Of a stretch of DNA of 64,000 bases, positions 1-64,000 are shown one piece after another. Source of the stretch: Phycisphaerales bacterium. GTDB taxonomy: Bacteria > Planctomycetota > Phycisphaerae > Tepidisphaerales > Tepidisphaeraceae. The notes beneath the pieces were generated by a model. It searched no databases and had not been told where the DNA came from. It saw only the letters and a list, made by a program, of their open reading frames with translations. Every line of letters starts with the position of its first letter. Within the stretch, counting starts at the first letter, position 1. The position numbers and the translations under genes were made by a program. The stretch is taken from positions 1 through 64,000 of the forward strand of contig JANYKD010000055.1 in the NCBI GenBank assembly GCA_025361735.1, given 5' to 3'.

Positions 1-1246
1 GCCTGGCGAAGATGACAACCTGTTCGTCCAATTCCAGCAGTTGCTGGAGGGCAACATAGAGGAAGTTGCCCGAGCCGCAAGCGCTGTCGAGGACGCGGAG
101 CTTCCCGAGGCTTTCGCGGAAGGCGTCAAGGCGGGCTTCGAGTTTACGGGCGGCCGGGGTGCGTTTGGCCGGCGGCAGGTCGGCGTAGGCTTTGATCGCG
201 GGGGCGAGTTCCTCCTGTAGGGCGGCCCACTGACGTTGCAGGGGCTGCATGATGACCGGCTGGATGACCAGGAGGATGTCTTCCCGGCCGGTGAAGTGAG
301 CGCCGATCTGGGCACGTTTGTTGGGGTCGAGGATGCGCTGAAAGAGGGTGCCGAAGATGGAGGGCTCGACACCGGACCAGTCGAGTTGGGCGATGCGTTG
401 GAGGACCAACAGGTCGCCGTGCTTGAGGGCGATGGCCGGCTGCTCATCAAACAGGCCGCCGTTGAACCATGGGATGATGTCGTTGCCGAATTCGCCGCCG
501 GTGCGCATGAGGGTGAAGAGCTGGTCGAGGCGTTTGTGGGTGGAGTCGGGGTCGGTAAGGCAGCGGGCGATGAGGCGGGTGAAGGAACTGGCCGGGAGGA
601 GTTCGATATCCTCGGCGAAGAGGCAGAAGATGACCTTCATCAGAAAGTGGGCGATTTGGTGGGGCAGCACGGCGCCGGGGCCGGTGTCTGGGAAGCGGTC
701 GCGGAGGCGTTCGGCGAGGCCGCCGAATTCGTTGGCGACATCCTGGGTGAGCGTGGCGGCGGTCTTGGCGGGTTTGAAGGAGTCGGGGGTGTTGAAAAGG
801 CGGCGGAGGGTTTCGGTGTTGCCGGGGAATTCCTCGAGCTTGAGGATGATGGTGCGCTTGGGGTAACCCTGGAAATGCGTATGGATGATGGTCGTGGAGA
901 TGTCGCAGACGACGGAGAGGGGCGGGTTGTCGAGGTCGTCGCGGTACTGGTAGAGCTGGCGGTAGGCGTCGTCGAGGGATTTGTACTTGTCCTTGCGTTT
1001 GTATTCCCAGGCGAAGCAGTTTCGTTTCCAGACATCGACAAAGCCGTAGTCGCCCTTGGAGCCTTTGGAGGCCGGGGCGGTGGTGCGGACGGGTTTCTCA
1101 AAAGTGTAGTCGTCGCCAGTGGGGTCGGAGGACGCGGGCGTGGGCAGGCCGAGCATCTGACAGAGGTCGATGAAGTGTTCGTGCGAGGCGGCCTTTTCGG
1201 AGAGTTCGGTGGCGCTCCACTTGGCGACGAACTGTTCTGGCGTCAT
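1..1246 (-). CDS. Class I DNA methyltransferase / type II restriction-modification enzyme-like protein, N-terminal part (runs off left edge)
   Basis: Minus-strand reading from ATG at 1246: MTPEQFVAKWSATELSEKAASHEHFIDLCQMLG...FVDVWKRNCFAWEYKRKDKYKSLDDAYRQLYQYRDDLDNPPLSVVCD...LRVLDSACGSGNFLYVALQQLLELD; SAM-binding DSACGSGNFL motif; no stop before window edge, so absent from the ORF track. Confidence 0.85.
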   Translation of the reverse strand, partial: MTPEQFVAKWSATELSEKAASHEHFIDLCQMLGLPTPASSDPTGDDYTFEKPVRTTAPASKGSKGDYGFVDVWKRNCFAWEYKRKDKYKSLDDAYRQLYQYRDDLDNPPLSVVCDISTTIIHTHFQGYPKRTIILKLEEFPGNTETLRRLFNTPDSFKPAKTAATLTQDVANEFGGLAERLRDRFPDTGPGAVLPHQIAHFLMKVIFCLFAEDIELLPASSFTRLIARCLTDPDSTHKRLDQLFTLMRTGGEFGNDIIPWFNGGLFDEQPAIALKHGDLLVLQRIAQLDWSGVEPSIFGTLFQRILDPNKRAQIGAHFTGREDILLVIQPVIMQPLQRQWAALQEELAPAIKAYADLPPAKRTPAARKLEARLDAFRESLGKLRVLDSACGSGNFLYVALQQLLELDEQVVIFAR

Positions 1247-1395
1247 GGTGTAGATTCTGCGCGCGGGGGTGGGGAAAGCAAGGGGAGATGGCAAATGCAG
1301 AGTGGAAGGAGGACGGTGAGTGAAATGGTATTCGGGGGGAATGGAGCGGACCGCGATCGGCGATCGCGGCTACAGTTGAAGTGAACCGTATTGGC

Positions 1396-1474
1396 CCTTA
1401 CCCCAACCCTCTCCCGGAGGGAGAGGGAGCAGGAGGAGCGCGGAGTCGTTCTTGCGAGACTGTTTAGCGCGGGC
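1396..1474 (+). repeat. Dispersed repeat family B, short form (ccccaaccctctcccggagggagagggagcaggaggagcgcggagtcgttcttgcg...)
   Basis: Near-identical copies at 1958-2030 and 18154-18222. Confidence 0.85.
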
Positions 1475-1665
1475 AATGGAACGGGGACGTAGATTGTGGT
1501 TGATTGCTCACGAACTGCGGTCCCGACAGAATCCGCGAAGCCGAAACGCTCAGATCCGGCCGCTGGCACGCAGATGATTGGCCGCAAGAAAGCTCGGAAT
1601 CCGCAAGAGGTATTTTGTGCCTCTTGTGCCTTCTCGCGGCCATTCTCCTTTGGGTGCGGAAGAAT

Positions 1666-1751
1666 GATCTCACGCAGAGACGCAGTGCTCGCAGAGAAGA
1701 ACGGGCCACTGCGGATTTGTCTCTGCGGGCACTGCGCCTCTGCGTGAGATC
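1666..1751. repeat. Long hairpin: 31-bp arms (gatctcacgcagagacgcagtgctcgcagag) with two mismatches and about 24-nt loop
   Basis: Left arm 1666-1696, right arm 1721-1751 are near-perfect reverse complements. Confidence 0.85.
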
Positions 1752-1877
1752 GAATTGGTGGGGAGAAGCGACGAAGCACGTTGTCGCGTGCGAGCATTCG
1801 TCGCTGGCCTGGGGAGTGGAACGGGGACACCCCAAGGCAGCGTTAAGGAATCAGCGCTGCAAAGTTACAAGCCGCAG

Positions 1878-1920
1878 ACCCTCACCCCAGCCCTCTCCCG
1901 GAGTACCGGGCGAGGGAGTG
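1878..1920 (+). repeat. Dispersed repeat family B, long form (accctcaccccagccctctcccggagtaccgggcgaggga)
   Basis: Matches reverse complement of 40671-40712. Confidence 0.8.
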
Positions 1921-1957
1921 CGCTGAAAGCAGTTTGCTACAGTTATTGTTTTACAGC

Positions 1958-2030
1958 GCCCAACCCTCTCCCGGAGCGAAAGGGAGCAGGAGGAGCGCGG
2001 AGTCGTTCTTGCGGGACTGTTTAGCGCGGA
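1958..2030 (+). repeat. Dispersed repeat family B, short form
   Basis: Near-identical to 1396-1474, including the gtcgttcttgcgggactgtttagcgcgg tail. Confidence 0.85.
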
Positions 2031-2082
2031 CTCCCGACAGGTTGTTCTTAAGCGGCGTCAATCTGCGACATCGGCGGATCCG

Positions 2083-2550
2083 TTACATGATGGCGAGGAT
2101 CTTGAAGTCCATGGTGCCGCGCGGGGCTTTGACGCGGATGGTGTCGCCGACGCGGGCTTTGAAGAGGGATTCGCCCATGGGGCTGTTCACTGAGACGGGA
2201 ACCACGTCGTCGGTCTCGGAGGGGCCGGTGGCTTCGCCGACCAGGCGGACGAGTTGTTCGGTGTCGTCGGAGAGATCGAGCAGTTTCACGGTGTGGCCCA
2301 GGAAGACCATGTCCTCCGGCGCGCCTTCGTTGGAGACGACAACCACGCTGCGCAGCTTGAGATCGAGTTCGGCGAGCTGCCGCTCGATCGTCCGGTTCTC
2401 TTCCTTGGCGAAGTGATATTCGGCGTTCTCCGAGAGATCGCCCAGGGCGGCGGCCTTGCGGATCCGGTCCTGGACGTCGATCTTGGTCTTGTACAGGGTC
2501 TCGCGCTTGAGCTCCATGGCGACCTTTTCTTCGGCACTGACTATCTGCAT
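2083..2550 (-). CDS. greA: Transcription elongation factor GreA/GreB family
   Basis: GDLSENAEYHFAKEENRTIERQ... and ...VNSPMGESLFKARVGDTIRVKAPRG typical of GreA. Confidence 0.93.
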   Translation of the reverse strand: MQIVSAEEKVAMELKRETLYKTKIDVQDRIRKAAALGDLSENAEYHFAKEENRTIERQLAELDLKLRSVVVVSNEGAPEDMVFLGHTVKLLDLSDDTEQLVRLVGEATGPSETDDVVPVSVNSPMGESLFKARVGDTIRVKAPRGTMDFKILAIM

Positions 2551-2772
2551 GACACAGACTCCTCAAACGCGATAATGAAAAATAACGACCACCGCCCAAA
2601 GCGGTGGCCGCGTCTTCTTGCGGCCGGCATTATAGCGAGGCAACGGGTGGCTTGGCCATAGCAGCGTTGCCCGGCTTTCATGATTATCGGCCGAACGGCT
2701 CGGGTAATTGAATTGACGGTCCGGGGGCGTTTGCCTAAACTCGCGTCCCGTTCGTTTTAAGAGGAGTGCCCA

Positions 2773-3171
2773 ATGGCGTTTCAGTGTACCGTCGTGACCC
2801 CCGAGAAGCAGGCGTTCGACGGCAAGATTGTCGGGGCGGTGGTGCCCGCGCATGATGGCCTGATCGGCATCCTCACCCATCGCGCCCCCCTGCTGGTCAA
2901 GCTCGGCATCGGCCCGTTGCGGCTGGATCTGTCCGACAGCAAGAAGGCCTTCTTCCTGATTGACGGCGGAATTGCCCAGATGAAAGGCGACAAGCTGACG
3001 ATCCTCAGCGAAGCCGCAACCCCTGCGGATGAAATCAATTACGAGACAGCGCGGGCCCAGTTTGCCGAGGCGCAGGCGCTCAAGCCGGCCGATCCCAAGA
3101 CGACCGCCCGGCGCGAACACGACCTGGCGGTGGCGAAGGCGAAGATGCACCTGGTCGAGCAGCCGCACTAG
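2773..3171 (+). CDS. atpC: F1 ATP synthase epsilon subunit
   Basis: MAFQCTVVTPEKQAFDGKIVGAVVPAHDGLIGILTHRAPLL...GIGPLRLD; epsilon N-terminal beta-sandwich signature. Confidence 0.9.
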   Translation: MAFQCTVVTPEKQAFDGKIVGAVVPAHDGLIGILTHRAPLLVKLGIGPLRLDLSDSKKAFFLIDGGIAQMKGDKLTILSEAATPADEINYETARAQFAEAQALKPADPKTTARREHDLAVAKAKMHLVEQPH

Positions 3172-3176
3172 ACTGG

Positions 3177-3252
3177 CGGGGCCAGCGTCCTCGCTGGCCC
3201 ATGCTTGAAGCTTCCGTGCTTTCCGAGGGCCGGCGGGCACGCCGGCCCCACC
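3177..3252. repeat. Two adjacent hairpins (ggggccagcgtcctcgctggccc; gggccggcgggcacgccggcccc)
   Basis: Direct reading; related to IR at 20141-20212. Confidence 0.7.
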
Positions 3253-3294
3253 TGAATCGACTGATTGACCGATGTGAATGCCGATGGGGTCAGG

Positions 3295-3660
3295 CCGTGG
3301 TGTCGACCGACATGCCGGCGGGGAAATTCTGGAACGCGGTGGCGGGGTTTACCTGGCCGCCCTGGGCGTCTTTGATGGCCGCCATGAAATCCTGGCGGAA
3401 CTACTGGGGGTCTATCCCGTGATCTTTTAGGAGTTGGCGATCGATGACATTGGGGGGGCCTTTCACTGAGAAGAAGATTTCCGAACGCTGATACGAGTGT
3501 CTCTTCTGCTCTTGCCGGCTCGAAAACGTCGAGCACCGGAGGAGATTTCGGCCGCGATTCCGCGCGGACTTGAGGGAATCCCGCAGATGACACGATTGAT
3601 ACGTTTGTGTTCACGGAAACGTTTGCGAAACCGATCGGTCGCGAGAACGCAGCGGGACGG
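3295..3660 (-). pseudogene. Decayed coding remnant, family unknown
   Basis: Minus reading SVKGPPNVIDRQLLKDHGIDPQ[TAG]FRQDFMAAIKDAQGGQVNPATAFQNFPAGMSVDTTA*, preceded in another frame by FANVSVNTNVSIVSSAGFPQVRAESRPKSPPVLDVFEPARAEE: one stop plus one frameshift. Confidence 0.35.
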
Positions 3661-3989
3661 TCGTCGCGGCGGGCGGGCGCCAATTTAGGTGAGATGCGCA
3701 GCTTGGGCATCAAGTACGGGTGACAGATTGGGGACGGCCGGATCTTCTAACAACCGCCGAAATAGGGGAGAACGGTGATTTATGGCTGAAATCGCGGCTC
3801 CCGGCGACTCGTACCAGCGATTATCGCACCATTCCAATCTTGTTTTCTTTTTTTGCCTTACGCGGAAGCGGGGGTAGGTTCGACTGCTGAGAATACAGAT
3901 CCCGCCAGCGGAGGGTCTGAAGGCGTTGGAGTCTTCAACCGTGGCGGCGCACAAATATCCGGCCCGAGCAAGGCCAGAGGAGATTGAGC

Positions 3990-4847
3990 ATGAGACACGC
4001 GTTGATTACGACGGTGGCGGTGTTGGTTGCGCTGGGAGCGGCGACGCTGCCGAGCTACGGTGATGCGGGTCCGTGGACCATGAGTTCGCCGCGCGATGGG
4101 ACGTTGTACTTCGTTCAGAATGCACCACAGATCTACACGAACTACAACATGCTCGCGAGCAACTGGTCCGAGCACGCGGCCAGCAACACGAACAACTCGT
4201 TCCTGCAGTTGGCCGATGATGGCAATGCGTCGTTGACATCCGCGATCGCGGGTTGGGATGCGAGCAACACGGTGTTCTCGATGACCGTGACGGGCGCCAA
4301 CGCGCCGTATCCCTATTCCCGCTTCTGGCAGCCGGACAAGGGCATGGCGTGGGGCGTGAAGTTCCTCAATTACACCTACAGTTTTACCGCAACGTTCGAC
4401 ACGCCTGCGATCGGGGACGGCAACGATTTCCTCGTCAGCAGTGGCACGGCGACATCCATCGTCGGCTCGTTCACGGGCACGTTCCAATCGACGGACGACG
4501 TGAACAAGAACCCGATCACCAACGGTGATGTTTACGGATTCAACGTCGATTTCAGCAAAGCACTGTTCACCGCCAATCAGGTGCAGACGCCAATCGGCGA
4601 CCCCTATGGCTATGGAGGGACCACGGGGATCCCGTTCACGCAGTTTGGCTCGCGGGGAGACGGTGCGTGCTTCGGCGTCACGAACGAGCTGGGCTATCAG
4701 GGGACGGTCTGGAATATCACGCAGGCGAGTGCGTTGCCTGCCGACGTGTCCGTGCCGCTGCCCGCGGCCGCGTGGGGCGGGATTGTGCTGCTGGGCAGTG
4801 TGGTTGGCGCCAAGGGTCTGAAGCGTTTGCGCCGCCAGGAAGCCTGA
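3990..4847 (+). CDS. Secreted protein with C-terminal VPLPA-CTERM sorting signal
   Basis: N-terminal signal peptide MRHALITTVAVLVALGAATLPSYGD; C-terminus VPLPAAAWGGIVLLGSVVGAKGLKRLRRQEA (motif, TM helix, basic tail). Confidence 0.85.
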   Translation: MRHALITTVAVLVALGAATLPSYGDAGPWTMSSPRDGTLYFVQNAPQIYTNYNMLASNWSEHAASNTNNSFLQLADDGNASLTSAIAGWDASNTVFSMTVTGANAPYPYSRFWQPDKGMAWGVKFLNYTYSFTATFDTPAIGDGNDFLVSSGTATSIVGSFTGTFQSTDDVNKNPITNGDVYGFNVDFSKALFTANQVQTPIGDPYGYGGTTGIPFTQFGSRGDGACFGVTNELGYQGTVWNITQASALPADVSVPLPAAAWGGIVLLGSVVGAKGLKRLRRQEA

Positions 4848-4860
4848 TCGGCGAATGCGG

Positions 4861-5853
4861 TTACAGGCGTGGCAGCATCGCGTCGATGACGCGCTTGCAA
4901 ACATCATCCAGCGGGGCCTCGACCTTGAGGCCCGAGGCCCGGGCGTGGCCGCCGCCGCCGAAGAGTTCGGCGAACTTGGCCACGTCGACCTGGCCTTTGC
5001 TGCGAAGACTGACGCGCACGGGGCCGAAATCGCGCGGTTCGGTCGCCACGATCGACACCTGCACGGCGCCGATCTGCAGCGGGATGTTCACGAGGTTCTC
5101 GGTGTCGGCGACGCTGGCGCGCGTGTCCTCGAAGTCCTTCTTGGTGATGCTCATGACGGCCAGCTTGCCGCCAGCCAGGAGTTTCATCGACTGCATGGCC
5201 CGCGTCTGCAAGGCCAGTCGCTCCGGCCGCTCGTTCTGGTAGATCGCCTGATACATGGCGTCGGTGTCGACGCCGGCTTCCATGAGCATGGCGCAAAGCC
5301 GGTGCGTGTACGGCCGGGTGTTGGAGAACTGGAACCAGCCGGTGTCGGTGACGATGGCGGCGTAGATGCAGGTGGCGATGGGCTTGTCCAGCGGGAGCCC
5401 CCATCCCTGGATGAGTTCCGCGACGATCTCGGCGGCGGCGGCAGCCTCGGGGATGACCAGGCGGATATTGCCCCAGGCTTCCTGGGTCAGATGATGGTCG
5501 ACAACAAGAATCGGCTTGGTCCAGCCGGCGAACTTTTCCTTGAGCCCGGGAAGCTGGCTCCAGGTGCCGGTATCGACAACCAGGAGGGCATCAAATGGGG
5601 ACAGGTCGAATGCGGCGAGGCCGTCCTTCTCGAAGTCGGTGTAGGCGATGCCGGGGTCGCGGAAGATGAAGGCATACTTGGTCGGCAGGTGGCTGAGGAG
5701 CATGACATGGGCGTCAATGCCCTTGGCGCGCATGGCCAGCACCATGGCGGCCGACGAGCCCAGGGCATCGCCGTCGGGGCGGATGTGCGTGGTAACCAGG
5801 ACGCGGCGGCAGCCGGACAGGGTATCGATGATCTGCTGGTACTGATCGGTCAT
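4861..5853 (-). CDS. nrnA: DHH/DHHA1 family phosphoesterase (NrnA-like oligoribonuclease/pAp phosphatase)
   Basis: RPDGDALGSSAAMVLAM, VVDTGTW, VDHHLTQ, GGGGHARASG motifs. Confidence 0.88.
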   Translation of the reverse strand: MTDQYQQIIDTLSGCRRVLVTTHIRPDGDALGSSAAMVLAMRAKGIDAHVMLLSHLPTKYAFIFRDPGIAYTDFEKDGLAAFDLSPFDALLVVDTGTWSQLPGLKEKFAGWTKPILVVDHHLTQEAWGNIRLVIPEAAAAAEIVAELIQGWGLPLDKPIATCIYAAIVTDTGWFQFSNTRPYTHRLCAMLMEAGVDTDAMYQAIYQNERPERLALQTRAMQSMKLLAGGKLAVMSITKKDFEDTRASVADTENLVNIPLQIGAVQVSIVATEPRDFGPVRVSLRSKGQVDVAKFAELFGGGGHARASGLKVEAPLDDVCKRVIDAMLPRL

Positions 5854-5875
5854 GAACAGGGGCTCCTTTGCGTAT

Positions 5876-6075
5876 GAGCCCCGTAGGGGCGACATAAGAT
5901 AGCCCACGGCGCAAGCCGTGGGACCAGGCGTCAGCATAGCCACCAGCCCCGTAGGGGCGGCACAGTTTCTGTCGCCCCTACGGGGCTCGTTCTCGCCATT
6001 TCACCTATACCCACGACTCACGTCGTGGGCTAACATGTATCGCCCCTTACGGGGCTGAAACGACGCTTACGGCGC
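5876..6075. repeat. Cluster of palindromic repeats (agccccgtaggggcgac / gtcgcccctacggggct) with gcccacggcgcaagccgtggg hairpin
   Basis: At least four copies in alternating orientation around 5877, 5945, 5971 and 6040. Confidence 0.85.
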
Positions 6076-6082
6076 CGTCATG

Positions 6083-7057
6083 TCACGCGATCCTCGCGAT
6101 CAGGCGCGCGGGATCAAGCTCGCTACGTACAATGGTCCATTCAATATCCCGCGCCAATTGCCTCTTCAGTGCCTCCACCCCATCAAACTTCCGCTGCTCG
6201 CGCAGCCAGTCGACGATCTCCACGCCGATGGTCCGGCCGTAGAGGTCGCCGGAGAAACCGACCAGGTGCGCCTCGATCTGCCGGCGGTTCTCGCCGAACG
6301 TGGGCATCGGTCCGATGCTCAGGGCGGCCGGCCACACGCGGCCATCGACCTTGCACCGCGCGACATACACACCGTCGCCGGGGATGAGTTGGTTCGCGCA
6401 ATCAAGGTTGGCCGTGGGGATGCCAATCGTGCGGCCGCGCTGATGACCCATGATCACCGGCCCGCGCAGCTCGTACGCACGGCCCAGGCAAATGGCCGCA
6501 TCGCGCACGCGACCCATCGTCAGCAGCCAGCGTATGAGCGAGCTGCTCACGGGCGCTCGCTGCATGTCCAGCAACCCCACTTCCGCGGCCGTGCCGATGT
6601 GGACGCCGATGCCCGAGTTGACGGCCCACTTCTGCAACTGCCGCACATTTCCGCCCCGGCCTTTGCCGAAATTGAACGAGTCGCCTTCGACAATATGCGA
6701 TGGGCGGACCTCGTCCCGGAGGATTCGCCAGAAATCCTCGGCCGAGAGGTTGAGCACGGCGGGTTCGGGCGGCAGTTCGACAAGGAACTGGATGCCCAGG
6801 GCGGCCAGCAGCTCGCGTTTGATATCGACCGGCGTGAGCCTCGGCGGCGCGGCCTCGGGCCGCAGGACGGTCACGGGGTGCGGTTCGAAGGTGACCGCGG
6901 CAATCGCCCGGCCGGGCGCCTCGCCCGCCAGCCGATGAACGAGGTCGACGATGCTGCGATGGCCGAGATGAACCCCGTCGAAATTGCCGATCGAGACGAC
7001 GGTACCGGCCGGCAACGAACGTAAACCATCCAATCCAAAACGCAGTTCCATCGGCAA
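6083..7057 (-). CDS. ribF: Bifunctional riboflavin kinase/FAD synthetase
   Basis: SIGNFDGVHLGH, TFEPHP, GRTIGIPTANL motifs. Confidence 0.93.
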   Translation of the reverse strand: MPMELRFGLDGLRSLPAGTVVSIGNFDGVHLGHRSIVDLVHRLAGEAPGRAIAAVTFEPHPVTVLRPEAAPPRLTPVDIKRELLAALGIQFLVELPPEPAVLNLSAEDFWRILRDEVRPSHIVEGDSFNFGKGRGGNVRQLQKWAVNSGIGVHIGTAAEVGLLDMQRAPVSSSLIRWLLTMGRVRDAAICLGRAYELRGPVIMGHQRGRTIGIPTANLDCANQLIPGDGVYVARCKVDGRVWPAALSIGPMPTFGENRRQIEAHLVGFSGDLYGRTIGVEIVDWLREQRKFDGVEALKRQLARDIEWTIVRSELDPARLIARIA

Positions 7058-7213
7058 ACTCCAAATCAGTCTTCGTATTGTAGCGAAGAATTGATCGGTG
7101 TGGCGTGGCTCGATTGACTGCCTGCGCGAATTGGGGAATATAGACGGCCGGAGCGCCGCGGTCCGCGATCCAGAAGCTCACATGAGTTGTCGATCTCAGC
7201 AAAGTTGGAACCC

Positions 7214-10144
7214 ATGCAAAAAGTCCTGAACCTTCTCGTCGTGGCGATGGCGGTCGTCTGGCCGAGTTTATTGGCTCACAGGCTGTGGGCGGCGGAGAAG
7301 CCTGAGCAAGCGGCCCAGGCCGCCCCGAACAACACGAAGGAACTAGAAGCCCGCGTGGCGGGCTTACGCCGACAGTACGCGCCGTTTCTCGAGAGCCGGC
7401 CGGCCGCCGCGAATCTGCGCCAACGACAAGACCTCTGCGGCGACGACTGGCTGACGAAGTTCGAAATCAAGCGCGTGTCGGACAAACCGGCCCTGTCGCT
7501 GGCGGCGCGTCCCGAATCGCCCGGCTGGGAGAAGGCCGACCTCGACCCGAGGGGCTGGGAGCGGACCAGCGTCCCCGAATGGCGCTACGACATCCTCGCC
7601 AGGACGCAGCCCGCATCGTGCATCCTCTGGTATCGTAAGACCTTCGCCGCCAAACTCCCGGCCGCCGGCCAGCGTGTCTTTCTCGTCTTCGAGGGCGTGG
7701 ACTGGGAAGCGGAAGTATGGCTCAACGGCAAGCGGCTGGGCGGCCACAGCGTCTACTTCGAGCCGTTTCGCTTTGACGTAACGGGGATCATCGCCGAACG
7801 GAACATGCTCGGGGTACGCATCATCGACGGGCCGCAATTCGGCGAGCCCGCGGCCTTTTGGACGGTGTTTCCCGTGCCGTCCGCAACCGAACAACGCTAT
7901 GTGCGCGACCGGGCGCGTTCGCTGGCGGGCCTCAAGAACGGCGATTCGCACAACGGCAGCGGCTACGGGATCCATCGTGACGTCTATCTGGAAACGACCG
8001 CCCCGGCCGTGGTCAGCAACGTGCGGGCGCGCGGCTATCCCGCCAAGGGCGACGCCGTGGTTCAGGTCGAAACCGACGTCACCGGCGACAAACCGGCAAA
8101 GGTCAAGGTGGAACTACTGCCGGAGAATTTCGCAGGCCCAGCCTTCAGCCGCGACGTGCCGTTTGCTCCGGCGGCGACCGGCGGGCAAACGGTGACGGTA
8201 CCGATGCCCGACGCCCGACGCTGGTCGCCGGCAACGCCGTGGCTCTACCGCTGCCGCGTGAGTCTGCTGGACGGCACCGGCCGCGCTGTGGATGTGCGTG
8301 ACGTGGTTTTCGGCCACCGCACCTTCGACATGGTCAGCGAACTTCATCGGCGCCCGGGGTTGCAGCCCGGCGCGCTCCTGCTGGACGGCGAGCCGCTGTT
8401 CCTGCGCGGCGCGAACATTCAGGGCCTCAACGCGCTCTGGCTCTGGGGCGAACGCGACAAGCTGCTGGACATCCTGCTGCTATTGAAGGCGGCGGATTTC
8501 AACGCCGTCCGTTCCTGCCAGCATATGACCTTCCCCGAGGTGCGCGAGTTGCAGGACCGGCTTGGCATCATGTCACAACAGGATGTGGGCAGCCGTTATC
8601 CCAAGCTCGGCGAGCAGGTCCGGCCCGGCCTGCTCAACGCCTCCGCCGCCATCGCCCGCGCCTGCTACAACAATCCGGGCGTCGTCCTGCTCTCCTTCGC
8701 CAACGAGACAGATTTCGATCCGACCGACATGCTCTGCGCCGCCCTGGCGGTCGATCCGGATCGCCTGTTCAAGCCCATCAGCGGCCATCCCCATGGCGGC
8801 TCGGCCCACCCGAATACGGGGAAATCGGGTTATACCCTGACGGACGATCTCTGGTCGCACGTCATTGACGACGTCCATCCTTACTGGGGCTGGTATGGGT
8901 TTGCGGGCAAGGTCGCGCAGTGGTGCCAGGTGCTGCCGCCGGATCGGATGGTGACGGTCGGCGAATACGGCAGCGAAGCGCTCGACGGCTACGAAACCAT
9001 GTCCCGCTATCCCGCCGACTGGGGGCCGCGCCCGCCGCAGGATGCCGACGTGCTCTGGGGCCAGGTGCAGGTGACCAGGAACGATGTCCGTCAACAGGTG
9101 GGCATGCGCGGACGCCGGCCGGCCAATCTGGGCGAGTACATCGCGGCGAGCCAGAATTACCAGTACGACCAGCTCGCCGAGGTGACCAAGTCATGGCGCA
9201 TCTCCGCTCGCCGCGTGGCGGGCTACTTCCAGTTCCATTTCGTTGACGTACTACCGGCCAACTGGCCCAAGTCGATCGTCAGCCACGACCTGACGCCCAA
9301 GCGCGGCTACTTCGCCATGGCCCAGGTCAACCAGCCACTCGTGCCCTTGCCGAGGCTGGTCAAGGGCGGCCGGGCGATGGAACTTTGGGCCGCCAATGAC
9401 CTGCCGCAGACTCATCGCGGCTGCCGCATCCGCTGGCAGGTTCTGCGGAAGGGTAAGACGCTCGCTGAAGGAACGCAGGCGGTGGACGTGCCGGCATCAG
9501 ATGCCGTGCTGGCGGGCGTGGCCGATTTGTCGACGCTGCCCAAGGATGCGGATCTGGTGGAACTGCAACTGACGCTGGACAGCAACGACGGTCACCGGCT
9601 GGCGGTCTACACCCAGGAAGTGTTTCTTCCCAACTGGATCACGCATGATGTATCCTCTGCCGTTCGCGAGCAGGCCGCGGCCTGGGTCGAAGCTGAAACG
9701 GCCGCCACCGGCGCTGAGGCGGGATTGCGAACCGACTCCAGTAAGGCCGACATGGCCAGCGGCGGGCAGAACCTGGCCGTGGATGCCGACAAGCACCCGG
9801 CGCTGGCGGCACGGTGGAAGCTGTCGCTCGGCGCCGCACTCGATAGGCCCGAGTTGCTGATACGTCACGCCAGCGAGAAGCCGGTCGAGATACGGATCCT
9901 TCTGTCGGGAAATCCCGTGGGCACGGCTTCCCTGGAACCAACGGGCGGCTGGGGCTACAAGAACGACGACTGGGCATGGAGCGCGATCCCGCTGCCGGGC
10001 GCGCTCGCCGCGGGCGATGTTGAGGTCCGCATCGAGTTTCTCAACCGCACGCCGGTTACTCTCGACTGCCTCGCCCTCGCTTCCGCCGCCGCGCGGCCGC
10101 CCAGGACGCGCGTCGTCACGATGGCCGCGCCAATCAAACGGTGA
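7214..10144 (+). CDS. Secreted glycoside hydrolase family 2-like enzyme
   Basis: Signal peptide; WYRKTFAAKLPAAGQRVFLVFEGVDWEAEVWLNGKRLGGHSVYFEPFRFDVT sugar-binding domain; RGANIQGLNALW; LLSFANETD catalytic-barrel region. Confidence 0.85.
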   Translation: MQKVLNLLVVAMAVVWPSLLAHRLWAAEKPEQAAQAAPNNTKELEARVAGLRRQYAPFLESRPAAANLRQRQDLCGDDWLTKFEIKRVSDKPALSLAARPESPGWEKADLDPRGWERTSVPEWRYDILARTQPASCILWYRKTFAAKLPAAGQRVFLVFEGVDWEAEVWLNGKRLGGHSVYFEPFRFDVTGIIAERNMLGVRIIDGPQFGEPAAFWTVFPVPSATEQRYVRDRARSLAGLKNGDSHNGSGYGIHRDVYLETTAPAVVSNVRARGYPAKGDAVVQVETDVTGDKPAKVKVELLPENFAGPAFSRDVPFAPAATGGQTVTVPMPDARRWSPATPWLYRCRVSLLDGTGRAVDVRDVVFGHRTFDMVSELHRRPGLQPGALLLDGEPLFLRGANIQGLNALWLWGERDKLLDILLLLKAADFNAVRSCQHMTFPEVRELQDRLGIMSQQDVGSRYPKLGEQVRPGLLNASAAIARACYNNPGVVLLSFANETDFDPTDMLCAALAVDPDRLFKPISGHPHGGSAHPNTGKSGYTLTDDLWSHVIDDVHPYWGWYGFAGKVAQWCQVLPPDRMVTVGEYGSEALDGYETMSRYPADWGPRPPQDADVLWGQVQVTRNDVRQQVGMRGRRPANLGEYIAASQNYQYDQLAEVTKSWRISARRVAGYFQFHFVDVLPANWPKSIVSHDLTPKRGYFAMAQVNQPLVPLPRLVKGGRAMELWAANDLPQTHRGCRIRWQVLRKGKTLAEGTQAVDVPASDAVLAGVADLSTLPKDADLVELQLTLDSNDGHRLAVYTQEVFLPNWITHDVSSAVREQAAAWVEAETAATGAEAGLRTDSSKADMASGGQNLAVDADKHPALAARWKLSLGAALDRPELLIRHASEKPVEIRILLSGNPVGTASLEPTGGWGYKNDDWAWSAIPLPGALAAGDVEVRIEFLNRTPVTLDCLALASAAARPPRTRVVTMAAPIKR

Positions 10145-10310
10145 AACCTGGACCAACCTCTTTCGTTCGCACGGAACTTGGGTCCGCCGAAAACATCCTG
10201 CTCCTGGCGAACGATGGCGGGCGGTGCCAGCCCCCACAGGAAGATTTCGGTCTTGACTTGTGCGCTCAACGCTTTAGCTTGCCCGGCAGACGGTTTTTGA
10301 AAGGACCTGA

Positions 10311-11951
10311 ATGCCTCATCCCATGGCCGGAAAACCCGCAACCGCGGACATGCTCATCGACGTCGCCAAACTCAACGGCGAATACCTCTCGCGCAAGCCC
10401 GACGTGGCCGACGTCAACCAGCTTGTCTCCTTCGGCACGTCCGGCCATCGCGGCACGCCGGGGAACGGGTCGTTCACGGAGGCGCACATCCTGGCGATCA
10501 CCCAGGCCATCTGCGAGCACCGCAAGTCCAAGGGCATCACCGGGCCGCTCTTTCTCGGCAAGGACACGCACGCGCTTTCCGATGCGGCACAGCGGACGGC
10601 TCTGGAAGTGCTGGCGGCCAACGGCGTGGAGACGTTCATCCAGGAGCACAACGGCGTCACGCCGACGCCGGTCGTGTCGCGCGAGATTCTCGTCTATAAC
10701 CACGGCCGCAAGAGCGCGTGGGCGGATGGGATCCTCATTACGCCCTCGCACAACCCCCCTGCTGATGGCGGGTTCAAGTACAACCCGCCCAACGGCGGGC
10801 CGGCCGATACGGACGTGACGTCGGTCGTGCAGGATCGTGCCAACGAGCTGCTCAAGGCCGGCAATCGCGATGTAAAACGGATCACCTACGAGACCGCTTT
10901 CAAGGCGGCGACCACGCACGAGCACGACTATATCCGGCCATACGTGAAGGACCTGACGCACGTCATCGACATGGCGGCCATTCGCTCGGCGCGGCTGAGG
11001 ATTGGCATCGATCCGCTGGGCGGGGCGGCCGTCCACTACTGGCAACCCGTGGCCGAGATCTTCGGGCTGGACATCAAGGTTGTGAACCCGGGCATCGATC
11101 CGACCTTCGGCTTCATGACCGTGGACCACGACGGCAAGATTCGCATGGACTGCTCGAGCCCGTTCGCGATGGCCGGGTTGGTGAAACTCAAGGACCAGTT
11201 CGACATTGCCTTCGGCAACGACCCGGACTCCGACCGGCACGGCATCGTGACGCGCTCGACGGGACTGATGAACCCCAATCACTATCTGGCGGTCGCGATC
11301 CAGTATCTGCTGGGCCACCGCCCGCAATGGCCGGCCGAGGCGGCGGTCGGCAAGACGCTGGTCAGTTCGAGCCTGATCGACCGCGTGGTGGCGTCGCTGG
11401 GCCGGAAGCTGAGCGAAGTGCCGGTGGGATTCAAGTATTTCGTGCAGGGGCTCTTCGACGGCTCGTATTGCTTCGGCGGCGAGGAGTCGGCCGGGGCATC
11501 GTTCCTGCGGCGCGATGGCACGGTGTGGACGACCGACAAGGACGGGCTGATCCTGGGCCTTCTGGCGGCCGAGATCACCGCCGTCACGGGCAAGGACCCC
11601 GGCGAGCATTACCAGGCGCTGACGGCGAAGTTCGGCACGCCGTACTACACGCGCATCGACGCCCCGGCCACGCCGGCGCAGAAGAGCACGCTCAAGAAAC
11701 TGTCGCCGGAGAATGTCACCGCGACCACGCTGGCCGGCGAGAACATCACCGCCCGGCTCACGCGGGCTCCGGGCAACGACGAGCCCGTCGGCGGGTTGAA
11801 GGTGACCACGCAGAACGGCTGGTTCGCCGCCCGGCCGAGCGGCACGGAGAACATCTATAAGCTGTACGCCGAGAGCTTCACCAGCCAGCAGCACTTGCAG
11901 AAGATCGTGGACGAAGCTCAGCAGATTGTGCTGCGGTCACTCGGCGGGTAA
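10311..11951 (+). CDS. pgm: Phosphoglucomutase (alpha-D-glucose phosphate-specific)
   Basis: [74 protein letters not shown]. Confidence 0.95.
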
Positions 11952-11994
11952 TCGACGGTGCTATGATGTGGGTTGTATCCGGGAAGGATAGGTC

Positions 11995-12321
11995 ATGGTT
12001 GAGATTCAACAGAACAACGACACGGTCGTGGTGACACTCGGCGGTGATTTCGGCCAGCCCGAGGCCGACATTCTCGACCAGAAACTTCCGCCGCTGGCCG
12101 AGCAGAAGCCGCGGCTGGTGGTTTTCGATCTGAGCGGCGTCACACTGATGGCGTCGGTGGCGCTGGGGGCGATTCTGGCGGTCAACCGATCCATCCGCAA
12201 GTACGGCGGCAAAGTGCGCCTGGCCGCGCCGGGACGAAATGTGCTGGGAGCGCTGCGGTTCACGCGGATTGACGACATCCTGGAAATCTGCGCTTCGGTG
12301 GACGCGGCAGTGGGAGGGTGA
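11995..12321 (+). CDS. STAS-domain protein (anti-sigma factor antagonist-like)
   Basis: VVFDLSGVTLMASVALGAILAVNRSIRKYGGKVRLAAPGRNVLGALRFTRIDDILEI. Confidence 0.85.
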   Translation: MVEIQQNNDTVVVTLGGDFGQPEADILDQKLPPLAEQKPRLVVFDLSGVTLMASVALGAILAVNRSIRKYGGKVRLAAPGRNVLGALRFTRIDDILEICASVDAAVGG

Positions 12322-12345
12322 GATTCGCCGGCGCTGTGCGGCTCA

Positions 12346-13314
12346 TCAGCCGTGTGCATTGGCCGACCCCGATTGCGGGACGAGCAATTTCCCCGCGCGA
12401 TGCCAGTACTCGTCGCCAAGGCCCAGGCGCCGCTTGGCCAGCACGTCGCGGCGCATCCAGTTGGGTTCGCACATCAGTTCGAGCGATTCGATCGTCCCCA
12501 GATGCGACGCGGGCGGGATGGAGATGATCGGCCAGTCGCTGCCATGGACGAGCCGGTTGCGGGCGATGGCGTCTTCCAACAGGGCGTCCCAGCCATGCCA
12601 GCGCGAGGGGAGATTCAACGCGGCGGTGTCGCCATAAAACTTTTCGTAGGCGTGGGTCATGGCGATGAACTCGCGGATGTACGTGCGCTCGCGCGGTGAG
12701 GAACGCGTGGCGCAGTGGGCGGCGATGACGGTGACGCCGCGCTGCAACGCGGGGACGAGCAATCGCGGGTCGGCCGTTTGTGGACTGAGCACGGGCAGGG
12801 CCTGCTCGCCGCCGGTGTGGCTGAGCAGCGGCAGGCCGTGATGGGCCATGACCTCGTACAGCGGGAAACAAACCGGGTCGGAGGGGTCGAAGCCCTGGGT
12901 CAGGGGGAGCCATTTCATCAGCACGGCGCCGGCCGCGATGCAGCGTTCGAGTTCCTGCACGGCGTCCTTGCGATAGGGGTTCACCGAACAGCCGAAGAGC
13001 ATCTTGCGATGGCGGCGGCAGAGCTCGATGACGTAGTCGTTGGTGACGTGGAGATGGGTGTTGGCCGGGTCGAACTCGCCGGAATCGGTGTAGACCGCGT
13101 CAAAGGCCAGCACGACGGCGGCGTCGAGTTCGGGGGTGCCGAGGATGGTGTCGGCAAGCTGTTGCTCGATCTGGCGCTCCGTGCGTTCATCCGCGCCGCG
13201 AATGCCGAGGCACCAGCGCATGAAACGAAACGGCAGCGAATCGAGCAGATGGCGGGACATCAGACCGTGGGCCGGGGTGAAGGCGGAGACGTGGGTGTGG
13301 ACATCGATACGCAT
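12346..13314 (-). CDS. Amidohydrolase family (TIM-barrel metal-dependent hydrolase)
   Basis: MRIDVHTHVS; LLSHTGGEQ; HGSDWP motifs. Confidence 0.85.
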   Translation of the reverse strand: MRIDVHTHVSAFTPAHGLMSRHLLDSLPFRFMRWCLGIRGADERTERQIEQQLADTILGTPELDAAVVLAFDAVYTDSGEFDPANTHLHVTNDYVIELCRRHRKMLFGCSVNPYRKDAVQELERCIAAGAVLMKWLPLTQGFDPSDPVCFPLYEVMAHHGLPLLSHTGGEQALPVLSPQTADPRLLVPALQRGVTVIAAHCATRSSPRERTYIREFIAMTHAYEKFYGDTAALNLPSRWHGWDALLEDAIARNRLVHGSDWPIISIPPASHLGTIESLELMCEPNWMRRDVLAKRRLGLGDEYWHRAGKLLVPQSGSANAHG

Positions 13315-13408
13315 CGGAGCACCTGGGGGAAATTCGAAATCCGAAACTCGAAAACCGAATGAAATCCGAATGACGAACTGGTTCGGGAACGACACAGTTC
13401 AGGTCACA

Positions 13409-13521
13409 CGGAGATGCTTCGCTGCGCTCTGCATGACGCTCCTAAGGTGGACACAAGCATGGCGCAAGTCCATCGCACGTTGCGCTCGCGAACGGAGATG
13501 CTTCGCTGCGCTCTGCATGAC
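13409..13521. repeat. Pair of exact 29-bp direct repeats cggagatgcttcgctgcgctctgcatgac
   Basis: Copies at 13409-13437 and 13493-13521. Confidence 0.9.
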
Positions 13522-13537
13522 ACGCCCTGCCTTCCGA

Positions 13538-15010
13538 TCACACATCCAACTCCCGGAACCGGGCGTAGGCACTGTCCCATTTAGCGGTGTCCTTGGGTTC
13601 GTACCGTTTGACCGGGAAGCTGGCGCGGATGATCTGGCGGATCTCGGCCAGGGACTTGACCTTGCCGACGGCCATCGCCTGCACCAGCACGTTGCCGATA
13701 GCGGTGGCTTCGACGGGGCCGGTGATGACCGGGCGGCCGCAGGCGTCGGCGGTCATCTGGTTGAGCAGCTCGTTCTGCGAGCCGCCGCCGACGATGTGGA
13801 TCGTGCGGATCTTCTTGCCGCGGATATCTTCCAGGGCCTCGATGGTCTTGCGATAGGTGACGGCCAGGCTTTCGAGAATGCAGCGGGCCATTTCGCCCTT
13901 GCCGGCCGGGGGTGTCTGGCGGGTTTGCATGCAGTAATTCTCGATCTTGATGGGCATGTCGCCGGGCGACAGGATGGGACGGTGCTCGAGGTTGAGCAGC
14001 GAGCCGAACTGCTTGGACGCGAACGCCATGTTGGCGATCTCGGCGTAGCTCAGTTCCTCGCCGTTGCGCGTCCAGTGGCGGCGGCATTCCTGCAGCGGCC
14101 AGAGGCCCATGATGTTTTTCAGGAAGCGCGTCGTGCCGCCGACGCCACCTTCGTTGGTGTAGTTGTACTCGGCGACCTTGTCATTGATGATCGGGGCGGG
14201 CAGTTCCAGGCCCATGAGCGACCAGGTGCCGGAACTGATGTAGCACCAGTCGTCGCCCTCGGCGGGGACGGCCGCGACGGCGCTGCCAGTGTCGTGCGTG
14301 GCCGGGGCGATCACGGGGATGCCGCTGACGCCGCATTCGTCGGCCACTTCCTTGCGGATCGGGCCGAGCACCGTGCCCGCGGGCACGATTTCCGGCAGGA
14401 TGTGCGTCGGCAGTTGCAGTTGGTTGAGCAGATCAAACGCCCAGTTCTTGCGGCGCGGGTCGTACATCTGGCTGGTGCTGGTGATGCTGTATTCGCACTT
14501 GCGCACGCCCGTGAAGAGGAAGTTGAACAGGTCGGGCATGAAGAGCAGTGTCTCGGCCGCCTTGAGTGCGGATGAGCCGCTTTCCTGCATGGCGACGAGC
14601 TGGAAGAGCGAGTTGAACTGCATGAACTGGAGGCCGGTGGCCTCGAAGATGTCGCGTTTACTGACGCGTTGGAAGGTTCGCTCCATGACGCCGTCGGTGC
14701 GCGAGTCGCGGTACATGTACGGATTGCCGAGGATCTCGCCGCCCTTGCCGACGAGGCCGAAATCGACGCCCCAGGTGTCGACGCCGATGCCGTCGACCTG
14801 GACGCCGCCCGCCGTGGCTTTGCGCAGCCCGGTTTTGATTCCTTCCCACTGGGACAGCAGGTTCCAGTGCAGGTGGCCGTTGAGTTTGCCGTTGGGGTTG
14901 GCAAAGCGGTGTTTGTCTTCGAGCGTGAGCCTGCCGCCGCTGAGTGTGGCGAGCATAGCCCGGCCGGATTCGGCCCCAAAATCGAACGCGACGAACCTGC
15001 TGTCTGCCAT
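13538..15010 (-). CDS. rhaB: Rhamnulokinase (FGGY family)
   Basis: FVAFDFGAESGRAML; GIGVDTWGVDFGL; IHIVGGGSQNELLNQMTADACGRPVITGPVEATAIGN. Confidence 0.92.
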   Translation of the reverse strand: MADSRFVAFDFGAESGRAMLATLSGGRLTLEDKHRFANPNGKLNGHLHWNLLSQWEGIKTGLRKATAGGVQVDGIGVDTWGVDFGLVGKGGEILGNPYMYRDSRTDGVMERTFQRVSKRDIFEATGLQFMQFNSLFQLVAMQESGSSALKAAETLLFMPDLFNFLFTGVRKCEYSITSTSQMYDPRRKNWAFDLLNQLQLPTHILPEIVPAGTVLGPIRKEVADECGVSGIPVIAPATHDTGSAVAAVPAEGDDWCYISSGTWSLMGLELPAPIINDKVAEYNYTNEGGVGGTTRFLKNIMGLWPLQECRRHWTRNGEELSYAEIANMAFASKQFGSLLNLEHRPILSPGDMPIKIENYCMQTRQTPPAGKGEMARCILESLAVTYRKTIEALEDIRGKKIRTIHIVGGGSQNELLNQMTADACGRPVITGPVEATAIGNVLVQAMAVGKVKSLAEIRQIIRASFPVKRYEPKDTAKWDSAYARFRELDV

Positions 15011-15093
15011 GCGAGGTGCTCCCTTCAAAAATGACGTGGCGTATAGTAACCGGAGGCGGGGGAAGGCTCCACAGGCAGCGGCTCGGTCGTTAA

Positions 15094-15139
15094 AAACGAA
15101 GAGGATTAAACACGAAGACACGAAGGCACGAAGCGGGGC
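15094..15139 (+). repeat. Dispersed repeat gattaaacacgaagacacgaaggcacgaagcgg
   Basis: Matches reverse complement at about 61160-61195 and partly 61026-61056. Confidence 0.85.
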
Positions 15140-15542
15140 GTGGAGTTGGTGAACGTGTATGCTGGCGGACGCTCGGGTTGATGAGCTGGAAACACAAATA
15201 CGGATGAGAACACAGCGCGAGCTACGCCCGCAATCCAAGGCAGATAGAGGTAGAACAATGGGAGGTAAAAGATGAATCAGTTGGGTCGACGGTATTCATT
15301 TTTTTACCTGCCATGTTTTTGCCAGCGATCCGGCCTCCAGGCGGCTGAACTCGTCGCAAGCTACGACGATTCTGGTGGATTGTGTCACAGAGGAGGAAGC
15401 GGGAAAGGCGAATTGATACCGGCCTGGCGGACGAAGAACCGCGATCGGGAATCGCGGCTACAGAGAGGGCGGCCGGGGACGGCCGCGCTCCCAAGGGAAT
15501 CGTGCCTTTTTAGCTGAATCCCCGATTCGGCATCGCTAAGAT

Positions 15543-16826
15543 ATGGACATGAGACGGGGTTTGTACATCGCCCTGTTCTTGTGGGTCGGGCCGTGGGCCA
15601 TCGCCCTGGCTGGGGAGGTTTGTACGATCAGGATTGATGGGGCGATCGGGCCGGCAACGGCGAGCTATATTGCGCGAGCGATCAGCGACGCGTCCGCGCG
15701 GAACGCGGAGTGTCTGATCATCGGGCTGGATACGCCCGGGGGGCTGCTCGATTCGACCAAGGATATCGTGCGGGAGATGCTGGCGTCGCCTGTGCCGGTG
15801 GTGGTGTATGTGTCGCCGGCGGGCGCTGGCGCCACCAGCGCGGGGTGCTTTATCACCATGGCGGCCGATGTGGCGGCCATGGCGCCGGCGACGACCATCG
15901 GGGCGGCGCATCCCGTCGCCATCGGCGGCGGCAGCGAGCAGCAACTCAGCGACACCATGAAGGAAAAGCTGGAGAACTATTCCGTCAGCTATATCGAGGC
16001 CATCGCCAGCAAACGACAGCGGAATGTGGAGTGGGCGAAAGCATCCGTCAAAGAGAGCGCGAGCATCACCGCGGAGAAGGCGAAGGAACTGAAGGTGGTC
16101 GAGATCATTGCGGCCGACGAGCGGGATCTGCTGAGGCAGCTTGACGGGCGCGTGGTCAATGGCCGGACACTGCACACGGCGGGGGCGGCCGTGGTGGCGA
16201 TACCGCGGCAACTGAGCGAGAAATTGTTCCAGGCGCTGTGGCGGCCGGAATTGATGTTCATGCTGATGCTGGTGGCGATGTACGGGATCATCGGCGAGCT
16301 GTCCAACCCCGGGGCGATCCTGCCGGGCGTGGCCGGGGTGATCGCGCTGGTGCTGATGCTGTACATGTCGGCCATCCTGCCGGTGAACGTGGCGGGGCTG
16401 GCGCTGATCGGCGTGGCGATGGTGCTGTTTGTGATTGATGTGTTTGCGCCGACGCATGGGATCCTGACCGGCGGGGGCATCGTGGCGTTCTTCCTGGGCG
16501 GGCTGATGATGTTCGACCGGGCCGAGCCGCTGTGGCGGCTCTCGCTGGCGATGCTGATCCCGGCGACGGCGATCACCGCGGCGTTCTTCATATTTGTGGT
16601 GGGCGCGGGTCTGCGGGCGCAGTGGTTGCCGTCGCAGGTTGGCGTTCACACGCTGGTGGGCAAGATAGCGCCGGCACTGACGCCAATCGACCACGCGGGC
16701 GGGAAGATTTCGATCGAAGGGGAATACTGGAACGCGGTGGCGGCCGAACCGCTGGCGCAGGGAGTGCCGGTGGAGATCGTGGCCGTGAAGGGACTGACGC
16801 TGACGGTGCGTGCGAAACAGTCGTGA
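15543..16826 (+). CDS. NfeD-family ClpP-class membrane serine protease
   Basis: IDTPGG-type (GLDTPGGLLDSTKDIV), SAGAGATSAGCFI, TTIGAAHPV plus C-terminal TMs and NfeD beta-barrel. Confidence 0.9.
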   Translation: MDMRRGLYIALFLWVGPWAIALAGEVCTIRIDGAIGPATASYIARAISDASARNAECLIIGLDTPGGLLDSTKDIVREMLASPVPVVVYVSPAGAGATSAGCFITMAADVAAMAPATTIGAAHPVAIGGGSEQQLSDTMKEKLENYSVSYIEAIASKRQRNVEWAKASVKESASITAEKAKELKVVEIIAADERDLLRQLDGRVVNGRTLHTAGAAVVAIPRQLSEKLFQALWRPELMFMLMLVAMYGIIGELSNPGAILPGVAGVIALVLMLYMSAILPVNVAGLALIGVAMVLFVIDVFAPTHGILTGGGIVAFFLGGLMMFDRAEPLWRLSLAMLIPATAITAAFFIFVVGAGLRAQWLPSQVGVHTLVGKIAPALTPIDHAGGKISIEGEYWNAVAAEPLAQGVPVEIVAVKGLTLTVRAKQS

Positions 16827-16840
16827 ACGAAAGGATGACG

Positions 16841-17629
16841 ATGGACAAGCTGATAGCCATGCTTCCGTGGCTGGGTGTCGGGGTGGTGGCGCTGGCGGCG
16901 CTGCTGCCGCAGATGTTCCGCATTCTGCGCGAATACGAGCGGGCGGTGATCTTCCGGCTGGGCAAGCTGGTGGGGACCAAGGGCCCGGGACTGGTGGTGC
17001 TGATACCGTTCGTCGACCGCATGGTGCGGATGGATCTGCGCGTGGTGACGATCGATGTGGCCAGGCAGGAAGTCATGACCCGCGACAACGTGCCGGTGAC
17101 GGTGGACGCGGTGGTCTATTTCCGGGTGGTCGATCCGAGTGCGGCCGTGGTGAAGGTGGAGAACTTTCTGAAGGCGACTTCGCTCATCGCCCAGACAACG
17201 CTGCGCAGCGTGCTGGGCCAGGGCGAGTTGGATGAACTGCTGTCGCGCCGCGAGAAGGTGAACCTGACGCTGCAGGAGATCATCGACCGGCACACGGATC
17301 CGTGGGGGGTGAAGGTGGTGTCGGTGGAGGTGCGCGATGTGGTCCTGCCCGACAGCATGAAGCGTGCCATGGCCAAGCAGGCCGAGACCGAGCGTGAGCG
17401 GCGGGCGAAGATCATCAATGCCGAGGGCGAATACCAGGCGGCCGAGAAGCTGGTGATGGCGGCCACGTTGATCGCCCCCCAGCCGATCGCCCTGCAGTTG
17501 CGCTATCTGCAGACGATGGCTGAAATGGCCAGTGAGCACAACACGACGACAATCATTCCGTTCCCGATTGAACTGTTCACGGCGTTTATGAAACCCCAGG
17601 CCGCTGGGCCGCCGGCGAAACAGGAGTAA
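16841..17629 (+). CDS. SPFH/stomatin-family protein (slipin)
   Basis: EYERAVIFRLGKLVGTKGPGLVVLIPFVDRMVRMDLRVVTIDVARQEVMTRDNVPVTVDAVVYFRV; AAGG SD-like before ATG; adjacent to NfeD as is usual. Confidence 0.93.
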   Translation: MDKLIAMLPWLGVGVVALAALLPQMFRILREYERAVIFRLGKLVGTKGPGLVVLIPFVDRMVRMDLRVVTIDVARQEVMTRDNVPVTVDAVVYFRVVDPSAAVVKVENFLKATSLIAQTTLRSVLGQGELDELLSRREKVNLTLQEIIDRHTDPWGVKVVSVEVRDVVLPDSMKRAMAKQAETERERRAKIINAEGEYQAAEKLVMAATLIAPQPIALQLRYLQTMAEMASEHNTTTIIPFPIELFTAFMKPQAAGPPAKQE

Positions 17630-17655
17630 CCCAACCAAGCCCAAAGGAGGCCGTT

Positions 17656-18123
17656 ATGCCAGTCAGAACAATGAAGGAGTTCCTGGATAAGGAAGGGATC
17701 AAATACGTGTCGATCATCCATTCGCCGGCCTTCACGGCCGCCGAGACGGCGGCCACGGCGCACATCCACGGGCAGTCGCTGGCCAAGGTGGTGATGGTCA
17801 GGCTCGACGGAGACATGGCGATGGTGGTGGTGCCATCGACGAAGAAGGTTGACGTGGCCTTGTTGCGCGAGGTGACGGGGGCCGCGGAGGTGGACATCGC
17901 CACGGAGAAACAGTTCCGCGACCTGTTCCCCGATTGCGAAGCGGGAGCGATGCCGCCGTTCGGGAATCTATACAACATGGAGACGTATGTCTCGGCCGAC
18001 CTGACCGAGAACGAGGAGATCGTCTTCAACGCCGGATCGCACACGGAGCTCGTGAAAATGTCGTATGTCGATTTCGAGAGGCTGGTGAATCCGCGCGTGC
18101 TGGTCGGGTCGGCGTGGCACTAA
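17656..18123 (+). CDS. YbaK/ProX-type aminoacyl-tRNA deacylase domain protein
   Basis: AAETAATAHIHGQSLAKVVMVRLDG...GAMPPFGNLYNMETYVSADL. Confidence 0.88.
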   Translation: MPVRTMKEFLDKEGIKYVSIIHSPAFTAAETAATAHIHGQSLAKVVMVRLDGDMAMVVVPSTKKVDVALLREVTGAAEVDIATEKQFRDLFPDCEAGAMPPFGNLYNMETYVSADLTENEEIVFNAGSHTELVKMSYVDFERLVNPRVLVGSAWH

Positions 18124-18153
18124 GGAAACATGCAGAAACAACTTCGCAGAATA

Positions 18154-18222
18154 CCCTCGCCCCAACCCTCTCCCGGAGGGAGAGGGAGCAGGAGGAGCGC
18201 GGAATTGTTCTTGCGCGACCAC
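18154..18222 (+). repeat. Dispersed repeat family B, short form
   Basis: ccccaaccctctcccggagggagagggagcaggaggagcgcggaattgttcttgcg. Confidence 0.85.
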
Positions 18223-18226
18223 TAAC

Positions 18227-20059
18227 TCAGAAGAACCCGTACCCAATCATGAAGGCGACCCGGCCGTCGGGCAGGCGTTCGATGTTGGTGATGTAGACGG
18301 GCAGGCCGCCGCCGACTTCGGCGCGGCTGTTGGGGATCGTGTACGGGGTGAAGGAATGGTTGGAGACGCTGGGGAATGGGACCGCGGTGACGAACGTGGA
18401 TGGGCCGCCGGGGCCGTCGAGGCCGTGGCTTTCTTCGAGCTTGAGCCGGCCGCGGGTCACCGGCCAAATCAGCAGGCCGTCGGCCGGGAGGGCGCGGTCG
18501 AAGCCGATCCGGCGGCGGTTCTCCAGCAGGAAATATTCGCTGCCATCCTCGCGGGCGAGCACCTTGAAACATTCCTTCGCTGAGTTCTCAACCGGAGAGA
18601 GAATGAGTTTTTGTTTCACGCGCGGGTCGATGACCGTGGGCGTGAGCCAGCCAAGTTGTTGTTTGCACCAGGCGCCCATGTGCTCGGGTTCGCCGTCGGG
18701 GTGCTGCACGGACATCAGGCACCACATGCCCAGGCCTTCGCTGCCGGGGTTTTCCGGGCGGGCGTAGAGGTCGGGGAGGCTGAGCATGTGGCCGAATTCG
18801 TGGCAGAAAGTGCTGATGTTGCTCATCTTGTCGCCGCCCTCGGGCATGATGAAGAAGGTCCAGCGGCGGTTCTGGTGCGTGAAATTGCCCTTGTGCGGCC
18901 AGTAGAGATTGCCGCGATTGGTCTGGATTCTGCCGCCGGAATAGATGAAGCAGAGGCCGTCGAAATCCTTGAGAGCTTCCTTGCCTTCGCGAACGAGGAA
19001 CTTGTCGAGGACCTCGCTGAGCAGAATGCTGTCGCCGCCGGTGCCCTGGCCGTAATCGGCGCGTTTCTTGGAGACCTCGACGGCGTCGAAGACCTTGCCT
19101 TCGACGTGGAACGCGCCGCAGGATTGCTCGAGGTAGTAGTCGTTGACGCTGCCGTAGACTTTCTGGCCTGTGGCGCTGGATGTGGTGTACGTGTGTTTGC
19201 TGAAGAGCGAGGAGTCCCAGTCGGCGAGGGTGATCTTCGGATTGTGTTTGGCGTCGGGGTACTCGATGCCGATGACGGCCAGGCGATAGGCGGGCTTCTT
19301 CCAGTAACCGACTTCGCGGCCGGCCTGGCGGTTGCGGGTCGGGGCGTTGTCGGCGGCCAGCTTGAGCTTGAACTGCTGCACCTGGCCATCGCGCTGGATG
19401 CGCAGCGCGAGAACCTGGCCGGGAGCGCGCGTGGCCAGCAGATCGGTCACTTCCTGCCTGATGCCGACGGGCTGGCCATCAACATCGACGACGACATCGC
19501 CCGCGTGTACGCCCGCGTCGGCGGCCGGCTGGTTGGGGGTTACCTTGTCGATCAGCACGCCATCTTTGTTGGGCGTATCGGCCAGTTGCACGCCCATGAC
19601 GGCGCGGATGGCGCTGAGTTTCAGCGGCCGGCTGGCGGCATCGAGCAGGGCAAAGGTCTCAAGCTCGCGGGATTGGCGCTCGAGGACGAGCTGCAGTTTA
19701 TCGCCGGGCAGACGCGACATGACGGCGTCGGCGAGTGCGTCGGGCTTGTCCACGGACTTGGCGGCGACACGCAGCAGGAGATCGCCGGCTCGGATATCGG
19801 CCTTGGCGGCGGGCGAGGCGGGATCGACGGCGTCGACGCGCAGTTTGCCGGCCGGGGTGCGGGTCACCTCAACGCCGAGATAGGGCACGACGCCCTCATC
19901 GCGCGGAGGGACAGCGCGGATCTCGCCTTTCACGGCGGTGTCCACGGTGCGATAGTCGGCCCATTTGCCCGTGGGCTGGGTCGACGGCCGGGTCGTCGGG
20001 GCCGCGGCGATGCTGGCGATGAGCATTGTGGCGAGGCAGGCGATGCAAATTGGTTTCAT
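18227..20059 (-). CDS. Secreted M6-type zinc metalloprotease with N-terminal tandem PDZ domains
   Basis: Signal peptide MKPICIACLATMLIASIAAAPTT; two PDZ stretches (VDPASPAAKADIRAGDLLLRV; VTPNQPAADAGVHAGDVVVDVDGQPV); HEFGHMLSLPDLY zinc motif and CLMSVQHPDGEPEHMGAWCKQQLGW. Confidence 0.82.
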   Translation of the reverse strand: MKPICIACLATMLIASIAAAPTTRPSTQPTGKWADYRTVDTAVKGEIRAVPPRDEGVVPYLGVEVTRTPAGKLRVDAVDPASPAAKADIRAGDLLLRVAAKSVDKPDALADAVMSRLPGDKLQLVLERQSRELETFALLDAASRPLKLSAIRAVMGVQLADTPNKDGVLIDKVTPNQPAADAGVHAGDVVVDVDGQPVGIRQEVTDLLATRAPGQVLALRIQRDGQVQQFKLKLAADNAPTRNRQAGREVGYWKKPAYRLAVIGIEYPDAKHNPKITLADWDSSLFSKHTYTTSSATGQKVYGSVNDYYLEQSCGAFHVEGKVFDAVEVSKKRADYGQGTGGDSILLSEVLDKFLVREGKEALKDFDGLCFIYSGGRIQTNRGNLYWPHKGNFTHQNRRWTFFIMPEGGDKMSNISTFCHEFGHMLSLPDLYARPENPGSEGLGMWCLMSVQHPDGEPEHMGAWCKQQLGWLTPTVIDPRVKQKLILSPVENSAKECFKVLAREDGSEYFLLENRRRIGFDRALPADGLLIWPVTRGRLKLEESHGLDGPGGPSTFVTAVPFPSVSNHSFTPYTIPNSRAEVGGGLPVYITNIERLPDGRVAFMIGYGFF

Positions 20060-20140
20060 GGCCGATTTCTCCGAGGTGTCGAGATGTCCGGAGCATGATA
20101 ACACGGAGGGGCGTGTGTGCTCAAACGAGCGGGGCAAGTG

Positions 20141-20212
20141 GGGCCAGCGTCCCCGCTGGCCCGGATTGGCAGTCGGCTCGCGCTGCGGGCAGGCCAGCGG
20201 GGACGCTGGCCC
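20141..20212. repeat. Perfect 21-bp inverted repeat gggccagcgtccccgctggcc ... ggccagcggggacgctggccc
   Basis: Arms 20141-20161 and 20192-20212, each also self-complementary. Confidence 0.85.
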
Positions 20213-20256
20213 TACTCTGGCCAATCCGTCTACAGTATGTTGACAATCGCGATTCT

Positions 20257-21387
20257 TCACCCCTTCACGCGGTATACGTGCACCTGGTATCCATCGAACT
20301 CATCGGCCCAGCCGCCGCTGACTGCCTTGATCGTCCGTTTCTCACCGACGGCTTCCACGTCGCCGGCGGGCAGGCCGGGAACGGTGAAGGTAACCTTGGC
20401 ACGGGCGTCGGTCATGCTGACGGCGAAGATGTAGGTGTCGGAGCTGCCGCGACGCGCCAGCAATGCGACCTCGCCGCCGTCGATCTTCACGCCTTCGATC
20501 GCTGAGCCGTCATTGATCACCTTGGCATACGAACGAATCTCGGCGTTGATTTCGCCCACCTTTTTGGCGATGAGCTCGTCGGCCAGCAGGCCGGCCTCGA
20601 CGAACTTGGGGGCGAACTCGTGCGCGAAATAAGTGATGCCGCGGGCGCCGTGGATGATCGCCATCCAAACTTCGCTGCGCACCTGGTCGGGCGTCGGCCT
20701 GCGGGCGGCGTTGCTGATGTGCGTGGTCTCGATGCAGGCCCAGACGGGCTTCTTCCCGTCGACCCACTGCACCAGCCGCCTGGTGCCATAGCCGACGTAC
20801 CACAACTTTCCGGCGACCTCCTTGCGGTCGTGGGTCACGGGGTAGATGTCGAAGGAAAGAATGTCGCCGGCCTTCACGTACTCGGGATAATCCTCGGGCT
20901 TGTTGGTGCGCACGCCCCGGCCGTGCCAGCCATCCCAGGCGACGGCCTGACCGAGGTTGAGCAGCACGGGCCGGCCCGCGGGATCGCCGGACTTCATGGC
21001 TTTGTAGCGGGCGACGACCTTCTCGGGCGGCACGGGCGGGCCGTAGCCCTTGCCCTTGCCCAGGCTCTGGGCGTTGTCGGGTTCATCCTCCTGAAGCCAG
21101 CCGGCGATCACCTTGTTCCAACGCGGCTTGAGGGCCTCGGCGTTCTGGTCGCAGACGACGTTCATGCCGGCCTTCTCGAGCGCCGTGAGTTGAGCCTCTG
21201 TCGGGCCGTCCCACAGGCCGACATAGGTGTTGATGCCGATGGCCTGATACCTGGCGATGTTGCGAGGTGCCTGGAGCCAGACGGCGATGGGGAAATAGTC
21301 GCCTTTGGCCTCCAGGCCGTCGGCCAGCGCGGCAGACGTCGCGGAGAACAGAAACGCACTGAGCAAGAACGCGGGTGTCAGACGCAT
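20257..21387 (-). CDS. Secreted protein with glycoside-hydrolase-like TIM barrel
   Basis: Signal peptide; GINTYVGLWDGPT, AGWLQEDEPD, DILSFDIYPVTHD, ARGITYFAHEF barrel-type motifs. Confidence 0.6.
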   Translation of the reverse strand: MRLTPAFLLSAFLFSATSAALADGLEAKGDYFPIAVWLQAPRNIARYQAIGINTYVGLWDGPTEAQLTALEKAGMNVVCDQNAEALKPRWNKVIAGWLQEDEPDNAQSLGKGKGYGPPVPPEKVVARYKAMKSGDPAGRPVLLNLGQAVAWDGWHGRGVRTNKPEDYPEYVKAGDILSFDIYPVTHDRKEVAGKLWYVGYGTRRLVQWVDGKKPVWACIETTHISNAARRPTPDQVRSEVWMAIIHGARGITYFAHEFAPKFVEAGLLADELIAKKVGEINAEIRSYAKVINDGSAIEGVKIDGGEVALLARRGSSDTYIFAVSMTDARAKVTFTVPGLPAGDVEAVGEKRTIKAVSGGWADEFDGYQVHVYRVKG

Positions 21388-21572
21388 GAGGCTCCTTTTC
21401 TGCGCAGAGCCGGCTTCAGCGGATGCAGTACGGCGTGGCCACGCACCTGGCGTCGGCTGAGGCAGACTCCACGATGTTCAATAACAACACTGATTGGGAA
21501 CCGTTGCGAAGATGGAAGCAACGGCGGCGACTCACGCTGACATCCAAGAACGCGAGCCGCGCCCGGCAATCA

Positions 21573-21592
21573 GAATGTGTCGGAGTACCGAC
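21573..21592. repeat. 20-bp exact match to intergenic element at 38069-38088 (gaatgtgtcggagtaccgac), followed by atgggcgagacgcccat hairpin
   Basis: Direct comparison. Confidence 0.8.
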
Positions 21593-21696
21593 CGCATGGG
21601 CGAGACGCCCATGCCACGAGATTCTGGCGTCCAGACAGGCTATCCCGGATTCTGCACACGCCCACGGCCCGCGATTGACGATCGCGGCCACAGCGC

Positions 21697-23601
21697 ATGG
21701 CCGTCTCGATTGTACAGAGGTTGATGCAATTGTCCGGATGTACCAAGACTCGACGCAGAACCTGTTGCGAAGCGCTCCGCCGCTTCGCGCCAGCGCGCCT
21801 CCGTGCCTTCGTGCCTGCCCTGCTGGCCGCTGGCCTGCTGGCCGGGTGCGCGCCCGACGATTACCGCAACTGGGCCGACATGCAGGTTGAGAAACTGCTG
21901 GCCGATCGCGAGAAGCAGACGATTGATTATCTTCCGGACTCGGCGCGGCCGGTGGGCGAGCCGACGACCCGGCCGATGAAGCCGGCGTACGAGAAGATTC
22001 CATTCACGCGGATTGCCCCGCCGGCGGACTCGCCGATGGAGCGGCGCGTGGCGCATCCCAGTTTCGGCCCGCTGGGACCGGACGTGAGATTGCACACGGC
22101 ACCGCGCGTGGAATCGGATCGCAGCGGCATGGAGATCCTGCAGAAGCGGCTCAACGCCGAGGCGGCGCTCGGGCCCGCAGGTCCGGGCGAAGAGGGAATG
22201 GCACTGGATCTGTTCGGAAGTATCGCGTACGCCGTGCGGCACAGCCGGGCCTACCAGAACACGATGGACGACCTGTACATATCCGCACTGGATGTCACGC
22301 TGCAACGGCATCTGTTCGAGCCATCGCCGTTTGCCAGTTCGCGGCTGGAGTACGGCGGCGCGGACAGCCCCGAGCCCAAGGTGGGCTACGAGTCGGCGAT
22401 ACGGGTGATTAACACCGCGGGTGTGAACCAGAAACTGCCCTACGGCGGCACGATGACGGCATCCGTTGTACACAATTTTGTGGAGACGCTGACCGGAGCG
22501 GCCGAAGACGGGAACTCGGCGCAGGCGACACTGACCGGATCGATCCCGCTGCTGCGCGGGTTTGGCATGGTGAACCTGGAGCCGTTGATCCAGTCGGAGC
22601 GAAACCTGGTCTACCAGGTGAGGACATTCGACGACTTCAGGCGGGGCTTTGTGGTCAGCGTGGCCCAGCAGTATTTCCAGTTGGTATCGTCGCAGCAGTC
22701 GGTGCTGAACCGGCGGTTGAACCTGCGCAATCTCGATGAATTGACCGAGCGCACGCGGGCTCTCTATGACAACGGCCGGATCAGTTTCCTCGAAGTGCAG
22801 CGGGCCCTGCAGTCGAGGCTGTCGGCCGAATCGTCGCTGATCAACGCCGAGGAGTCGTACGCGGCGGCACTGGACAATTTCAAGATTCTCCTGGGCATGC
22901 CGCCGACCCAGCCGCTGGACGTGGTGGCGGTGACCATGGATACGCAGTCGCCGCAGATAGACACGAACGAGGCGATTCGTCTGGCCGAGCAGTACCGGCT
23001 GGATTTGCAGACGGCGATGGACAAGATCGAGGATGCGCGACGAGGCGTAAAGAATGCGGAGAACGGGCTGCTGCCGGATCTGAACGCGGATGCGAAGGTA
23101 ACGGCGGGCGATTCAAGCAATGTCACCAGCATCGAGCTGGACCGGCGCACGGCCGACTATCAGGCGGGAATCACCTTGAACCTGCCGCTGGACAAGCTGG
23201 CCGAACGGAATGTTTACCGCCGGGCATTGATCAGCCTGAACCAGAGCAATCGGGCGGTGGTTTCGCTGCACGACAAGATCGTCTCCGAGGTGCGCGACTC
23301 GCTGCGGCAGATCCGCGCGGCTGAGATCAACCTGAAGATCCAGAAACGCGGGATCGAGCTGGCCGAGAAACGTCTGGAGTTCTCCAATGAACTGCTGAAG
23401 CAGGGCAAGATCACAGCGCGCGACATCGTCGATGCACAACAGTCGTTGCTGGATGCGCAGGACGCGTATGAAATCGCGCGCTCGAGCCTGCAGACGCTGA
23501 CCCTGTCGTTCATGCAGGCCACCGGCACGCTGCGCGTGGACGCCGAGGCCGGGGCGATCGGACGGGCGATGGATCGCAAGGGGCCGATGGGACAGAAATA
23601 G
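21697..23601 (+). CDS. TolC-family outer membrane efflux lipoprotein
   Basis: Lipobox LLAAGLLAGC; long alpha-helical TolC repeats (NLRNLDELTERTRALYDNGRISFLEVQRALQSRLSAESSLINAEESYAAALDNFKILLGMPP). Confidence 0.85.
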   Translation: MAVSIVQRLMQLSGCTKTRRRTCCEALRRFAPARLRAFVPALLAAGLLAGCAPDDYRNWADMQVEKLLADREKQTIDYLPDSARPVGEPTTRPMKPAYEKIPFTRIAPPADSPMERRVAHPSFGPLGPDVRLHTAPRVESDRSGMEILQKRLNAEAALGPAGPGEEGMALDLFGSIAYAVRHSRAYQNTMDDLYISALDVTLQRHLFEPSPFASSRLEYGGADSPEPKVGYESAIRVINTAGVNQKLPYGGTMTASVVHNFVETLTGAAEDGNSAQATLTGSIPLLRGFGMVNLEPLIQSERNLVYQVRTFDDFRRGFVVSVAQQYFQLVSSQQSVLNRRLNLRNLDELTERTRALYDNGRISFLEVQRALQSRLSAESSLINAEESYAAALDNFKILLGMPPTQPLDVVAVTMDTQSPQIDTNEAIRLAEQYRLDLQTAMDKIEDARRGVKNAENGLLPDLNADAKVTAGDSSNVTSIELDRRTADYQAGITLNLPLDKLAERNVYRRALISLNQSNRAVVSLHDKIVSEVRDSLRQIRAAEINLKIQKRGIELAEKRLEFSNELLKQGKITARDIVDAQQSLLDAQDAYEIARSSLQTLTLSFMQATGTLRVDAEAGAIGRAMDRKGPMGQK

Positions 23602-23622
23602 ACGCGTTTGTGGTCGCGACGC

Positions 23623-24885
23623 TTACCCCTGTTCGTACAAGGCGAGTTTGCCGAGGTGATTCAGGAACACGCGCACATCGCCATCCTGGGAAACGACGAT
23701 GGCCATCGTTCCCGGGCATTTGTGGCAGATGCCGGCCGCGGAATTGTGCCGCTCGCCGGTCTGCTCCAGCAGCCGGGGGATGTCGGGGTCCGGCTGCCCC
23801 GTGATGGGATTGATACATGCCTCGATGGTCGGGCCGGAGGAGTCCCGCTTAAGCCGGACGCCGAACGCCCGCAGGTCGAATTCCGGGCCGAAGACCACGG
23901 CACCGTCAACCCGGGTCAGGCCAGCCGTGAGGCGAATGGCCTGTTCGAGCGGCCCGAAGAGTTTCTCGGTGGCACCGGTGCCATGATCGCCATCGTTTCT
24001 TACCTGGTCGTACAACGCAGTCACGAACTCGGCCGCGAATCGCCCCACGGGAAACACCACGCGGCGCGCGGGGCTGATCTCCATCTGGTCCTCGACGCCC
24101 TCGGCCTGTGTGAACATGAGGCAGCCGCCATGTCCCCAGCGGACCATGTCGCCAATCACCCTGTCGCAGAATTCGCAGAGGACATCCTCCACGATTCGAG
24201 CTTCGGGCTGGGATGCCTCTTCCTCGCCCAGAAGCCGTTGGGCGATGGTCGCGAAACCGCTCCAGATCCGGTGCCACGGCACGGGTCCGTTTCCGGCCGT
24301 CAGGATCCGCCCCGACCGCAATTCGAAATGCCCCAGGTCCTCTTCGACAATGAGGTTGCCCGGATCGCATATGGTGATGCGCATGCCGTCGACGAGCCGG
24401 CGCAGCGTTGGAAACAACCCCCCGGCCAGATTGTGCAGCTTCCACAACTGGTGAAGGTCGAGGATTCCCACGATATCAACGCGCTCGCCGTCACAGGCAA
24501 GCAGCAGCGCCGCGTCGGGATAAGACGTGGCCGGAGCCAGCGCACGCAGGGTCGACACGGCCTTGGAGAGCGGTTCGTTCTCCAGCGAGATCGGGTCGCG
24601 CAGCATCATGGCCAGGGGGCGCAAGACGTCGATCTTCTCCTTGGGCGGAGCATAAAGAACGCATCGAGTCGGCCGGCCTTCGTCCTTGGTGAGACTCGCG
24701 GCAAAGGCCACGGAGAGGAGGTTGTCGATGGCCGATTCCGAAAGGCTGGCGGCGAGGAAAAACCCCTTGGGCCCCTCGGACGCGGCGAACTGGCGGAAAT
24801 CGACGAGTACGCGCGCCAGTTCGGCGGGTCCGCACATCTCGGGCAGATCCCTGGGGGGTGTCCAATATCCTTGACTGATACGCAT
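23623..24885 (-). CDS. DAC-fold (DisA_N-like) domain protein, probably catalytically degenerate sensor
   Basis: C-terminal DGAVVFGPEFDLRAFGVRL and GERHNSAAGICHKCPGTMAIVVSQDGDVRVF parallel DGA and GxRHRxAxG...VVSEExGxI motifs of diadenylate cyclases, but RHR is RHN. Confidence 0.7.
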   Translation of the reverse strand: MRISQGYWTPPRDLPEMCGPAELARVLVDFRQFAASEGPKGFFLAASLSESAIDNLLSVAFAASLTKDEGRPTRCVLYAPPKEKIDVLRPLAMMLRDPISLENEPLSKAVSTLRALAPATSYPDAALLLACDGERVDIVGILDLHQLWKLHNLAGGLFPTLRRLVDGMRITICDPGNLIVEEDLGHFELRSGRILTAGNGPVPWHRIWSGFATIAQRLLGEEEASQPEARIVEDVLCEFCDRVIGDMVRWGHGGCLMFTQAEGVEDQMEISPARRVVFPVGRFAAEFVTALYDQVRNDGDHGTGATEKLFGPLEQAIRLTAGLTRVDGAVVFGPEFDLRAFGVRLKRDSSGPTIEACINPITGQPDPDIPRLLEQTGERHNSAAGICHKCPGTMAIVVSQDGDVRVFLNHLGKLALYEQG

Positions 24886-25019
24886 GTAGGTCTCGTTTAC
24901 AGCATAGCATAGGGCGCGGCGGAAACCCAAGGCCACACCTGCATCCAGAAATGGCGGAACATGTTACAATGGAACCCGACTGGGAATAGTACAAAGGAAC
25001 TCGACAGGGAACTGAGCAT

Positions 25020-25898
25020 ATGAATATCCAGCAGTTGCTCGATGCGCCGCCTTCACAACAAGTAGGGAAGGCACTCATGGACTGGGCGAGGGATCTCCCT
25101 GGGCGGATTCTCCGGGGAGACATGATGATTGGCATACTCTCAGTGGACGACGTGGGACTGGCGCCGAAGGCGATGAGAAAGGCATGGGAGTGCGGCATCA
25201 AGGAGGCACTGCTGGACTTGGGTAACTGGCTGGCCTCGCCGCCGTATGGCGACCCTGATCCGGCGGGGGCACGCACGGCATTTCGCGAGGCGATTGGGGC
25301 GGGGGTTCCCGGCGCGAAGCTTCGGTATGTAGAGTTTCTGTGGTTCTACTGCCGGGATACCGCGACTGTCACGGAACAACGCGAAGCGTTTGAAATGGTG
25401 GACGCGTTGGCGAAAGACGGAGAGGACACGGGCCGCGTGTTCTATGTATTGGGGCTGCTGACATGCCAAGGCTTTGGGGCTCAGGCTGACCCGGTGCGGG
25501 CGTGCGAACTTCAGACGAAGGCGGCGGAAATGGGCGACGCTGACGCCATGTTCGAGGCATATATTTATCACGAGATGGGGATGGGAGTCGAGAAGGATTC
25601 AGGCACGGCGATGAGATATCTTCAACGCGCTGCCGAGAAGGGTCACGGCCGCGGGATGTACAACCTGGCGGCGTACCTGGCAACGGGACGGGGGATGCCG
25701 AAGGATCTGGTTAAGGCGGCGGAATGGTACACTCGGGCGGCGGAGGCCGGCAACGTCCGGGCAACGCTGAATCTGGCGATGATGTACGCCAAGGGCGAAG
25801 GAGTGAAGAAGAACTTGGAACAAGCAAAGCAACTCTTCGACGAGGCGGATTACATGGGCCTGGACGTGAGCGGGGCGCGGGCTTCAGTTGGGTTGTAG
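25020..25898 (+). CDS. Sel1-like repeat protein
   Basis: Repeats AEMGDADAMFEAYIYHEMGMGVEKDSGTAMRYLQRAAEKGHGRGMYNLAAYLATGRGMPKDLVKAAEWYTRAAEAGNVRATLNLAMMYAKGEGVKKNLEQAKQL. Confidence 0.9.
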   Translation: MNIQQLLDAPPSQQVGKALMDWARDLPGRILRGDMMIGILSVDDVGLAPKAMRKAWECGIKEALLDLGNWLASPPYGDPDPAGARTAFREAIGAGVPGAKLRYVEFLWFYCRDTATVTEQREAFEMVDALAKDGEDTGRVFYVLGLLTCQGFGAQADPVRACELQTKAAEMGDADAMFEAYIYHEMGMGVEKDSGTAMRYLQRAAEKGHGRGMYNLAAYLATGRGMPKDLVKAAEWYTRAAEAGNVRATLNLAMMYAKGEGVKKNLEQAKQLFDEADYMGLDVSGARASVGL

Positions 25899-25962
25899 GA
25901 CAAAGGAGGTTGCCAGCAACGAAATGGTCGGCCATGCGGACCCAACAGCAGCGAGCCAGCAC

Positions 25963-26919
25963 TCACTCCATTGTCAGCAATACCTTCAGAATCCCCGGCC
26001 GGGCGGCCAGGGCCATCGCTTCGACTCCTTGCTCCAGGCGCATCCGCCGGTGAATCAGGGATATCACGTCAATCTGGCGGGCGAGCAGAGCTTTGATGGC
26101 GTCCTTGAACGGGCCGCAGCGCGAGCCGACTACCGTGATCTCGTCGATCACGAGCGGAGCGAGGTTCAGCGGCTTGCCACCGGCGAAGGTGCTCTTGAGA
26201 ACCAGCGTGCCGCGCGGGCGGACCATCTGCATGGCGATCTCGAAACTCTCGGCCGAGCCGGTGCAATCGATCACCACGTCCTGGTCGTGACGGGGAACGA
26301 TGTCGGCCAGCGGGCGGGAACGGATCGACCATTTCTCGCACAGGGCGAGTTTCTCGGGGTGTTTGCCGATCAGGCGGACGGGGGCGCCGGTGGTTTGCAG
26401 AACCTGGGCCACGAGCAGGCCCAGCCGGCCATCGCCCAGAACCGTCACCCAACGACGGCTGTCGAGCTTGACCTGCTTGAGAATCTGAAACGCGGCGGCC
26501 AGCGGTTCGACGAAGACGGCCTGGTCATTGTCGACGGCGTCGGGGATGAGGTGCAGGTTGGTGGCGGGGAGACGGACGTGATCGGCGAAGGTGCCGTTGT
26601 GATTGAGAATGCCCAGAACGCTGCGACCGCGGCAGTGCGAGGAGAGGCCGGCCATGCAGAGGTCGCAGCGGCCGCAGACGATGTTGATTTCGCCGCAGAC
26701 GCGTTTGCCGACGAGGTTCTTGTCGGGAGAGTCGAGCACCTGGCCGACGAATTCGTGGCCGAGGATGCCGTTGAAGGCCATGTAGCCCTTGCAGATTTCC
26801 AGATCCGTGGAACAGATGCCGGCCTTGATGACGCGGATGAGGGTGTCGCCTTCGGCCGGTGGCGGTTCGGCGGCGCGGGTGTCGAAGGAGAGGGAGTTGT
26901 TGAAGCGTAATGCTCGCAT
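25963..26919 (-). CDS. Zinc-dependent medium-chain alcohol dehydrogenase
   Basis: GICSTDLEICKGYMAFNGILGHEFVGQV; CGEINIVCGRCDLCMAGLSSHC structural zinc site. Confidence 0.9.
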   Translation of the reverse strand: MRALRFNNSLSFDTRAAEPPPAEGDTLIRVIKAGICSTDLEICKGYMAFNGILGHEFVGQVLDSPDKNLVGKRVCGEINIVCGRCDLCMAGLSSHCRGRSVLGILNHNGTFADHVRLPATNLHLIPDAVDNDQAVFVEPLAAAFQILKQVKLDSRRWVTVLGDGRLGLLVAQVLQTTGAPVRLIGKHPEKLALCEKWSIRSRPLADIVPRHDQDVVIDCTGSAESFEIAMQMVRPRGTLVLKSTFAGGKPLNLAPLVIDEITVVGSRCGPFKDAIKALLARQIDVISLIHRRMRLEQGVEAMALAARPGILKVLLTME

Positions 26920-26924
26920 TAGTC

Positions 26925-27050
26925 AGTAGTCCGTAGTCAGTGGTCCGTAGTGGGCAGCGAGCGATCGGCAATCGGTGATCAGTCATCGGTCATGCGTAAC
27001 CTGTGGTTGATGCTTGCTACTGACTACTGACCACGGACTACGAACTATCC
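26925..27050. repeat. Inverted low-complexity repeat (cagtagtccgtagtcagtggtccgtag ... ctactgactactgaccacggactac)
   Basis: Reverse-complementary blocks at about 26929-26951 and 27024-27047. Confidence 0.75.
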
Positions 27051-27842
27051 GAACGGCTTCTCCGACTTGGTGAGATGCTGCAGCCAGGCGGCCTGGTCCC
27101 AAGCGTAGTCCTGGCCGGTCATCAGTTTCAGGGTCCAGCGGGCCTGCCAGGCGAGGCCGAAATTGCGGTCGCGGAGCAGGCCGATGATCGCCTGGGCTGA
27201 CTCGGCTTTCTTGTAGTGTCGCAGGGCATCGACACAGGCGATGCGCACGTCGATGTTTTCCTCGGCGTTCTTGAGATGCTGGATGAGCGGCTCCATGGCC
27301 TTGGCGTCGGGCATGTTGGCCAGGGCCTTGGCGGCCTCGAGGCGGACCAGTTCGTGTTTGTCGTCCAGCGCCTTGATGTAGAGCGGAGTCTGATCGGCAC
27401 AGCGAGCGCGATTGAGGGCACGAAGGGCGATCGAGCGGACGAGATGTTCCTCGTCGGACTTGACCATTTCCGCGTAATACTTGGTGTAGGGCTCTTCGCG
27501 GCCCCACTCGCGCTTGGAGAGATACATCACCGCCTGGCGGCGCCGGTCGGGGTAGGCCGGGTTCAGCAGTTCCTTGGCGGCGTTGAAGGGCGAATCGTTG
27601 GTGATCCAGTAGTAGATGCGGACGAAGGAATCCCAAATGCCCTGATTGAGCTTGTCGGTGACGGACCAGCCACCGGCGCCTTCGCGCTGGGTTTCGGACT
27701 TGGCACGCTCGGCGTCGATCGCCTGGGCCTGCTTCCAGATCTGGTCGTTGAATGGTTCCTGGACGCGGATGTCGGGCTTCTCTTTGGAGCAACCGACCAG
27801 CAGCATTCCGGCCAAGATCACGGCGCAGTTGATTCGACGCAT
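27045..27842 (-). CDS. HEAT-repeat lipoprotein
   Basis: Lipobox LAGMLLVGC; HEAT motifs HELVRLEAAKALANMPDAKAMEPLIQHLKNAEENIDVRIACVDALRHYK. Confidence 0.8.
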   Translation of the reverse strand: MRRINCAVILAGMLLVGCSKEKPDIRVQEPFNDQIWKQAQAIDAERAKSETQREGAGGWSVTDKLNQGIWDSFVRIYYWITNDSPFNAAKELLNPAYPDRRRQAVMYLSKREWGREEPYTKYYAEMVKSDEEHLVRSIALRALNRARCADQTPLYIKALDDKHELVRLEAAKALANMPDAKAMEPLIQHLKNAEENIDVRIACVDALRHYKKAESAQAIIGLLRDRNFGLAWQARWTLKLMTGQDYAWDQAAWLQHLTKSEKPFG

Positions 27843-27925
27843 AGCTTCCCGGTTCTGGGGACCGCGCAAAGGCAAACGCCCGGCGCCGTCCGGTCTTACT
27901 TGCGACCGCGATGTCCGAGCAAGGG

Positions 27926-28789
27926 TCACACAGGCCACGCAGAACCGGCCGCCAAGGCGTGCAGTTCGTCGGGCGAGACCCACGTCGGAGCATCGAGCTC
28001 CAACCCGAGGAACCGCCTGGCCAGACTTGCAAAGCGCGGCGAATCGTCGGTGACAAAGCTCTTCAGCCACCCGTGTTCGCCGTCGGCTTCGCGGTCCAGT
28101 TCGGCGGCCCGCAGACGTTGGCGCACATCTTCGGCGCATTTGTCCGCGGAGTCAATCACCCGAACGCCGTCCCCCACAATTCGTTGGATCAGTTCCCGGT
28201 AAACCGGGTAGTGCGTACAGCCCAGCACCAGCGAGTGAATGCCTCGCTGGAGCATCGGCCGGAGATATTGCTCGAGTGCCAGCCGCACGAGCGGGTCGTC
28301 ATCGGCCCGGCCTTCCTCGACGATCGGGGCAAGCAGGGGCGTGGCCTGGCAGACCAGTCGGGCATCCGGCCGCAACGCCAGGATCGCCCGTTCGTATGCG
28401 GCGGAGCGGATCGTGCCCTCGGTGCCGATGATGCCGATCACCGGGGCGGCGCCCGGCCCGCAGACCTCGACGGCGGCTTTGGCGCCGGGTTCGACGACGC
28501 CGCCGATCGACAGATGAGGGAATTCCTCTCGAATCGTCGTCAGGCTCATGGCGGTGGCCGTGTTGCAGGCGATGACCACATGCTTGGGCGCGTGGCCGGC
28601 AAGATAGGTGATGATCTGGCGGACGAAAGCGGTAACGGTGGCGGCAGACTTGGAGCCGTAGGGCACCCGCGCGGTATCGCCAAAGTAGAGGATGTCATCG
28701 TGCGGAAGCACTCGGCGCAAAGCCCGCACGACGGTCAGACCACCCAAACCAGAATCCAGAACCACGATCGGTGAAGATGCGTACAGCAT
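27926..28789 (-). CDS. murI: Glutamate racemase
   Basis: VLDSGLGGLTVVRALR; FGDTARVPYGSKS; IACNTATA; LVLGCTHYP. Confidence 0.96.
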   Translation of the reverse strand: MLYASSPIVVLDSGLGGLTVVRALRRVLPHDDILYFGDTARVPYGSKSAATVTAFVRQIITYLAGHAPKHVVIACNTATAMSLTTIREEFPHLSIGGVVEPGAKAAVEVCGPGAAPVIGIIGTEGTIRSAAYERAILALRPDARLVCQATPLLAPIVEEGRADDDPLVRLALEQYLRPMLQRGIHSLVLGCTHYPVYRELIQRIVGDGVRVIDSADKCAEDVRQRLRAAELDREADGEHGWLKSFVTDDSPRFASLARRFLGLELDAPTWVSPDELHALAAGSAWPV

Positions 28790-28933
28790 TGACTCTCAGG
28801 CTTCCCGGGGAAACAAATCCTCGTTGGGTCATATCGGCAGGTGCGTTCCGGCCGCTTGACTTTTCCACAAGACAAGGGACACTCATGACTTGCACACGGG
28901 GGGAAGTTTTTTTCTGCGCATGGAGAGTTCCCG

Positions 28934-29347
28934 ATGAGTTCCGCATTGGCCGGCAAACGCGTGCTTCTGGTTGACGACGACAACGACATCCTCGTGTCGA
29001 TGCAGGCGGCCTTTGAACCCACCGGGGCGACGGTCGAGCTGGCCAACAACGGCAACAAGGCCGTGGAGCTGGCCGAAAAGAACCCGCCCGACGTGGTGGT
29101 TCTGGACATGATGCTCCCCGGCCGCAGTGGGTTCCTGGTGCTGGAGAAGATCCGGTCGAAGCTTGGCCGGAATCAGAAGCCGTTCGTGATCATGATCACC
29201 GGCAATCCCGGCAAACGGCACCAGATGTACGCCGAATCGCTCGGGGTTTCGGAGTATTTTCAGAAACCCGTGAAACTGGACACGCTGGTGGCGACGGCGG
29301 AACGGCTGGTCAGCCCCCCTGCTGCGCCGGCGGCGCCGGCGCAGTAG
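28934..29347 (+). CDS. Response regulator receiver domain protein
   Basis: VLLVDDDNDI; VVVLDMMLPGRSGFLVLEKIR; QKPVKL; AP-rich tail. Confidence 0.9.
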   Translation: MSSALAGKRVLLVDDDNDILVSMQAAFEPTGATVELANNGNKAVELAEKNPPDVVVLDMMLPGRSGFLVLEKIRSKLGRNQKPFVIMITGNPGKRHQMYAESLGVSEYFQKPVKLDTLVATAERLVSPPAAPAAPAQ

Positions 29348-29361
29348 CCGGGGTACCACAA

Positions 29362-29883
29362 ATGGATGATCCGATACGCATCCAGACCACTCCCACATTC
29401 GGCCAATATCTCCAGTTCTGCCGGCTCGGCATCGGTCGCAGAACGCGGATGATCAAGCCGTTTGCCATTCTGTGCCTCATCTGTTTCCTCCTGGCTCCAA
29501 CCCTTCCGTCTGAAGGGAATCCGGGAGCGCTCGCCCAGTACAAGTCATCGGCCATGGTGCTCATCTTGCCAGCCTTCGTGTTTGTATTGTTGCCGCTCGT
29601 CACGTACTTCGCAGCGAGACAACGCTGGCGAACGGCCGCCGAAGCGCGCGAGCCCCGCTCTTTCGAGTTCAATGATTGGGGCATATCGATCAAAGGACTG
29701 ACCTTCAGCGCCGAGGCCGCATGGACGAACATCCCCCGCGCTGAAACCGCCGGGCCGCTGATCCTCCTGTATACGCGTCAGGAACTCGGATACCTGATCC
29801 CCCGAGATGCAATGACACCGGAGCAGGAGGCATCACTTCGCGTGCTGCTGCGGAACACGGTCACAAACTGCAAGCGGCTTTAG
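29362..29883 (+). CDS. YcxB-like membrane protein
   Basis: Two TM segments then short soluble beta-rich region with WTNIPRAETAGPLILLYTRQELGYLIPRDAM. Confidence 0.55.
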   Translation: MDDPIRIQTTPTFGQYLQFCRLGIGRRTRMIKPFAILCLICFLLAPTLPSEGNPGALAQYKSSAMVLILPAFVFVLLPLVTYFAARQRWRTAAEAREPRSFEFNDWGISIKGLTFSAEAAWTNIPRAETAGPLILLYTRQELGYLIPRDAMTPEQEASLRVLLRNTVTNCKRL

Positions 29884-30204
29884 CGGGTCTACGAGGCGAT
29901 TGCTTCCCAATTCCAACGACCCGTCTGATGACATCAGATAGCACTTTCGCCCCATCTGGTTAGACTCAAAATGCCCGTCCGGGTCATGCCTGAATCCAGT
30001 GGACGCCCCAGTGAAGCGTGCGTGATCGACATAGCGAAGGAATGCGGCCGGAAAGTATGCCCCCATATCCAACGGACTCTCCTGGGCCCAGCGTGGGCTC
30101 GTTGGGGCGATATTGGAAAATCAGCTTCCAATAACTTGAATACTATATTCGCCATAATTGAGCATTATCTTCCATTCTAACGGTCGGTGGAGTACACTGG
30201 AGCC

Positions 30205-30816
30205 ATGGAGACGTTCTCGCAGTTTGCACGAACACTGTTAGAAGAACTCGCCGATTGGCTGGTCTATGAGGACTGCCAACCGGTGGAATGGGTTGTCTGT
30301 GGCGGCGTGGCGCTGGCACTTCAGGATCTCACGGCCCGCAGCACGCGAGACGTCGACGTTATCGGACAATGGGATGCAGTGCTCATGCAGATAACCCGCG
30401 TTGAAGAGTTTCCGCAGAAAGTCCGGTATTGCATTGGGCAGGTCGCCAAGGCACACCCGGAACTGAAGGGCATGAATGAGCACTGGGTAAACCTTGGCCC
30501 ACGCAGGCTGGCCGAATGGGGTCTGCCCAGAGGATTTGAGCAACGCATGACCAAGGTTCAGTTCAAGGACCGGTTGACACTGCATCTGCTCGGCCGGGCG
30601 GACCTGATCCCGCTGAAACTCTATGCAGCAGCAGACGATCTCGCGAGCCGACAGCGAATCCACATGAGTGATCTCAGGCTGCTGAAACCCACGTTTGACG
30701 AGTTGGATGTGGCTCTGGCCTGGGTGCTCAGCCTGCCAGATATTGACGCGAAGAAGATCGAACTCCAGTCGATTGTTGAGGAACTTGGCCATGGTGACCT
30801 CGCCGACTACATTTGA
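30205..30816 (+). CDS. Nucleotidyltransferase-fold protein (DUF6036/AbiEii-like)
   Basis: WVVCGGVALALQDLTARSTRDVDVIGQWDAV: NTase GG...DVD motif; alpha-helical C-term. Confidence 0.75.
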   Translation: METFSQFARTLLEELADWLVYEDCQPVEWVVCGGVALALQDLTARSTRDVDVIGQWDAVLMQITRVEEFPQKVRYCIGQVAKAHPELKGMNEHWVNLGPRRLAEWGLPRGFEQRMTKVQFKDRLTLHLLGRADLIPLKLYAAADDLASRQRIHMSDLRLLKPTFDELDVALAWVLSLPDIDAKKIELQSIVEELGHGDLADYI

Positions 30817-31777
30817 AACTGACCTTCGACGGAAACTGCTGGATGTCATTTACGGCCAGTGGCTATCACTGGGCGTTGCGGTCTCAGCTTCGCCATCGGC
30901 GGAAGCGCCTGAAGTCATCGATCCCGAGGCACTGCTATGGGTTTCTATGGAGTTTCTGCCGACGGAACCCCGTCTAGCGGAGGCCGTGTTGTTGTGGCTG
31001 CATGGCCATTGGAACGACATCATCCGGCAACGACTGAAACACCGACTTGGCACAGAGGAACCGCGTGCGTGCATCTGGCGCACGATCGAACAGGCGAAGC
31101 TTCCTGGCAACGATATCCAATCCCAACCGGTGCTTCCTGATGAGCCGTGTTACGGTCTGGATTCTCCCGAGCAGGTCGTGCAATTCTGCGAAACGCTCGC
31201 TCAGCACATACACACGCTGCCGTCGTCGCTCCTGAACCGCGTGGGCGAACCGGCCGGCGGACCATCAACCACGCTGCTGCGGGCCCGAGACATCTTCGGC
31301 AGTGATGGCCGGCATTTCTTGCTCTTGTACCTGCTTGGCAATTCTCGCGGTGCACCGCGAGCGATCCAGGAATGGACCGGGTATTCCCTCAGAACGATCA
31401 CCGATACCGTTGCGCGCTGGGAGAAGGCACGCGTTGTGTCCGTGGAACATGGCGTCTGCCGTCTGCTTGCGCCTGATGCGTGGGACGCGATCCTACAACA
31501 ACCGTCCCGGAGATTGATTCTTGTCGACTGGTTCAAGGCATTTGATGCGTGCATTCGACTGCTCCGCACACTTGCGAAAGCAACGCGCGCGAGCTTACCA
31601 CCGGCCAGTCCCGTCATCACCGCTTGCCATCGTGAAACTCGTGACGCCCTGTCCGCATCACTGTTGAATAAGCCGCGAGCAGAGGCAACGTCATTGAGCA
31701 AACTGCAGTCGCTGTTCTCTGAAGGTGATGAGCGAGAAGACTTCACGCCGTCGTATGCGCGCCCGCCCGCCCGATAA
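30791..31777 (+). CDS. Winged-helix domain protein overlapping the NTase gene
   Basis: ATG at 30791 inside the NTase 3' end; HFLLLYLLGNSRGAPRAIQEWTGYSLRTITDTVARWEKARVVSVEHGVCRL is wHTH-like. Confidence 0.65.
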   Translation: MVTSPTTFETDLRRKLLDVIYGQWLSLGVAVSASPSAEAPEVIDPEALLWVSMEFLPTEPRLAEAVLLWLHGHWNDIIRQRLKHRLGTEEPRACIWRTIEQAKLPGNDIQSQPVLPDEPCYGLDSPEQVVQFCETLAQHIHTLPSSLLNRVGEPAGGPSTTLLRARDIFGSDGRHFLLLYLLGNSRGAPRAIQEWTGYSLRTITDTVARWEKARVVSVEHGVCRLLAPDAWDAILQQPSRRLILVDWFKAFDACIRLLRTLAKATRASLPPASPVITACHRETRDALSASLLNKPRAEATSLSKLQSLFSEGDEREDFTPSYARPPAR

Positions 31778-31982
31778 CTCTCCGGCCTACGTATTGGGAC
31801 TCACATGCCTGGCCGGCAAGTGTCTGAATGTATTGGACAAACGCGCTGCAAACCGCATGATAGATCAGGCGTATGGCATGCGGGCTGCCGCGGTCTACTG
31901 AGCGGCGTCGCATCCGGGGGTTGTCCGACGGGGAACGGCGTGATGCGGGCGGCGATTGGGCCGTCGCGCAGGGAGTTTCATC

Positions 31983-34319
31983 ATGGATCGGCAGCGACCG
32001 TCATTCATTCTTCTCTTGTTGTTGGTGTCGATGATCCTGGCTTGGCCGGTCAGGTCTTCCGCGCAGCAGGTTCCGCACGACAAGATCGAACAGGCGATGC
32101 AGAAGGCGATCAAGTACATCCAGAGCCAGCAGAAGAACGGCAACTGGGAGGTGGTCAATCGGCCGGATATTTCGCCGGGGCACCATCACCTGGTCAACGG
32201 CTGGCAATGGGGCGGGCTGTCGGGCGTGGCGCTATGCTCGCTGCTGTATGCCGGTGAGAGCCCGCAGGAGATACACGTCAAGCAGGGAATCGACTGGCTC
32301 AAGGGCCAGGAGGTTTACGGCGTCTATGCGCTGGGGTTCCGCTGTCAGGTGTGGGCATTGGCGCCATACAGTCCGGGCGTAAAGCAGGCGGCACAGAAGG
32401 ACAAGGAGATCCTCATGGCCGCCCTGCTCCGCGAGAAGAACGGCGGGTTCTACGGCTACTACTACGATCCGAAGCTGCGTCGCCCGGGACCGGATGAGGA
32501 CAACGGCATCCGGCCGCGCTGGGATGCCAGCGTCAGCCAGTACGGCGTGCTGGGCATGTGGGCCGTCGCCCAGTTGAACATCGAGATCTCGGACGAGTAC
32601 TGGCGCTTCACCGAGAATGCCTGGCGGAACACGCAACTGGCCAATGGCGGCTGGGCATATGTCTTCAAGCATCAGGGCGACTGGGGCAAGGACACGGTGG
32701 CCATGACCGCGGCCGGGCTGGCCACGCTGTTCATCACCCAGGAGCGGGCGCACCAGATGGAGGGACTCGAATGCAAGGGGAACATCGTCGATGCGAACAT
32801 CGAAGCGGCGCTGAAGTGGATGAATCAGAATTTCCGTCGGTTTGACCAGGCGCACCCGTTCTACTCGCTCTACGGCGTGGAACGCGTGGGCGTCGCCAGC
32901 GGATACAAGTATTTCGGCAACCTGAACTGGTTCGAGGTCGGCGCCAACTACCTGCTGAGCAAACAGAATCCCGATGGGTCCTGGGGTAATGCCGACGCCA
33001 ACGACAACGCGAAGAAGATCCCCGATACGGCGTTCGCGCTGATGTTCCTGGCCCGCGGACATGCGCCGGTAATGATCAACAAGCTGGACTATGTCTGCAC
33101 TGGACCCAACGGCAAGCCCGCGGCGCTGACCTGGAACCAGCGGCCGCGCGAGGTGGCAAACATCGCCCGCTGGACCGGCCGACAGATGGAGCAACATGTC
33201 AACTGGCAGGTCGTCAACATGCAGAGCGCGATGGACGACTGGCACGACGCGCCGATCCTGTGGATGAGTGGCCGCGACGAAATCAGCCTTAAGAAGGACG
33301 AGATCGAGAAGCTCAGGCGTTTCATCCTGGAAGGCGGACTGATCTTCGGCAACGCCGACTGCGGCAAGAAGCAGTTCGCCGACAGCTTCAAGAAGCTCGG
33401 GCAGCAGATGTTCCCGATGTACGAGTTCCGCGAGCTGCCCGAGTCGCACATTGTTTACACCGGCCAGCAGTTCCGCCGGGAATCCTGGCCCAAGCCGCCG
33501 TTTCTGCAGGGGCTGAGCAACGGCGTGCGCGAACTCATGGTGCTGGCGCCCAACGATGTCGGCCGGCTGTACCAGGTGCAGAGTTTCGCCGGGCCGAACG
33601 AGGGCAACGCCCAGGCTTTGGCGAACCTGTTCCTCTACACGATCGACAAGAAACTGCTCGACCGCGGCGAAAACCACATCCTCCGCCGGCGAGGCGATGC
33701 CAAGGCCGAGAAGACCATCAAGATTGCCCGACTGGAATATGCCGGCAACTGGGACCCCGAGCCGGGTGGCTGGTGGAGGCTGGCGAACTATATGGTTAAC
33801 CAGCACAAGACCGACCTGCAAATCGAGACGGTGAAGCTCGGCGACGGGAAACTGGCCAGCGGCGGCTATAACGTGGCGCACCTGACGGGCACGACCAAGC
33901 TCAAGCTCCCCGAGGCTCAGCAGCAGGAACTCAAGGCGTTCGTGGACAAGGGTGGCACGCTCATCGTCGATGCAGCCGGCGGGGCCGCGGAGTTCGGGCT
34001 GACGTCGGAGCAGATGCTCAACACGCTGTTCCAGCAGACCGGGGGCATCCCCGTGCTGGCCGCCAGCCATCCAGTCTACGCGGCGGCCGACAAGCTGACG
34101 GATTTCGGCTACCGGCCGTTTGCGAAGAAACAGATCGGTAATCTGAAGGCCCCGCGTGTACGCGTCGTTGAGATTGGCAAGAAAGCGCGGGTCTTCTATT
34201 CCCCCGAGGACCTCAGCGCGGGGCTGATGGGCGAGAACATGGACGGGGTTTTCGGCTACGACTCCAAGACAGCGACCAGCATCATGACGGACATCCTGAT
34301 TTATTCAACTCAGAAGTGA
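31983..34319 (+). CDS. Secreted prenyltransferase/squalene-cyclase-repeat protein with DUF4159-type C-terminus
   Basis: Signal peptide; repeated GGWAYVFKHQGD, DGSWGN motifs; C-terminal IARLEYAGNWDPEPGGWWRLANYM...FVDKGGTLIVDAAGG. Confidence 0.75.
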   Translation: MDRQRPSFILLLLLVSMILAWPVRSSAQQVPHDKIEQAMQKAIKYIQSQQKNGNWEVVNRPDISPGHHHLVNGWQWGGLSGVALCSLLYAGESPQEIHVKQGIDWLKGQEVYGVYALGFRCQVWALAPYSPGVKQAAQKDKEILMAALLREKNGGFYGYYYDPKLRRPGPDEDNGIRPRWDASVSQYGVLGMWAVAQLNIEISDEYWRFTENAWRNTQLANGGWAYVFKHQGDWGKDTVAMTAAGLATLFITQERAHQMEGLECKGNIVDANIEAALKWMNQNFRRFDQAHPFYSLYGVERVGVASGYKYFGNLNWFEVGANYLLSKQNPDGSWGNADANDNAKKIPDTAFALMFLARGHAPVMINKLDYVCTGPNGKPAALTWNQRPREVANIARWTGRQMEQHVNWQVVNMQSAMDDWHDAPILWMSGRDEISLKKDEIEKLRRFILEGGLIFGNADCGKKQFADSFKKLGQQMFPMYEFRELPESHIVYTGQQFRRESWPKPPFLQGLSNGVRELMVLAPNDVGRLYQVQSFAGPNEGNAQALANLFLYTIDKKLLDRGENHILRRRGDAKAEKTIKIARLEYAGNWDPEPGGWWRLANYMVNQHKTDLQIETVKLGDGKLASGGYNVAHLTGTTKLKLPEAQQQELKAFVDKGGTLIVDAAGGAAEFGLTSEQMLNTLFQQTGGIPVLAASHPVYAAADKLTDFGYRPFAKKQIGNLKAPRVRVVEIGKKARVFYSPEDLSAGLMGENMDGVFGYDSKTATSIMTDILIYSTQK

Positions 34320-34443
34320 CTGCTAATATTGAAGTTGCGCATATATGGAAATCTTCGTGCGATTTCGACTTGACTAACGGACTGAAAGCTCCACAATCCG
34401 CAAAAGGCGGGTTCACCCCCGTCAACTGACCAAGGAGTTCAAG

Positions 34444-35079
34444 TTGGATCGTGCGGATAGCCACTCGCACGCCTCGAAACTGCTTTCCGAGACGATTGCG
34501 GCCCGTGTCGCCGAGGCGACCGGAACATCGGTTCAGAACTGTTATCAATGCGGACGATGCGCTGCCGGATGCATGCAGAATGTGTCTGGTGAAATGGACA
34601 TCAGCCCGACGCGGATCATGCGCCTGCTGCAACTGGAGGCCGCCTTCGCGGACGACACGGAGCAGGCGGCCGGTTATGCCAGGAAGGCGCTGGGAGCCGA
34701 CACCCCTTGGCTCTGTGCCGGCTGCTTGGCCTGCACGACCCGCTGCCCTCAGGGAGTGGACATCGCCGGGACCATGGATGTCTTGCGACAAGAGGGTCTC
34801 AAACGCGGCCAAACATCCAAGAGCAAGCGGGCGAGAGATGCCCAGGCACTTCATAAGTCATTCCTGCACGCGGCTTTAAGCAGCGGACGGGTCCATGAGC
34901 TTTCCATGATGATGGAATACAAGCTGCGGACCCAGCACTTCCTGGAAGACGCGATGCTCGGGGCGGCCATGTTCTTTAAGGGCAAGCTGCACCTCAAGCC
35001 GCACAAGGGTCCCGGGACCGACCGGGTTCGCGGCGCGATCGCCAAGCTCAAACAACAGAACAACGGGGGTGGCAAGTGA
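34444..35079 (+). CDS. hdrC: HdrC-like 4Fe-4S subunit (TTG start, AAGGAG SD)
   Basis: CYQCGRCAAGCMQN and CAGCLACTTRCPQGVD; followed by HdrB, HdrA. Confidence 0.85.
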   Translation: MDRADSHSHASKLLSETIAARVAEATGTSVQNCYQCGRCAAGCMQNVSGEMDISPTRIMRLLQLEAAFADDTEQAAGYARKALGADTPWLCAGCLACTTRCPQGVDIAGTMDVLRQEGLKRGQTSKSKRARDAQALHKSFLHAALSSGRVHELSMMMEYKLRTQHFLEDAMLGAAMFFKGKLHLKPHKGPGTDRVRGAIAKLKQQNNGGGK

Positions 35080-35957
35080 AGTCTCTAGGCTATTACCCCG
35101 GTTGCAGTCTCAGCGGAACGGCGGCGGAATACGACAAGTCGCTGCGGGCCGCGGCTGTCACGATGGGCATCGAGCTCCAGGAAGTCCCCGAGTGGATCTG
35201 CTGCGGGGCCAGTTCGGCCCATGCCGTGGACCACGAGGCGGCGTTGTGTATGGCGGCCGACACGCTCGCCAAGGCCAAACGCGGCGGAATTGACCGCGTG
35301 CTGGCGCCTTGTGCGATGTGTTACCAGCGGCTGGCTTCGGTATCGCACGAGATGAAACAGCAGCCGGGCCTGGCAAAACGTCTGGCAGAGGCATTGGGTG
35401 AATCGGCCGAACTGGGTATGGACCAGGTTCGGCCGATGAGCATTCTGGACCTGATGGCCGAGACCTCGGACGACGAGATCAAGGGCTGGGTGAAGAAGCC
35501 GCTGACGGGCTTGAAGGTGGCGTGCTACTACGGCTGCCTGCTGGTCCGTCCGGCCAAGATCACGGGGGCGACCGAGGTGGAATCGCCGCAGAGCATGGAA
35601 CGCGTGCTGCGGTTGATCGGGGCCGAGCCGGTGCGATGGTCGATGGCAATGGAATGCTGCGGGGCGTCGTTCGGAGTGGCACGGACCCGGGTCGTGATCC
35701 GGCAAGGCGGCCGCGTGTTCAACGCGGCCAAGTCGGCCGGGGCGGATCTATTCTGCCTGGCGTGCCCCATGTGCCATGCCAACCTGGATATGCGGCAGAG
35801 CACCTACGGCGACGGCACGGCGATACCGGTGTTGTACCTGACCCAGCTCCTGGGGCTGGCATTCGGGTTGCCCGAGACAGCACTGGGCCTGGAAGGGCAT
35901 TTCGTTCCGACCAAGGCGGCGCTGGCGAAGATCAAGCAGGCCGCCGCGGCGGTCTGA
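35076..35957 (+). CDS. hdrB: HdrB-like CCG-domain subunit
   Basis: GYYPGCSLSGTAAEYDKS; ICCGAS; CYYGCLLVRP; MECCGASFG; CLACPMCHANLDMRQ. Confidence 0.9.
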   Translation: MKSLGYYPGCSLSGTAAEYDKSLRAAAVTMGIELQEVPEWICCGASSAHAVDHEAALCMAADTLAKAKRGGIDRVLAPCAMCYQRLASVSHEMKQQPGLAKRLAEALGESAELGMDQVRPMSILDLMAETSDDEIKGWVKKPLTGLKVACYYGCLLVRPAKITGATEVESPQSMERVLRLIGAEPVRWSMAMECCGASFGVARTRVVIRQGGRVFNAAKSAGADLFCLACPMCHANLDMRQSTYGDGTAIPVLYLTQLLGLAFGLPETALGLEGHFVPTKAALAKIKQAAAAV

Positions 35958-35971
35958 GCAATATAGAAGGG

Positions 35972-37981
35972 ATGCGTACTCCCGTGTCGAGAATTGGCGT
36001 ATTCATTTGTCATTGCGGCGAAAACATCGGAAAGACGGTCGACTGTCCGCGCGTTTCCGAGGCGGCCAGGCTGATGCCGGGCGTCGCGTATGCGGTGGAC
36101 TACCGCTACACGTGCTCGGAGCCGGGGCAGGCGCAGATTCGCGAGGCGATCACCAAGCACAATCTGACGGGCGTGGTGGTGGGCGCCTGCTCGCCGCGCA
36201 TGCACGAGAAGACCTTCCGCAAGACGGTGGCGGCGGCCGGGCTCAACCCGTACCTCTGCGAGATCGCCAACCTGCGCGAGCAGTGCTCGTGGGTTCACAC
36301 TGACCGTGAGAAGGCGACCGAGAAGGCAATCCAGATCGTGCATTCGATGGTCGAGCGCGTGTCGCGCAACGTGCCGCTCAGCGCCATCAAGGTTCCACTG
36401 ACCCGCCGGGCCGTGGTCATCGGCGGCGGCATCGCGGGCATCCAGGCCGCGCTGGACATCGCCGAGGGCGGCGTGCAAGTGGTCCTCGTCGAGCGTTCGC
36501 CGTCGCTGGGCGGGCACATGTCGCAGTTGTCCGAGACGTTCCCGACGCTCGATTGCTCGCAGTGCATCCTGACGCCGCGAATGGTGGAAGCGGCGACGCA
36601 TCCGAATATCCGCCTGGAAACGTATAGCGAAGTGGAATCGGTCAGCGGCTACGTCGGCAATTTTGAGGTGAAGATCCGCCGCAAGGCTCGCAGTATCGAC
36701 TGGAGCAAATGCACCGGTTGTGGGACCTGCTGGCAGAAGTGCCCGCAGAAGAAGCTGGCGAGCGAGTTTGACGAGGGGCTGGCCAGGCGAACGGCGATCG
36801 GCATTCCGTTCCCGCAGGCCGTGCCGAACAAGCCGGTGATCGACCGGGCCAACTGTACGAAATTCAAAACGGGCAAGTGCGGCGTGTGCGCCAAGCTCTG
36901 TCCGACGGGCGCGATTATTTACGATCAGGAAGATGAGATCATCACGGAGAAGGCCGGCGCGGTCGTCGTGGCGACGGGATTCCAGGTGCTCGGGAAGGAA
37001 CACCTGCCCGCGTATGCCGTTGGCGATGATCCGGATGTGGTGACCGGCCTGCAATTCGAGCGGCTGGCATCGGCGTCCGGTCCGACCGCCGGTGAGATTC
37101 TCCGGCCGTCCGATGGCAAGGCACCGGGGACGATCGTCTTCGTACAGTGTGCCGGTTCGCGCGACGCGGCCAAAGGCCGGGCGTATTGCAGCAAGATCTG
37201 CTGCATGTACACCGCCAAGCACGCGATGCTCTACCGGCACAAGGTGCATGGCGGCCGGGCGTTTGTGCTGTGCATGGACGTCCGCACCCCGGGCAAGGGC
37301 TACGACGAGTTCTATCGTCGGGCGACCGAAGTCGACGGCGTGCAGTACATCCGCTCGCGGGTGGCTCGTATCTATCGCGACAACGGACAACTGGTCGTGC
37401 AGGTGGCCGACACGCTGAATGGCGGCGAGCGGATTGATATTCGCGCGGACATGGTCGTGCTGGGAACGGCCGCCATTCCGCAGCCGGATGTGCGGGCGAT
37501 GGCGCAGAAGCTGGGCATCGGCTATGACGCCGACGGTTGGCTGAGCGAGGCTCACCCCAAACTGCGGCCGGTGGAGACGAACACCGCCGGCGTGTACCTG
37601 GCCGGTGCCTGCCAGGGACCGAAGGACATTCCCGAATCCGTTGCCCAGGCGTCGGCCGTTGCGGCCAAGGTGCTGGGCCTGTTCGCGGCGACCGAACTGA
37701 GTCGCGATCCCGTGGTGGCAAAGGTCAATCGCTGTGCCCCGCCGCTGTTCTCGACATGCATCGGCTGTTTCACGTGCGCCGCGGCCTGTCCGTACAAGGC
37801 AATCGAGCGCGATGAAATCCGCGATCGCAAGGGCAACGTGATCAAGACGGTTGCAAAAGTGAATTCCGGATTGTGCCAGGGATGCGGAACATGTGTGTCG
37901 CTGTGCCGGAGCAAGTCGATTGATCTGGACGGTTTCACGGATGAGCAGATGCTGGCGGCACTGGCGGTGTTGGCGGAATAG
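35972..37981 (+). CDS. hdrA: HdrA-like FAD/Fe-S electron-bifurcating subunit
   Basis: VGVFICHCGENIG-type N-term; AVVIGGGIAGIQAALDIAEGG; CTGCGTCWQKCPQKK; CIGCFTCAAACPYKAIERDE; CQGCGTCVSLCRSKSID. Reading starts at 35972, not at the ORF-track start 35522. Confidence 0.92.
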   Translation: MRTPVSRIGVFICHCGENIGKTVDCPRVSEAARLMPGVAYAVDYRYTCSEPGQAQIREAITKHNLTGVVVGACSPRMHEKTFRKTVAAAGLNPYLCEIANLREQCSWVHTDREKATEKAIQIVHSMVERVSRNVPLSAIKVPLTRRAVVIGGGIAGIQAALDIAEGGVQVVLVERSPSLGGHMSQLSETFPTLDCSQCILTPRMVEAATHPNIRLETYSEVESVSGYVGNFEVKIRRKARSIDWSKCTGCGTCWQKCPQKKLASEFDEGLARRTAIGIPFPQAVPNKPVIDRANCTKFKTGKCGVCAKLCPTGAIIYDQEDEIITEKAGAVVVATGFQVLGKEHLPAYAVGDDPDVVTGLQFERLASASGPTAGEILRPSDGKAPGTIVFVQCAGSRDAAKGRAYCSKICCMYTAKHAMLYRHKVHGGRAFVLCMDVRTPGKGYDEFYRRATEVDGVQYIRSRVARIYRDNGQLVVQVADTLNGGERIDIRADMVVLGTAAIPQPDVRAMAQKLGIGYDADGWLSEAHPKLRPVETNTAGVYLAGACQGPKDIPESVAQASAVAAKVLGLFAATELSRDPVVAKVNRCAPPLFSTCIGCFTCAAACPYKAIERDEIRDRKGNVIKTVAKVNSGLCQGCGTCVSLCRSKSIDLDGFTDEQMLAALAVLAE

Positions 37982-37992
37982 GCCATGTTTTT

Positions 37993-38115
37993 TGTGGCAC
38001 GGGCTTCCAGCCCGTGTGCCGCGACAATCCGCGGCATCAGCCATTCGGTTCGCTTGGCGCATCGCCATGAATGTGTCGGAGTACCGACACAATGGGCTGG
38101 AAGCCCATTCCACGA
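37993..38115. repeat. Intergenic hairpin element between hdrA and flxD-like gene
   Basis: gcacgggcttccagcccgtgtgc and aatgggctggaagcccatt hairpins; shares gaatgtgtcggagtaccgac (38069-38088) with 21573-21592. Confidence 0.8.
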
Positions 38116-38153
38116 TAAACAGTCGCACCCAAGCGATCCAAACGAGGATGAAG

Positions 38154-39524
38154 ATGACCGAAACTATAAAATCTGACCCTGCCACCACCTCGAACACCTC
38201 CGTGTTCGAGCCGAAGATCGTGGCGTTTGTCTGCAAGTGGTGTACGTATGCCGGCGCAGATCTGGCGGGCACGAGCCGCCAGGTGTATCCGTCAAACGTG
38301 CGGGCGCTGATGCTGCCCTGCACGGGGCGGATCGATGTGACGTTCGTGCTGCGGGCGTTTCTCCAGGGCGCCGATGGCGTGATCGTCAGCGGCTGCCATC
38401 CGGGCGACTGTCACTACACGGCCGGTAATTTCCGGGCACGGCGGCGGTGGATTCTCTTCCGCGATCTGCTGGATACACTTGGCGTGGACCTGCGCCGGGT
38501 CGAGATGGCGTGGATCTCCGCGGCGGAGGGCACCAAGTGGGTCAAGACAATCACGACGTTTACCGACCAGATCCGCGAGCTCGGGCCGTATGAGCCTATG
38601 CACAAGGTAGCCGAGGACCGCTCGCCGGACACGATTCTGCCGGTAGATCTGGCGTTGTCGTACTATTCCGGCGGCGAGAACCCGATCAGCGCCGTTGATC
38701 CGAAACTGCAGGAGGCGGTCGGCGAGGCGATGGCGGCGGGCAAGGTCAAGGTCGTCGTCGGCTGGGTGCGGAACACGACGCTGTCCAGGCCACGTCCAGT
38801 CTGGGTCGCCAGTGCCGAAGCGGCGAAGTTCCTGACTCAGCCCGGGGACAGTGGCAATCTGGCGCGGATGATCAAGAACCCGCAACTTCGCCCCGTGGGT
38901 CCGATCGGCATTGTCGCGCGCACGACGGAGATGATGGCGCTCAATGTGCTGATCCAGGAAGCACAGCTTGATCCGGCGAACGTAGTGATTTTTGCGGTCA
39001 TGCCTGACGGCAAGTTCCTGGGCACGATGGATATGGCCCAGGTGGCGGCGCTGATCGGTGAACAGGTCAAGAACGTGCCGGCCGACCAGCCGGCGGGATT
39101 CTCTCCTGAGACGCACAAGTTGCTGGACGAACTGATGGCCAAGACGCCGGCGGAGCGCTGGCAATTCTGGGCCGAGCAGTCGGCCAAGTGCATCCGCTGC
39201 TATGCGTGTCGTGGTTCATGCCCGATGTGCAACTGCGAACAGTGCTTTGCCGAGAAGAACCAGCCGCAGTGGTTTCCGACGGCGGCCGACGGACCCGGCA
39301 ATTTCGCGTGGCAGGCGTTCCGGGCGTTCCATCTGGCCGGGCGGTGCGTTGGTTGTGGCGCGTGCCAGGACGCATGTCCGGCGGGAATCCCGCTGAACGT
39401 ACTGGGCGCGGCCATGGCGCGATCCTCGCTGAAACACTTCGGCCACCGGGCCGGGGTGGATCCCAAGGCGGTGCCGCTGCAGTCGGACTTCCGGCCGGAT
39501 GACAAGGAATCGTTCATACTCTAG
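38154..39524 (+). CDS. Fusion of MvhD/FlxD-like iron-sulfur domain with FlxC-like 4Fe-4S domain
   Basis: N-term CKWCTYAGADLAGTSRQVYPSNVRALMLPCTGRID...VSGCHPGDCHYTAGN (MvhD); C-term CIRCYACRGSCPMCNCEQC and CVGCGACQDACPAGIPLN. Confidence 0.8.
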   Translation: MTETIKSDPATTSNTSVFEPKIVAFVCKWCTYAGADLAGTSRQVYPSNVRALMLPCTGRIDVTFVLRAFLQGADGVIVSGCHPGDCHYTAGNFRARRRWILFRDLLDTLGVDLRRVEMAWISAAEGTKWVKTITTFTDQIRELGPYEPMHKVAEDRSPDTILPVDLALSYYSGGENPISAVDPKLQEAVGEAMAAGKVKVVVGWVRNTTLSRPRPVWVASAEAAKFLTQPGDSGNLARMIKNPQLRPVGPIGIVARTTEMMALNVLIQEAQLDPANVVIFAVMPDGKFLGTMDMAQVAALIGEQVKNVPADQPAGFSPETHKLLDELMAKTPAERWQFWAEQSAKCIRCYACRGSCPMCNCEQCFAEKNQPQWFPTAADGPGNFAWQAFRAFHLAGRCVGCGACQDACPAGIPLNVLGAAMARSSLKHFGHRAGVDPKAVPLQSDFRPDDKESFIL

Positions 39525-39530
39525 TGGCGT

Positions 39531-39583
39531 AGTGCAGGCTTGAGCCTGCATGCGCAAGTGAGAAGCAGGCGCGAGCCTGCACT
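39531..39583. repeat. Double hairpin gcaggcttgagcctgc / gcaggcgcgagcctgc between the two flx-like genes
   Basis: Hairpins at 39534-39549 and 39565-39580. Confidence 0.85.
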
Positions 39584-39588
39584 ACAAG

Positions 39589-41694
39589 ATGAGCAATGCA
39601 ATGGTAAGCATATCTGAAACTGTGACGACGGTGGAGCGGGTGGTCATATCGCGCCAAGTCGTGGAACAATGGCCGGGTGCGTTGATGGCGGCCGGACATC
39701 ATGTGGTGGCGCCGGTCACGGTCGACGGGAGCGTCGAGTACCGCGGGCTGAGCAAGGAGAAGCCGGCCGCGACGGGCTTTGGCACGGGCCTGCCGCGCAT
39801 GAGTCCCAAGGGCGCGTGGTTTCCCCGGACCGAAACAGTGCTGCGCGTCCATCGCAAAGATGGGCAGCAGTGGACCATCAATGATCCCAAAAATGAATTC
39901 CCCTCGGTGGTGATCTTCGGCGCCCGGCCGTGCGATGCTGCCGCACCGGAAATCCTCGCCCCGCTCTTCGGCTGGGATTTCCATGATGCCTTCTTTGAGG
40001 AGCGGCTGAAGAAGATCGCCTTCGTGGTGCTGGCGTGCAAGTCCGCGGTCGATGCGGCCTGCTTCTGCACGTCGGTCGGCATCGATCCGGCCGGTAAAGG
40101 CGCCGGCGATGTCGTGCTGAGCGAACTGGAATATGGCAGCTATCTGGCCGAGGCACGCACAGAAGTCGGCAGGCAACTGCTGGCGGCGATTCCCGATGCC
40201 CAGCGCAAAACCGTGGGCGAAGCACCCGCGGGACTTGAGGCACAGCGGGAGAAGACGCGACAGAGTATCGCCAAGAAATTCGATCCCGCGCTGGTACGGA
40301 CGGCGCTCACCAAGCGCTTCACCGACCCCATGTGGCAACAGGCGGCCCAGTCGTGTCTGGCCTGCGGCACCTGTGCGTTCGTCTGTCCGACGTGCCATTG
40401 CTTTGACCTGCAGGATGAGATGACCGGCAAGAACGGCATCCGCCAGAAGAACTGGGACGCCTGTGCGTTCCCGCTGTTCACGATGCACACGTCCGGCCAC
40501 AACCCGCGGCCCGACCAGCCCAGCCGCTGGCGCCAGCGGCTGAGCCACAAGTTCCGTTACTATCCCGAGAAATTCGGCCATGTCCTCTGCACCGGCTGCG
40601 GCCGCTGCATCCGCCTCTGCCCGGCCGGCATGGACCTGCTGGCGGATTTGCAGGAGCTGTCCAAAATACCTCCCTCGCCCGGTACGCCGGGAGAGGGCCG
40701 GGGTGAGGGTGCAACCACCCTGTTTACGCCGGTTGATGGCCTCGGTCCCGTCGCCGGCATTCTTGCGAAGACGGCCGAAGCATCGTCGAATATCTATCGC
40801 CCGTATCTGATGCGGGTGGCCATGATCCGCGACGAAACGCCCGATGTGCGCACGCTGCGTCTGGAATTCGCCGACCCCAAGGAAGCCGAAACGTTTGACT
40901 TCCGCGTGGGCCAGTTCGGGCTCTACAACGCCATGGGCGAAGGCGAAAGCACGTTCTGCATCGCCAGCAGTTCGACCCGCAAGGGATACATCGAATGCAC
41001 CTTCCGCCAGGCCGGCCGGGTGACACGGGCCCTGCGCCGCCTGGGCGTGGGCGACAGTGTCGGCTTCCGCGGCCCCTACGGCAACAGTTTCCCCGTGGAA
41101 AGCTGGAAGGGCAAAGACCTGCTGTTCGTGGCCGGCGGCATCGCGCTGCCGCCGATGCGCAGCGTCATCCAGTATTGCCTGGACAACCGCCAGGACTATG
41201 GCGACATCACCATCGTCTACGGCGCCCGCACCTGGGCAGACCATGTGTACAAGGATGAACTGGCCGAGTGGGAAGCCCGGCCGGATGTGAAACTCTGGCT
41301 GTGCATCGACTGGAAAGCCGGCGCCGGCGGGCTGGTCGAAGAATCCGCGATGGAGGGCTGGCGGCCGCTGAACATGAAGAATCCCGGCGCGAGCACGCTC
41401 GATCCGAGCCACCGCCGCTATACGGGATTCGTGCCGCAGCTTGTCGAGGCGGCCAATCCGTCCCCGAATAATCGCATTGCCATCCTCTGCGGCCCGCCCA
41501 TCATGATCAAGTTCACGCTGGCGAGCCTCAAGAAGCTCGGCTACGAGAGCGAGAACGTGTTCACGACGCTCGAAAACCGCATGAAGTGCGGCCTGGGCAA
41601 GTGCGGCCGCTGTAACGTGGGCCCGATCTACGTCTGCAAAGAAGGCCCGGTGTTCACCGCCAAACAAATGGAGATGCTGCCGCCGGAGTTGTAG
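39589..41694 (+). CDS. Fusion of 4Fe-4S dicluster (FlxB/AsrA-like) and FAD/NAD(P)-binding (FlxA/AsrB-like) domains
   Basis: C-x2-C clusters SCLACGTCAFVCPTCHCFD and CTGCGRCIRLCPAGMD; then PYLMRVAMIRDETPDVRTLRLEF, GRVTRALRRLGVGDSVGFRGPYGNSFPVE, MKCGLGKCGRCNVG (2Fe-2S). Confidence 0.85.
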   Translation: MSNAMVSISETVTTVERVVISRQVVEQWPGALMAAGHHVVAPVTVDGSVEYRGLSKEKPAATGFGTGLPRMSPKGAWFPRTETVLRVHRKDGQQWTINDPKNEFPSVVIFGARPCDAAAPEILAPLFGWDFHDAFFEERLKKIAFVVLACKSAVDAACFCTSVGIDPAGKGAGDVVLSELEYGSYLAEARTEVGRQLLAAIPDAQRKTVGEAPAGLEAQREKTRQSIAKKFDPALVRTALTKRFTDPMWQQAAQSCLACGTCAFVCPTCHCFDLQDEMTGKNGIRQKNWDACAFPLFTMHTSGHNPRPDQPSRWRQRLSHKFRYYPEKFGHVLCTGCGRCIRLCPAGMDLLADLQELSKIPPSPGTPGEGRGEGATTLFTPVDGLGPVAGILAKTAEASSNIYRPYLMRVAMIRDETPDVRTLRLEFADPKEAETFDFRVGQFGLYNAMGEGESTFCIASSSTRKGYIECTFRQAGRVTRALRRLGVGDSVGFRGPYGNSFPVESWKGKDLLFVAGGIALPPMRSVIQYCLDNRQDYGDITIVYGARTWADHVYKDELAEWEARPDVKLWLCIDWKAGAGGLVEESAMEGWRPLNMKNPGASTLDPSHRRYTGFVPQLVEAANPSPNNRIAILCGPPIMIKFTLASLKKLGYESENVFTTLENRMKCGLGKCGRCNVGPIYVCKEGPVFTAKQMEMLPPEL
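40671..40712 (-). repeat. Family B repeat (long form) embedded in frame inside the flxBA-like CDS
   Basis: tccctcgcccggtacgccgggagagggccggggtgagggtgc is the reverse complement of the 1878-1920 repeat with few changes; encodes PPSPGTPGEGRGEGA. Confidence 0.85.
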
Positions 41695-41740
41695 CGTCGA
41701 GCCTTCGCCCGTCCTTAAGCCATTTACATTATGTCTGTAC

Positions 41741-41770
41741 TTGCATAAACATACCGACGTTTGGTAAAAT
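41741..41770 (+). promoter_or_regulatory. Sigma-70-like promoter TTGCAT-N18-TAAAAT immediately before abiEi
   Basis: -10 ends 6 nt before the ATG at 41777; no SD visible. Confidence 0.5.
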
Positions 41771-41776
41771 AGCCGC

Positions 41777-42379
41777 ATGGTGGACCGGAAACTCAAGAGC
41801 ATTGCTGCGATGGCGCGCCGCCGCGGGCTGCTGCGCCCGCGCGACTTGGCGGCTATGAACATCCCCCGGCAATACATGGTTCTGGCCAGCCGACAAGGGC
41901 TCGTCGAACGCGTGGGACGCGGGCTCTTCCGCGCTCCCGGCACCATGATGACCGAGAACCAATCGTTGGCCGAGGTCTGCAAAAGAGCTCCGGCGGCGGC
42001 GATTTGTCTTCTTTCGTCGCTGCGGTTTCACGATCTGACCTCCCAGAATCCATTTGAGGTTTGGATCGCCATCGGCCAGAAGGCACGCTCACCCCGCATC
42101 GATACGGTCGCTGTCCGCATCGTCCGATTCTCCGGTGCGTCGCTGACGCAAGGCGTGGAAACCCACGATGTTTCAGGAGTCCCCGTCCGCGTGTACGGCA
42201 TTGCCAAGACAGTGGCCGACTGCTTCAAGTTCCGCAACAAGATCGGGATCGATGTGGCCGTTGAAGCCCTGCGGGATTGCCTCCGACAACGAAAAGCGAT
42301 TGTGGATGAGTTGATGCACTACGCGCGCATCTGTCGTGTGGAGCGCGTGATGAGCCCGTATCTGGAGGCGATGCTGTGA
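41777..42379 (+). CDS. abiEi: AbiEi-family antitoxin (type IV TA)
   Basis: GLLRPRDLAAMNIPRQYMVLASRQGLVERVGRGLFRAP; RVYGIAKTVADCFKFRNKIGIDVAVEALRD. Confidence 0.9.
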   Translation: MVDRKLKSIAAMARRRGLLRPRDLAAMNIPRQYMVLASRQGLVERVGRGLFRAPGTMMTENQSLAEVCKRAPAAAICLLSSLRFHDLTSQNPFEVWIAIGQKARSPRIDTVAVRIVRFSGASLTQGVETHDVSGVPVRVYGIAKTVADCFKFRNKIGIDVAVEALRDCLRQRKAIVDELMHYARICRVERVMSPYLEAML

Positions 42380-43308
42380 GCGCCGAGAATGTCGACCCAA
42401 TCGCCCGGTCAGTTCACGACCGCCTGCTGAAACTCGCCGTCGTCCGCAAGGAAGACTTCAATTCCATCCTGGCGCGCTATGGAAACGAACGGCTGCTCTA
42501 CCGCCTGACCCGCACGAGGCATGGCAAGCGCTTTGTGCTCAAAGGCGCTTCCCTATTTGTCCTCTGGCTCGGCCGAGTTCATCGTCCGACGCGAGATCTG
42601 GATCTGCTCGCTTCGGGTCGGATCGACCCGGCCATCCTAACCTCCATCTTTCGGGACGTCTGCCAAATACCCGTTGAGCCCGATGGATTGAGGTACGACC
42701 CTGCATCGATCACCGTAACGGACATTCGCGCTGGGCAGGAATACCAGGGCCTTCGCGTCAAATTACGCGGCCTGCTGGGAACGGCGCGCCTGAGCATCCA
42801 GGTGGACGTCGGACTGGGCGATGCCATCACGCCCAAGCCGGAAGAGGCCGCCTATCCAACGCTCCTGTCCATGCCGGCCCCGTTGATGAAGGTATATCCG
42901 CGCGAAACCACCATCGCGGAGAAACTGGATACCATGCTCGAACGGGGCCTGAAGAACAGTCGCATGAAGGACTACTACGACATTGCCCTCTTGTCGCAGC
43001 ATTTCGCGTTCGATGGGTCGGTCCTGCAAACTGCCATTAAGGCAACGCTGCAACGACGTGGTCACGCTGCCCCGGCATCTCTCCCGGCTGCGTTGACTGA
43101 TGCGTTCGCGACGGATCGGGCGAAATCCCTCCAATGGAACGCCTTTCTTCGCACCCATCGCTCTTCCGGAGTTTCATCGGATTTGGCTGCTGTTGTCCGC
43201 CAGGCAAGGGAGTTCCTCGCACCGCCGCTCTACGCCATCGCCGGTGCTATTGTGTTCGATCGACAGTGGCATCCTGGTGGGCCGTGGCAGTCTATTGCGC
43301 GGGAATAG
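42376..43308 (+). CDS. abiEii: AbiEii-family nucleotidyltransferase toxin
   Basis: ATGA overlap with abiEi; FVLKGASLFVLWLGRVHRPTRDLDLLASG; AEKLDTMLERGLKNSRMKDYYDIALL. Confidence 0.92.
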   Translation: MSAENVDPIARSVHDRLLKLAVVRKEDFNSILARYGNERLLYRLTRTRHGKRFVLKGASLFVLWLGRVHRPTRDLDLLASGRIDPAILTSIFRDVCQIPVEPDGLRYDPASITVTDIRAGQEYQGLRVKLRGLLGTARLSIQVDVGLGDAITPKPEEAAYPTLLSMPAPLMKVYPRETTIAEKLDTMLERGLKNSRMKDYYDIALLSQHFAFDGSVLQTAIKATLQRRGHAAPASLPAALTDAFATDRAKSLQWNAFLRTHRSSGVSSDLAAVVRQAREFLAPPLYAIAGAIVFDRQWHPGGPWQSIARE

Positions 43309-43368
43309 TCGCCACACCGGAGACATAGCCGGAACGTCACCACAAACAGATGGAGATGCGCCCAGCGT

Positions 43369-43806
43369 CTATTGGCGCACCAGGGCGGCCAGCCGCCGCC
43401 GTTCTGTACGCAACTCGCTGGACAACTCCTCGACGCTCCGGATCTTCCGTAAGCGAGACAGTGCACTGTCGATTGCCCGCAACACACGAGGGAGCAGCGG
43501 CCGGTGCGCGAGCCAGAACGAATCCGGCAGCCGAACGACTGCGGCCAGCAGGTCGCCGGGGTAGAAACTGCCCTCTGCCAACGGATGGGCCTCAAGGTGA
43601 TCCAGTGCGCGGGGTACAAGATACTTGATGCCGATCTGCTGGCCGATCATGATCCGCAGGTCACCGAGCCGGTATTTTTTGAGCGGCACTCGCCGCAGCC
43701 GGTGAGCGTTTCGCACCAGCGAACTATCGCATGTGGGTGGTCCCCATTCAACGCCCTCCAGTTCGTCGAGCGTCTGGTCGGAGATGGAGCGTAACCGCTG
43801 CGGCAT
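43369..43806 (-). CDS. CdiI-like contact-dependent inhibition immunity protein
   Basis: RRVPLKKYRLGDLRIMIGQQIGIKYLVPRALDHLEAHPLAEGSFYPGDLLAAVVRLPDSFW. Confidence 0.75.
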   Translation of the reverse strand: MPQRLRSISDQTLDELEGVEWGPPTCDSSLVRNAHRLRRVPLKKYRLGDLRIMIGQQIGIKYLVPRALDHLEAHPLAEGSFYPGDLLAAVVRLPDSFWLAHRPLLPRVLRAIDSALSRLRKIRSVEELSSELRTERRRLAALVRQ

Positions 43807-43837
43807 GAATTGCCACCATCATATTGTCCACTCTCCG

Positions 43838-44680
43838 CTACGCAACGCGGAACTTGAACTGATGCACGTTGCACTCGCCGCTGCGGAACAAAGCCGCACA
43901 GCCGGTGAGGTATTTCATGTAGGACAGATAAGTGTCCTCGCCGGCGACGGCGATGGCATCGGCGCGGCGGGATTCGAGATTCGCGGCCCAACGGTCGAGC
44001 GTCAGGGCGTAGTGCGGACGGAGGCTTTCGACATGCACGAGTTCCATGCTCGCGGCGCGGGCGGCGGCGATCAACAACTCCGGCGGAGGGACGTCGCCGC
44101 CGGGGAATATCTCGGTGGCGATGAAGTGGACGAAACGCAGGAAATCCCAGTCCTCATTGGGTTTGCCGATGGTGATGGTATGCAGCAGCAGCACGCCGTC
44201 CGGCGGGAGAATTGAGCGGCAGCGGGAGAAGAAAGCGGGATAACGGTTGCGGCCGAAATGCTCGAAGGCACCGATCGAGACGATGCGGTCGACCTTTTCG
44301 TCAAATGTTTCCCAGCCCTGCAGGCGGAATTCCAGCCCCGGCCGGCCGGCCGCCAGTTTCTGGTCGTGGGCCAACTGGTTCTGGCTGATGGTCAGGCCGA
44401 TCACGTTCGCGCCGTAGTGCTCGTGGGCGCGCACGGCCGTGGCGCCCCAGCCGCAGCCAATGTCCAGCAGGCGGTGCCCCGGGCGCAGTTCGCACTTGCC
44501 CAGGGAAAGATCGATCTTGGCCAGTTGCGCGTCGGCCAGGGTTGTCTGCGGTGTGTCAAACTTCGCACACGAATAGGTCATCGACGGATCGAGGAACAGG
44601 GCGAAGAACTCGTCTCCGAGGTCGTAGTGGGCCTGCACGCGCTTGAAGTCGACACCGGCCGGGCGGCGGTTGGTATTCAT
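43838..44680 (-). CDS. cfa: Cyclopropane-fatty-acyl-phospholipid synthase family SAM methyltransferase
   Basis: HYDLGDEFFALFLDPSMTYSCAKF; LLDIGCGWGATAVRAHEHYGANVIGLTISQNQ; VSIGAFEHFG. Confidence 0.92.
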   Translation of the reverse strand: MNTNRRPAGVDFKRVQAHYDLGDEFFALFLDPSMTYSCAKFDTPQTTLADAQLAKIDLSLGKCELRPGHRLLDIGCGWGATAVRAHEHYGANVIGLTISQNQLAHDQKLAAGRPGLEFRLQGWETFDEKVDRIVSIGAFEHFGRNRYPAFFSRCRSILPPDGVLLLHTITIGKPNEDWDFLRFVHFIATEIFPGGDVPPPELLIAAARAASMELVHVESLRPHYALTLDRWAANLESRRADAIAVAGEDTYLSYMKYLTGCAALFRSGECNVHQFKFRVA

Positions 44681-44720
44681 GGGCAAGTATAGGATCGGCC
44701 GGAATGATCCCGCCGAAAAT

Positions 44721-44748
44721 GTGCCGCCGGTGTCCTCACCGGCGGCAC
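44721..44748. repeat. Perfect hairpin gtgccgccggtgtcctcaccggcggcac
   Basis: Direct reading; related inverted copy at about 48912-48937. Confidence 0.8.
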
Positions 44749-44793
44749 TGAATCGTCGCACGCGCCTGCCCTGCCATGCCGACGGAATCGGCC

Positions 44794-47700
44794 TCATGCA
44801 AAGATTTCCCGATCAAAGTAGCGAAGCTCCACATCGTGAATCCCGCACGACGCAGTTCCGCCGGAGGTGACCAGGATGATCTCATTGTCCCGGCCGAAAC
44901 GGAACCAGGGCGTGACATTCAGGTCGATGTCGGGCCCGATCCAATGGTGGAAGCGCATCACATAGTGGCCGTTGACGATCACGCCGTGGAGCACGCCTGC
45001 TTTGGCGGCGGCGTGGATCACGACGTTGCGCGCCGCCTGCTTCGCATCGCCGCGGACCCCGCGCCGGGCGACCATGCAGGCCGACTTCTCCGTCAGCGGC
45101 GCCGGACTCGCGTAGGTCAGGCCATCGGAAGAGAGGGCCCAGTCGCCCGAGAGATCCTGACGGGCCGCGGGATTGGGGACGTGCGCGAGCCAGACACTGC
45201 CGCGCGGGCCGACGAGCGGCCGCTTGCCGGAGAAGATCACCGCGAGCACATGGGAACTGCCGGGCGTCAGGGTGTCGGTCAGATCATCGCCGGGGATTCC
45301 ATCAGCCAGTGCTCGATCGCGCAGGGGCTTGCCGTCGAGATAGACGCGGCCGGTGTCGGAGAAGGTCCAGCCCGCCCAGCTTTGCACCCAGAGCATGATC
45401 CGGCCGGAGGTCCAGATCGCGGGAACCTTGAAATGCTTGCGCAAGACGCCTTGGCGCACATCGGGATGGTCGGGCGGATTGACGATCTCAAAACGCAGGC
45501 GTTCCCAGCGCGAATCGTCCACGGCGCTCGCCGCCAGTGCGGCCGCCTCTTCGGGCGTCAGCGCCTGGGCGGGTAACGGTTTGAAAGCCCAATCTTCGGT
45601 CAAATCCAATACAAGTTTCGGCTGGGGTGGCGCCAGCGGCTTGCCGGGCGACTGCGTGCCGCTCCACCAGCTGCGCTGAAGTTCGAACCAGCGCTCGGGA
45701 GCGGCCGCGATCTGGTTGCGCGGCGTGTAGAACGCGCGTGTTTCCATGGGCTCGAACTGGAGATTCGCCAGCCGGGACCCGTCGGCCGCGGATTCCACGG
45801 GCACGGCCGCCAGCGTGGTGACGTCGATCGCCGACGTGGGTTTGAGACCATCGCGGAAGACCAGGCTCGTAGTGGACGGTTTGTTCGAGTCGTTCCACAA
45901 CACCAAGACATCGTAAAGACCATTGTTGCTGACATACCGCCGCATGAGCACGCGCGAGGTGGTCGCCGCGGGAATCCGCGGGATGCCCTGCCACTGGATG
46001 ATCTCCGAGAACAGGCGGCTGGTGGCTTCGGGATTGCGGGCGCCGCGGTCGTCGGCCCATTTGACACCGACATGGATGATCGCGCCCTTGCCCAGCCGGC
46101 GCATGCCGACGGCCGTCGATCCGTCCGGCCAGAGCATCAGATCCTGACACTCGGGCAGCCGCTTTTTCAGGGTCAGCCCGTTGGCGCCATTGCTCGCCTT
46201 GGGCCAATCATCCCCCTTGAAGATATTCTGACCCGGCGCGGGAACCACATGACGTACATTGAGAACCTTGCCGTCCGCGCCATATTTGTCGATCGACGTC
46301 ACCGCGTATCCGGACAGCTTGGAAATCGGCCAACTGTCCATCTGCGTCGGGCTGTGCCGGCCGGTCTGGATGAAGGTGACGAAGACACCGCCGCCCCGGA
46401 TCCACTTTTCGATGTCTGACAATGTTTCGTCGCCCATGATGGACGTATTGGTGTCGATGACCACGCGGTACTTGGCGGCATTGCCGGAGCGGAAATCGCC
46501 CTCGTCCACCGAGTCCCGGTCATATTCGGCCAGCAAGCGGTCGCCCACGCGCCAGTTGTGCTCGCCGCACGGCAGGTTCACATTCGGATCCGCATGCAGC
46601 CAGGGGAAGCCGGTGATGCGCATCGTCTGATCACTGATCATGACCGCTACCTGCGCCGTGGGGACATGGTACTTGCCCAGCAGCCGCCAGAGGTTCAGGC
46701 TCTTCTCGAAGTAGGCGCGAACCTCCGGGTTCCAGAGGATGTCGCCGATGTGGATGAAGTAGTCCACGCCCTGGATGCCCTCCGTGCTCCACAGGCCGAG
46801 AAACCGCTTGAATTCCGGGACATCCTTGGCGCCGCTGCCGGGCTCGAGATCGGTCGGCAGGCCGATGCTGCGCGCCTGCATCGAATTCATATCCGTCCAA
46901 AAGGCGGCCATGTAACCCGTGTTGTGGAAGATGCCGCCGAAGTCGGCGCAGATGCGCTTGGTGCCGGCGGCGTACATGTCCGGGTGCATGAACACGATCG
47001 GCCGATCGGGATCGGCCTGGCGGATCATCTCGGCGCCGCGGCGAATGACCCGCAGCCGTGACCACGCCAGCCACTGGCTGAAGTCGGCCCACTGCGCGTT
47101 GGCATGCTCGCCCAGATTCGGATACTGCCGCGGCGGCTGCGGCGAGAGATAGGCGCGATAACCAAAGCGCCCGTCCGGAAGCATGACGGTAATCACGTTC
47201 TCGCCGTCAAGCAGCGAATCGGTCACCTCTACCGCCATCCAGTGCCCCTCATCGTGGCCGGGCAGCGCCTCGGCCGCGGGTTTGCCGTTGATAAACGCCA
47301 GCACCTCGTTGCCCTTCTTGCGGGTGTCGTTCATATCCCACACGTACAACCACGCGCGCGGATGCGCCTTGCGCCAGCCCGTGTCCACCGCGATATGGCG
47401 GCGGAAGACGGCCGGCTTTTTCGGCAGCAGCATGGCGATGTCGTGCCCGGGGGCAACGACCGTGGGCCACTTCGCGTCATCGAGCGATACCGCGGCCGAC
47501 GCGGCCTCGCGGGGCGCGTCGTAGCTGATGCGCCACGACCCGGTGAGATCGAGCGCCTCCGGACCCCAGCCTGCGAATGATGCCAATTCCGGCACACGCA
47601 CCTGGTCCCACGACTTCAGTGCCGCCGCATCGCCGAACCAGCGGCGGGCCACGGTGCCGACCTCGCCATATTTGGAACGCAGGAACTCGCGGTAGCCGAT

Positions 47701-48756
47701 ATCCGCCAGCGGGCCGTAGTCGATCAGCGTATCGCAGGGCCCGTGATACATTTCGCCGCGCGGCTCGAGCCAGTTGACGACGTTCTCGAACTTGCCCAGA
47801 CTGCGAATCGTCGTCTGGATCTGGGCCAGCGTCGCTTCCACAAGATCCGTCGAGCTCCAGGAGGGGATGCCCTCGTCGTAGTTCATCAGGCCGTAGAACC
47901 CGCCGATGTACTGCGGCATGCGCTGGATGGTCTGCTGGCGGTAGCGGTTGAACAGCGGCGACGGCTTGCCCTGGTCGGTGTTGATGCCGACGGGGAGTTT
48001 CAGTTCGCGGCAGCGCCGCAGGCCCCAGTCCCAGAACGACGTGTTCATGATCCCTTCCGCGGCGTCCAGGGCGACGGGCGTCTGCCAGAAGACAAAACCC
48101 AGGCCGCGTTCCTTGGCGAAATCGAACTCGGGCAGCGGATTGTAGTCTTTGATCTCTTTTCCGGCCGCGTCCCTGGGACAAGCCCACGGCGAGTAATAGA
48201 AGCGGAATCCGTAGCGATCCCAGCGATCCAGGAACATCGGCACGGCCACTTCGGGCTCGCAGGCGTCGACCTTGCGAGCCGCGCCAATACGCTCATCACA
48301 CAACGCAGGCAGACGCGCCGCATCAGCGCTGGCCACAATGAGCACGTCGCGCCCACAGCGCACGGCGACGATACCCCCCTGCCCGTCCACGCTCCGGCCT
48401 GTCAGTTTCCGCTGGCCGCTGTCGGCCGAGATCGACTTCACACCGGGGAGCAGGCCGAGGTCGGAGAGATACTTGGTATGCAACACTTTGGCCCGCTCGG
48501 CGTTCTCGCAGACAATCCGCAGGGATGACGATGCGCCGCCGGGCGCCGTCCAGAGTTCGCCGGAGAGCGTGCCGTAGCCGCGCAGGTTTACGGCCGGGAA
48601 TTCCCGCGCCTGGCCTGCGGCAGGCTGGGCGATGGCAACACCTGCGCACATCGCCATCAGGACCAGCGATGACAGCAGCAGGCTTGGGCGACAATGATTG
48701 AAGATCGTACGAAATCCGGCGACCGCGGCCGCGACACACCCACATGGCTCAAACAT
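44794..48756 (-). CDS. Large secreted multi-domain glycoside hydrolase-like protein (GH42-like barrel with several GH2-type sugar-binding domains), about 1320 aa
   Basis: Signal-peptide region LLLSSLVLMAMCAGVAIAQ; barrel FFYSPW.../GGFYGLMNYDEG.../NWLEPRGEMY; jelly-roll modules LTGSWRISYDAPRE..., LDLTEDWAFKPLPA..., DLSGDWALSSDG... Confidence 0.6.
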   Translation of the reverse strand: MFEPCGCVAAAVAGFRTIFNHCRPSLLLSSLVLMAMCAGVAIAQPAAGQAREFPAVNLRGYGTLSGELWTAPGGASSSLRIVCENAERAKVLHTKYLSDLGLLPGVKSISADSGQRKLTGRSVDGQGGIVAVRCGRDVLIVASADAARLPALCDERIGAARKVDACEPEVAVPMFLDRWDRYGFRFYYSPWACPRDAAGKEIKDYNPLPEFDFAKERGLGFVFWQTPVALDAAEGIMNTSFWDWGLRRCRELKLPVGINTDQGKPSPLFNRYRQQTIQRMPQYIGGFYGLMNYDEGIPSWSSTDLVEATLAQIQTTIRSLGKFENVVNWLEPRGEMYHGPCDTLIDYGPLADIGYREFLRSKYGEVGTVARRWFGDAAALKSWDQVRVPELASFAGWGPEALDLTGSWRISYDAPREAASAAVSLDDAKWPTVVAPGHDIAMLLPKKPAVFRRHIAVDTGWRKAHPRAWLYVWDMNDTRKKGNEVLAFINGKPAAEALPGHDEGHWMAVEVTDSLLDGENVITVMLPDGRFGYRAYLSPQPPRQYPNLGEHANAQWADFSQWLAWSRLRVIRRGAEMIRQADPDRPIVFMHPDMYAAGTKRICADFGGIFHNTGYMAAFWTDMNSMQARSIGLPTDLEPGSGAKDVPEFKRFLGLWSTEGIQGVDYFIHIGDILWNPEVRAYFEKSLNLWRLLGKYHVPTAQVAVMISDQTMRITGFPWLHADPNVNLPCGEHNWRVGDRLLAEYDRDSVDEGDFRSGNAAKYRVVIDTNTSIMGDETLSDIEKWIRGGGVFVTFIQTGRHSPTQMDSWPISKLSGYAVTSIDKYGADGKVLNVRHVVPAPGQNIFKGDDWPKASNGANGLTLKKRLPECQDLMLWPDGSTAVGMRRLGKGAIIHVGVKWADDRGARNPEATSRLFSEIIQWQGIPRIPAATTSRVLMRRYVSNNGLYDVLVLWNDSNKPSTTSLVFRDGLKPTSAIDVTTLAAVPVESAADGSRLANLQFEPMETRAFYTPRNQIAAAPERWFELQRSWWSGTQSPGKPLAPPQPKLVLDLTEDWAFKPLPAQALTPEEAAALAASAVDDSRWERLRFEIVNPPDHPDVRQGVLRKHFKVPAIWTSGRIMLWVQSWAGWTFSDTGRVYLDGKPLRDRALADGIPGDDLTDTLTPGSSHVLAVIFSGKRPLVGPRGSVWLAHVPNPAARQDLSGDWALSSDGLTYASPAPLTEKSACMVARRGVRGDAKQAARNVVIHAAAKAGVLHGVIVNGHYVMRFHHWIGPDIDLNVTPWFRFGRDNEIILVTSGGTASCGIHDVELRYFDREIFA

Positions 48757-48911
48757 CCTTAACCGCCTCTCGAATACAGCTCGGTGACATTCACCAACTC
48801 CACGCCCGCACGATACCACAGCGCCCACCATCCGCCCACTCCACATACGTGTGAACAGGACTTCGGGCCTCACTGGCAGTGTTTGGAGTGTTTCAGGCAT
48901 GTCCCGGGATT

Positions 48912-48937
48912 CCGCCGGTGAGGACACCGGCGGCACC
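48912..48937. repeat. Hairpin gccggtgaggacaccggcggcac, related to 44721-44748
   Basis: Direct reading. Confidence 0.75.
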
Positions 48938-49042
48938 ACATGCGATTGCCCTGCCCGCCACACTCCTTGTCGGCACTGATCTGGCATCATCTCGCCCCAT
49001 CGGCTAGACTGCGGCCATCGCCAATACACTTGGAGGCACGCC

Positions 49043-49594
49043 ATGATTATCGTCTTTGGCTCGCGGCTCTTCGGCAAAGTTGATGAGATCCCCGGGATCG
49101 GCCACGTCGCCACCAAATTCGTCCACCTCGACTATTTCCCGCTGGTGCCCACCGAATCATGGTTCATCATCGAACAATCCGGCAACGGTTGGCGCGGCGC
49201 GAGGGTCGGCATCAGCGCCAAGTCGATTCTGATCGCGTGGTTCCGGGTTGCCCTGGTCCTGGCGATCGTGATCGCGAGCATCACAGGAGCCCTGTTTGTC
49301 GCCGGCAATCGCGCGGGACTCATGGACGGCATCCTGCTTCTGGCAGGCGCTGTCGCCGGCATTGCCCTGTTCATCGGCACGTACAAACTCCGCGGGATCG
49401 GCAAGGCCACTCCCGCGCGGGCCGAGGCGCTCCTGCAGGGTCTGGGCATGTCGCAGGATGCGATCACCGCCATGATGCAGCAGATCTACGCCGAGGTGCC
49501 CGCCGGCGGTTTCCCCGTCGTCCCGATCCGGCCGCCGCAGTTGCCGCCCGCCGGCACATTCGAGATTCAGTCGTCAGCGACGACGCAGCGGTAA
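49043..49594 (+). CDS. Membrane protein of unknown function
   Basis: Two hydrophobic helices; MIIVFGSRLFGKVDEIPGIGHVATKFVHLDYFPLVPTESWFI N-terminus. Confidence 0.65.
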   Translation: MIIVFGSRLFGKVDEIPGIGHVATKFVHLDYFPLVPTESWFIIEQSGNGWRGARVGISAKSILIAWFRVALVLAIVIASITGALFVAGNRAGLMDGILLLAGAVAGIALFIGTYKLRGIGKATPARAEALLQGLGMSQDAITAMMQQIYAEVPAGGFPVVPIRPPQLPPAGTFEIQSSATTQR

Positions 49595-49739
49595 CCCCTT
49601 CTCTGCGGCCGTGATCGCGAGACCGCTATTCCGGCCGTGCAGAAGCACGGCCCTCCCGGATGTCTGGTCACGCCTCCATTGATCGTCGACCACTCTCTTT
49701 TGCTCCCGCTGTCGGCTCGCCCTACAATGTCCGACTGCT

Positions 49740-50636
49740 ATGTCCCTGCCCCTGAAAATACTCGAGGCCGCACCGGCCGGTGTCGTCCGCAAACCCGCCT
49801 GGCTGAAGATGAAGATGCCCGGCGGCGAGAGCTATGGCAAACTGTTGAACCTGGTCAACGGCCACCGGCTGCACACGGTCTGCCAGTCCGCCAAGTGCCC
49901 GAACATGGGTGAGTGCTGGAACGCGGGCACGGCGACGTTGATGATCCTCGGCGATGTCTGCACGCGCTCGTGCGGGTTTTGCCACATCGCGACCGGGCGG
50001 CCGCCCACGCTGGACACGGACGAGCCGCGCCGCGTGGGTGAGGCCGTGCGGCTGATGAACCTGCGCCACGTTGTGATCACCTCGGTCAACCGCGACGAAC
50101 TGCCCGACGGCGGGGCGGCCATCTGGGCCGAGACCATCCGCCAGATCCGCCTGCAGTCGCCCGGCGTCACCATCGAAGTGCTCATCCCGGATTTTTGCGG
50201 CGATGAGAAGGCGATCCAGGTTGTCCTGGACCAGCGGCCGGATATTCTCAATCACAACCTCGAAACCGTGCCCCGGCGGTACAAGGGCGTCAGGCCGCAG
50301 GCGAAGTATCCGCGATCGCTCAAGGTGCTGCAGATCGCCAAACAGCAACGATTCACGACCAAGACCGGCATCATGCTGGGCCTGGGCGAGGAAGAGGCCG
50401 AGGTCGACGCCGTGCTGGATGACCTGGTGGCCATCTCCTGCGACATCATGACCATCGGCCAATACCTCCAGCCGACGCCGAATCACCTGGCCGTCGAGCG
50501 CTGGGTACACCCGGATGAATTCGCAATGTGGAAGCAGCGAGGCGAAAGCCGCGGGTTGAAACACGTCGAATCCGGGCCGATGGTGCGATCGAGCTACCAC
50601 GCGGAGAAGCAGGCGCAACCACACCCTGCGGCGTAG
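49740..50636 (+). CDS. lipA: Lipoyl synthase
   Basis: [46 protein letters not shown] end. Confidence 0.97.
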
Positions 50637-50796
50637 ATCTGGCAAGGCCAGGGCGGTGTCGGCGACGCGACTGTCCATGTCGTGCGACAGACCGCTCGGC
50701 GAGCGGTCCCTACCGAGAATCTGGGGCAATGCGAGGTAGATCCTGAGTTTCACTCCGCCGCTCCACTCGCCTCGCACCTCCGGTTACACTGCCATT

Positions 50797-51885
50797 ATGA
50801 GACACCTCACGCGAAGGACGATCACGCTCGTTCCGGCTGTCCTGGTTCTCTTTACACTCGTTGGCTCGGCGCCAGCCATCGCCGGGGATGCGAAACAACC
50901 GCCGCAACGCGATGTGACGTTCATCTCCACATCCGACTGCCATTACCGGGAACTGGATCGGAAGGACAATTACAACGAACTCAACCGCGCCTCGGTCGAG
51001 GCGATGAACGCGATCGAGAGCGCGAAATGGCCGGAGAAGCTGGGTGGTGATGCGATCGGGAAACCGCGTGGCGTGGTGGTGCTGGGGGACTGCATCGACG
51101 ACGGGGACATGGTGAAGAATGGCCGGGTGATTTCGGAGGAACAATACAGGTGTTTCATTGCTGACTTCGGGCTTGATGGGACCAACGGGTTGCTGAAGTA
51201 TCCGGCGTTTGAAGGCTGGGGGAATCACGACGGCCCGCCTGAAGGCAAGAGCAAGTCGGGATTCAGTTTCCAGGCGAATTTGAAGAAAAGAAACCAGGCA
51301 CGCAAGGAGAAAGGGCTCATCTCCAACCTCTCGGAGAATGGGTTGCACTATTCATGGGACTGGGACGATGTCCACTTTGTGCAACTCAACCTCTATCCGG
51401 CCGACCAGCAGCGAGAAGGCGTACGCTACTCGCCGGTGTGGCACGACCCGCAGGGGTCGCTCGCGTTTCTGAAGAAGGACCTGGCCGAGAAAGTCGGCAA
51501 TAGCGGCCGGCCGGTGGTGCTGCTGAGCCACTGCGGCTTTGACACGAACTGGTGGATCGAGCCTGACTGGAAGGATGCCTACGACGCTGCCAAGGCGTTC
51601 AACGTGATTCTCTTCATCTACGGCCACACCGGCACCGGCCTGAAGGACTGGGCGCCGGCGGGCGAGGCGAAGAAGTGGACCTGCATCAACGACGGCAACC
51701 TGACGGCCGGGTTTTTCGTGATCCAGATCAGCGGCGACCGCGTGCGCGCGGCGTATCGCACGAAGTTCGAGTTCAAGACGACCAAGCAGGCCGACGGCAC
51801 TGTTGAGCGGAAGTGGGATGGAAAGTGGGAATGGCGCTGGCCGCTGGATCGGCGGATTGGTGCGACATCCGGAGAAAGACGATGA
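50797..51885 (+). CDS. Secreted metallophosphoesterase-like protein
   Basis: Signal peptide; TFISTSDCHY, VVLGDCIDDGD, WGNHDG, VLLSHCGFD, YGHTG metallophosphatase motif series. Confidence 0.8.
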   Translation: MRHLTRRTITLVPAVLVLFTLVGSAPAIAGDAKQPPQRDVTFISTSDCHYRELDRKDNYNELNRASVEAMNAIESAKWPEKLGGDAIGKPRGVVVLGDCIDDGDMVKNGRVISEEQYRCFIADFGLDGTNGLLKYPAFEGWGNHDGPPEGKSKSGFSFQANLKKRNQARKEKGLISNLSENGLHYSWDWDDVHFVQLNLYPADQQREGVRYSPVWHDPQGSLAFLKKDLAEKVGNSGRPVVLLSHCGFDTNWWIEPDWKDAYDAAKAFNVILFIYGHTGTGLKDWAPAGEAKKWTCINDGNLTAGFFVIQISGDRVRAAYRTKFEFKTTKQADGTVERKWDGKWEWRWPLDRRIGATSGERR

Positions 51886-53006
51886 ATATGGCGCGATCTC
51901 TCTGTCTACTATTTGGCATGGCATTCATGGCCGCAGTCGCTCGTGGACAGGATGCCGATGTCTTCTCCCCTGCTGAGGTGCATCGGCTGATGGTCCTGGT
52001 CAACAAGTGGCAGGTGGCCCATCCGACGATGAAGCCGGGCGATCGGAACTGGGAGCGAGCCACCTGGTACACGGGCGTGATGGCGGCTTACAAGGCCACG
52101 CGCGATCCGCGGTTCTTCGAGCAGGCGATGGCGTGGGGCAAGGGACATCAGTGGCAGGTGGGAACTGAGACATCGGGGTCCAACCGGCTTTTCTGCGTGG
52201 AGACCTGGGCCGAACTGTGCTTGGAAACGGGCGACAAGCGGCTGATCGAGCCGGCGGTCAAGTGGCTCGATACGCCCGCGCCGAACTCGCCGGCGGGGGC
52301 GAGAGTCTGGTACTTCGAGGATGGGCGGCGCTACGCGGATTCGCTCTACGGGGCGCCTGCGCTGGCGATGCTGGCCAAGGCGACGGGCGAGCACAGATAC
52401 CTCGACACGATGAACGCGTTCTGGCAGGATGTCAGCGAGGAGATCTTCGACAAGGAAGAGGGGCTATATTACCGCGACAAGCGATTCATCGGGCAGAAGT
52501 CGCCGGCCGGGAAGAAGGTGCTCTGGTCGCGCGGGAACGGGTGGGTGATGGGCGGGATTGTCCGCGTGCTGGAGTATTTGCCGGACGACGAGCCCACGCG
52601 GGCGAAGTATGTCGAACTGCTCAAGACGATGTCGGCGGCCGTGGCGCGGCGACAGGGCGCAGATGGGCTGTGGCGGCCGAATCTAGATGATGCGGATCAT
52701 GTCCCCTTTTCCGAGAGCAGCGGCACGGGATTCTTCTGCTATGCGATGACGTGGGGCATCAACCGCGGGATCCTGGATCGCGCGGTCTACGAACCGGTGG
52801 TGCGAAAGGCGTGGAAGGGTTTGGCCGGAGTGGTCAGCGCTGATGGCAAGGTGCAATGGGGCCAGCCCGTGGGCGATCGGCCGGCGAATGTGAAAGAGAC
52901 GCTGACACATGAGTACGTGAGCGGGACGTTTCTGCTGGCTGGCAGCGAGATGTACCGCATGGTTGGCGGTAAGGCGATGACGACGACACGTCCGGCGAAG
53001 GAATGA
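51882..53006 (+). CDS. GH105/GH88-like unsaturated glucuronyl/rhamnogalacturonyl hydrolase
   Basis: ATGA overlap with previous gene; ERATWYTGVMAAYKAT; LLWSRGNGWVMGGIVRVLEYLPDD; GTGFFCYAMTWGINRGIL. Confidence 0.9.
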   Translation: MNMARSLCLLFGMAFMAAVARGQDADVFSPAEVHRLMVLVNKWQVAHPTMKPGDRNWERATWYTGVMAAYKATRDPRFFEQAMAWGKGHQWQVGTETSGSNRLFCVETWAELCLETGDKRLIEPAVKWLDTPAPNSPAGARVWYFEDGRRYADSLYGAPALAMLAKATGEHRYLDTMNAFWQDVSEEIFDKEEGLYYRDKRFIGQKSPAGKKVLWSRGNGWVMGGIVRVLEYLPDDEPTRAKYVELLKTMSAAVARRQGADGLWRPNLDDADHVPFSESSGTGFFCYAMTWGINRGILDRAVYEPVVRKAWKGLAGVVSADGKVQWGQPVGDRPANVKETLTHEYVSGTFLLAGSEMYRMVGGKAMTTTRPAKE

Positions 53007-53225
53007 TGATCGGAAATGCGCGGGAGCCTGCCGGCCAAGGGAGGAGAGAACACACGGTGATGCGGATGGGCGACACACGATCTCGGTTGTGATAAAGTGG
53101 GGCCTACGGCAGTGAGGTCATTGCGGAGCATGATGATGGAATCACGGTCTTCGGACGAACGAGGCGAGCCAACGGAACTGGGTCCGAGGGTCCAAGTATC
53201 ACATCCACATGGTTATTTGCTGCCG

Positions 53226-53804
53226 ATGACAATCACCACAACCCAGCGGCAGATTGACCTCGAAGATGCCGCCGCGGCTTTGGGCGGGATGACGATGCCT
53301 CGCATTATCACGGACCATGTGGGACCCCGCGCTTCACTCGTGATCCTTGGCGCGCATTTGCTGCTCGTTTGCGCCGTCCTGTGTTTACTGGGATTCCATA
53401 CCAAGGCCGCGTTGCTCGATACGCAGAGCACCGTATTGGCGTGCCTGCTTCTCTTCGTCGTTTCGGCAGGATTGACCATTGGTCTGGCGTATTCCGGCAT
53501 CATGGCGTTCCGGAAGGCCCGCCGAATGGGTCAGGATGATGTCGCGGTAACTTTCGAGTTGATGGAGGAGGGCATACGGATTGCCACGCCGTCCCGCGAA
53601 ACGTTCTGCGCCTGGCGGTTCTTTCGCGGAGTTGTGTTGTCTCGAAGATCCCTAATACTTCAGGGGCATCCTGCGACGTGTACATCTATCTCGGTGGCCA
53701 TTATCCCAAGGAACGTCTTCGCGGATCCAGCGAGGAGCATGGAATTATTCGAAACACTAAAGGCGAAGGTTCGCGGTTGGAAGGGGATAGAATGCGAATG
53801 GTAG
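53226..53804 (+). CDS. YcxB-like small membrane protein
   Basis: Two TM segments followed by short soluble domain EEGIRIATPSRETFCAWRFFRGVVLSRRSLILQG. Confidence 0.5.
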   Translation: MTITTTQRQIDLEDAAAALGGMTMPRIITDHVGPRASLVILGAHLLLVCAVLCLLGFHTKAALLDTQSTVLACLLLFVVSAGLTIGLAYSGIMAFRKARRMGQDDVAVTFELMEEGIRIATPSRETFCAWRFFRGVVLSRRSLILQGHPATCTSISVAIIPRNVFADPARSMELFETLKAKVRGWKGIECEW

Positions 53805-54331
53805 CGAGCTTCGAATATGATTATGAGGACTTCTATCGGCGTGGAACCCATCGTTCCGACTTTTCGGGATGGGGGCGTGTGGTCTGGTTTCGACTATGGA
53901 TGCTCTCGCTGGGTGCCAGCGTCTTGGCGATGATATGGGCAAGTGTACTGCTTGCCTGCAAAGCACACTAGACGCTGTGCATTCTCGGAGTCCTCCCTTT
54001 GCTGTTTGCAGGAATTGTAATCAAGAAGCGGTGGCGAAGCCGAAGTCATTTCGTCGGGCTGCGGAACGATTGGGATTCATCGTGGTTCTCCCATCTGCAC
54101 TTTGATCTCGAGTTGGATGAGCTTCGCGCTCAGCTTTCGTCCGAGCTGTTTGTCGTCAGATGGTCTTGGGAAGATGTGCGCCTTGCGATCGAATTGCGCG
54201 AGGTGTTCATCATTGTCCATCGTGACCAAGTATTCAACGTGATACCCAAACGAGTACTCGGCCCGCAACAGGCCGTCGAATTGAGGGAGTTCCTTCGATC
54301 TACTGTGACACGGTTACACATCAGGACGTAG
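53792..54331 (+). pseudogene. Second YcxB-like gene interrupted by one in-frame TAG
   Basis: MRMVASFEYDYEDFYRRG...WASVLLACKAH[TAG 53969-53971]TLCILGVLPLLFAGIVIKKRW...SWEDVRLAIELREVFIIVHRDQVFNVIPKRVLGPQQAVELREFL; same frame on both sides. Confidence 0.65.
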
Positions 54332-54404
54332 CCCCGCGACGACTGCCGCACCAGCGAATCGCACCTCGTGGCGCCACTTCGGCTTTACGCACGATTGAGG
54401 AGGT

Positions 54405-54790
54405 TCATTTGGCCGAGGTCAACCGTTGGGCGGCCCAGGCGGTCTCGGTTCCTTCCAATGGAGGCACGCAGGGCTGGGGATGATCAATCGTGCGATCGAA
54501 ACGTGAAGCAGCGTACGCGGCGGTGACCAGGGATTGAAGATCAAGCACGGTGTCGGGATCCGCAGTACAGAGGGGGATGCGGATGACCGGGAGGGCCTCG
54601 TGAAGGTGCCTGGCGTAGAGCCCGACACGACCGGGCTGGGCGGGTCGCCAGACGGATGCCTGATAAGTGCTGGCGTGGCCGGGGACGCCGACCCAGCGTT
54701 GGGCCAGGAGTTCGCGCTGGCCGGCGCGGGTCAGGTCAACTTCGACAAGATTCACGCCGGCTTCACGGCACTCTTGCTGTTTGCGCTGTG
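54405..54790 (-). pseudogene. DUF4058 protein, C-terminal remnant
   Basis: TQRKQQECREAGVNLVEVDLTRAGQRELLAQRWVGVPGHASTYQASVWRPAQPGRVGLY...PVIRIPLCTADPDTVLDLQSLV; N-terminal part absent. Confidence 0.7.
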
Positions 54791-55030
54791 TTCAACCGTA
54801 TTGCGACAGGGCACGACCTTGAGTTTCGCCGCGCCGGCCCGGTCGAACCAGTAGACCAGCCGGATGCGGTCGAACTCTTCCAGGTCAAGCAGATCCGCCG
54901 CGTGAGTTGGGTCGAGCACCACCCGCCCGGGCGCGCCGTGTGCCCGGGCGGGCTGAATGGGAGTGCTCGTGGCTTCTTCAAACGCGCTGTGGATGGTTCC
55001 CATTCGAATGAGATGCAGAGAAGTCTCCAA
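54785..55030 (-). pseudogene. TrmO/TsaA-like tRNA methyltransferase, N-terminal remnant
   Basis: LIRMGTIHSAFEEATSTPIQPARAHGAPGRVVLDPTHAADLLDLEEFDRIRLVYWFDRAGAAKLKVVPCRNTVEH then joins the DUF4058 remnant. Confidence 0.65.
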
Positions 55031-55043
55031 TCAAAACGCGCGT

Positions 55044-55405
55044 TTAGACCGGCCGGCGATACCGTCGGGACAGTAGCGAAACACATGCCATGCCAAGCAA
55101 GCCAAACGAGGCCGGCTCGGGAACGTATTGAACACCACGCAGGACGCCGCTGGCGGTGAAGGTCTGGCCGGAGTACGCGGTATTGACGTATGAGCTCCCG
55201 GTAAAATCGGTGATCTGCTGCGTGTCGGTGAAAGTAGCGCCATTGAACAGCGCGGAACCGGTGTTCATGAAGCCGGGAATCGTCCCGTAGGCAAAGAGAA
55301 GATCGGTGGGCGTGCCCGGGATGTAGTGAATTCCCAGGTCAATGATGAGCGGCTCCTTCGAGAAGTAGTAAATCACCGGGGTGCGAATATCGCCGGCCCC
55401 GTGCA
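55044..55405 (-). pseudogene. PEP-CTERM protein, C-terminal remnant
   Basis: VPEPASFGLLGMACVSLLSRRYRRPV tail preceded by secreted-type sequence but no signal peptide or start. Confidence 0.65.
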
Positions 55406-56438
55406 TCACACCCCAGACCGCACACATCTCGACCAAGTGACGATGTCGTCTCCAGGGCACAGACTGTAGACCTTCTGACCCCACTCGAAGGGGACAATCG
55501 TCTGTTCAATCGTCTTGCTCTCAACGTGGCCATCGACGTAGAGAAAGCCGGTGTAACGCCGGCCGCCATGATTGCGGCCAAGCCAGTTGAGCCGGGGCTG
55601 GCCCCATCCTGGAGCGACCGGCCGCCAACTCGCCCAGGGACAATCGTCGCAAACGGGCGGAGCCCGTGGAGATCGGCGCGATCAGCCTCAGGTCGCAGGG
55701 ATCCCGGGCACCGCCAGAAACAGGAGCGAAGCCATGAACCGGACGGTAACTCAGGCTCACCGCCGACGCGGCATTGCTGTAACCCGGGCCGGACACCATG
55801 CGCCGGTTCTGGTGCCATTCGCTTGCGAGAATGGTGCTGGAGGGGCGAGCCACTTCCGCAGATCGAACGGTTCGATACAGACGGCAATCATGGAGATCGA
55901 TATTCGTGGCGCCCACGTAGTGACACATCCCCATGGGCACCCTGGGGGGCGGATCGGCTCGGAAGAAGGGCTGCGGACAAAGCGCCTCCATCACGGTGCA
56001 GGCACAGCGGGCGGCCTGCAGGTCCACGCAGGGCGCCTTGTTGACCTGGCCAGCCTCGCGGTTGTCCTCGGTCCTGTCGGTGGGAGGAAGGCCGCCGCGG
56101 TCGAACGCGGGGCACATCAGCGACTGCTCGCCAACCGCCTTGCCCCCGTGGACCAGGCGAGCCCAGTGGGTGATGCCCGGCCCTGGATAGTAGTTGTTGC
56201 AGTTGAATGTGTATGCCGCAGGGAAACAGCCGGCGCTGTCCGCCATGTAGATTTGGAATGCCTGCCCGATGCTGCGCAAATTGGCGGCGCATTGCACCGC
56301 CCAGGCGGCGTTTCGCGCCCGCGCCAACGATGGAAGCAGAATACCGACGAGCACGGCAATGATGGCGACGACAATCAGCAATTCCACCAGCGTAAATGCA
56401 CGCCTGCGAGTTTGGCCTGTGCGGCTCGAAAGGAACAT
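55406..56438 (-). pseudogene. Type II secretion-like pseudopilin with an apparent frameshift
   Basis: MFLSSRTGQTRRRAFTLVELLIVVAIIAVLVGILLPSLARAR in one frame; conserved end NHGGRRYTGFLYVDGHVESKTI in another frame (about 55500-55590). Confidence 0.75.
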
Positions 56439-56444
56439 GGTTAC

Positions 56445-56473
56445 GCGACACGCGACTGCTCTTCGTCTATAAT
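56445..56473 (+). promoter_or_regulatory. Sigma-70-like promoter GCGACA-N17-TATAAT upstream of mop-modE
   Basis: Perfect TATAAT at 56468-56473, 4/6 -35 box at 17-bp spacing. Confidence 0.5.
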
Positions 56474-56513
56474 CGCTGATTCGTGGAATCAGCCCGTTTT
56501 GGAGATCTACTTT

Positions 56514-56726
56514 ATGCCTCTTAGCGCTAGAAACCAGTTCAATGGCAAAGTCTCGTCCATCAAGCATGGCGCGGTCATGAGTGAAGTGGTGATCGACATC
56601 GGCGGGCACGAGATTGTGTCGCTGATCAGCGTCTCCTCGGCCAAGCGTCTCAAACTCAAGAAAGGCTCTCCGGCCATCGCCATCATCAAGGCGACGGAAG
56701 TGCTGGTCTCAACCGACATCGAGTAG
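56514..56726 (+). CDS. mop: TOBE-domain molybdopterin/molybdate-binding protein (Mop)
   Basis: MPLSARNQFNGKVSSIKHGAVMSEVVIDIGGHEIVSLISVSSAKRLKLKKGSPAIAIIKATEVLVS. Confidence 0.93.
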   Translation: MPLSARNQFNGKVSSIKHGAVMSEVVIDIGGHEIVSLISVSSAKRLKLKKGSPAIAIIKATEVLVSTDIE

Positions 56727-56733
56727 GCGAACA

Positions 56734-57114
56734 ATGGCCAACTCAAGCCATAAAACACAAGAGTTTGTTCTGCGCGGGCGGATATGGGTCGAGGTCGCCG
56801 ATGCGCCGACCATCACCGAGGCCGGAGCGGACCTGCTGGAACAGATTGACGCGCTGGGATCGCTTTCGGAGGCAGCCCGGCGACTTCGGTTCAGTTACCG
56901 CAGGGCGTGGCTGCTGCTGGATGGCATGAACCGCCAGTGGCCGACACCCCTGGTGATTACCAGCACGGGCGGCCGGCATGGCGGCGGAGCCTGGCTGACT
57001 GAACCTGGCCGGGCGGTCCTGCGGGCATTCCGCGACCTGCAGCTTCGCCTGGAGCATCTGTTGGATCACGCTTCCGCGGGCTTCGCCAAGGCTGTGGGAT
57101 ATCCAACCGCCTGA
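56734..57114 (+). CDS. modE: ModE-type molybdenum-responsive winged-helix regulator (no TOBE domain)
   Basis: GADLLEQIDALGSLSEAARRLRFSYRRAWLLLDGMNRQWPTPLVITSTGGRHGGGAWLTEPGRAVLRAFR. Confidence 0.88.
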   Translation: MANSSHKTQEFVLRGRIWVEVADAPTITEAGADLLEQIDALGSLSEAARRLRFSYRRAWLLLDGMNRQWPTPLVITSTGGRHGGGAWLTEPGRAVLRAFRDLQLRLEHLLDHASAGFAKAVGYPTA

Positions 57115-57120
57115 AATATG

Positions 57121-58680
57121 TCACTCGCCCCGCTCGTTCGCCGAGTCGTGGGCCGCCCGGTTTGCCTGGGAATCACCAAACAGTGTTTCGTAGTCGATGC
57201 CGAGCTTGCGGATCTTGTAACGCATGATGCGCGCGGTGATGCCCAACTCCCGTGCGGCGGCCGCGGCGCTGCCGCCGCTGCGCTTGAGGGCATCGGTGAT
57301 CATGTCGCGCTCGAGGGCTTCGACGCGAAACTCCAGCGTGCCCAGCGCGGCGGCATCGTTGCGATTGGGAATCTCCAGCGTCGGGGGCAGATTGTGACTG
57401 TGGATCACGCCCTCCTGGCTCAACAGCACGGCGTGCTCGATGCAGTTCTCGAGTTCGCGCACATTGCCCGGCCAGTGATAGGCGATCATCGCATTGATTG
57501 CGGGCGTGCTGATGCGGTGGATGTTCTTGCCCAGGCGCTGGCCATACTTGGCGGCGAAATGGTTGGCCAGGAGCAGGATGTCATCGCGCCGGTCGCGCAG
57601 CGGGGGCATGAAGACCGGAAAGACATTGATGCGATAGTAGAAATCACGCCGGAACGCCGCGGTCTGCACGGCTTTTTCAAGATCGCGGTTGGTGGCGGTG
57701 ATGATGCGCACATCGACCTTGACGGGCGTGTTGCTGCCAACCCGCTCGAGTTCCCGCTCCTGGAGCACACGCAGCAGCTTGGCCTGCAGCGCCGTGGAGA
57801 ACTCACCGATTTCGTCGAGAAAGAGCGTGCCGCCGCAGGCATCTTCGATCCGGCCGATACGCCGCTGCATGGCGCCGGTGAATGCGCCCTTCTCATGTCC
57901 GAACAGTTCGCTTTCGATGAGCGATTCGCTGAGGGCGGCGCAGTTGACGCGGACGAAGGGGCCCTTTGCCCGTCTTGATGAGTAGTGAATTGCCGAGGCG
58001 ACAAGTTCCTTGCCCGTGCCTGATTCACCGCGGATGAGCACGGTGGTATCGCCCTCGGCCACCTGGCGGATGCGCAGGTAGACGTCGCGCATGGCCCGCG
58101 AGTTGCCGATCATGTTCTCGGGCCGGAATTGCTCCTCAAGCGCATTGCGCAATCGCAGGTTCTCATCCTGCAGAGCCTGCGTTTCCTCACGTTCAAGGCG
58201 CCGCGCCCGCACGTCGTAGCCGATCATGCCGGCGACAATGGTCAGGCAGCGCAAGGATTCGTTCATCCAGTGCCGATCCTTGGCGGGCAAATCGGCCGAA
58301 AGCGTGCCGACAACCTCGGACCCCAAAAGAATCGGGACACAGATGAAACCGACGTCGCCGAGATTGCGCGTCTGGCGCGCATGTATACGATCGCAGAAGC
58401 GGGGATCGTCGGCGACGCTGGCAATTGAAAGCGGCTGGCCGGTCTGAAACACCAGGCCGATGATTCCCTCGCCGGGCTGGTAGCGAACAGCTTCAATAAC
58501 CGCAGGCTCGGCATCGCGGGCCGCAGCCACTTCAAGTGCCGCGCTATCTGCACTCAGCAGCATGATCGTGCCGCGCACCATCCCCAGCCATTGTTCCAGG
58601 ACTACTAGAATGTCCTGCAGCGTCTGGCGCTGGCCGGAGCGATCCATGAGCACGCGCGCAATGTCATAAAGGGCGCGCAT
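57121..58680 (-). CDS. nifA: NifA-like sigma-54 activator (GAF, AAA+, Fis-type HTH); reading frame open upstream to 58896
   Basis: GAF region; [79 protein letters not shown]; located in nif cluster. Confidence 0.88.
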
Positions 58681-58940
58681 TTCAGATTCGCCGCGCTCCT
58701 TCTGATGGGCACAGGACACGATGTCCGCTGAACCCTTGGGCAATGGGCAGTCGTCTGTGCAGACAATATGCAGATTTCGATCCACGAAGGCACCTCGCGC
58801 CGACAAGAACATATAGCGGCTCGCACGCCACCATGCCGCCAGTACCGGACCAGACGCCATCGCAGGGGCGATTGGCGCTGTCCGGAGCCAGACCACGACA
58901 TGGTTTCCGTCCCAGGAAGGACGGTCTCATCCAGAGGACG

Positions 58941-58956
58941 TGCAAGTCCTGTGCCA
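58941..58956 (-). promoter_or_regulatory. Sigma-54 promoter TGGCAC-N5-TTGCA
   Basis: Minus strand reads tggcacaggacttgca, exact match to -24/-12 consensus, upstream of nifA. Confidence 0.85.
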
Positions 58957-58992
58957 GTTTGCAGCATCTGGATTAACGTTGGATGTGTGCGT

Positions 58993-59484
58993 TCAATGAG
59001 ACGTGCGGGTCGGGGCAAGCTCCTTGGTCCAATAATCGTACGGAGGGTTTCCCGGCGCGATGCCGAAGTTCCGATAGAGGGCTCGGGCGGCCGGATTGTC
59101 AGCACGAACTTCCAGCGTGAGGCGACGGCATCCGCGCCGTCGGGCCAGTTTTTCGACGGCATCGAGCAATGCCGCTCCGACGCCTTGGCGGCGATGTTCG
59201 GGCGAGACGGCGAAATCGTGAATATTCAGTATCGGCGCTGCGCTGAATGTCGAGTAGCGGATGAAGCAGACGGCGACTCCCGCGGGTTGCCGGCCGCTCC
59301 AGGCGAGAAACACCAGCGCCTTGTATTTGCGAAGTCCCGCCGGCAATCGCCGGCGGACGGCCGGATCCAGCGGGCGGCCAGCTCCCATCGCGTCGGCCGC
59401 GTACATGCTCAACATGTTCAAGGTTGCGCGAACGTGTTGGGCGTTCTTCAGGTCGGCGAGGCTGACGCGAATATCATTTGTCAT
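58993..59484 (-). CDS. GNAT-family N-acetyltransferase
   Basis: DFAVSPEHRRQGVGAALLDAVEKLARRRGCRRLTLEVRADNPAARALYRNFGI. Confidence 0.92.
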   Translation of the reverse strand: MTNDIRVSLADLKNAQHVRATLNMLSMYAADAMGAGRPLDPAVRRRLPAGLRKYKALVFLAWSGRQPAGVAVCFIRYSTFSAAPILNIHDFAVSPEHRRQGVGAALLDAVEKLARRRGCRRLTLEVRADNPAARALYRNFGIAPGNPPYDYWTKELAPTRTSH

Positions 59485-60673
59485 GGAGTAGCAGATCATG
59501 GCCGCCGGCGGCACTGAGTGCAACCTCGCCGGCCTCGCCGATTGTCGCCGCAAACAGGTCGCGAAGATCGGATGGAGTCAACGTCCCTTGCTTGTTGACT
59601 GCAAATCGGCGGACATGCGGGAGCAGCAAGCGAACGGTGGTCTCATCGACATCGATGCCAAGGTCGGCAAGGGCATGGGCCAGCGAGGCCGCTCCCGAGT
59701 GTCGGCCGACGAGCAGCCGCCGGCCGGTTCTGCCGACTGTTTCCGGTGCAAACGGTTCGTAGCTCCGTGGGTCGCGCAGGATCGCCTGCACATGAATCCC
59801 CGACTCGTGGTCGAAGATCGCTTGGCCGACGATCGGCTGATTTGGCCGGATCGGCCGCCGGGCGGCGGTCGCCACCAGCCGGCACAGCCCGCCGAGGCGC
59901 TCGGTGCGCACGCGGCAGCGCAGACCGCTCAGGGCGGCCGCGACGGCGAGCTGTTCGAGCGGTGCGTTGCCGGCGCGCTCGCCGATGCCCAGCACGGTGA
60001 CATCGGCTGACGATGCGCCTGATTGGAGAGCGCTGAGACTGTTGGCCGTGGCCATGCCCAAGTCATCGTGCATGTGGGCGCCAAGTTGCAGCCCAGGTGC
60101 GGCGCGATGCACGCTACGGTAAACCCGTCGCACGGATTGGGGATTCCAGACACCGACACTGTCGGCGAGCCGCAGGCGATGTGCCCCCAGGTCCGCGGCA
60201 CGCATCGCGAATCGGCTGAGTAGGAGCCGGTCCGCGCGGGCCGCGTCCTGGACGCCGATGGAGACGAAGTCGAAACGGCCTCGCACGATGAGAACGAGCC
60301 GCTCGAGTTCATCCAGGAGCCACGATTCGCATTTGCGCAACGCGCGCAGCAGAATTGCCGAGATCGGAAACGAAAGGTGAATGGCCGACACGCCCGTGGC
60401 GGCGGCCAATTCGATATCCTCTTCCCGCGCGCGGCACCACGCCGTCACGCGGCAACCGAGCCCGAGGCCAGCGATGGCGCGAATTGTGCTGCGTTCATCC
60501 TCGCCCATCGCGGGAATGCCAGCCTCGATCTCGTCGATTCCCGCATCCGCCAGCGCTCCCGCGATTGCCAGTTGCTGTTGCCGCGTGAACACCACACCGG
60601 GAGACTGCGCGCCGTCGCGCAACGTCGTGTCGATCAACTCCACATGGCCGGGATGAGTCGATGGTTCAGGCAT
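59474..60673 (-). CDS. nifV: Homocitrate synthase
   Basis: LIDTTLRDGAQSPGVVFTRQQQLAIAGALADAGIDEIEAGIPAMG; HMHDDLGMATANSLSAL; GERAGNAPLEQ; FDHESGIHV. Confidence 0.93.
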   Translation of the reverse strand: MPEPSTHPGHVELIDTTLRDGAQSPGVVFTRQQQLAIAGALADAGIDEIEAGIPAMGEDERSTIRAIAGLGLGCRVTAWCRAREEDIELAAATGVSAIHLSFPISAILLRALRKCESWLLDELERLVLIVRGRFDFVSIGVQDAARADRLLLSRFAMRAADLGAHRLRLADSVGVWNPQSVRRVYRSVHRAAPGLQLGAHMHDDLGMATANSLSALQSGASSADVTVLGIGERAGNAPLEQLAVAAALSGLRCRVRTERLGGLCRLVATAARRPIRPNQPIVGQAIFDHESGIHVQAILRDPRSYEPFAPETVGRTGRRLLVGRHSGAASLAHALADLGIDVDETTVRLLLPHVRRFAVNKQGTLTPSDLRDLFAATIGEAGEVALSAAGGHDLLLHDK

Positions 60674-60688
60674 GGCGTTCTCGAGGGA

Positions 60689-60991
60689 TCATTCAAAGAG
60701 GAGGCCCTCGGCCGGTTTACCTTGCTCCATTGCGTCGAGAATGTCATCGACGCGCCCTTCGTCAACCTGTTCGTACCACCAGCCCTGTGGATAGACCACA
60801 AGGACCGGGCCTTTCTCGCACATCTTCAGGCAGCCGGTGGTTGAGACCATGGCGTCGAGGCCGCGATCGCTGATTTCTGTTTCGAGGTACTGCGACAGCG
60901 AGGACGCCTCCTTTTTGTGGCAGGTGCCTTTCGGCTCGCCGCTGGTGCGAAAGCTGTTGCAGACGAGAACGTGAAATGCTGGCTTTGGCAT
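60689..60991 (-). CDS. (2Fe-2S) thioredoxin-like ferredoxin, nif-associated
   Basis: HVLVCNSFRTSGEPKGTCHKKEASSL...STTGCLKMCEKGPVLVVYPQGWWYEQVDEGRVDDILD. Confidence 0.9.
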   Translation of the reverse strand: MPKPAFHVLVCNSFRTSGEPKGTCHKKEASSLSQYLETEISDRGLDAMVSTTGCLKMCEKGPVLVVYPQGWWYEQVDEGRVDDILDAMEQGKPAEGLLFE

Positions 60992-61025
60992 GATTAGGAT
61001 CCTTATGTAGATCGGCAGACCATTC

Positions 61026-61195
61026 TTAAACACGAAGGCACGAAGCCACGAAGCGGTTCTCGGTTGATCAAAGGGCAATGGCGTACGTAAACCCAATTCC
61101 ATTCAGCGAGGATAGAACCGATTATTCGTGCGGTGCGTGTCGGAATACGATATCCCGCTTCGTGCCTTCGTGTCTTCGTGTTTAATCTTCTTCGC
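61026..61195. repeat. Inverted pair of the cacgaag...cacgaagc repeat between ferredoxin gene and nifB
   Basis: ttaaacacgaaggcacgaagccacgaagcgg at 61026-61056; cccgcttcgtgccttcgtgtcttcgtgtttaatcttcttcgctctc at 61163-61199. Confidence 0.85.
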
Positions 61196-61212
61196 TCTCA
61201 AGTAGCAGTGAT

Positions 61213-62508
61213 TCAACCGCAGCCGGTTCCCGGGCCGGCGCAACTGCCGCAACCGACACCGTCGACGTCGGTGCCGCTTCCACGAGCCAGCACGCGCGCT
61301 GGCATCCGCGGCTTGTGGCCGGCGTACACGGCCTCCATCGCCTCTTCGATCAGTCCCTCGGCAACCAGCAGGCGGATGCCCTTGGCGGCGAGGATAACCT
61401 TGGGCCGTTGCCCGGCCGCGGCGCAGAGGAGTGCCCTGCAGTCCGGCAGGCGATCGGCGAGCGCTGTCCATCGCTCGTCGCCGCCCCCGGGCTGCGGCGC
61501 GGGGCGCGTATCCACATGTTCGAAATCGCCCGCGGTGGTGCGTTCGAATATCCAGATTCGTTCTGTCTCGCCGAGGTGCTGGTTGACCAGCACGCCTTCT
61601 TGGCTAGCGACCGCGACATATGGCCGATTCTCGGTGGGCCGAAGCGGCAGGCTGGCCGCCTGGCTGAGGGCTGCCTGCACCAACTCGGCATTGTCCTGGC
61701 CGAGAATTCCCGCGGCGTCGGCCCGGCAGCGCGAACAGTGCGTCATCTGCGGCATATATCCAACGCAGCGTGCCCGGAGCATTTCCATGGCGGGAATCGA
61801 CGGCTCGGGCAGATGCTCGAAGGGAGTATCCTTGACGGGGTAGAGCGGGATGCAGTTATGAACATCAGCGTCGAGACCCGCGACCGTGCGGGCAACTTCC
61901 TCGACGTGCCCGACGTTCACCGTCGGGATGACGATGGTGTTGATCTTCACGGTAACGCCGTTGGCCTTCAGCGCACGAATGGCGCCGAGTTGCCGTTCCA
62001 GTAGCAATTGCGCGCCTTCTTCACCACGGAGAACCTGTTTGTCCGGACGCACGAAGCGGTAGATGCGGGCACCGACGTTCGGATCCACGGCGTTGACAGT
62101 GATGGTCACATGGCCGACCTTCAGATCGGCCAGTTCCTTCGCATAGGGCGTGATCCCCAGCCCATTCGAAGCCAGGCAGAGCAACATGTCCGGATATCGA
62201 TCGCGCACAAGGCGAAGCGTCTCCATGGTGGAGTCGGGCGTGGCGAACGGATCTCCAGGGCCGGCGATGCCAACGACCGTGACGGGAGCATCCAGGACAT
62301 CAGTAATGTGTTCGAGATAGGCGATGGACTGGTGCGGAGAAAGAAGCGTGCTGGTGACGCCGGGACGCGATTCGTTCAGGCAGTCGTTCTTGCGGTTACA
62401 GAAGTTGCAGCCGATGTTGCAGTCCGGCGCTACCGGCAAATGCACGCGGGCATAGCGGTGGTGCGCTTCCGGACTGAAGCACGGGTGTTTGGAGAAGTCG
62501 GCGGACAT
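61213..62508 (-). CDS. nifB: Nitrogenase cofactor biosynthesis radical SAM protein NifB with C-terminal NifX/NafY-like domain
   Basis: HHRYARVHLPVAPDCNIGCNFCNRKNDCLNESRPGVTS; VGIAGPGDPFA; C-term VAVASQEGVLVNQHLGETERIWIFE. Confidence 0.97.
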   Translation of the reverse strand: MSADFSKHPCFSPEAHHRYARVHLPVAPDCNIGCNFCNRKNDCLNESRPGVTSTLLSPHQSIAYLEHITDVLDAPVTVVGIAGPGDPFATPDSTMETLRLVRDRYPDMLLCLASNGLGITPYAKELADLKVGHVTITVNAVDPNVGARIYRFVRPDKQVLRGEEGAQLLLERQLGAIRALKANGVTVKINTIVIPTVNVGHVEEVARTVAGLDADVHNCIPLYPVKDTPFEHLPEPSIPAMEMLRARCVGYMPQMTHCSRCRADAAGILGQDNAELVQAALSQAASLPLRPTENRPYVAVASQEGVLVNQHLGETERIWIFERTTAGDFEHVDTRPAPQPGGGDERWTALADRLPDCRALLCAAAGQRPKVILAAKGIRLLVAEGLIEEAMEAVYAGHKPRMPARVLARGSGTDVDGVGCGSCAGPGTGCG

Positions 62509-62523
62509 GACAGCCTCTTTCGT

Positions 62524-63888
62524 TCAGAGATACGAGTATCCGATCTCATTGGAGTCCTGTGAGTGTTCGAGAATGGCATTGGCGATGCGGTCGAATAACT
62601 GCTGCGTGCCGCGATAGCCAACATGCAATATGCGTGCCGCACCGAGCCGGTCGTGGATCGGCATGCCCACGCGCACCAGCGGCCGCTTGAGGCTCTTGGC
62701 CAGCTTGTATCCTTTGGAATTGCCGAGGATGACGTCAACATCGATCTCGCCAGACGCATCGGCAATGTCCTCGAAATCCACGTCATCCAGCGTGCGACAG
62801 TCCGGTGCGACACGGGCGATTTCGGCGGCAAATCGGCCGCTGTGCCCGCCGGATGCGCAAAGAACGGGCTTGAGCCCGATCTCGGCCGCGAATCCAGCCA
62901 GGCTGATCACCATGTCCTCTTCCCCGAAGATCAGCACGCGCTTCTCGGCGATGTACTTGTGACCGTCGACATAAGCATCGACCAGCCGGCCACGCTCGTC
63001 GGCATGCCGCCGCGGCAGCGGCCGGCCACTGACTTCCTGGAGCGCCGTGCAGAGCGCGTCGGTGGCGTCGATGCCGATCGGCAGGCCCAGTCCGATGCGT
63101 CGCACGCCGAACCTGGCCGAAAGCGCGCCGCCACCGGTCTTGGCAAAATCCGCAACGGTTGTCATTTCCAGCGTTGCCGCGGCCCGGCCCATCCGGCGAA
63201 TGTCGGCCATCGGCGTACCACCGGCCGGGATCTTCTGGTATTCGGCCCAGGCCGACCCATCCAGACGCTCGGCGTAATCCGGAAGCAGATTGCACTTGAG
63301 CCCGAAGTCCTCGACGAGTTCTCGGATGTAGCGCAAGTCGGCCGGCGAGACCATGCCGGGAATCACGTTGACAAGATCGGCTTCGCCCTCGCCGCCCTGG
63401 GCGAGTTGCTCGACGATGGCGCGAACGGCGGCGATGTATCCATCGAAGTGGCTGCCGTAATAGCTGGGTGTCGATGCGTGGACGATCGCCGGGCCGCCGT
63501 CACCGGCGCCTTTTCGGAATTCGCCGACAATCGCCGACACGTTGTCACCAATGGTCTCCGAGAGGCAGGTGGTGCAGACGCCCACGCAGGTCGGCGAATA
63601 ACTGCGAATCACGTTGGTCAGTGCGGTCTTAAGGTTGTCAGCACCGCCGAAAATGGCCGACTGTTCGCTGAAGTTGCTCGAAGCGATGTCCATCGGCTCG
63701 CGGAAATGGCTGATCAGATAGCGACGAATGTAGGTCGAGCAGCCTTGTGAACCGTGTAACAGGGGCACGGCGCCTTCGATGCCGGTGAAGGCCAGGCAGG
63801 CGCCGAGCGGCGTACACATCTTACACGCGTTGCGCGCGGCCGTGAACGCCTGACGCGACGGATGGACTGGGAGTGTCGTGTGAGTCAT
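62524..63888 (-). CDS. nifN: Nitrogenase FeMo-cofactor scaffold protein NifN
   Basis: CKMCTPLGACLAFTGIEGAVPLLHGSQGCSTYIRRYLISHFREPMDIASSNFSEQSAIFGG; ATGA overlap with upstream nifE. Confidence 0.93.
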   Translation of the reverse strand: MTHTTLPVHPSRQAFTAARNACKMCTPLGACLAFTGIEGAVPLLHGSQGCSTYIRRYLISHFREPMDIASSNFSEQSAIFGGADNLKTALTNVIRSYSPTCVGVCTTCLSETIGDNVSAIVGEFRKGAGDGGPAIVHASTPSYYGSHFDGYIAAVRAIVEQLAQGGEGEADLVNVIPGMVSPADLRYIRELVEDFGLKCNLLPDYAERLDGSAWAEYQKIPAGGTPMADIRRMGRAAATLEMTTVADFAKTGGGALSARFGVRRIGLGLPIGIDATDALCTALQEVSGRPLPRRHADERGRLVDAYVDGHKYIAEKRVLIFGEEDMVISLAGFAAEIGLKPVLCASGGHSGRFAAEIARVAPDCRTLDDVDFEDIADASGEIDVDVILGNSKGYKLAKSLKRPLVRVGMPIHDRLGAARILHVGYRGTQQLFDRIANAILEHSQDSNEIGYSYL

Positions 63889-64000
63889 GACGCACTCTCC
63901 GTTCCTGCGAACTTCTGGCGAAAGGGAACGAATTTCCACACCGGGCTCAACACGGAACGATGCACTTCCTCTGCGAAATTCACCATGCCACTGAAACCGG
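63885..64000 (-). CDS. nifE: NifE C-terminal end (runs off right edge)
   Basis: Minus reading GMVNFAEEVHRSVLSPVWKFVPFRQKFAGTESAS*. Confidence 0.75.
   Translation of the reverse strand, partial: GFSGMVNFAEEVHRSVLSPVWKFVPFRQKFAGTESAS

Follow-up and report, generated by a model that had tools for sequence, protein, structure and literature searches.

The window analysed here, a stretch of 64,000 nucleotides from the genome of a Phycisphaerales bacterium, carries on its plus strand a gene for a 701-aa fused oxidoreductase (39589..41694), assigned by profiles and by its structure relatives. According to Pfam and NCBIfam, the N-terminal half corresponds to sulfhydrogenase beta/AsrA, with a Fer4_22 4Fe-4S dicluster domain at residues 255-347 (40351..40629), and the C-terminal half to sulfhydrogenase gamma/AsrB, with an FAD/NAD-binding plus [2Fe-2S] module (profile match DHODB_Fe-S_bind; 40789..41673). 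The beta and gamma subunits of sulfhydrogenase 1 (PDB 9nez, chains B and C) match the two halves, but are separate chains there and a single fused chain here. Of the 'Flx-like fusion' announced in the original prediction, the fusion thus stands, whereas 'Flx-like' is a loose label for halves that are HydB/AsrA-HydG/AsrB-like by profile. Between them lies an interdomain linker (residues ~356-400; 40654..40788) that varies among fused orthologues in the alignment; AlphaFold assigned residues 357-404 a pLDDT of ~25 and no secondary structure, a result that counts little since the whole model was poor (mean 59, seven sequences). The upstream gene (37893..39524, plus strand), whose true start is probably located downstream of 37893, matches profiles for an FlpD/MvhD delta-subunit domain and 4Fe-4S domains (HdrA2-like C-terminus). 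In view of this FlpD/MvhD domain, the fusion is likely part of a Hdr/Flx/hydrogenase-type electron-transfer complex. A further short palindromic repeat (AGGCTTGAGCCTGCATGCGCAAGTGAGAAGCAGGCGCGAGCCTGCACTAC) is present at 39524-39590, directly upstream of the fusion gene.

Inside the linker, a repeat at 40671..40712 (plus strand) is read in frame as residues 361-374 and encodes PPSPGTPGEGRGEG, located after Fer4_22 and before residue ~401, and hence between the 4Fe-4S and FAD/NAD modules as originally proposed. Its layout is CCCTCGCCC-GGTACGCC-GGGAGAGGG-CCG-GGGTGAGGG, with CCCTCGCCC, GGGAGAGGG and GGGTGAGGG as stems and GGTACGCC and CCG as loops. The segment is the reverse complement of a repeat at 1878..1920 (minus strand), the two being identical at 39 of the 42 bases of a common block (40670-40711 versus 1877-1918), so that strand and coordinates had been given correctly. 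The 1878 copy, in which the shared 40-bp core is embedded in a longer F1-type repeat with conserved flanks, had been described as a free intergenic element, and by ORF and GC3 context it does sit between two genes; the one adjoining this gap on the minus strand we take, by eye, to be GreA-like. Overlooked before were two minus-strand copies with a shorter core and one mismatch, detected by the core search at 1395..1430 (intergenic) and at 18154..18189 (with F2-type flanks), as well as a partial copy at ~1964.

Judged by its sequence, the window repeat is a known one, the G/C-rich intrastrand triplex motif (TM) described by Holder et al. 2015 (PMC4666352). The TM pattern (CCCTCNCCC - loop - GGGNGAGGG - 2-3 nt - GGGNGAGGG) fits exactly at 40672-40709, and pattern sites amount to three in the window and 45 distinct ones among the loci examined in its genome. 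In the three stems and in the second loop, CCG, the window copy is identical to TM_ECO no. 10 of E. coli, whereas its first loop, 8 nt in length, is unlike that of TM_ECO. High copy number is common to the motif of Holder et al. and the repeat in the window's genome, and inverted pairs occur in some relatives. The window 42-mer itself matches 3,353 of 5,426 complete E. coli genomes in blastn searches; among the matches listed, 15/15 fall under no annotated feature, one of them between rhaD and rhaA. TM in E. coli K-12 is reported to be always intergenic (PMC4666352), which is a property of that strain and outside the definition of the motif. The window's genome differs in this respect, as at least nine copies are found there inside real genes.

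With a 21-base core and up to two mismatches allowed, 59 copies (24 forward, 35 reverse) were counted in the 7.5 Mb genome, whose assembly comprises 571 contigs and is 6% contaminated. Reversing the pattern gave 0 matches, so the repeat is not a chance occurrence, and its copy number is far above the two copies that had been noted originally. The core of 35-40 bp occurs either bare or within two longer repeats with conserved flanks (F1 and F2). In-gene candidates were selected as long frames spanning a copy and then compared with homologues; as this search covered the surroundings of the 59 core matches, in-gene copies that have degenerated further may have escaped it.

This comparison confirmed nine insertions in seven genes, namely the fusion, UvrA, GcvP (two copies), HydE, AddB, a DsbH-type protein and an HZS-alpha/FGE protein (two copies). 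In UvrA (L123), the repeat is read in the frame used in the fusion and encodes SPSPGTPGEGRGEG, at a site occupied by a short turn in most family genomes and by unrelated longer segments in two; such segments in a few relatives (L161, L163, L165) suggest that the site tolerates insertions. Of the two copies in GcvP (L124), one is located in a variable loop and the other between the regions that correspond to subunits 1 and 2 in Thermus, both being absent from solved structures and family orthologues. The repeat of HydE (L130) is a gap in the alignment with the solved maturase, that of AddB (L126) lies between ADDB_N (5-290) and UvrD_C (322-668) and is absent from aligned orthologues, and that of the DsbH-type protein (L128) is absent from 19/19 aligned orthologues. 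Both copies in the HZS-alpha/FGE protein (L125) occupy the linker between its two domains; this protein is subject to a lineage-specific expansion, with 24 matches (E <1e-40) in its own genome, 16 in G016 and 0 in the other 24 family genomes. Two more copies, in L129 and, as the longer F2 form, in L122, are likely in-gene by codon-position GC only. The latter (L122:2590-2720; G000:C24) is framed by imperfect terminal inverted repeats around the core and lies in frame in an ORF of 1370 aa without Pfam domains. A further candidate, L127 (C459), was set aside: although long ORFs run through it on either strand, it probably lies in the intergenic space of a divergent gene pair. Taken together, the in-gene copies are found mostly between domains or in variable loops, and family orthologue alignments revealed no shared insertion sites. 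Among the 11 in-gene copies (nine confirmed and two likely), the frame GEGRGEG is used by five, PHPxPLP by four, and PSPxPSP and LTPxLSR by one each, while none uses the TGA-containing frame. Separately, in other genera of the family the same tolerant loops of UvrA (L163) and GcvP (L135, L139) contain peptides similar to NRKSQIANRKS that look like in-frame translations of a second dispersed repeat.

To place the repeat in the history of the fusion, orthologues were compared. A single-protein query found no fused ones, whereas a profile search of genome contigs with a two-sequence alignment did. Six of them (L114-L119) agree with the window protein in domain order and have a variable linker without the repeat, at identities to that protein of 72% for L114 (in the alignment) and 57-63% for L115-L119; L120, also fused but partial, shares this order and likewise has a variable, repeat-free linker. 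In the MAFFT alignment, 10-14 columns are gapped in the orthologues over the repeat, and the repeat-encoded peptide (PSPGTPGEGRGEG) is found in none of the aligned fused orthologues. The genome of the closest one, L114, has ~36 core matches elsewhere, none of them in its linker; no core match was obtained in the genomes of L115 and L120, three weak ones with two mismatches were obtained in that of L119, and no exact or one-mismatch copy was found in G421, G424 and G425, the genomes of three fused orthologues. In more distant relatives (e.g. G374 and G118), the two modules are encoded by split, adjacent genes. Since the six fused orthologues share the domain order and have repeat-free linkers, the simplest reading of these sequences is that the fusion is older than the repeat, which came later into an existing, length-tolerant linker.

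The original prediction had suggested a bridging or accompanying role of the element in the fusion, and the attractive idea that the repeat made the fusion has to be corrected. In such a scenario, a stop-free repeat between two genes would have bridged them upon loss of the intergenic stop. The exact position at the domain seam, the split, adjacent genes of G374 and G118 and the mostly intergenic location of the repeat in this genome all fit, but six fused orthologues with repeat-free linkers and three of their genomes without close copies speak against it, and seams are also occupied in AddB, GcvP and the HZS/FGE protein, so that tolerance explains the position equally at the seam of the fusion; we regard bridging as very improbable. 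That the linker instead represents an ancestral Pro/Gly-rich peptide resembling the repeat by convergence is hardly credible. Pro/Ala-rich linkers do occur in the fused orthologues, yet none of these carries the same peptide, and the near-identity to the intergenic copy of the same window, with identical triplex stems, leaves convergence little room.

We therefore consider the segment to be a copy of the dispersed, hairpin- and triplex-forming TM that was inserted into a redox subunit after its fusion, in a pre-existing linker tolerant of changes in length, with a probability of roughly 0.88. Identity and copy number of the repeat, its in-frame position, the insert-free orthologues and the order of fusion and insert were established directly; the steps beyond are a proposal. 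The 40-bp core is stop-free in five of six frames, so that an insertion with a net length that is a multiple of three would add ~14 mostly Pro, Gly, Glu and Arg residues. Copies would move as insertions, and selection would act as a filter on those in genes: copies disrupting the fold or the frame would be lost, whereas those in loops or between domains would persist. The process would have occurred at least nine times in seven genes of the window's genome, and the repeat-bearing oxidoreductase would be made and functional. Most of a bacterial genome is coding. That only ~11 of 59 copies reside in genes nevertheless suggests that most in-gene insertions were probably lost or never made. As survivors are mainly those in loops and between domains, such filtering would by itself explain the window copy at the seam.

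A different reason for persistence would be that the triplex or hairpin structure acts in the gene as DNA or RNA, e.g. by slowing transcription or translation at the domain boundary. None of the three predicted triplex stems is disrupted in the in-gene copy, and several in-gene copies coincide with domain boundaries, at which pausing could assist folding. We nonetheless judge such a function very unlikely, as the RNA fold of the in-gene copy is unremarkable given its composition (z -1.3), orthologues do not share the insertion sites, and Holder et al. found no regulatory trend for TM (PMC4666352).

Insertion of TM into a tolerant linker has counterparts among other small repeats. The original prediction had pointed to the palindromic elements of Rickettsia, RPE (Ogata et al. 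2000, as reviewed in PMC2229807), which are 105-146 bp long and occur intergenically as well as in frame within conserved genes, with 19 reading frames cited. The likeness holds for a small dispersed repeat that became an in-frame linker and is tolerated by the protein, and it now extends to nine confirmed copies in seven genes. RPE differ by their length and their alphaproteobacterial hosts from the 35-40 bp core described here, which is read on both strands and in four frames; the comparison is one of features, not of sequence. The lineage is indeed a different one, but in-gene repeats of the GTAG/CGTC-tagged REP type have already been reported from the PVC superphylum, including uvrA of the verrucomicrobium Opitutus terrae, and from recBCD, with loops and linkers proposed as tolerant sites (Di Nocera et al. 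2013, PMC3733652). Tagged REPs resemble TM in being short palindromes in frame within genes including repair genes, here UvrA and AddB. The tag itself was found within 8 nt of TM copies at 7/59 5' ends and 1/59 3' ends versus ~9 expected per end, i.e. not above chance. A RAYT as mover was discarded, as it lacks support from both co-location and copy-number correlation: none of the nine Y1_Tnp (RAYT-type) matches in the window's genome lies on a contig with a TM copy, and over 26 genomes Y1_Tnp and TM copy counts correlated weakly (rho 0.33, p 0.10). Judged by tag, RAYT and RPE length, the TM copies are thus not members of the REPs or RPE, although they act alike. In-frame repeats in genes are already known; what differs is the repeat itself, the triplex motif, for which no report of in-gene copies was found in our literature search of incomplete coverage.

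In-frame repeat insertion, so far known from Rickettsia, Wolbachia and tagged REPs, is thereby extended to the widespread TM, showing that a repeat described from E. coli K-12 as confined to intergenic DNA can be turned into protein sequence. We tentatively suggest that TM might serve in this lineage as a general frame-tolerant linker donor: with five open frames out of six, which encode mainly hydrophilic Pro/Gly/Glu peptides, it would extend loops and interdomain linkers again and again in core enzymes, among them the products of repair genes. If so, TM would be a regular source of protein change in addition to its part in genome rearrangement. The nine natural insertions with repeat-free homologues, among which UvrA, GcvP and HydE have relatives of known structure, offer a set for testing the protein tolerance of repeat-derived peptides and the spread of TM.

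Within the family of the window's organism, TM copies were present in 19/26 genomes, at 1 to 288 each, and across the phylum exact matches were obtained in 28/201 sampled genomes. The complete genome of one relative (G005) contains 56 copies, mostly as inverted pairs, of which only ~1 lies within a convincing gene, so that genera seem to vary in their load of in-gene copies. The inverted pairs of this relative (G005:C1, e.g. 44429/44562 and 2018265/2018384) are mostly ~70-165 bp apart and REPIN-like, an arrangement that is rare in the genome of the window. Elsewhere in the phylum, one genome (G111:C1) has the motif in tandem runs at 569368-570455, with a spacing of ~173 bp, and at 803182-804092, with spacings of 167-281 bp.
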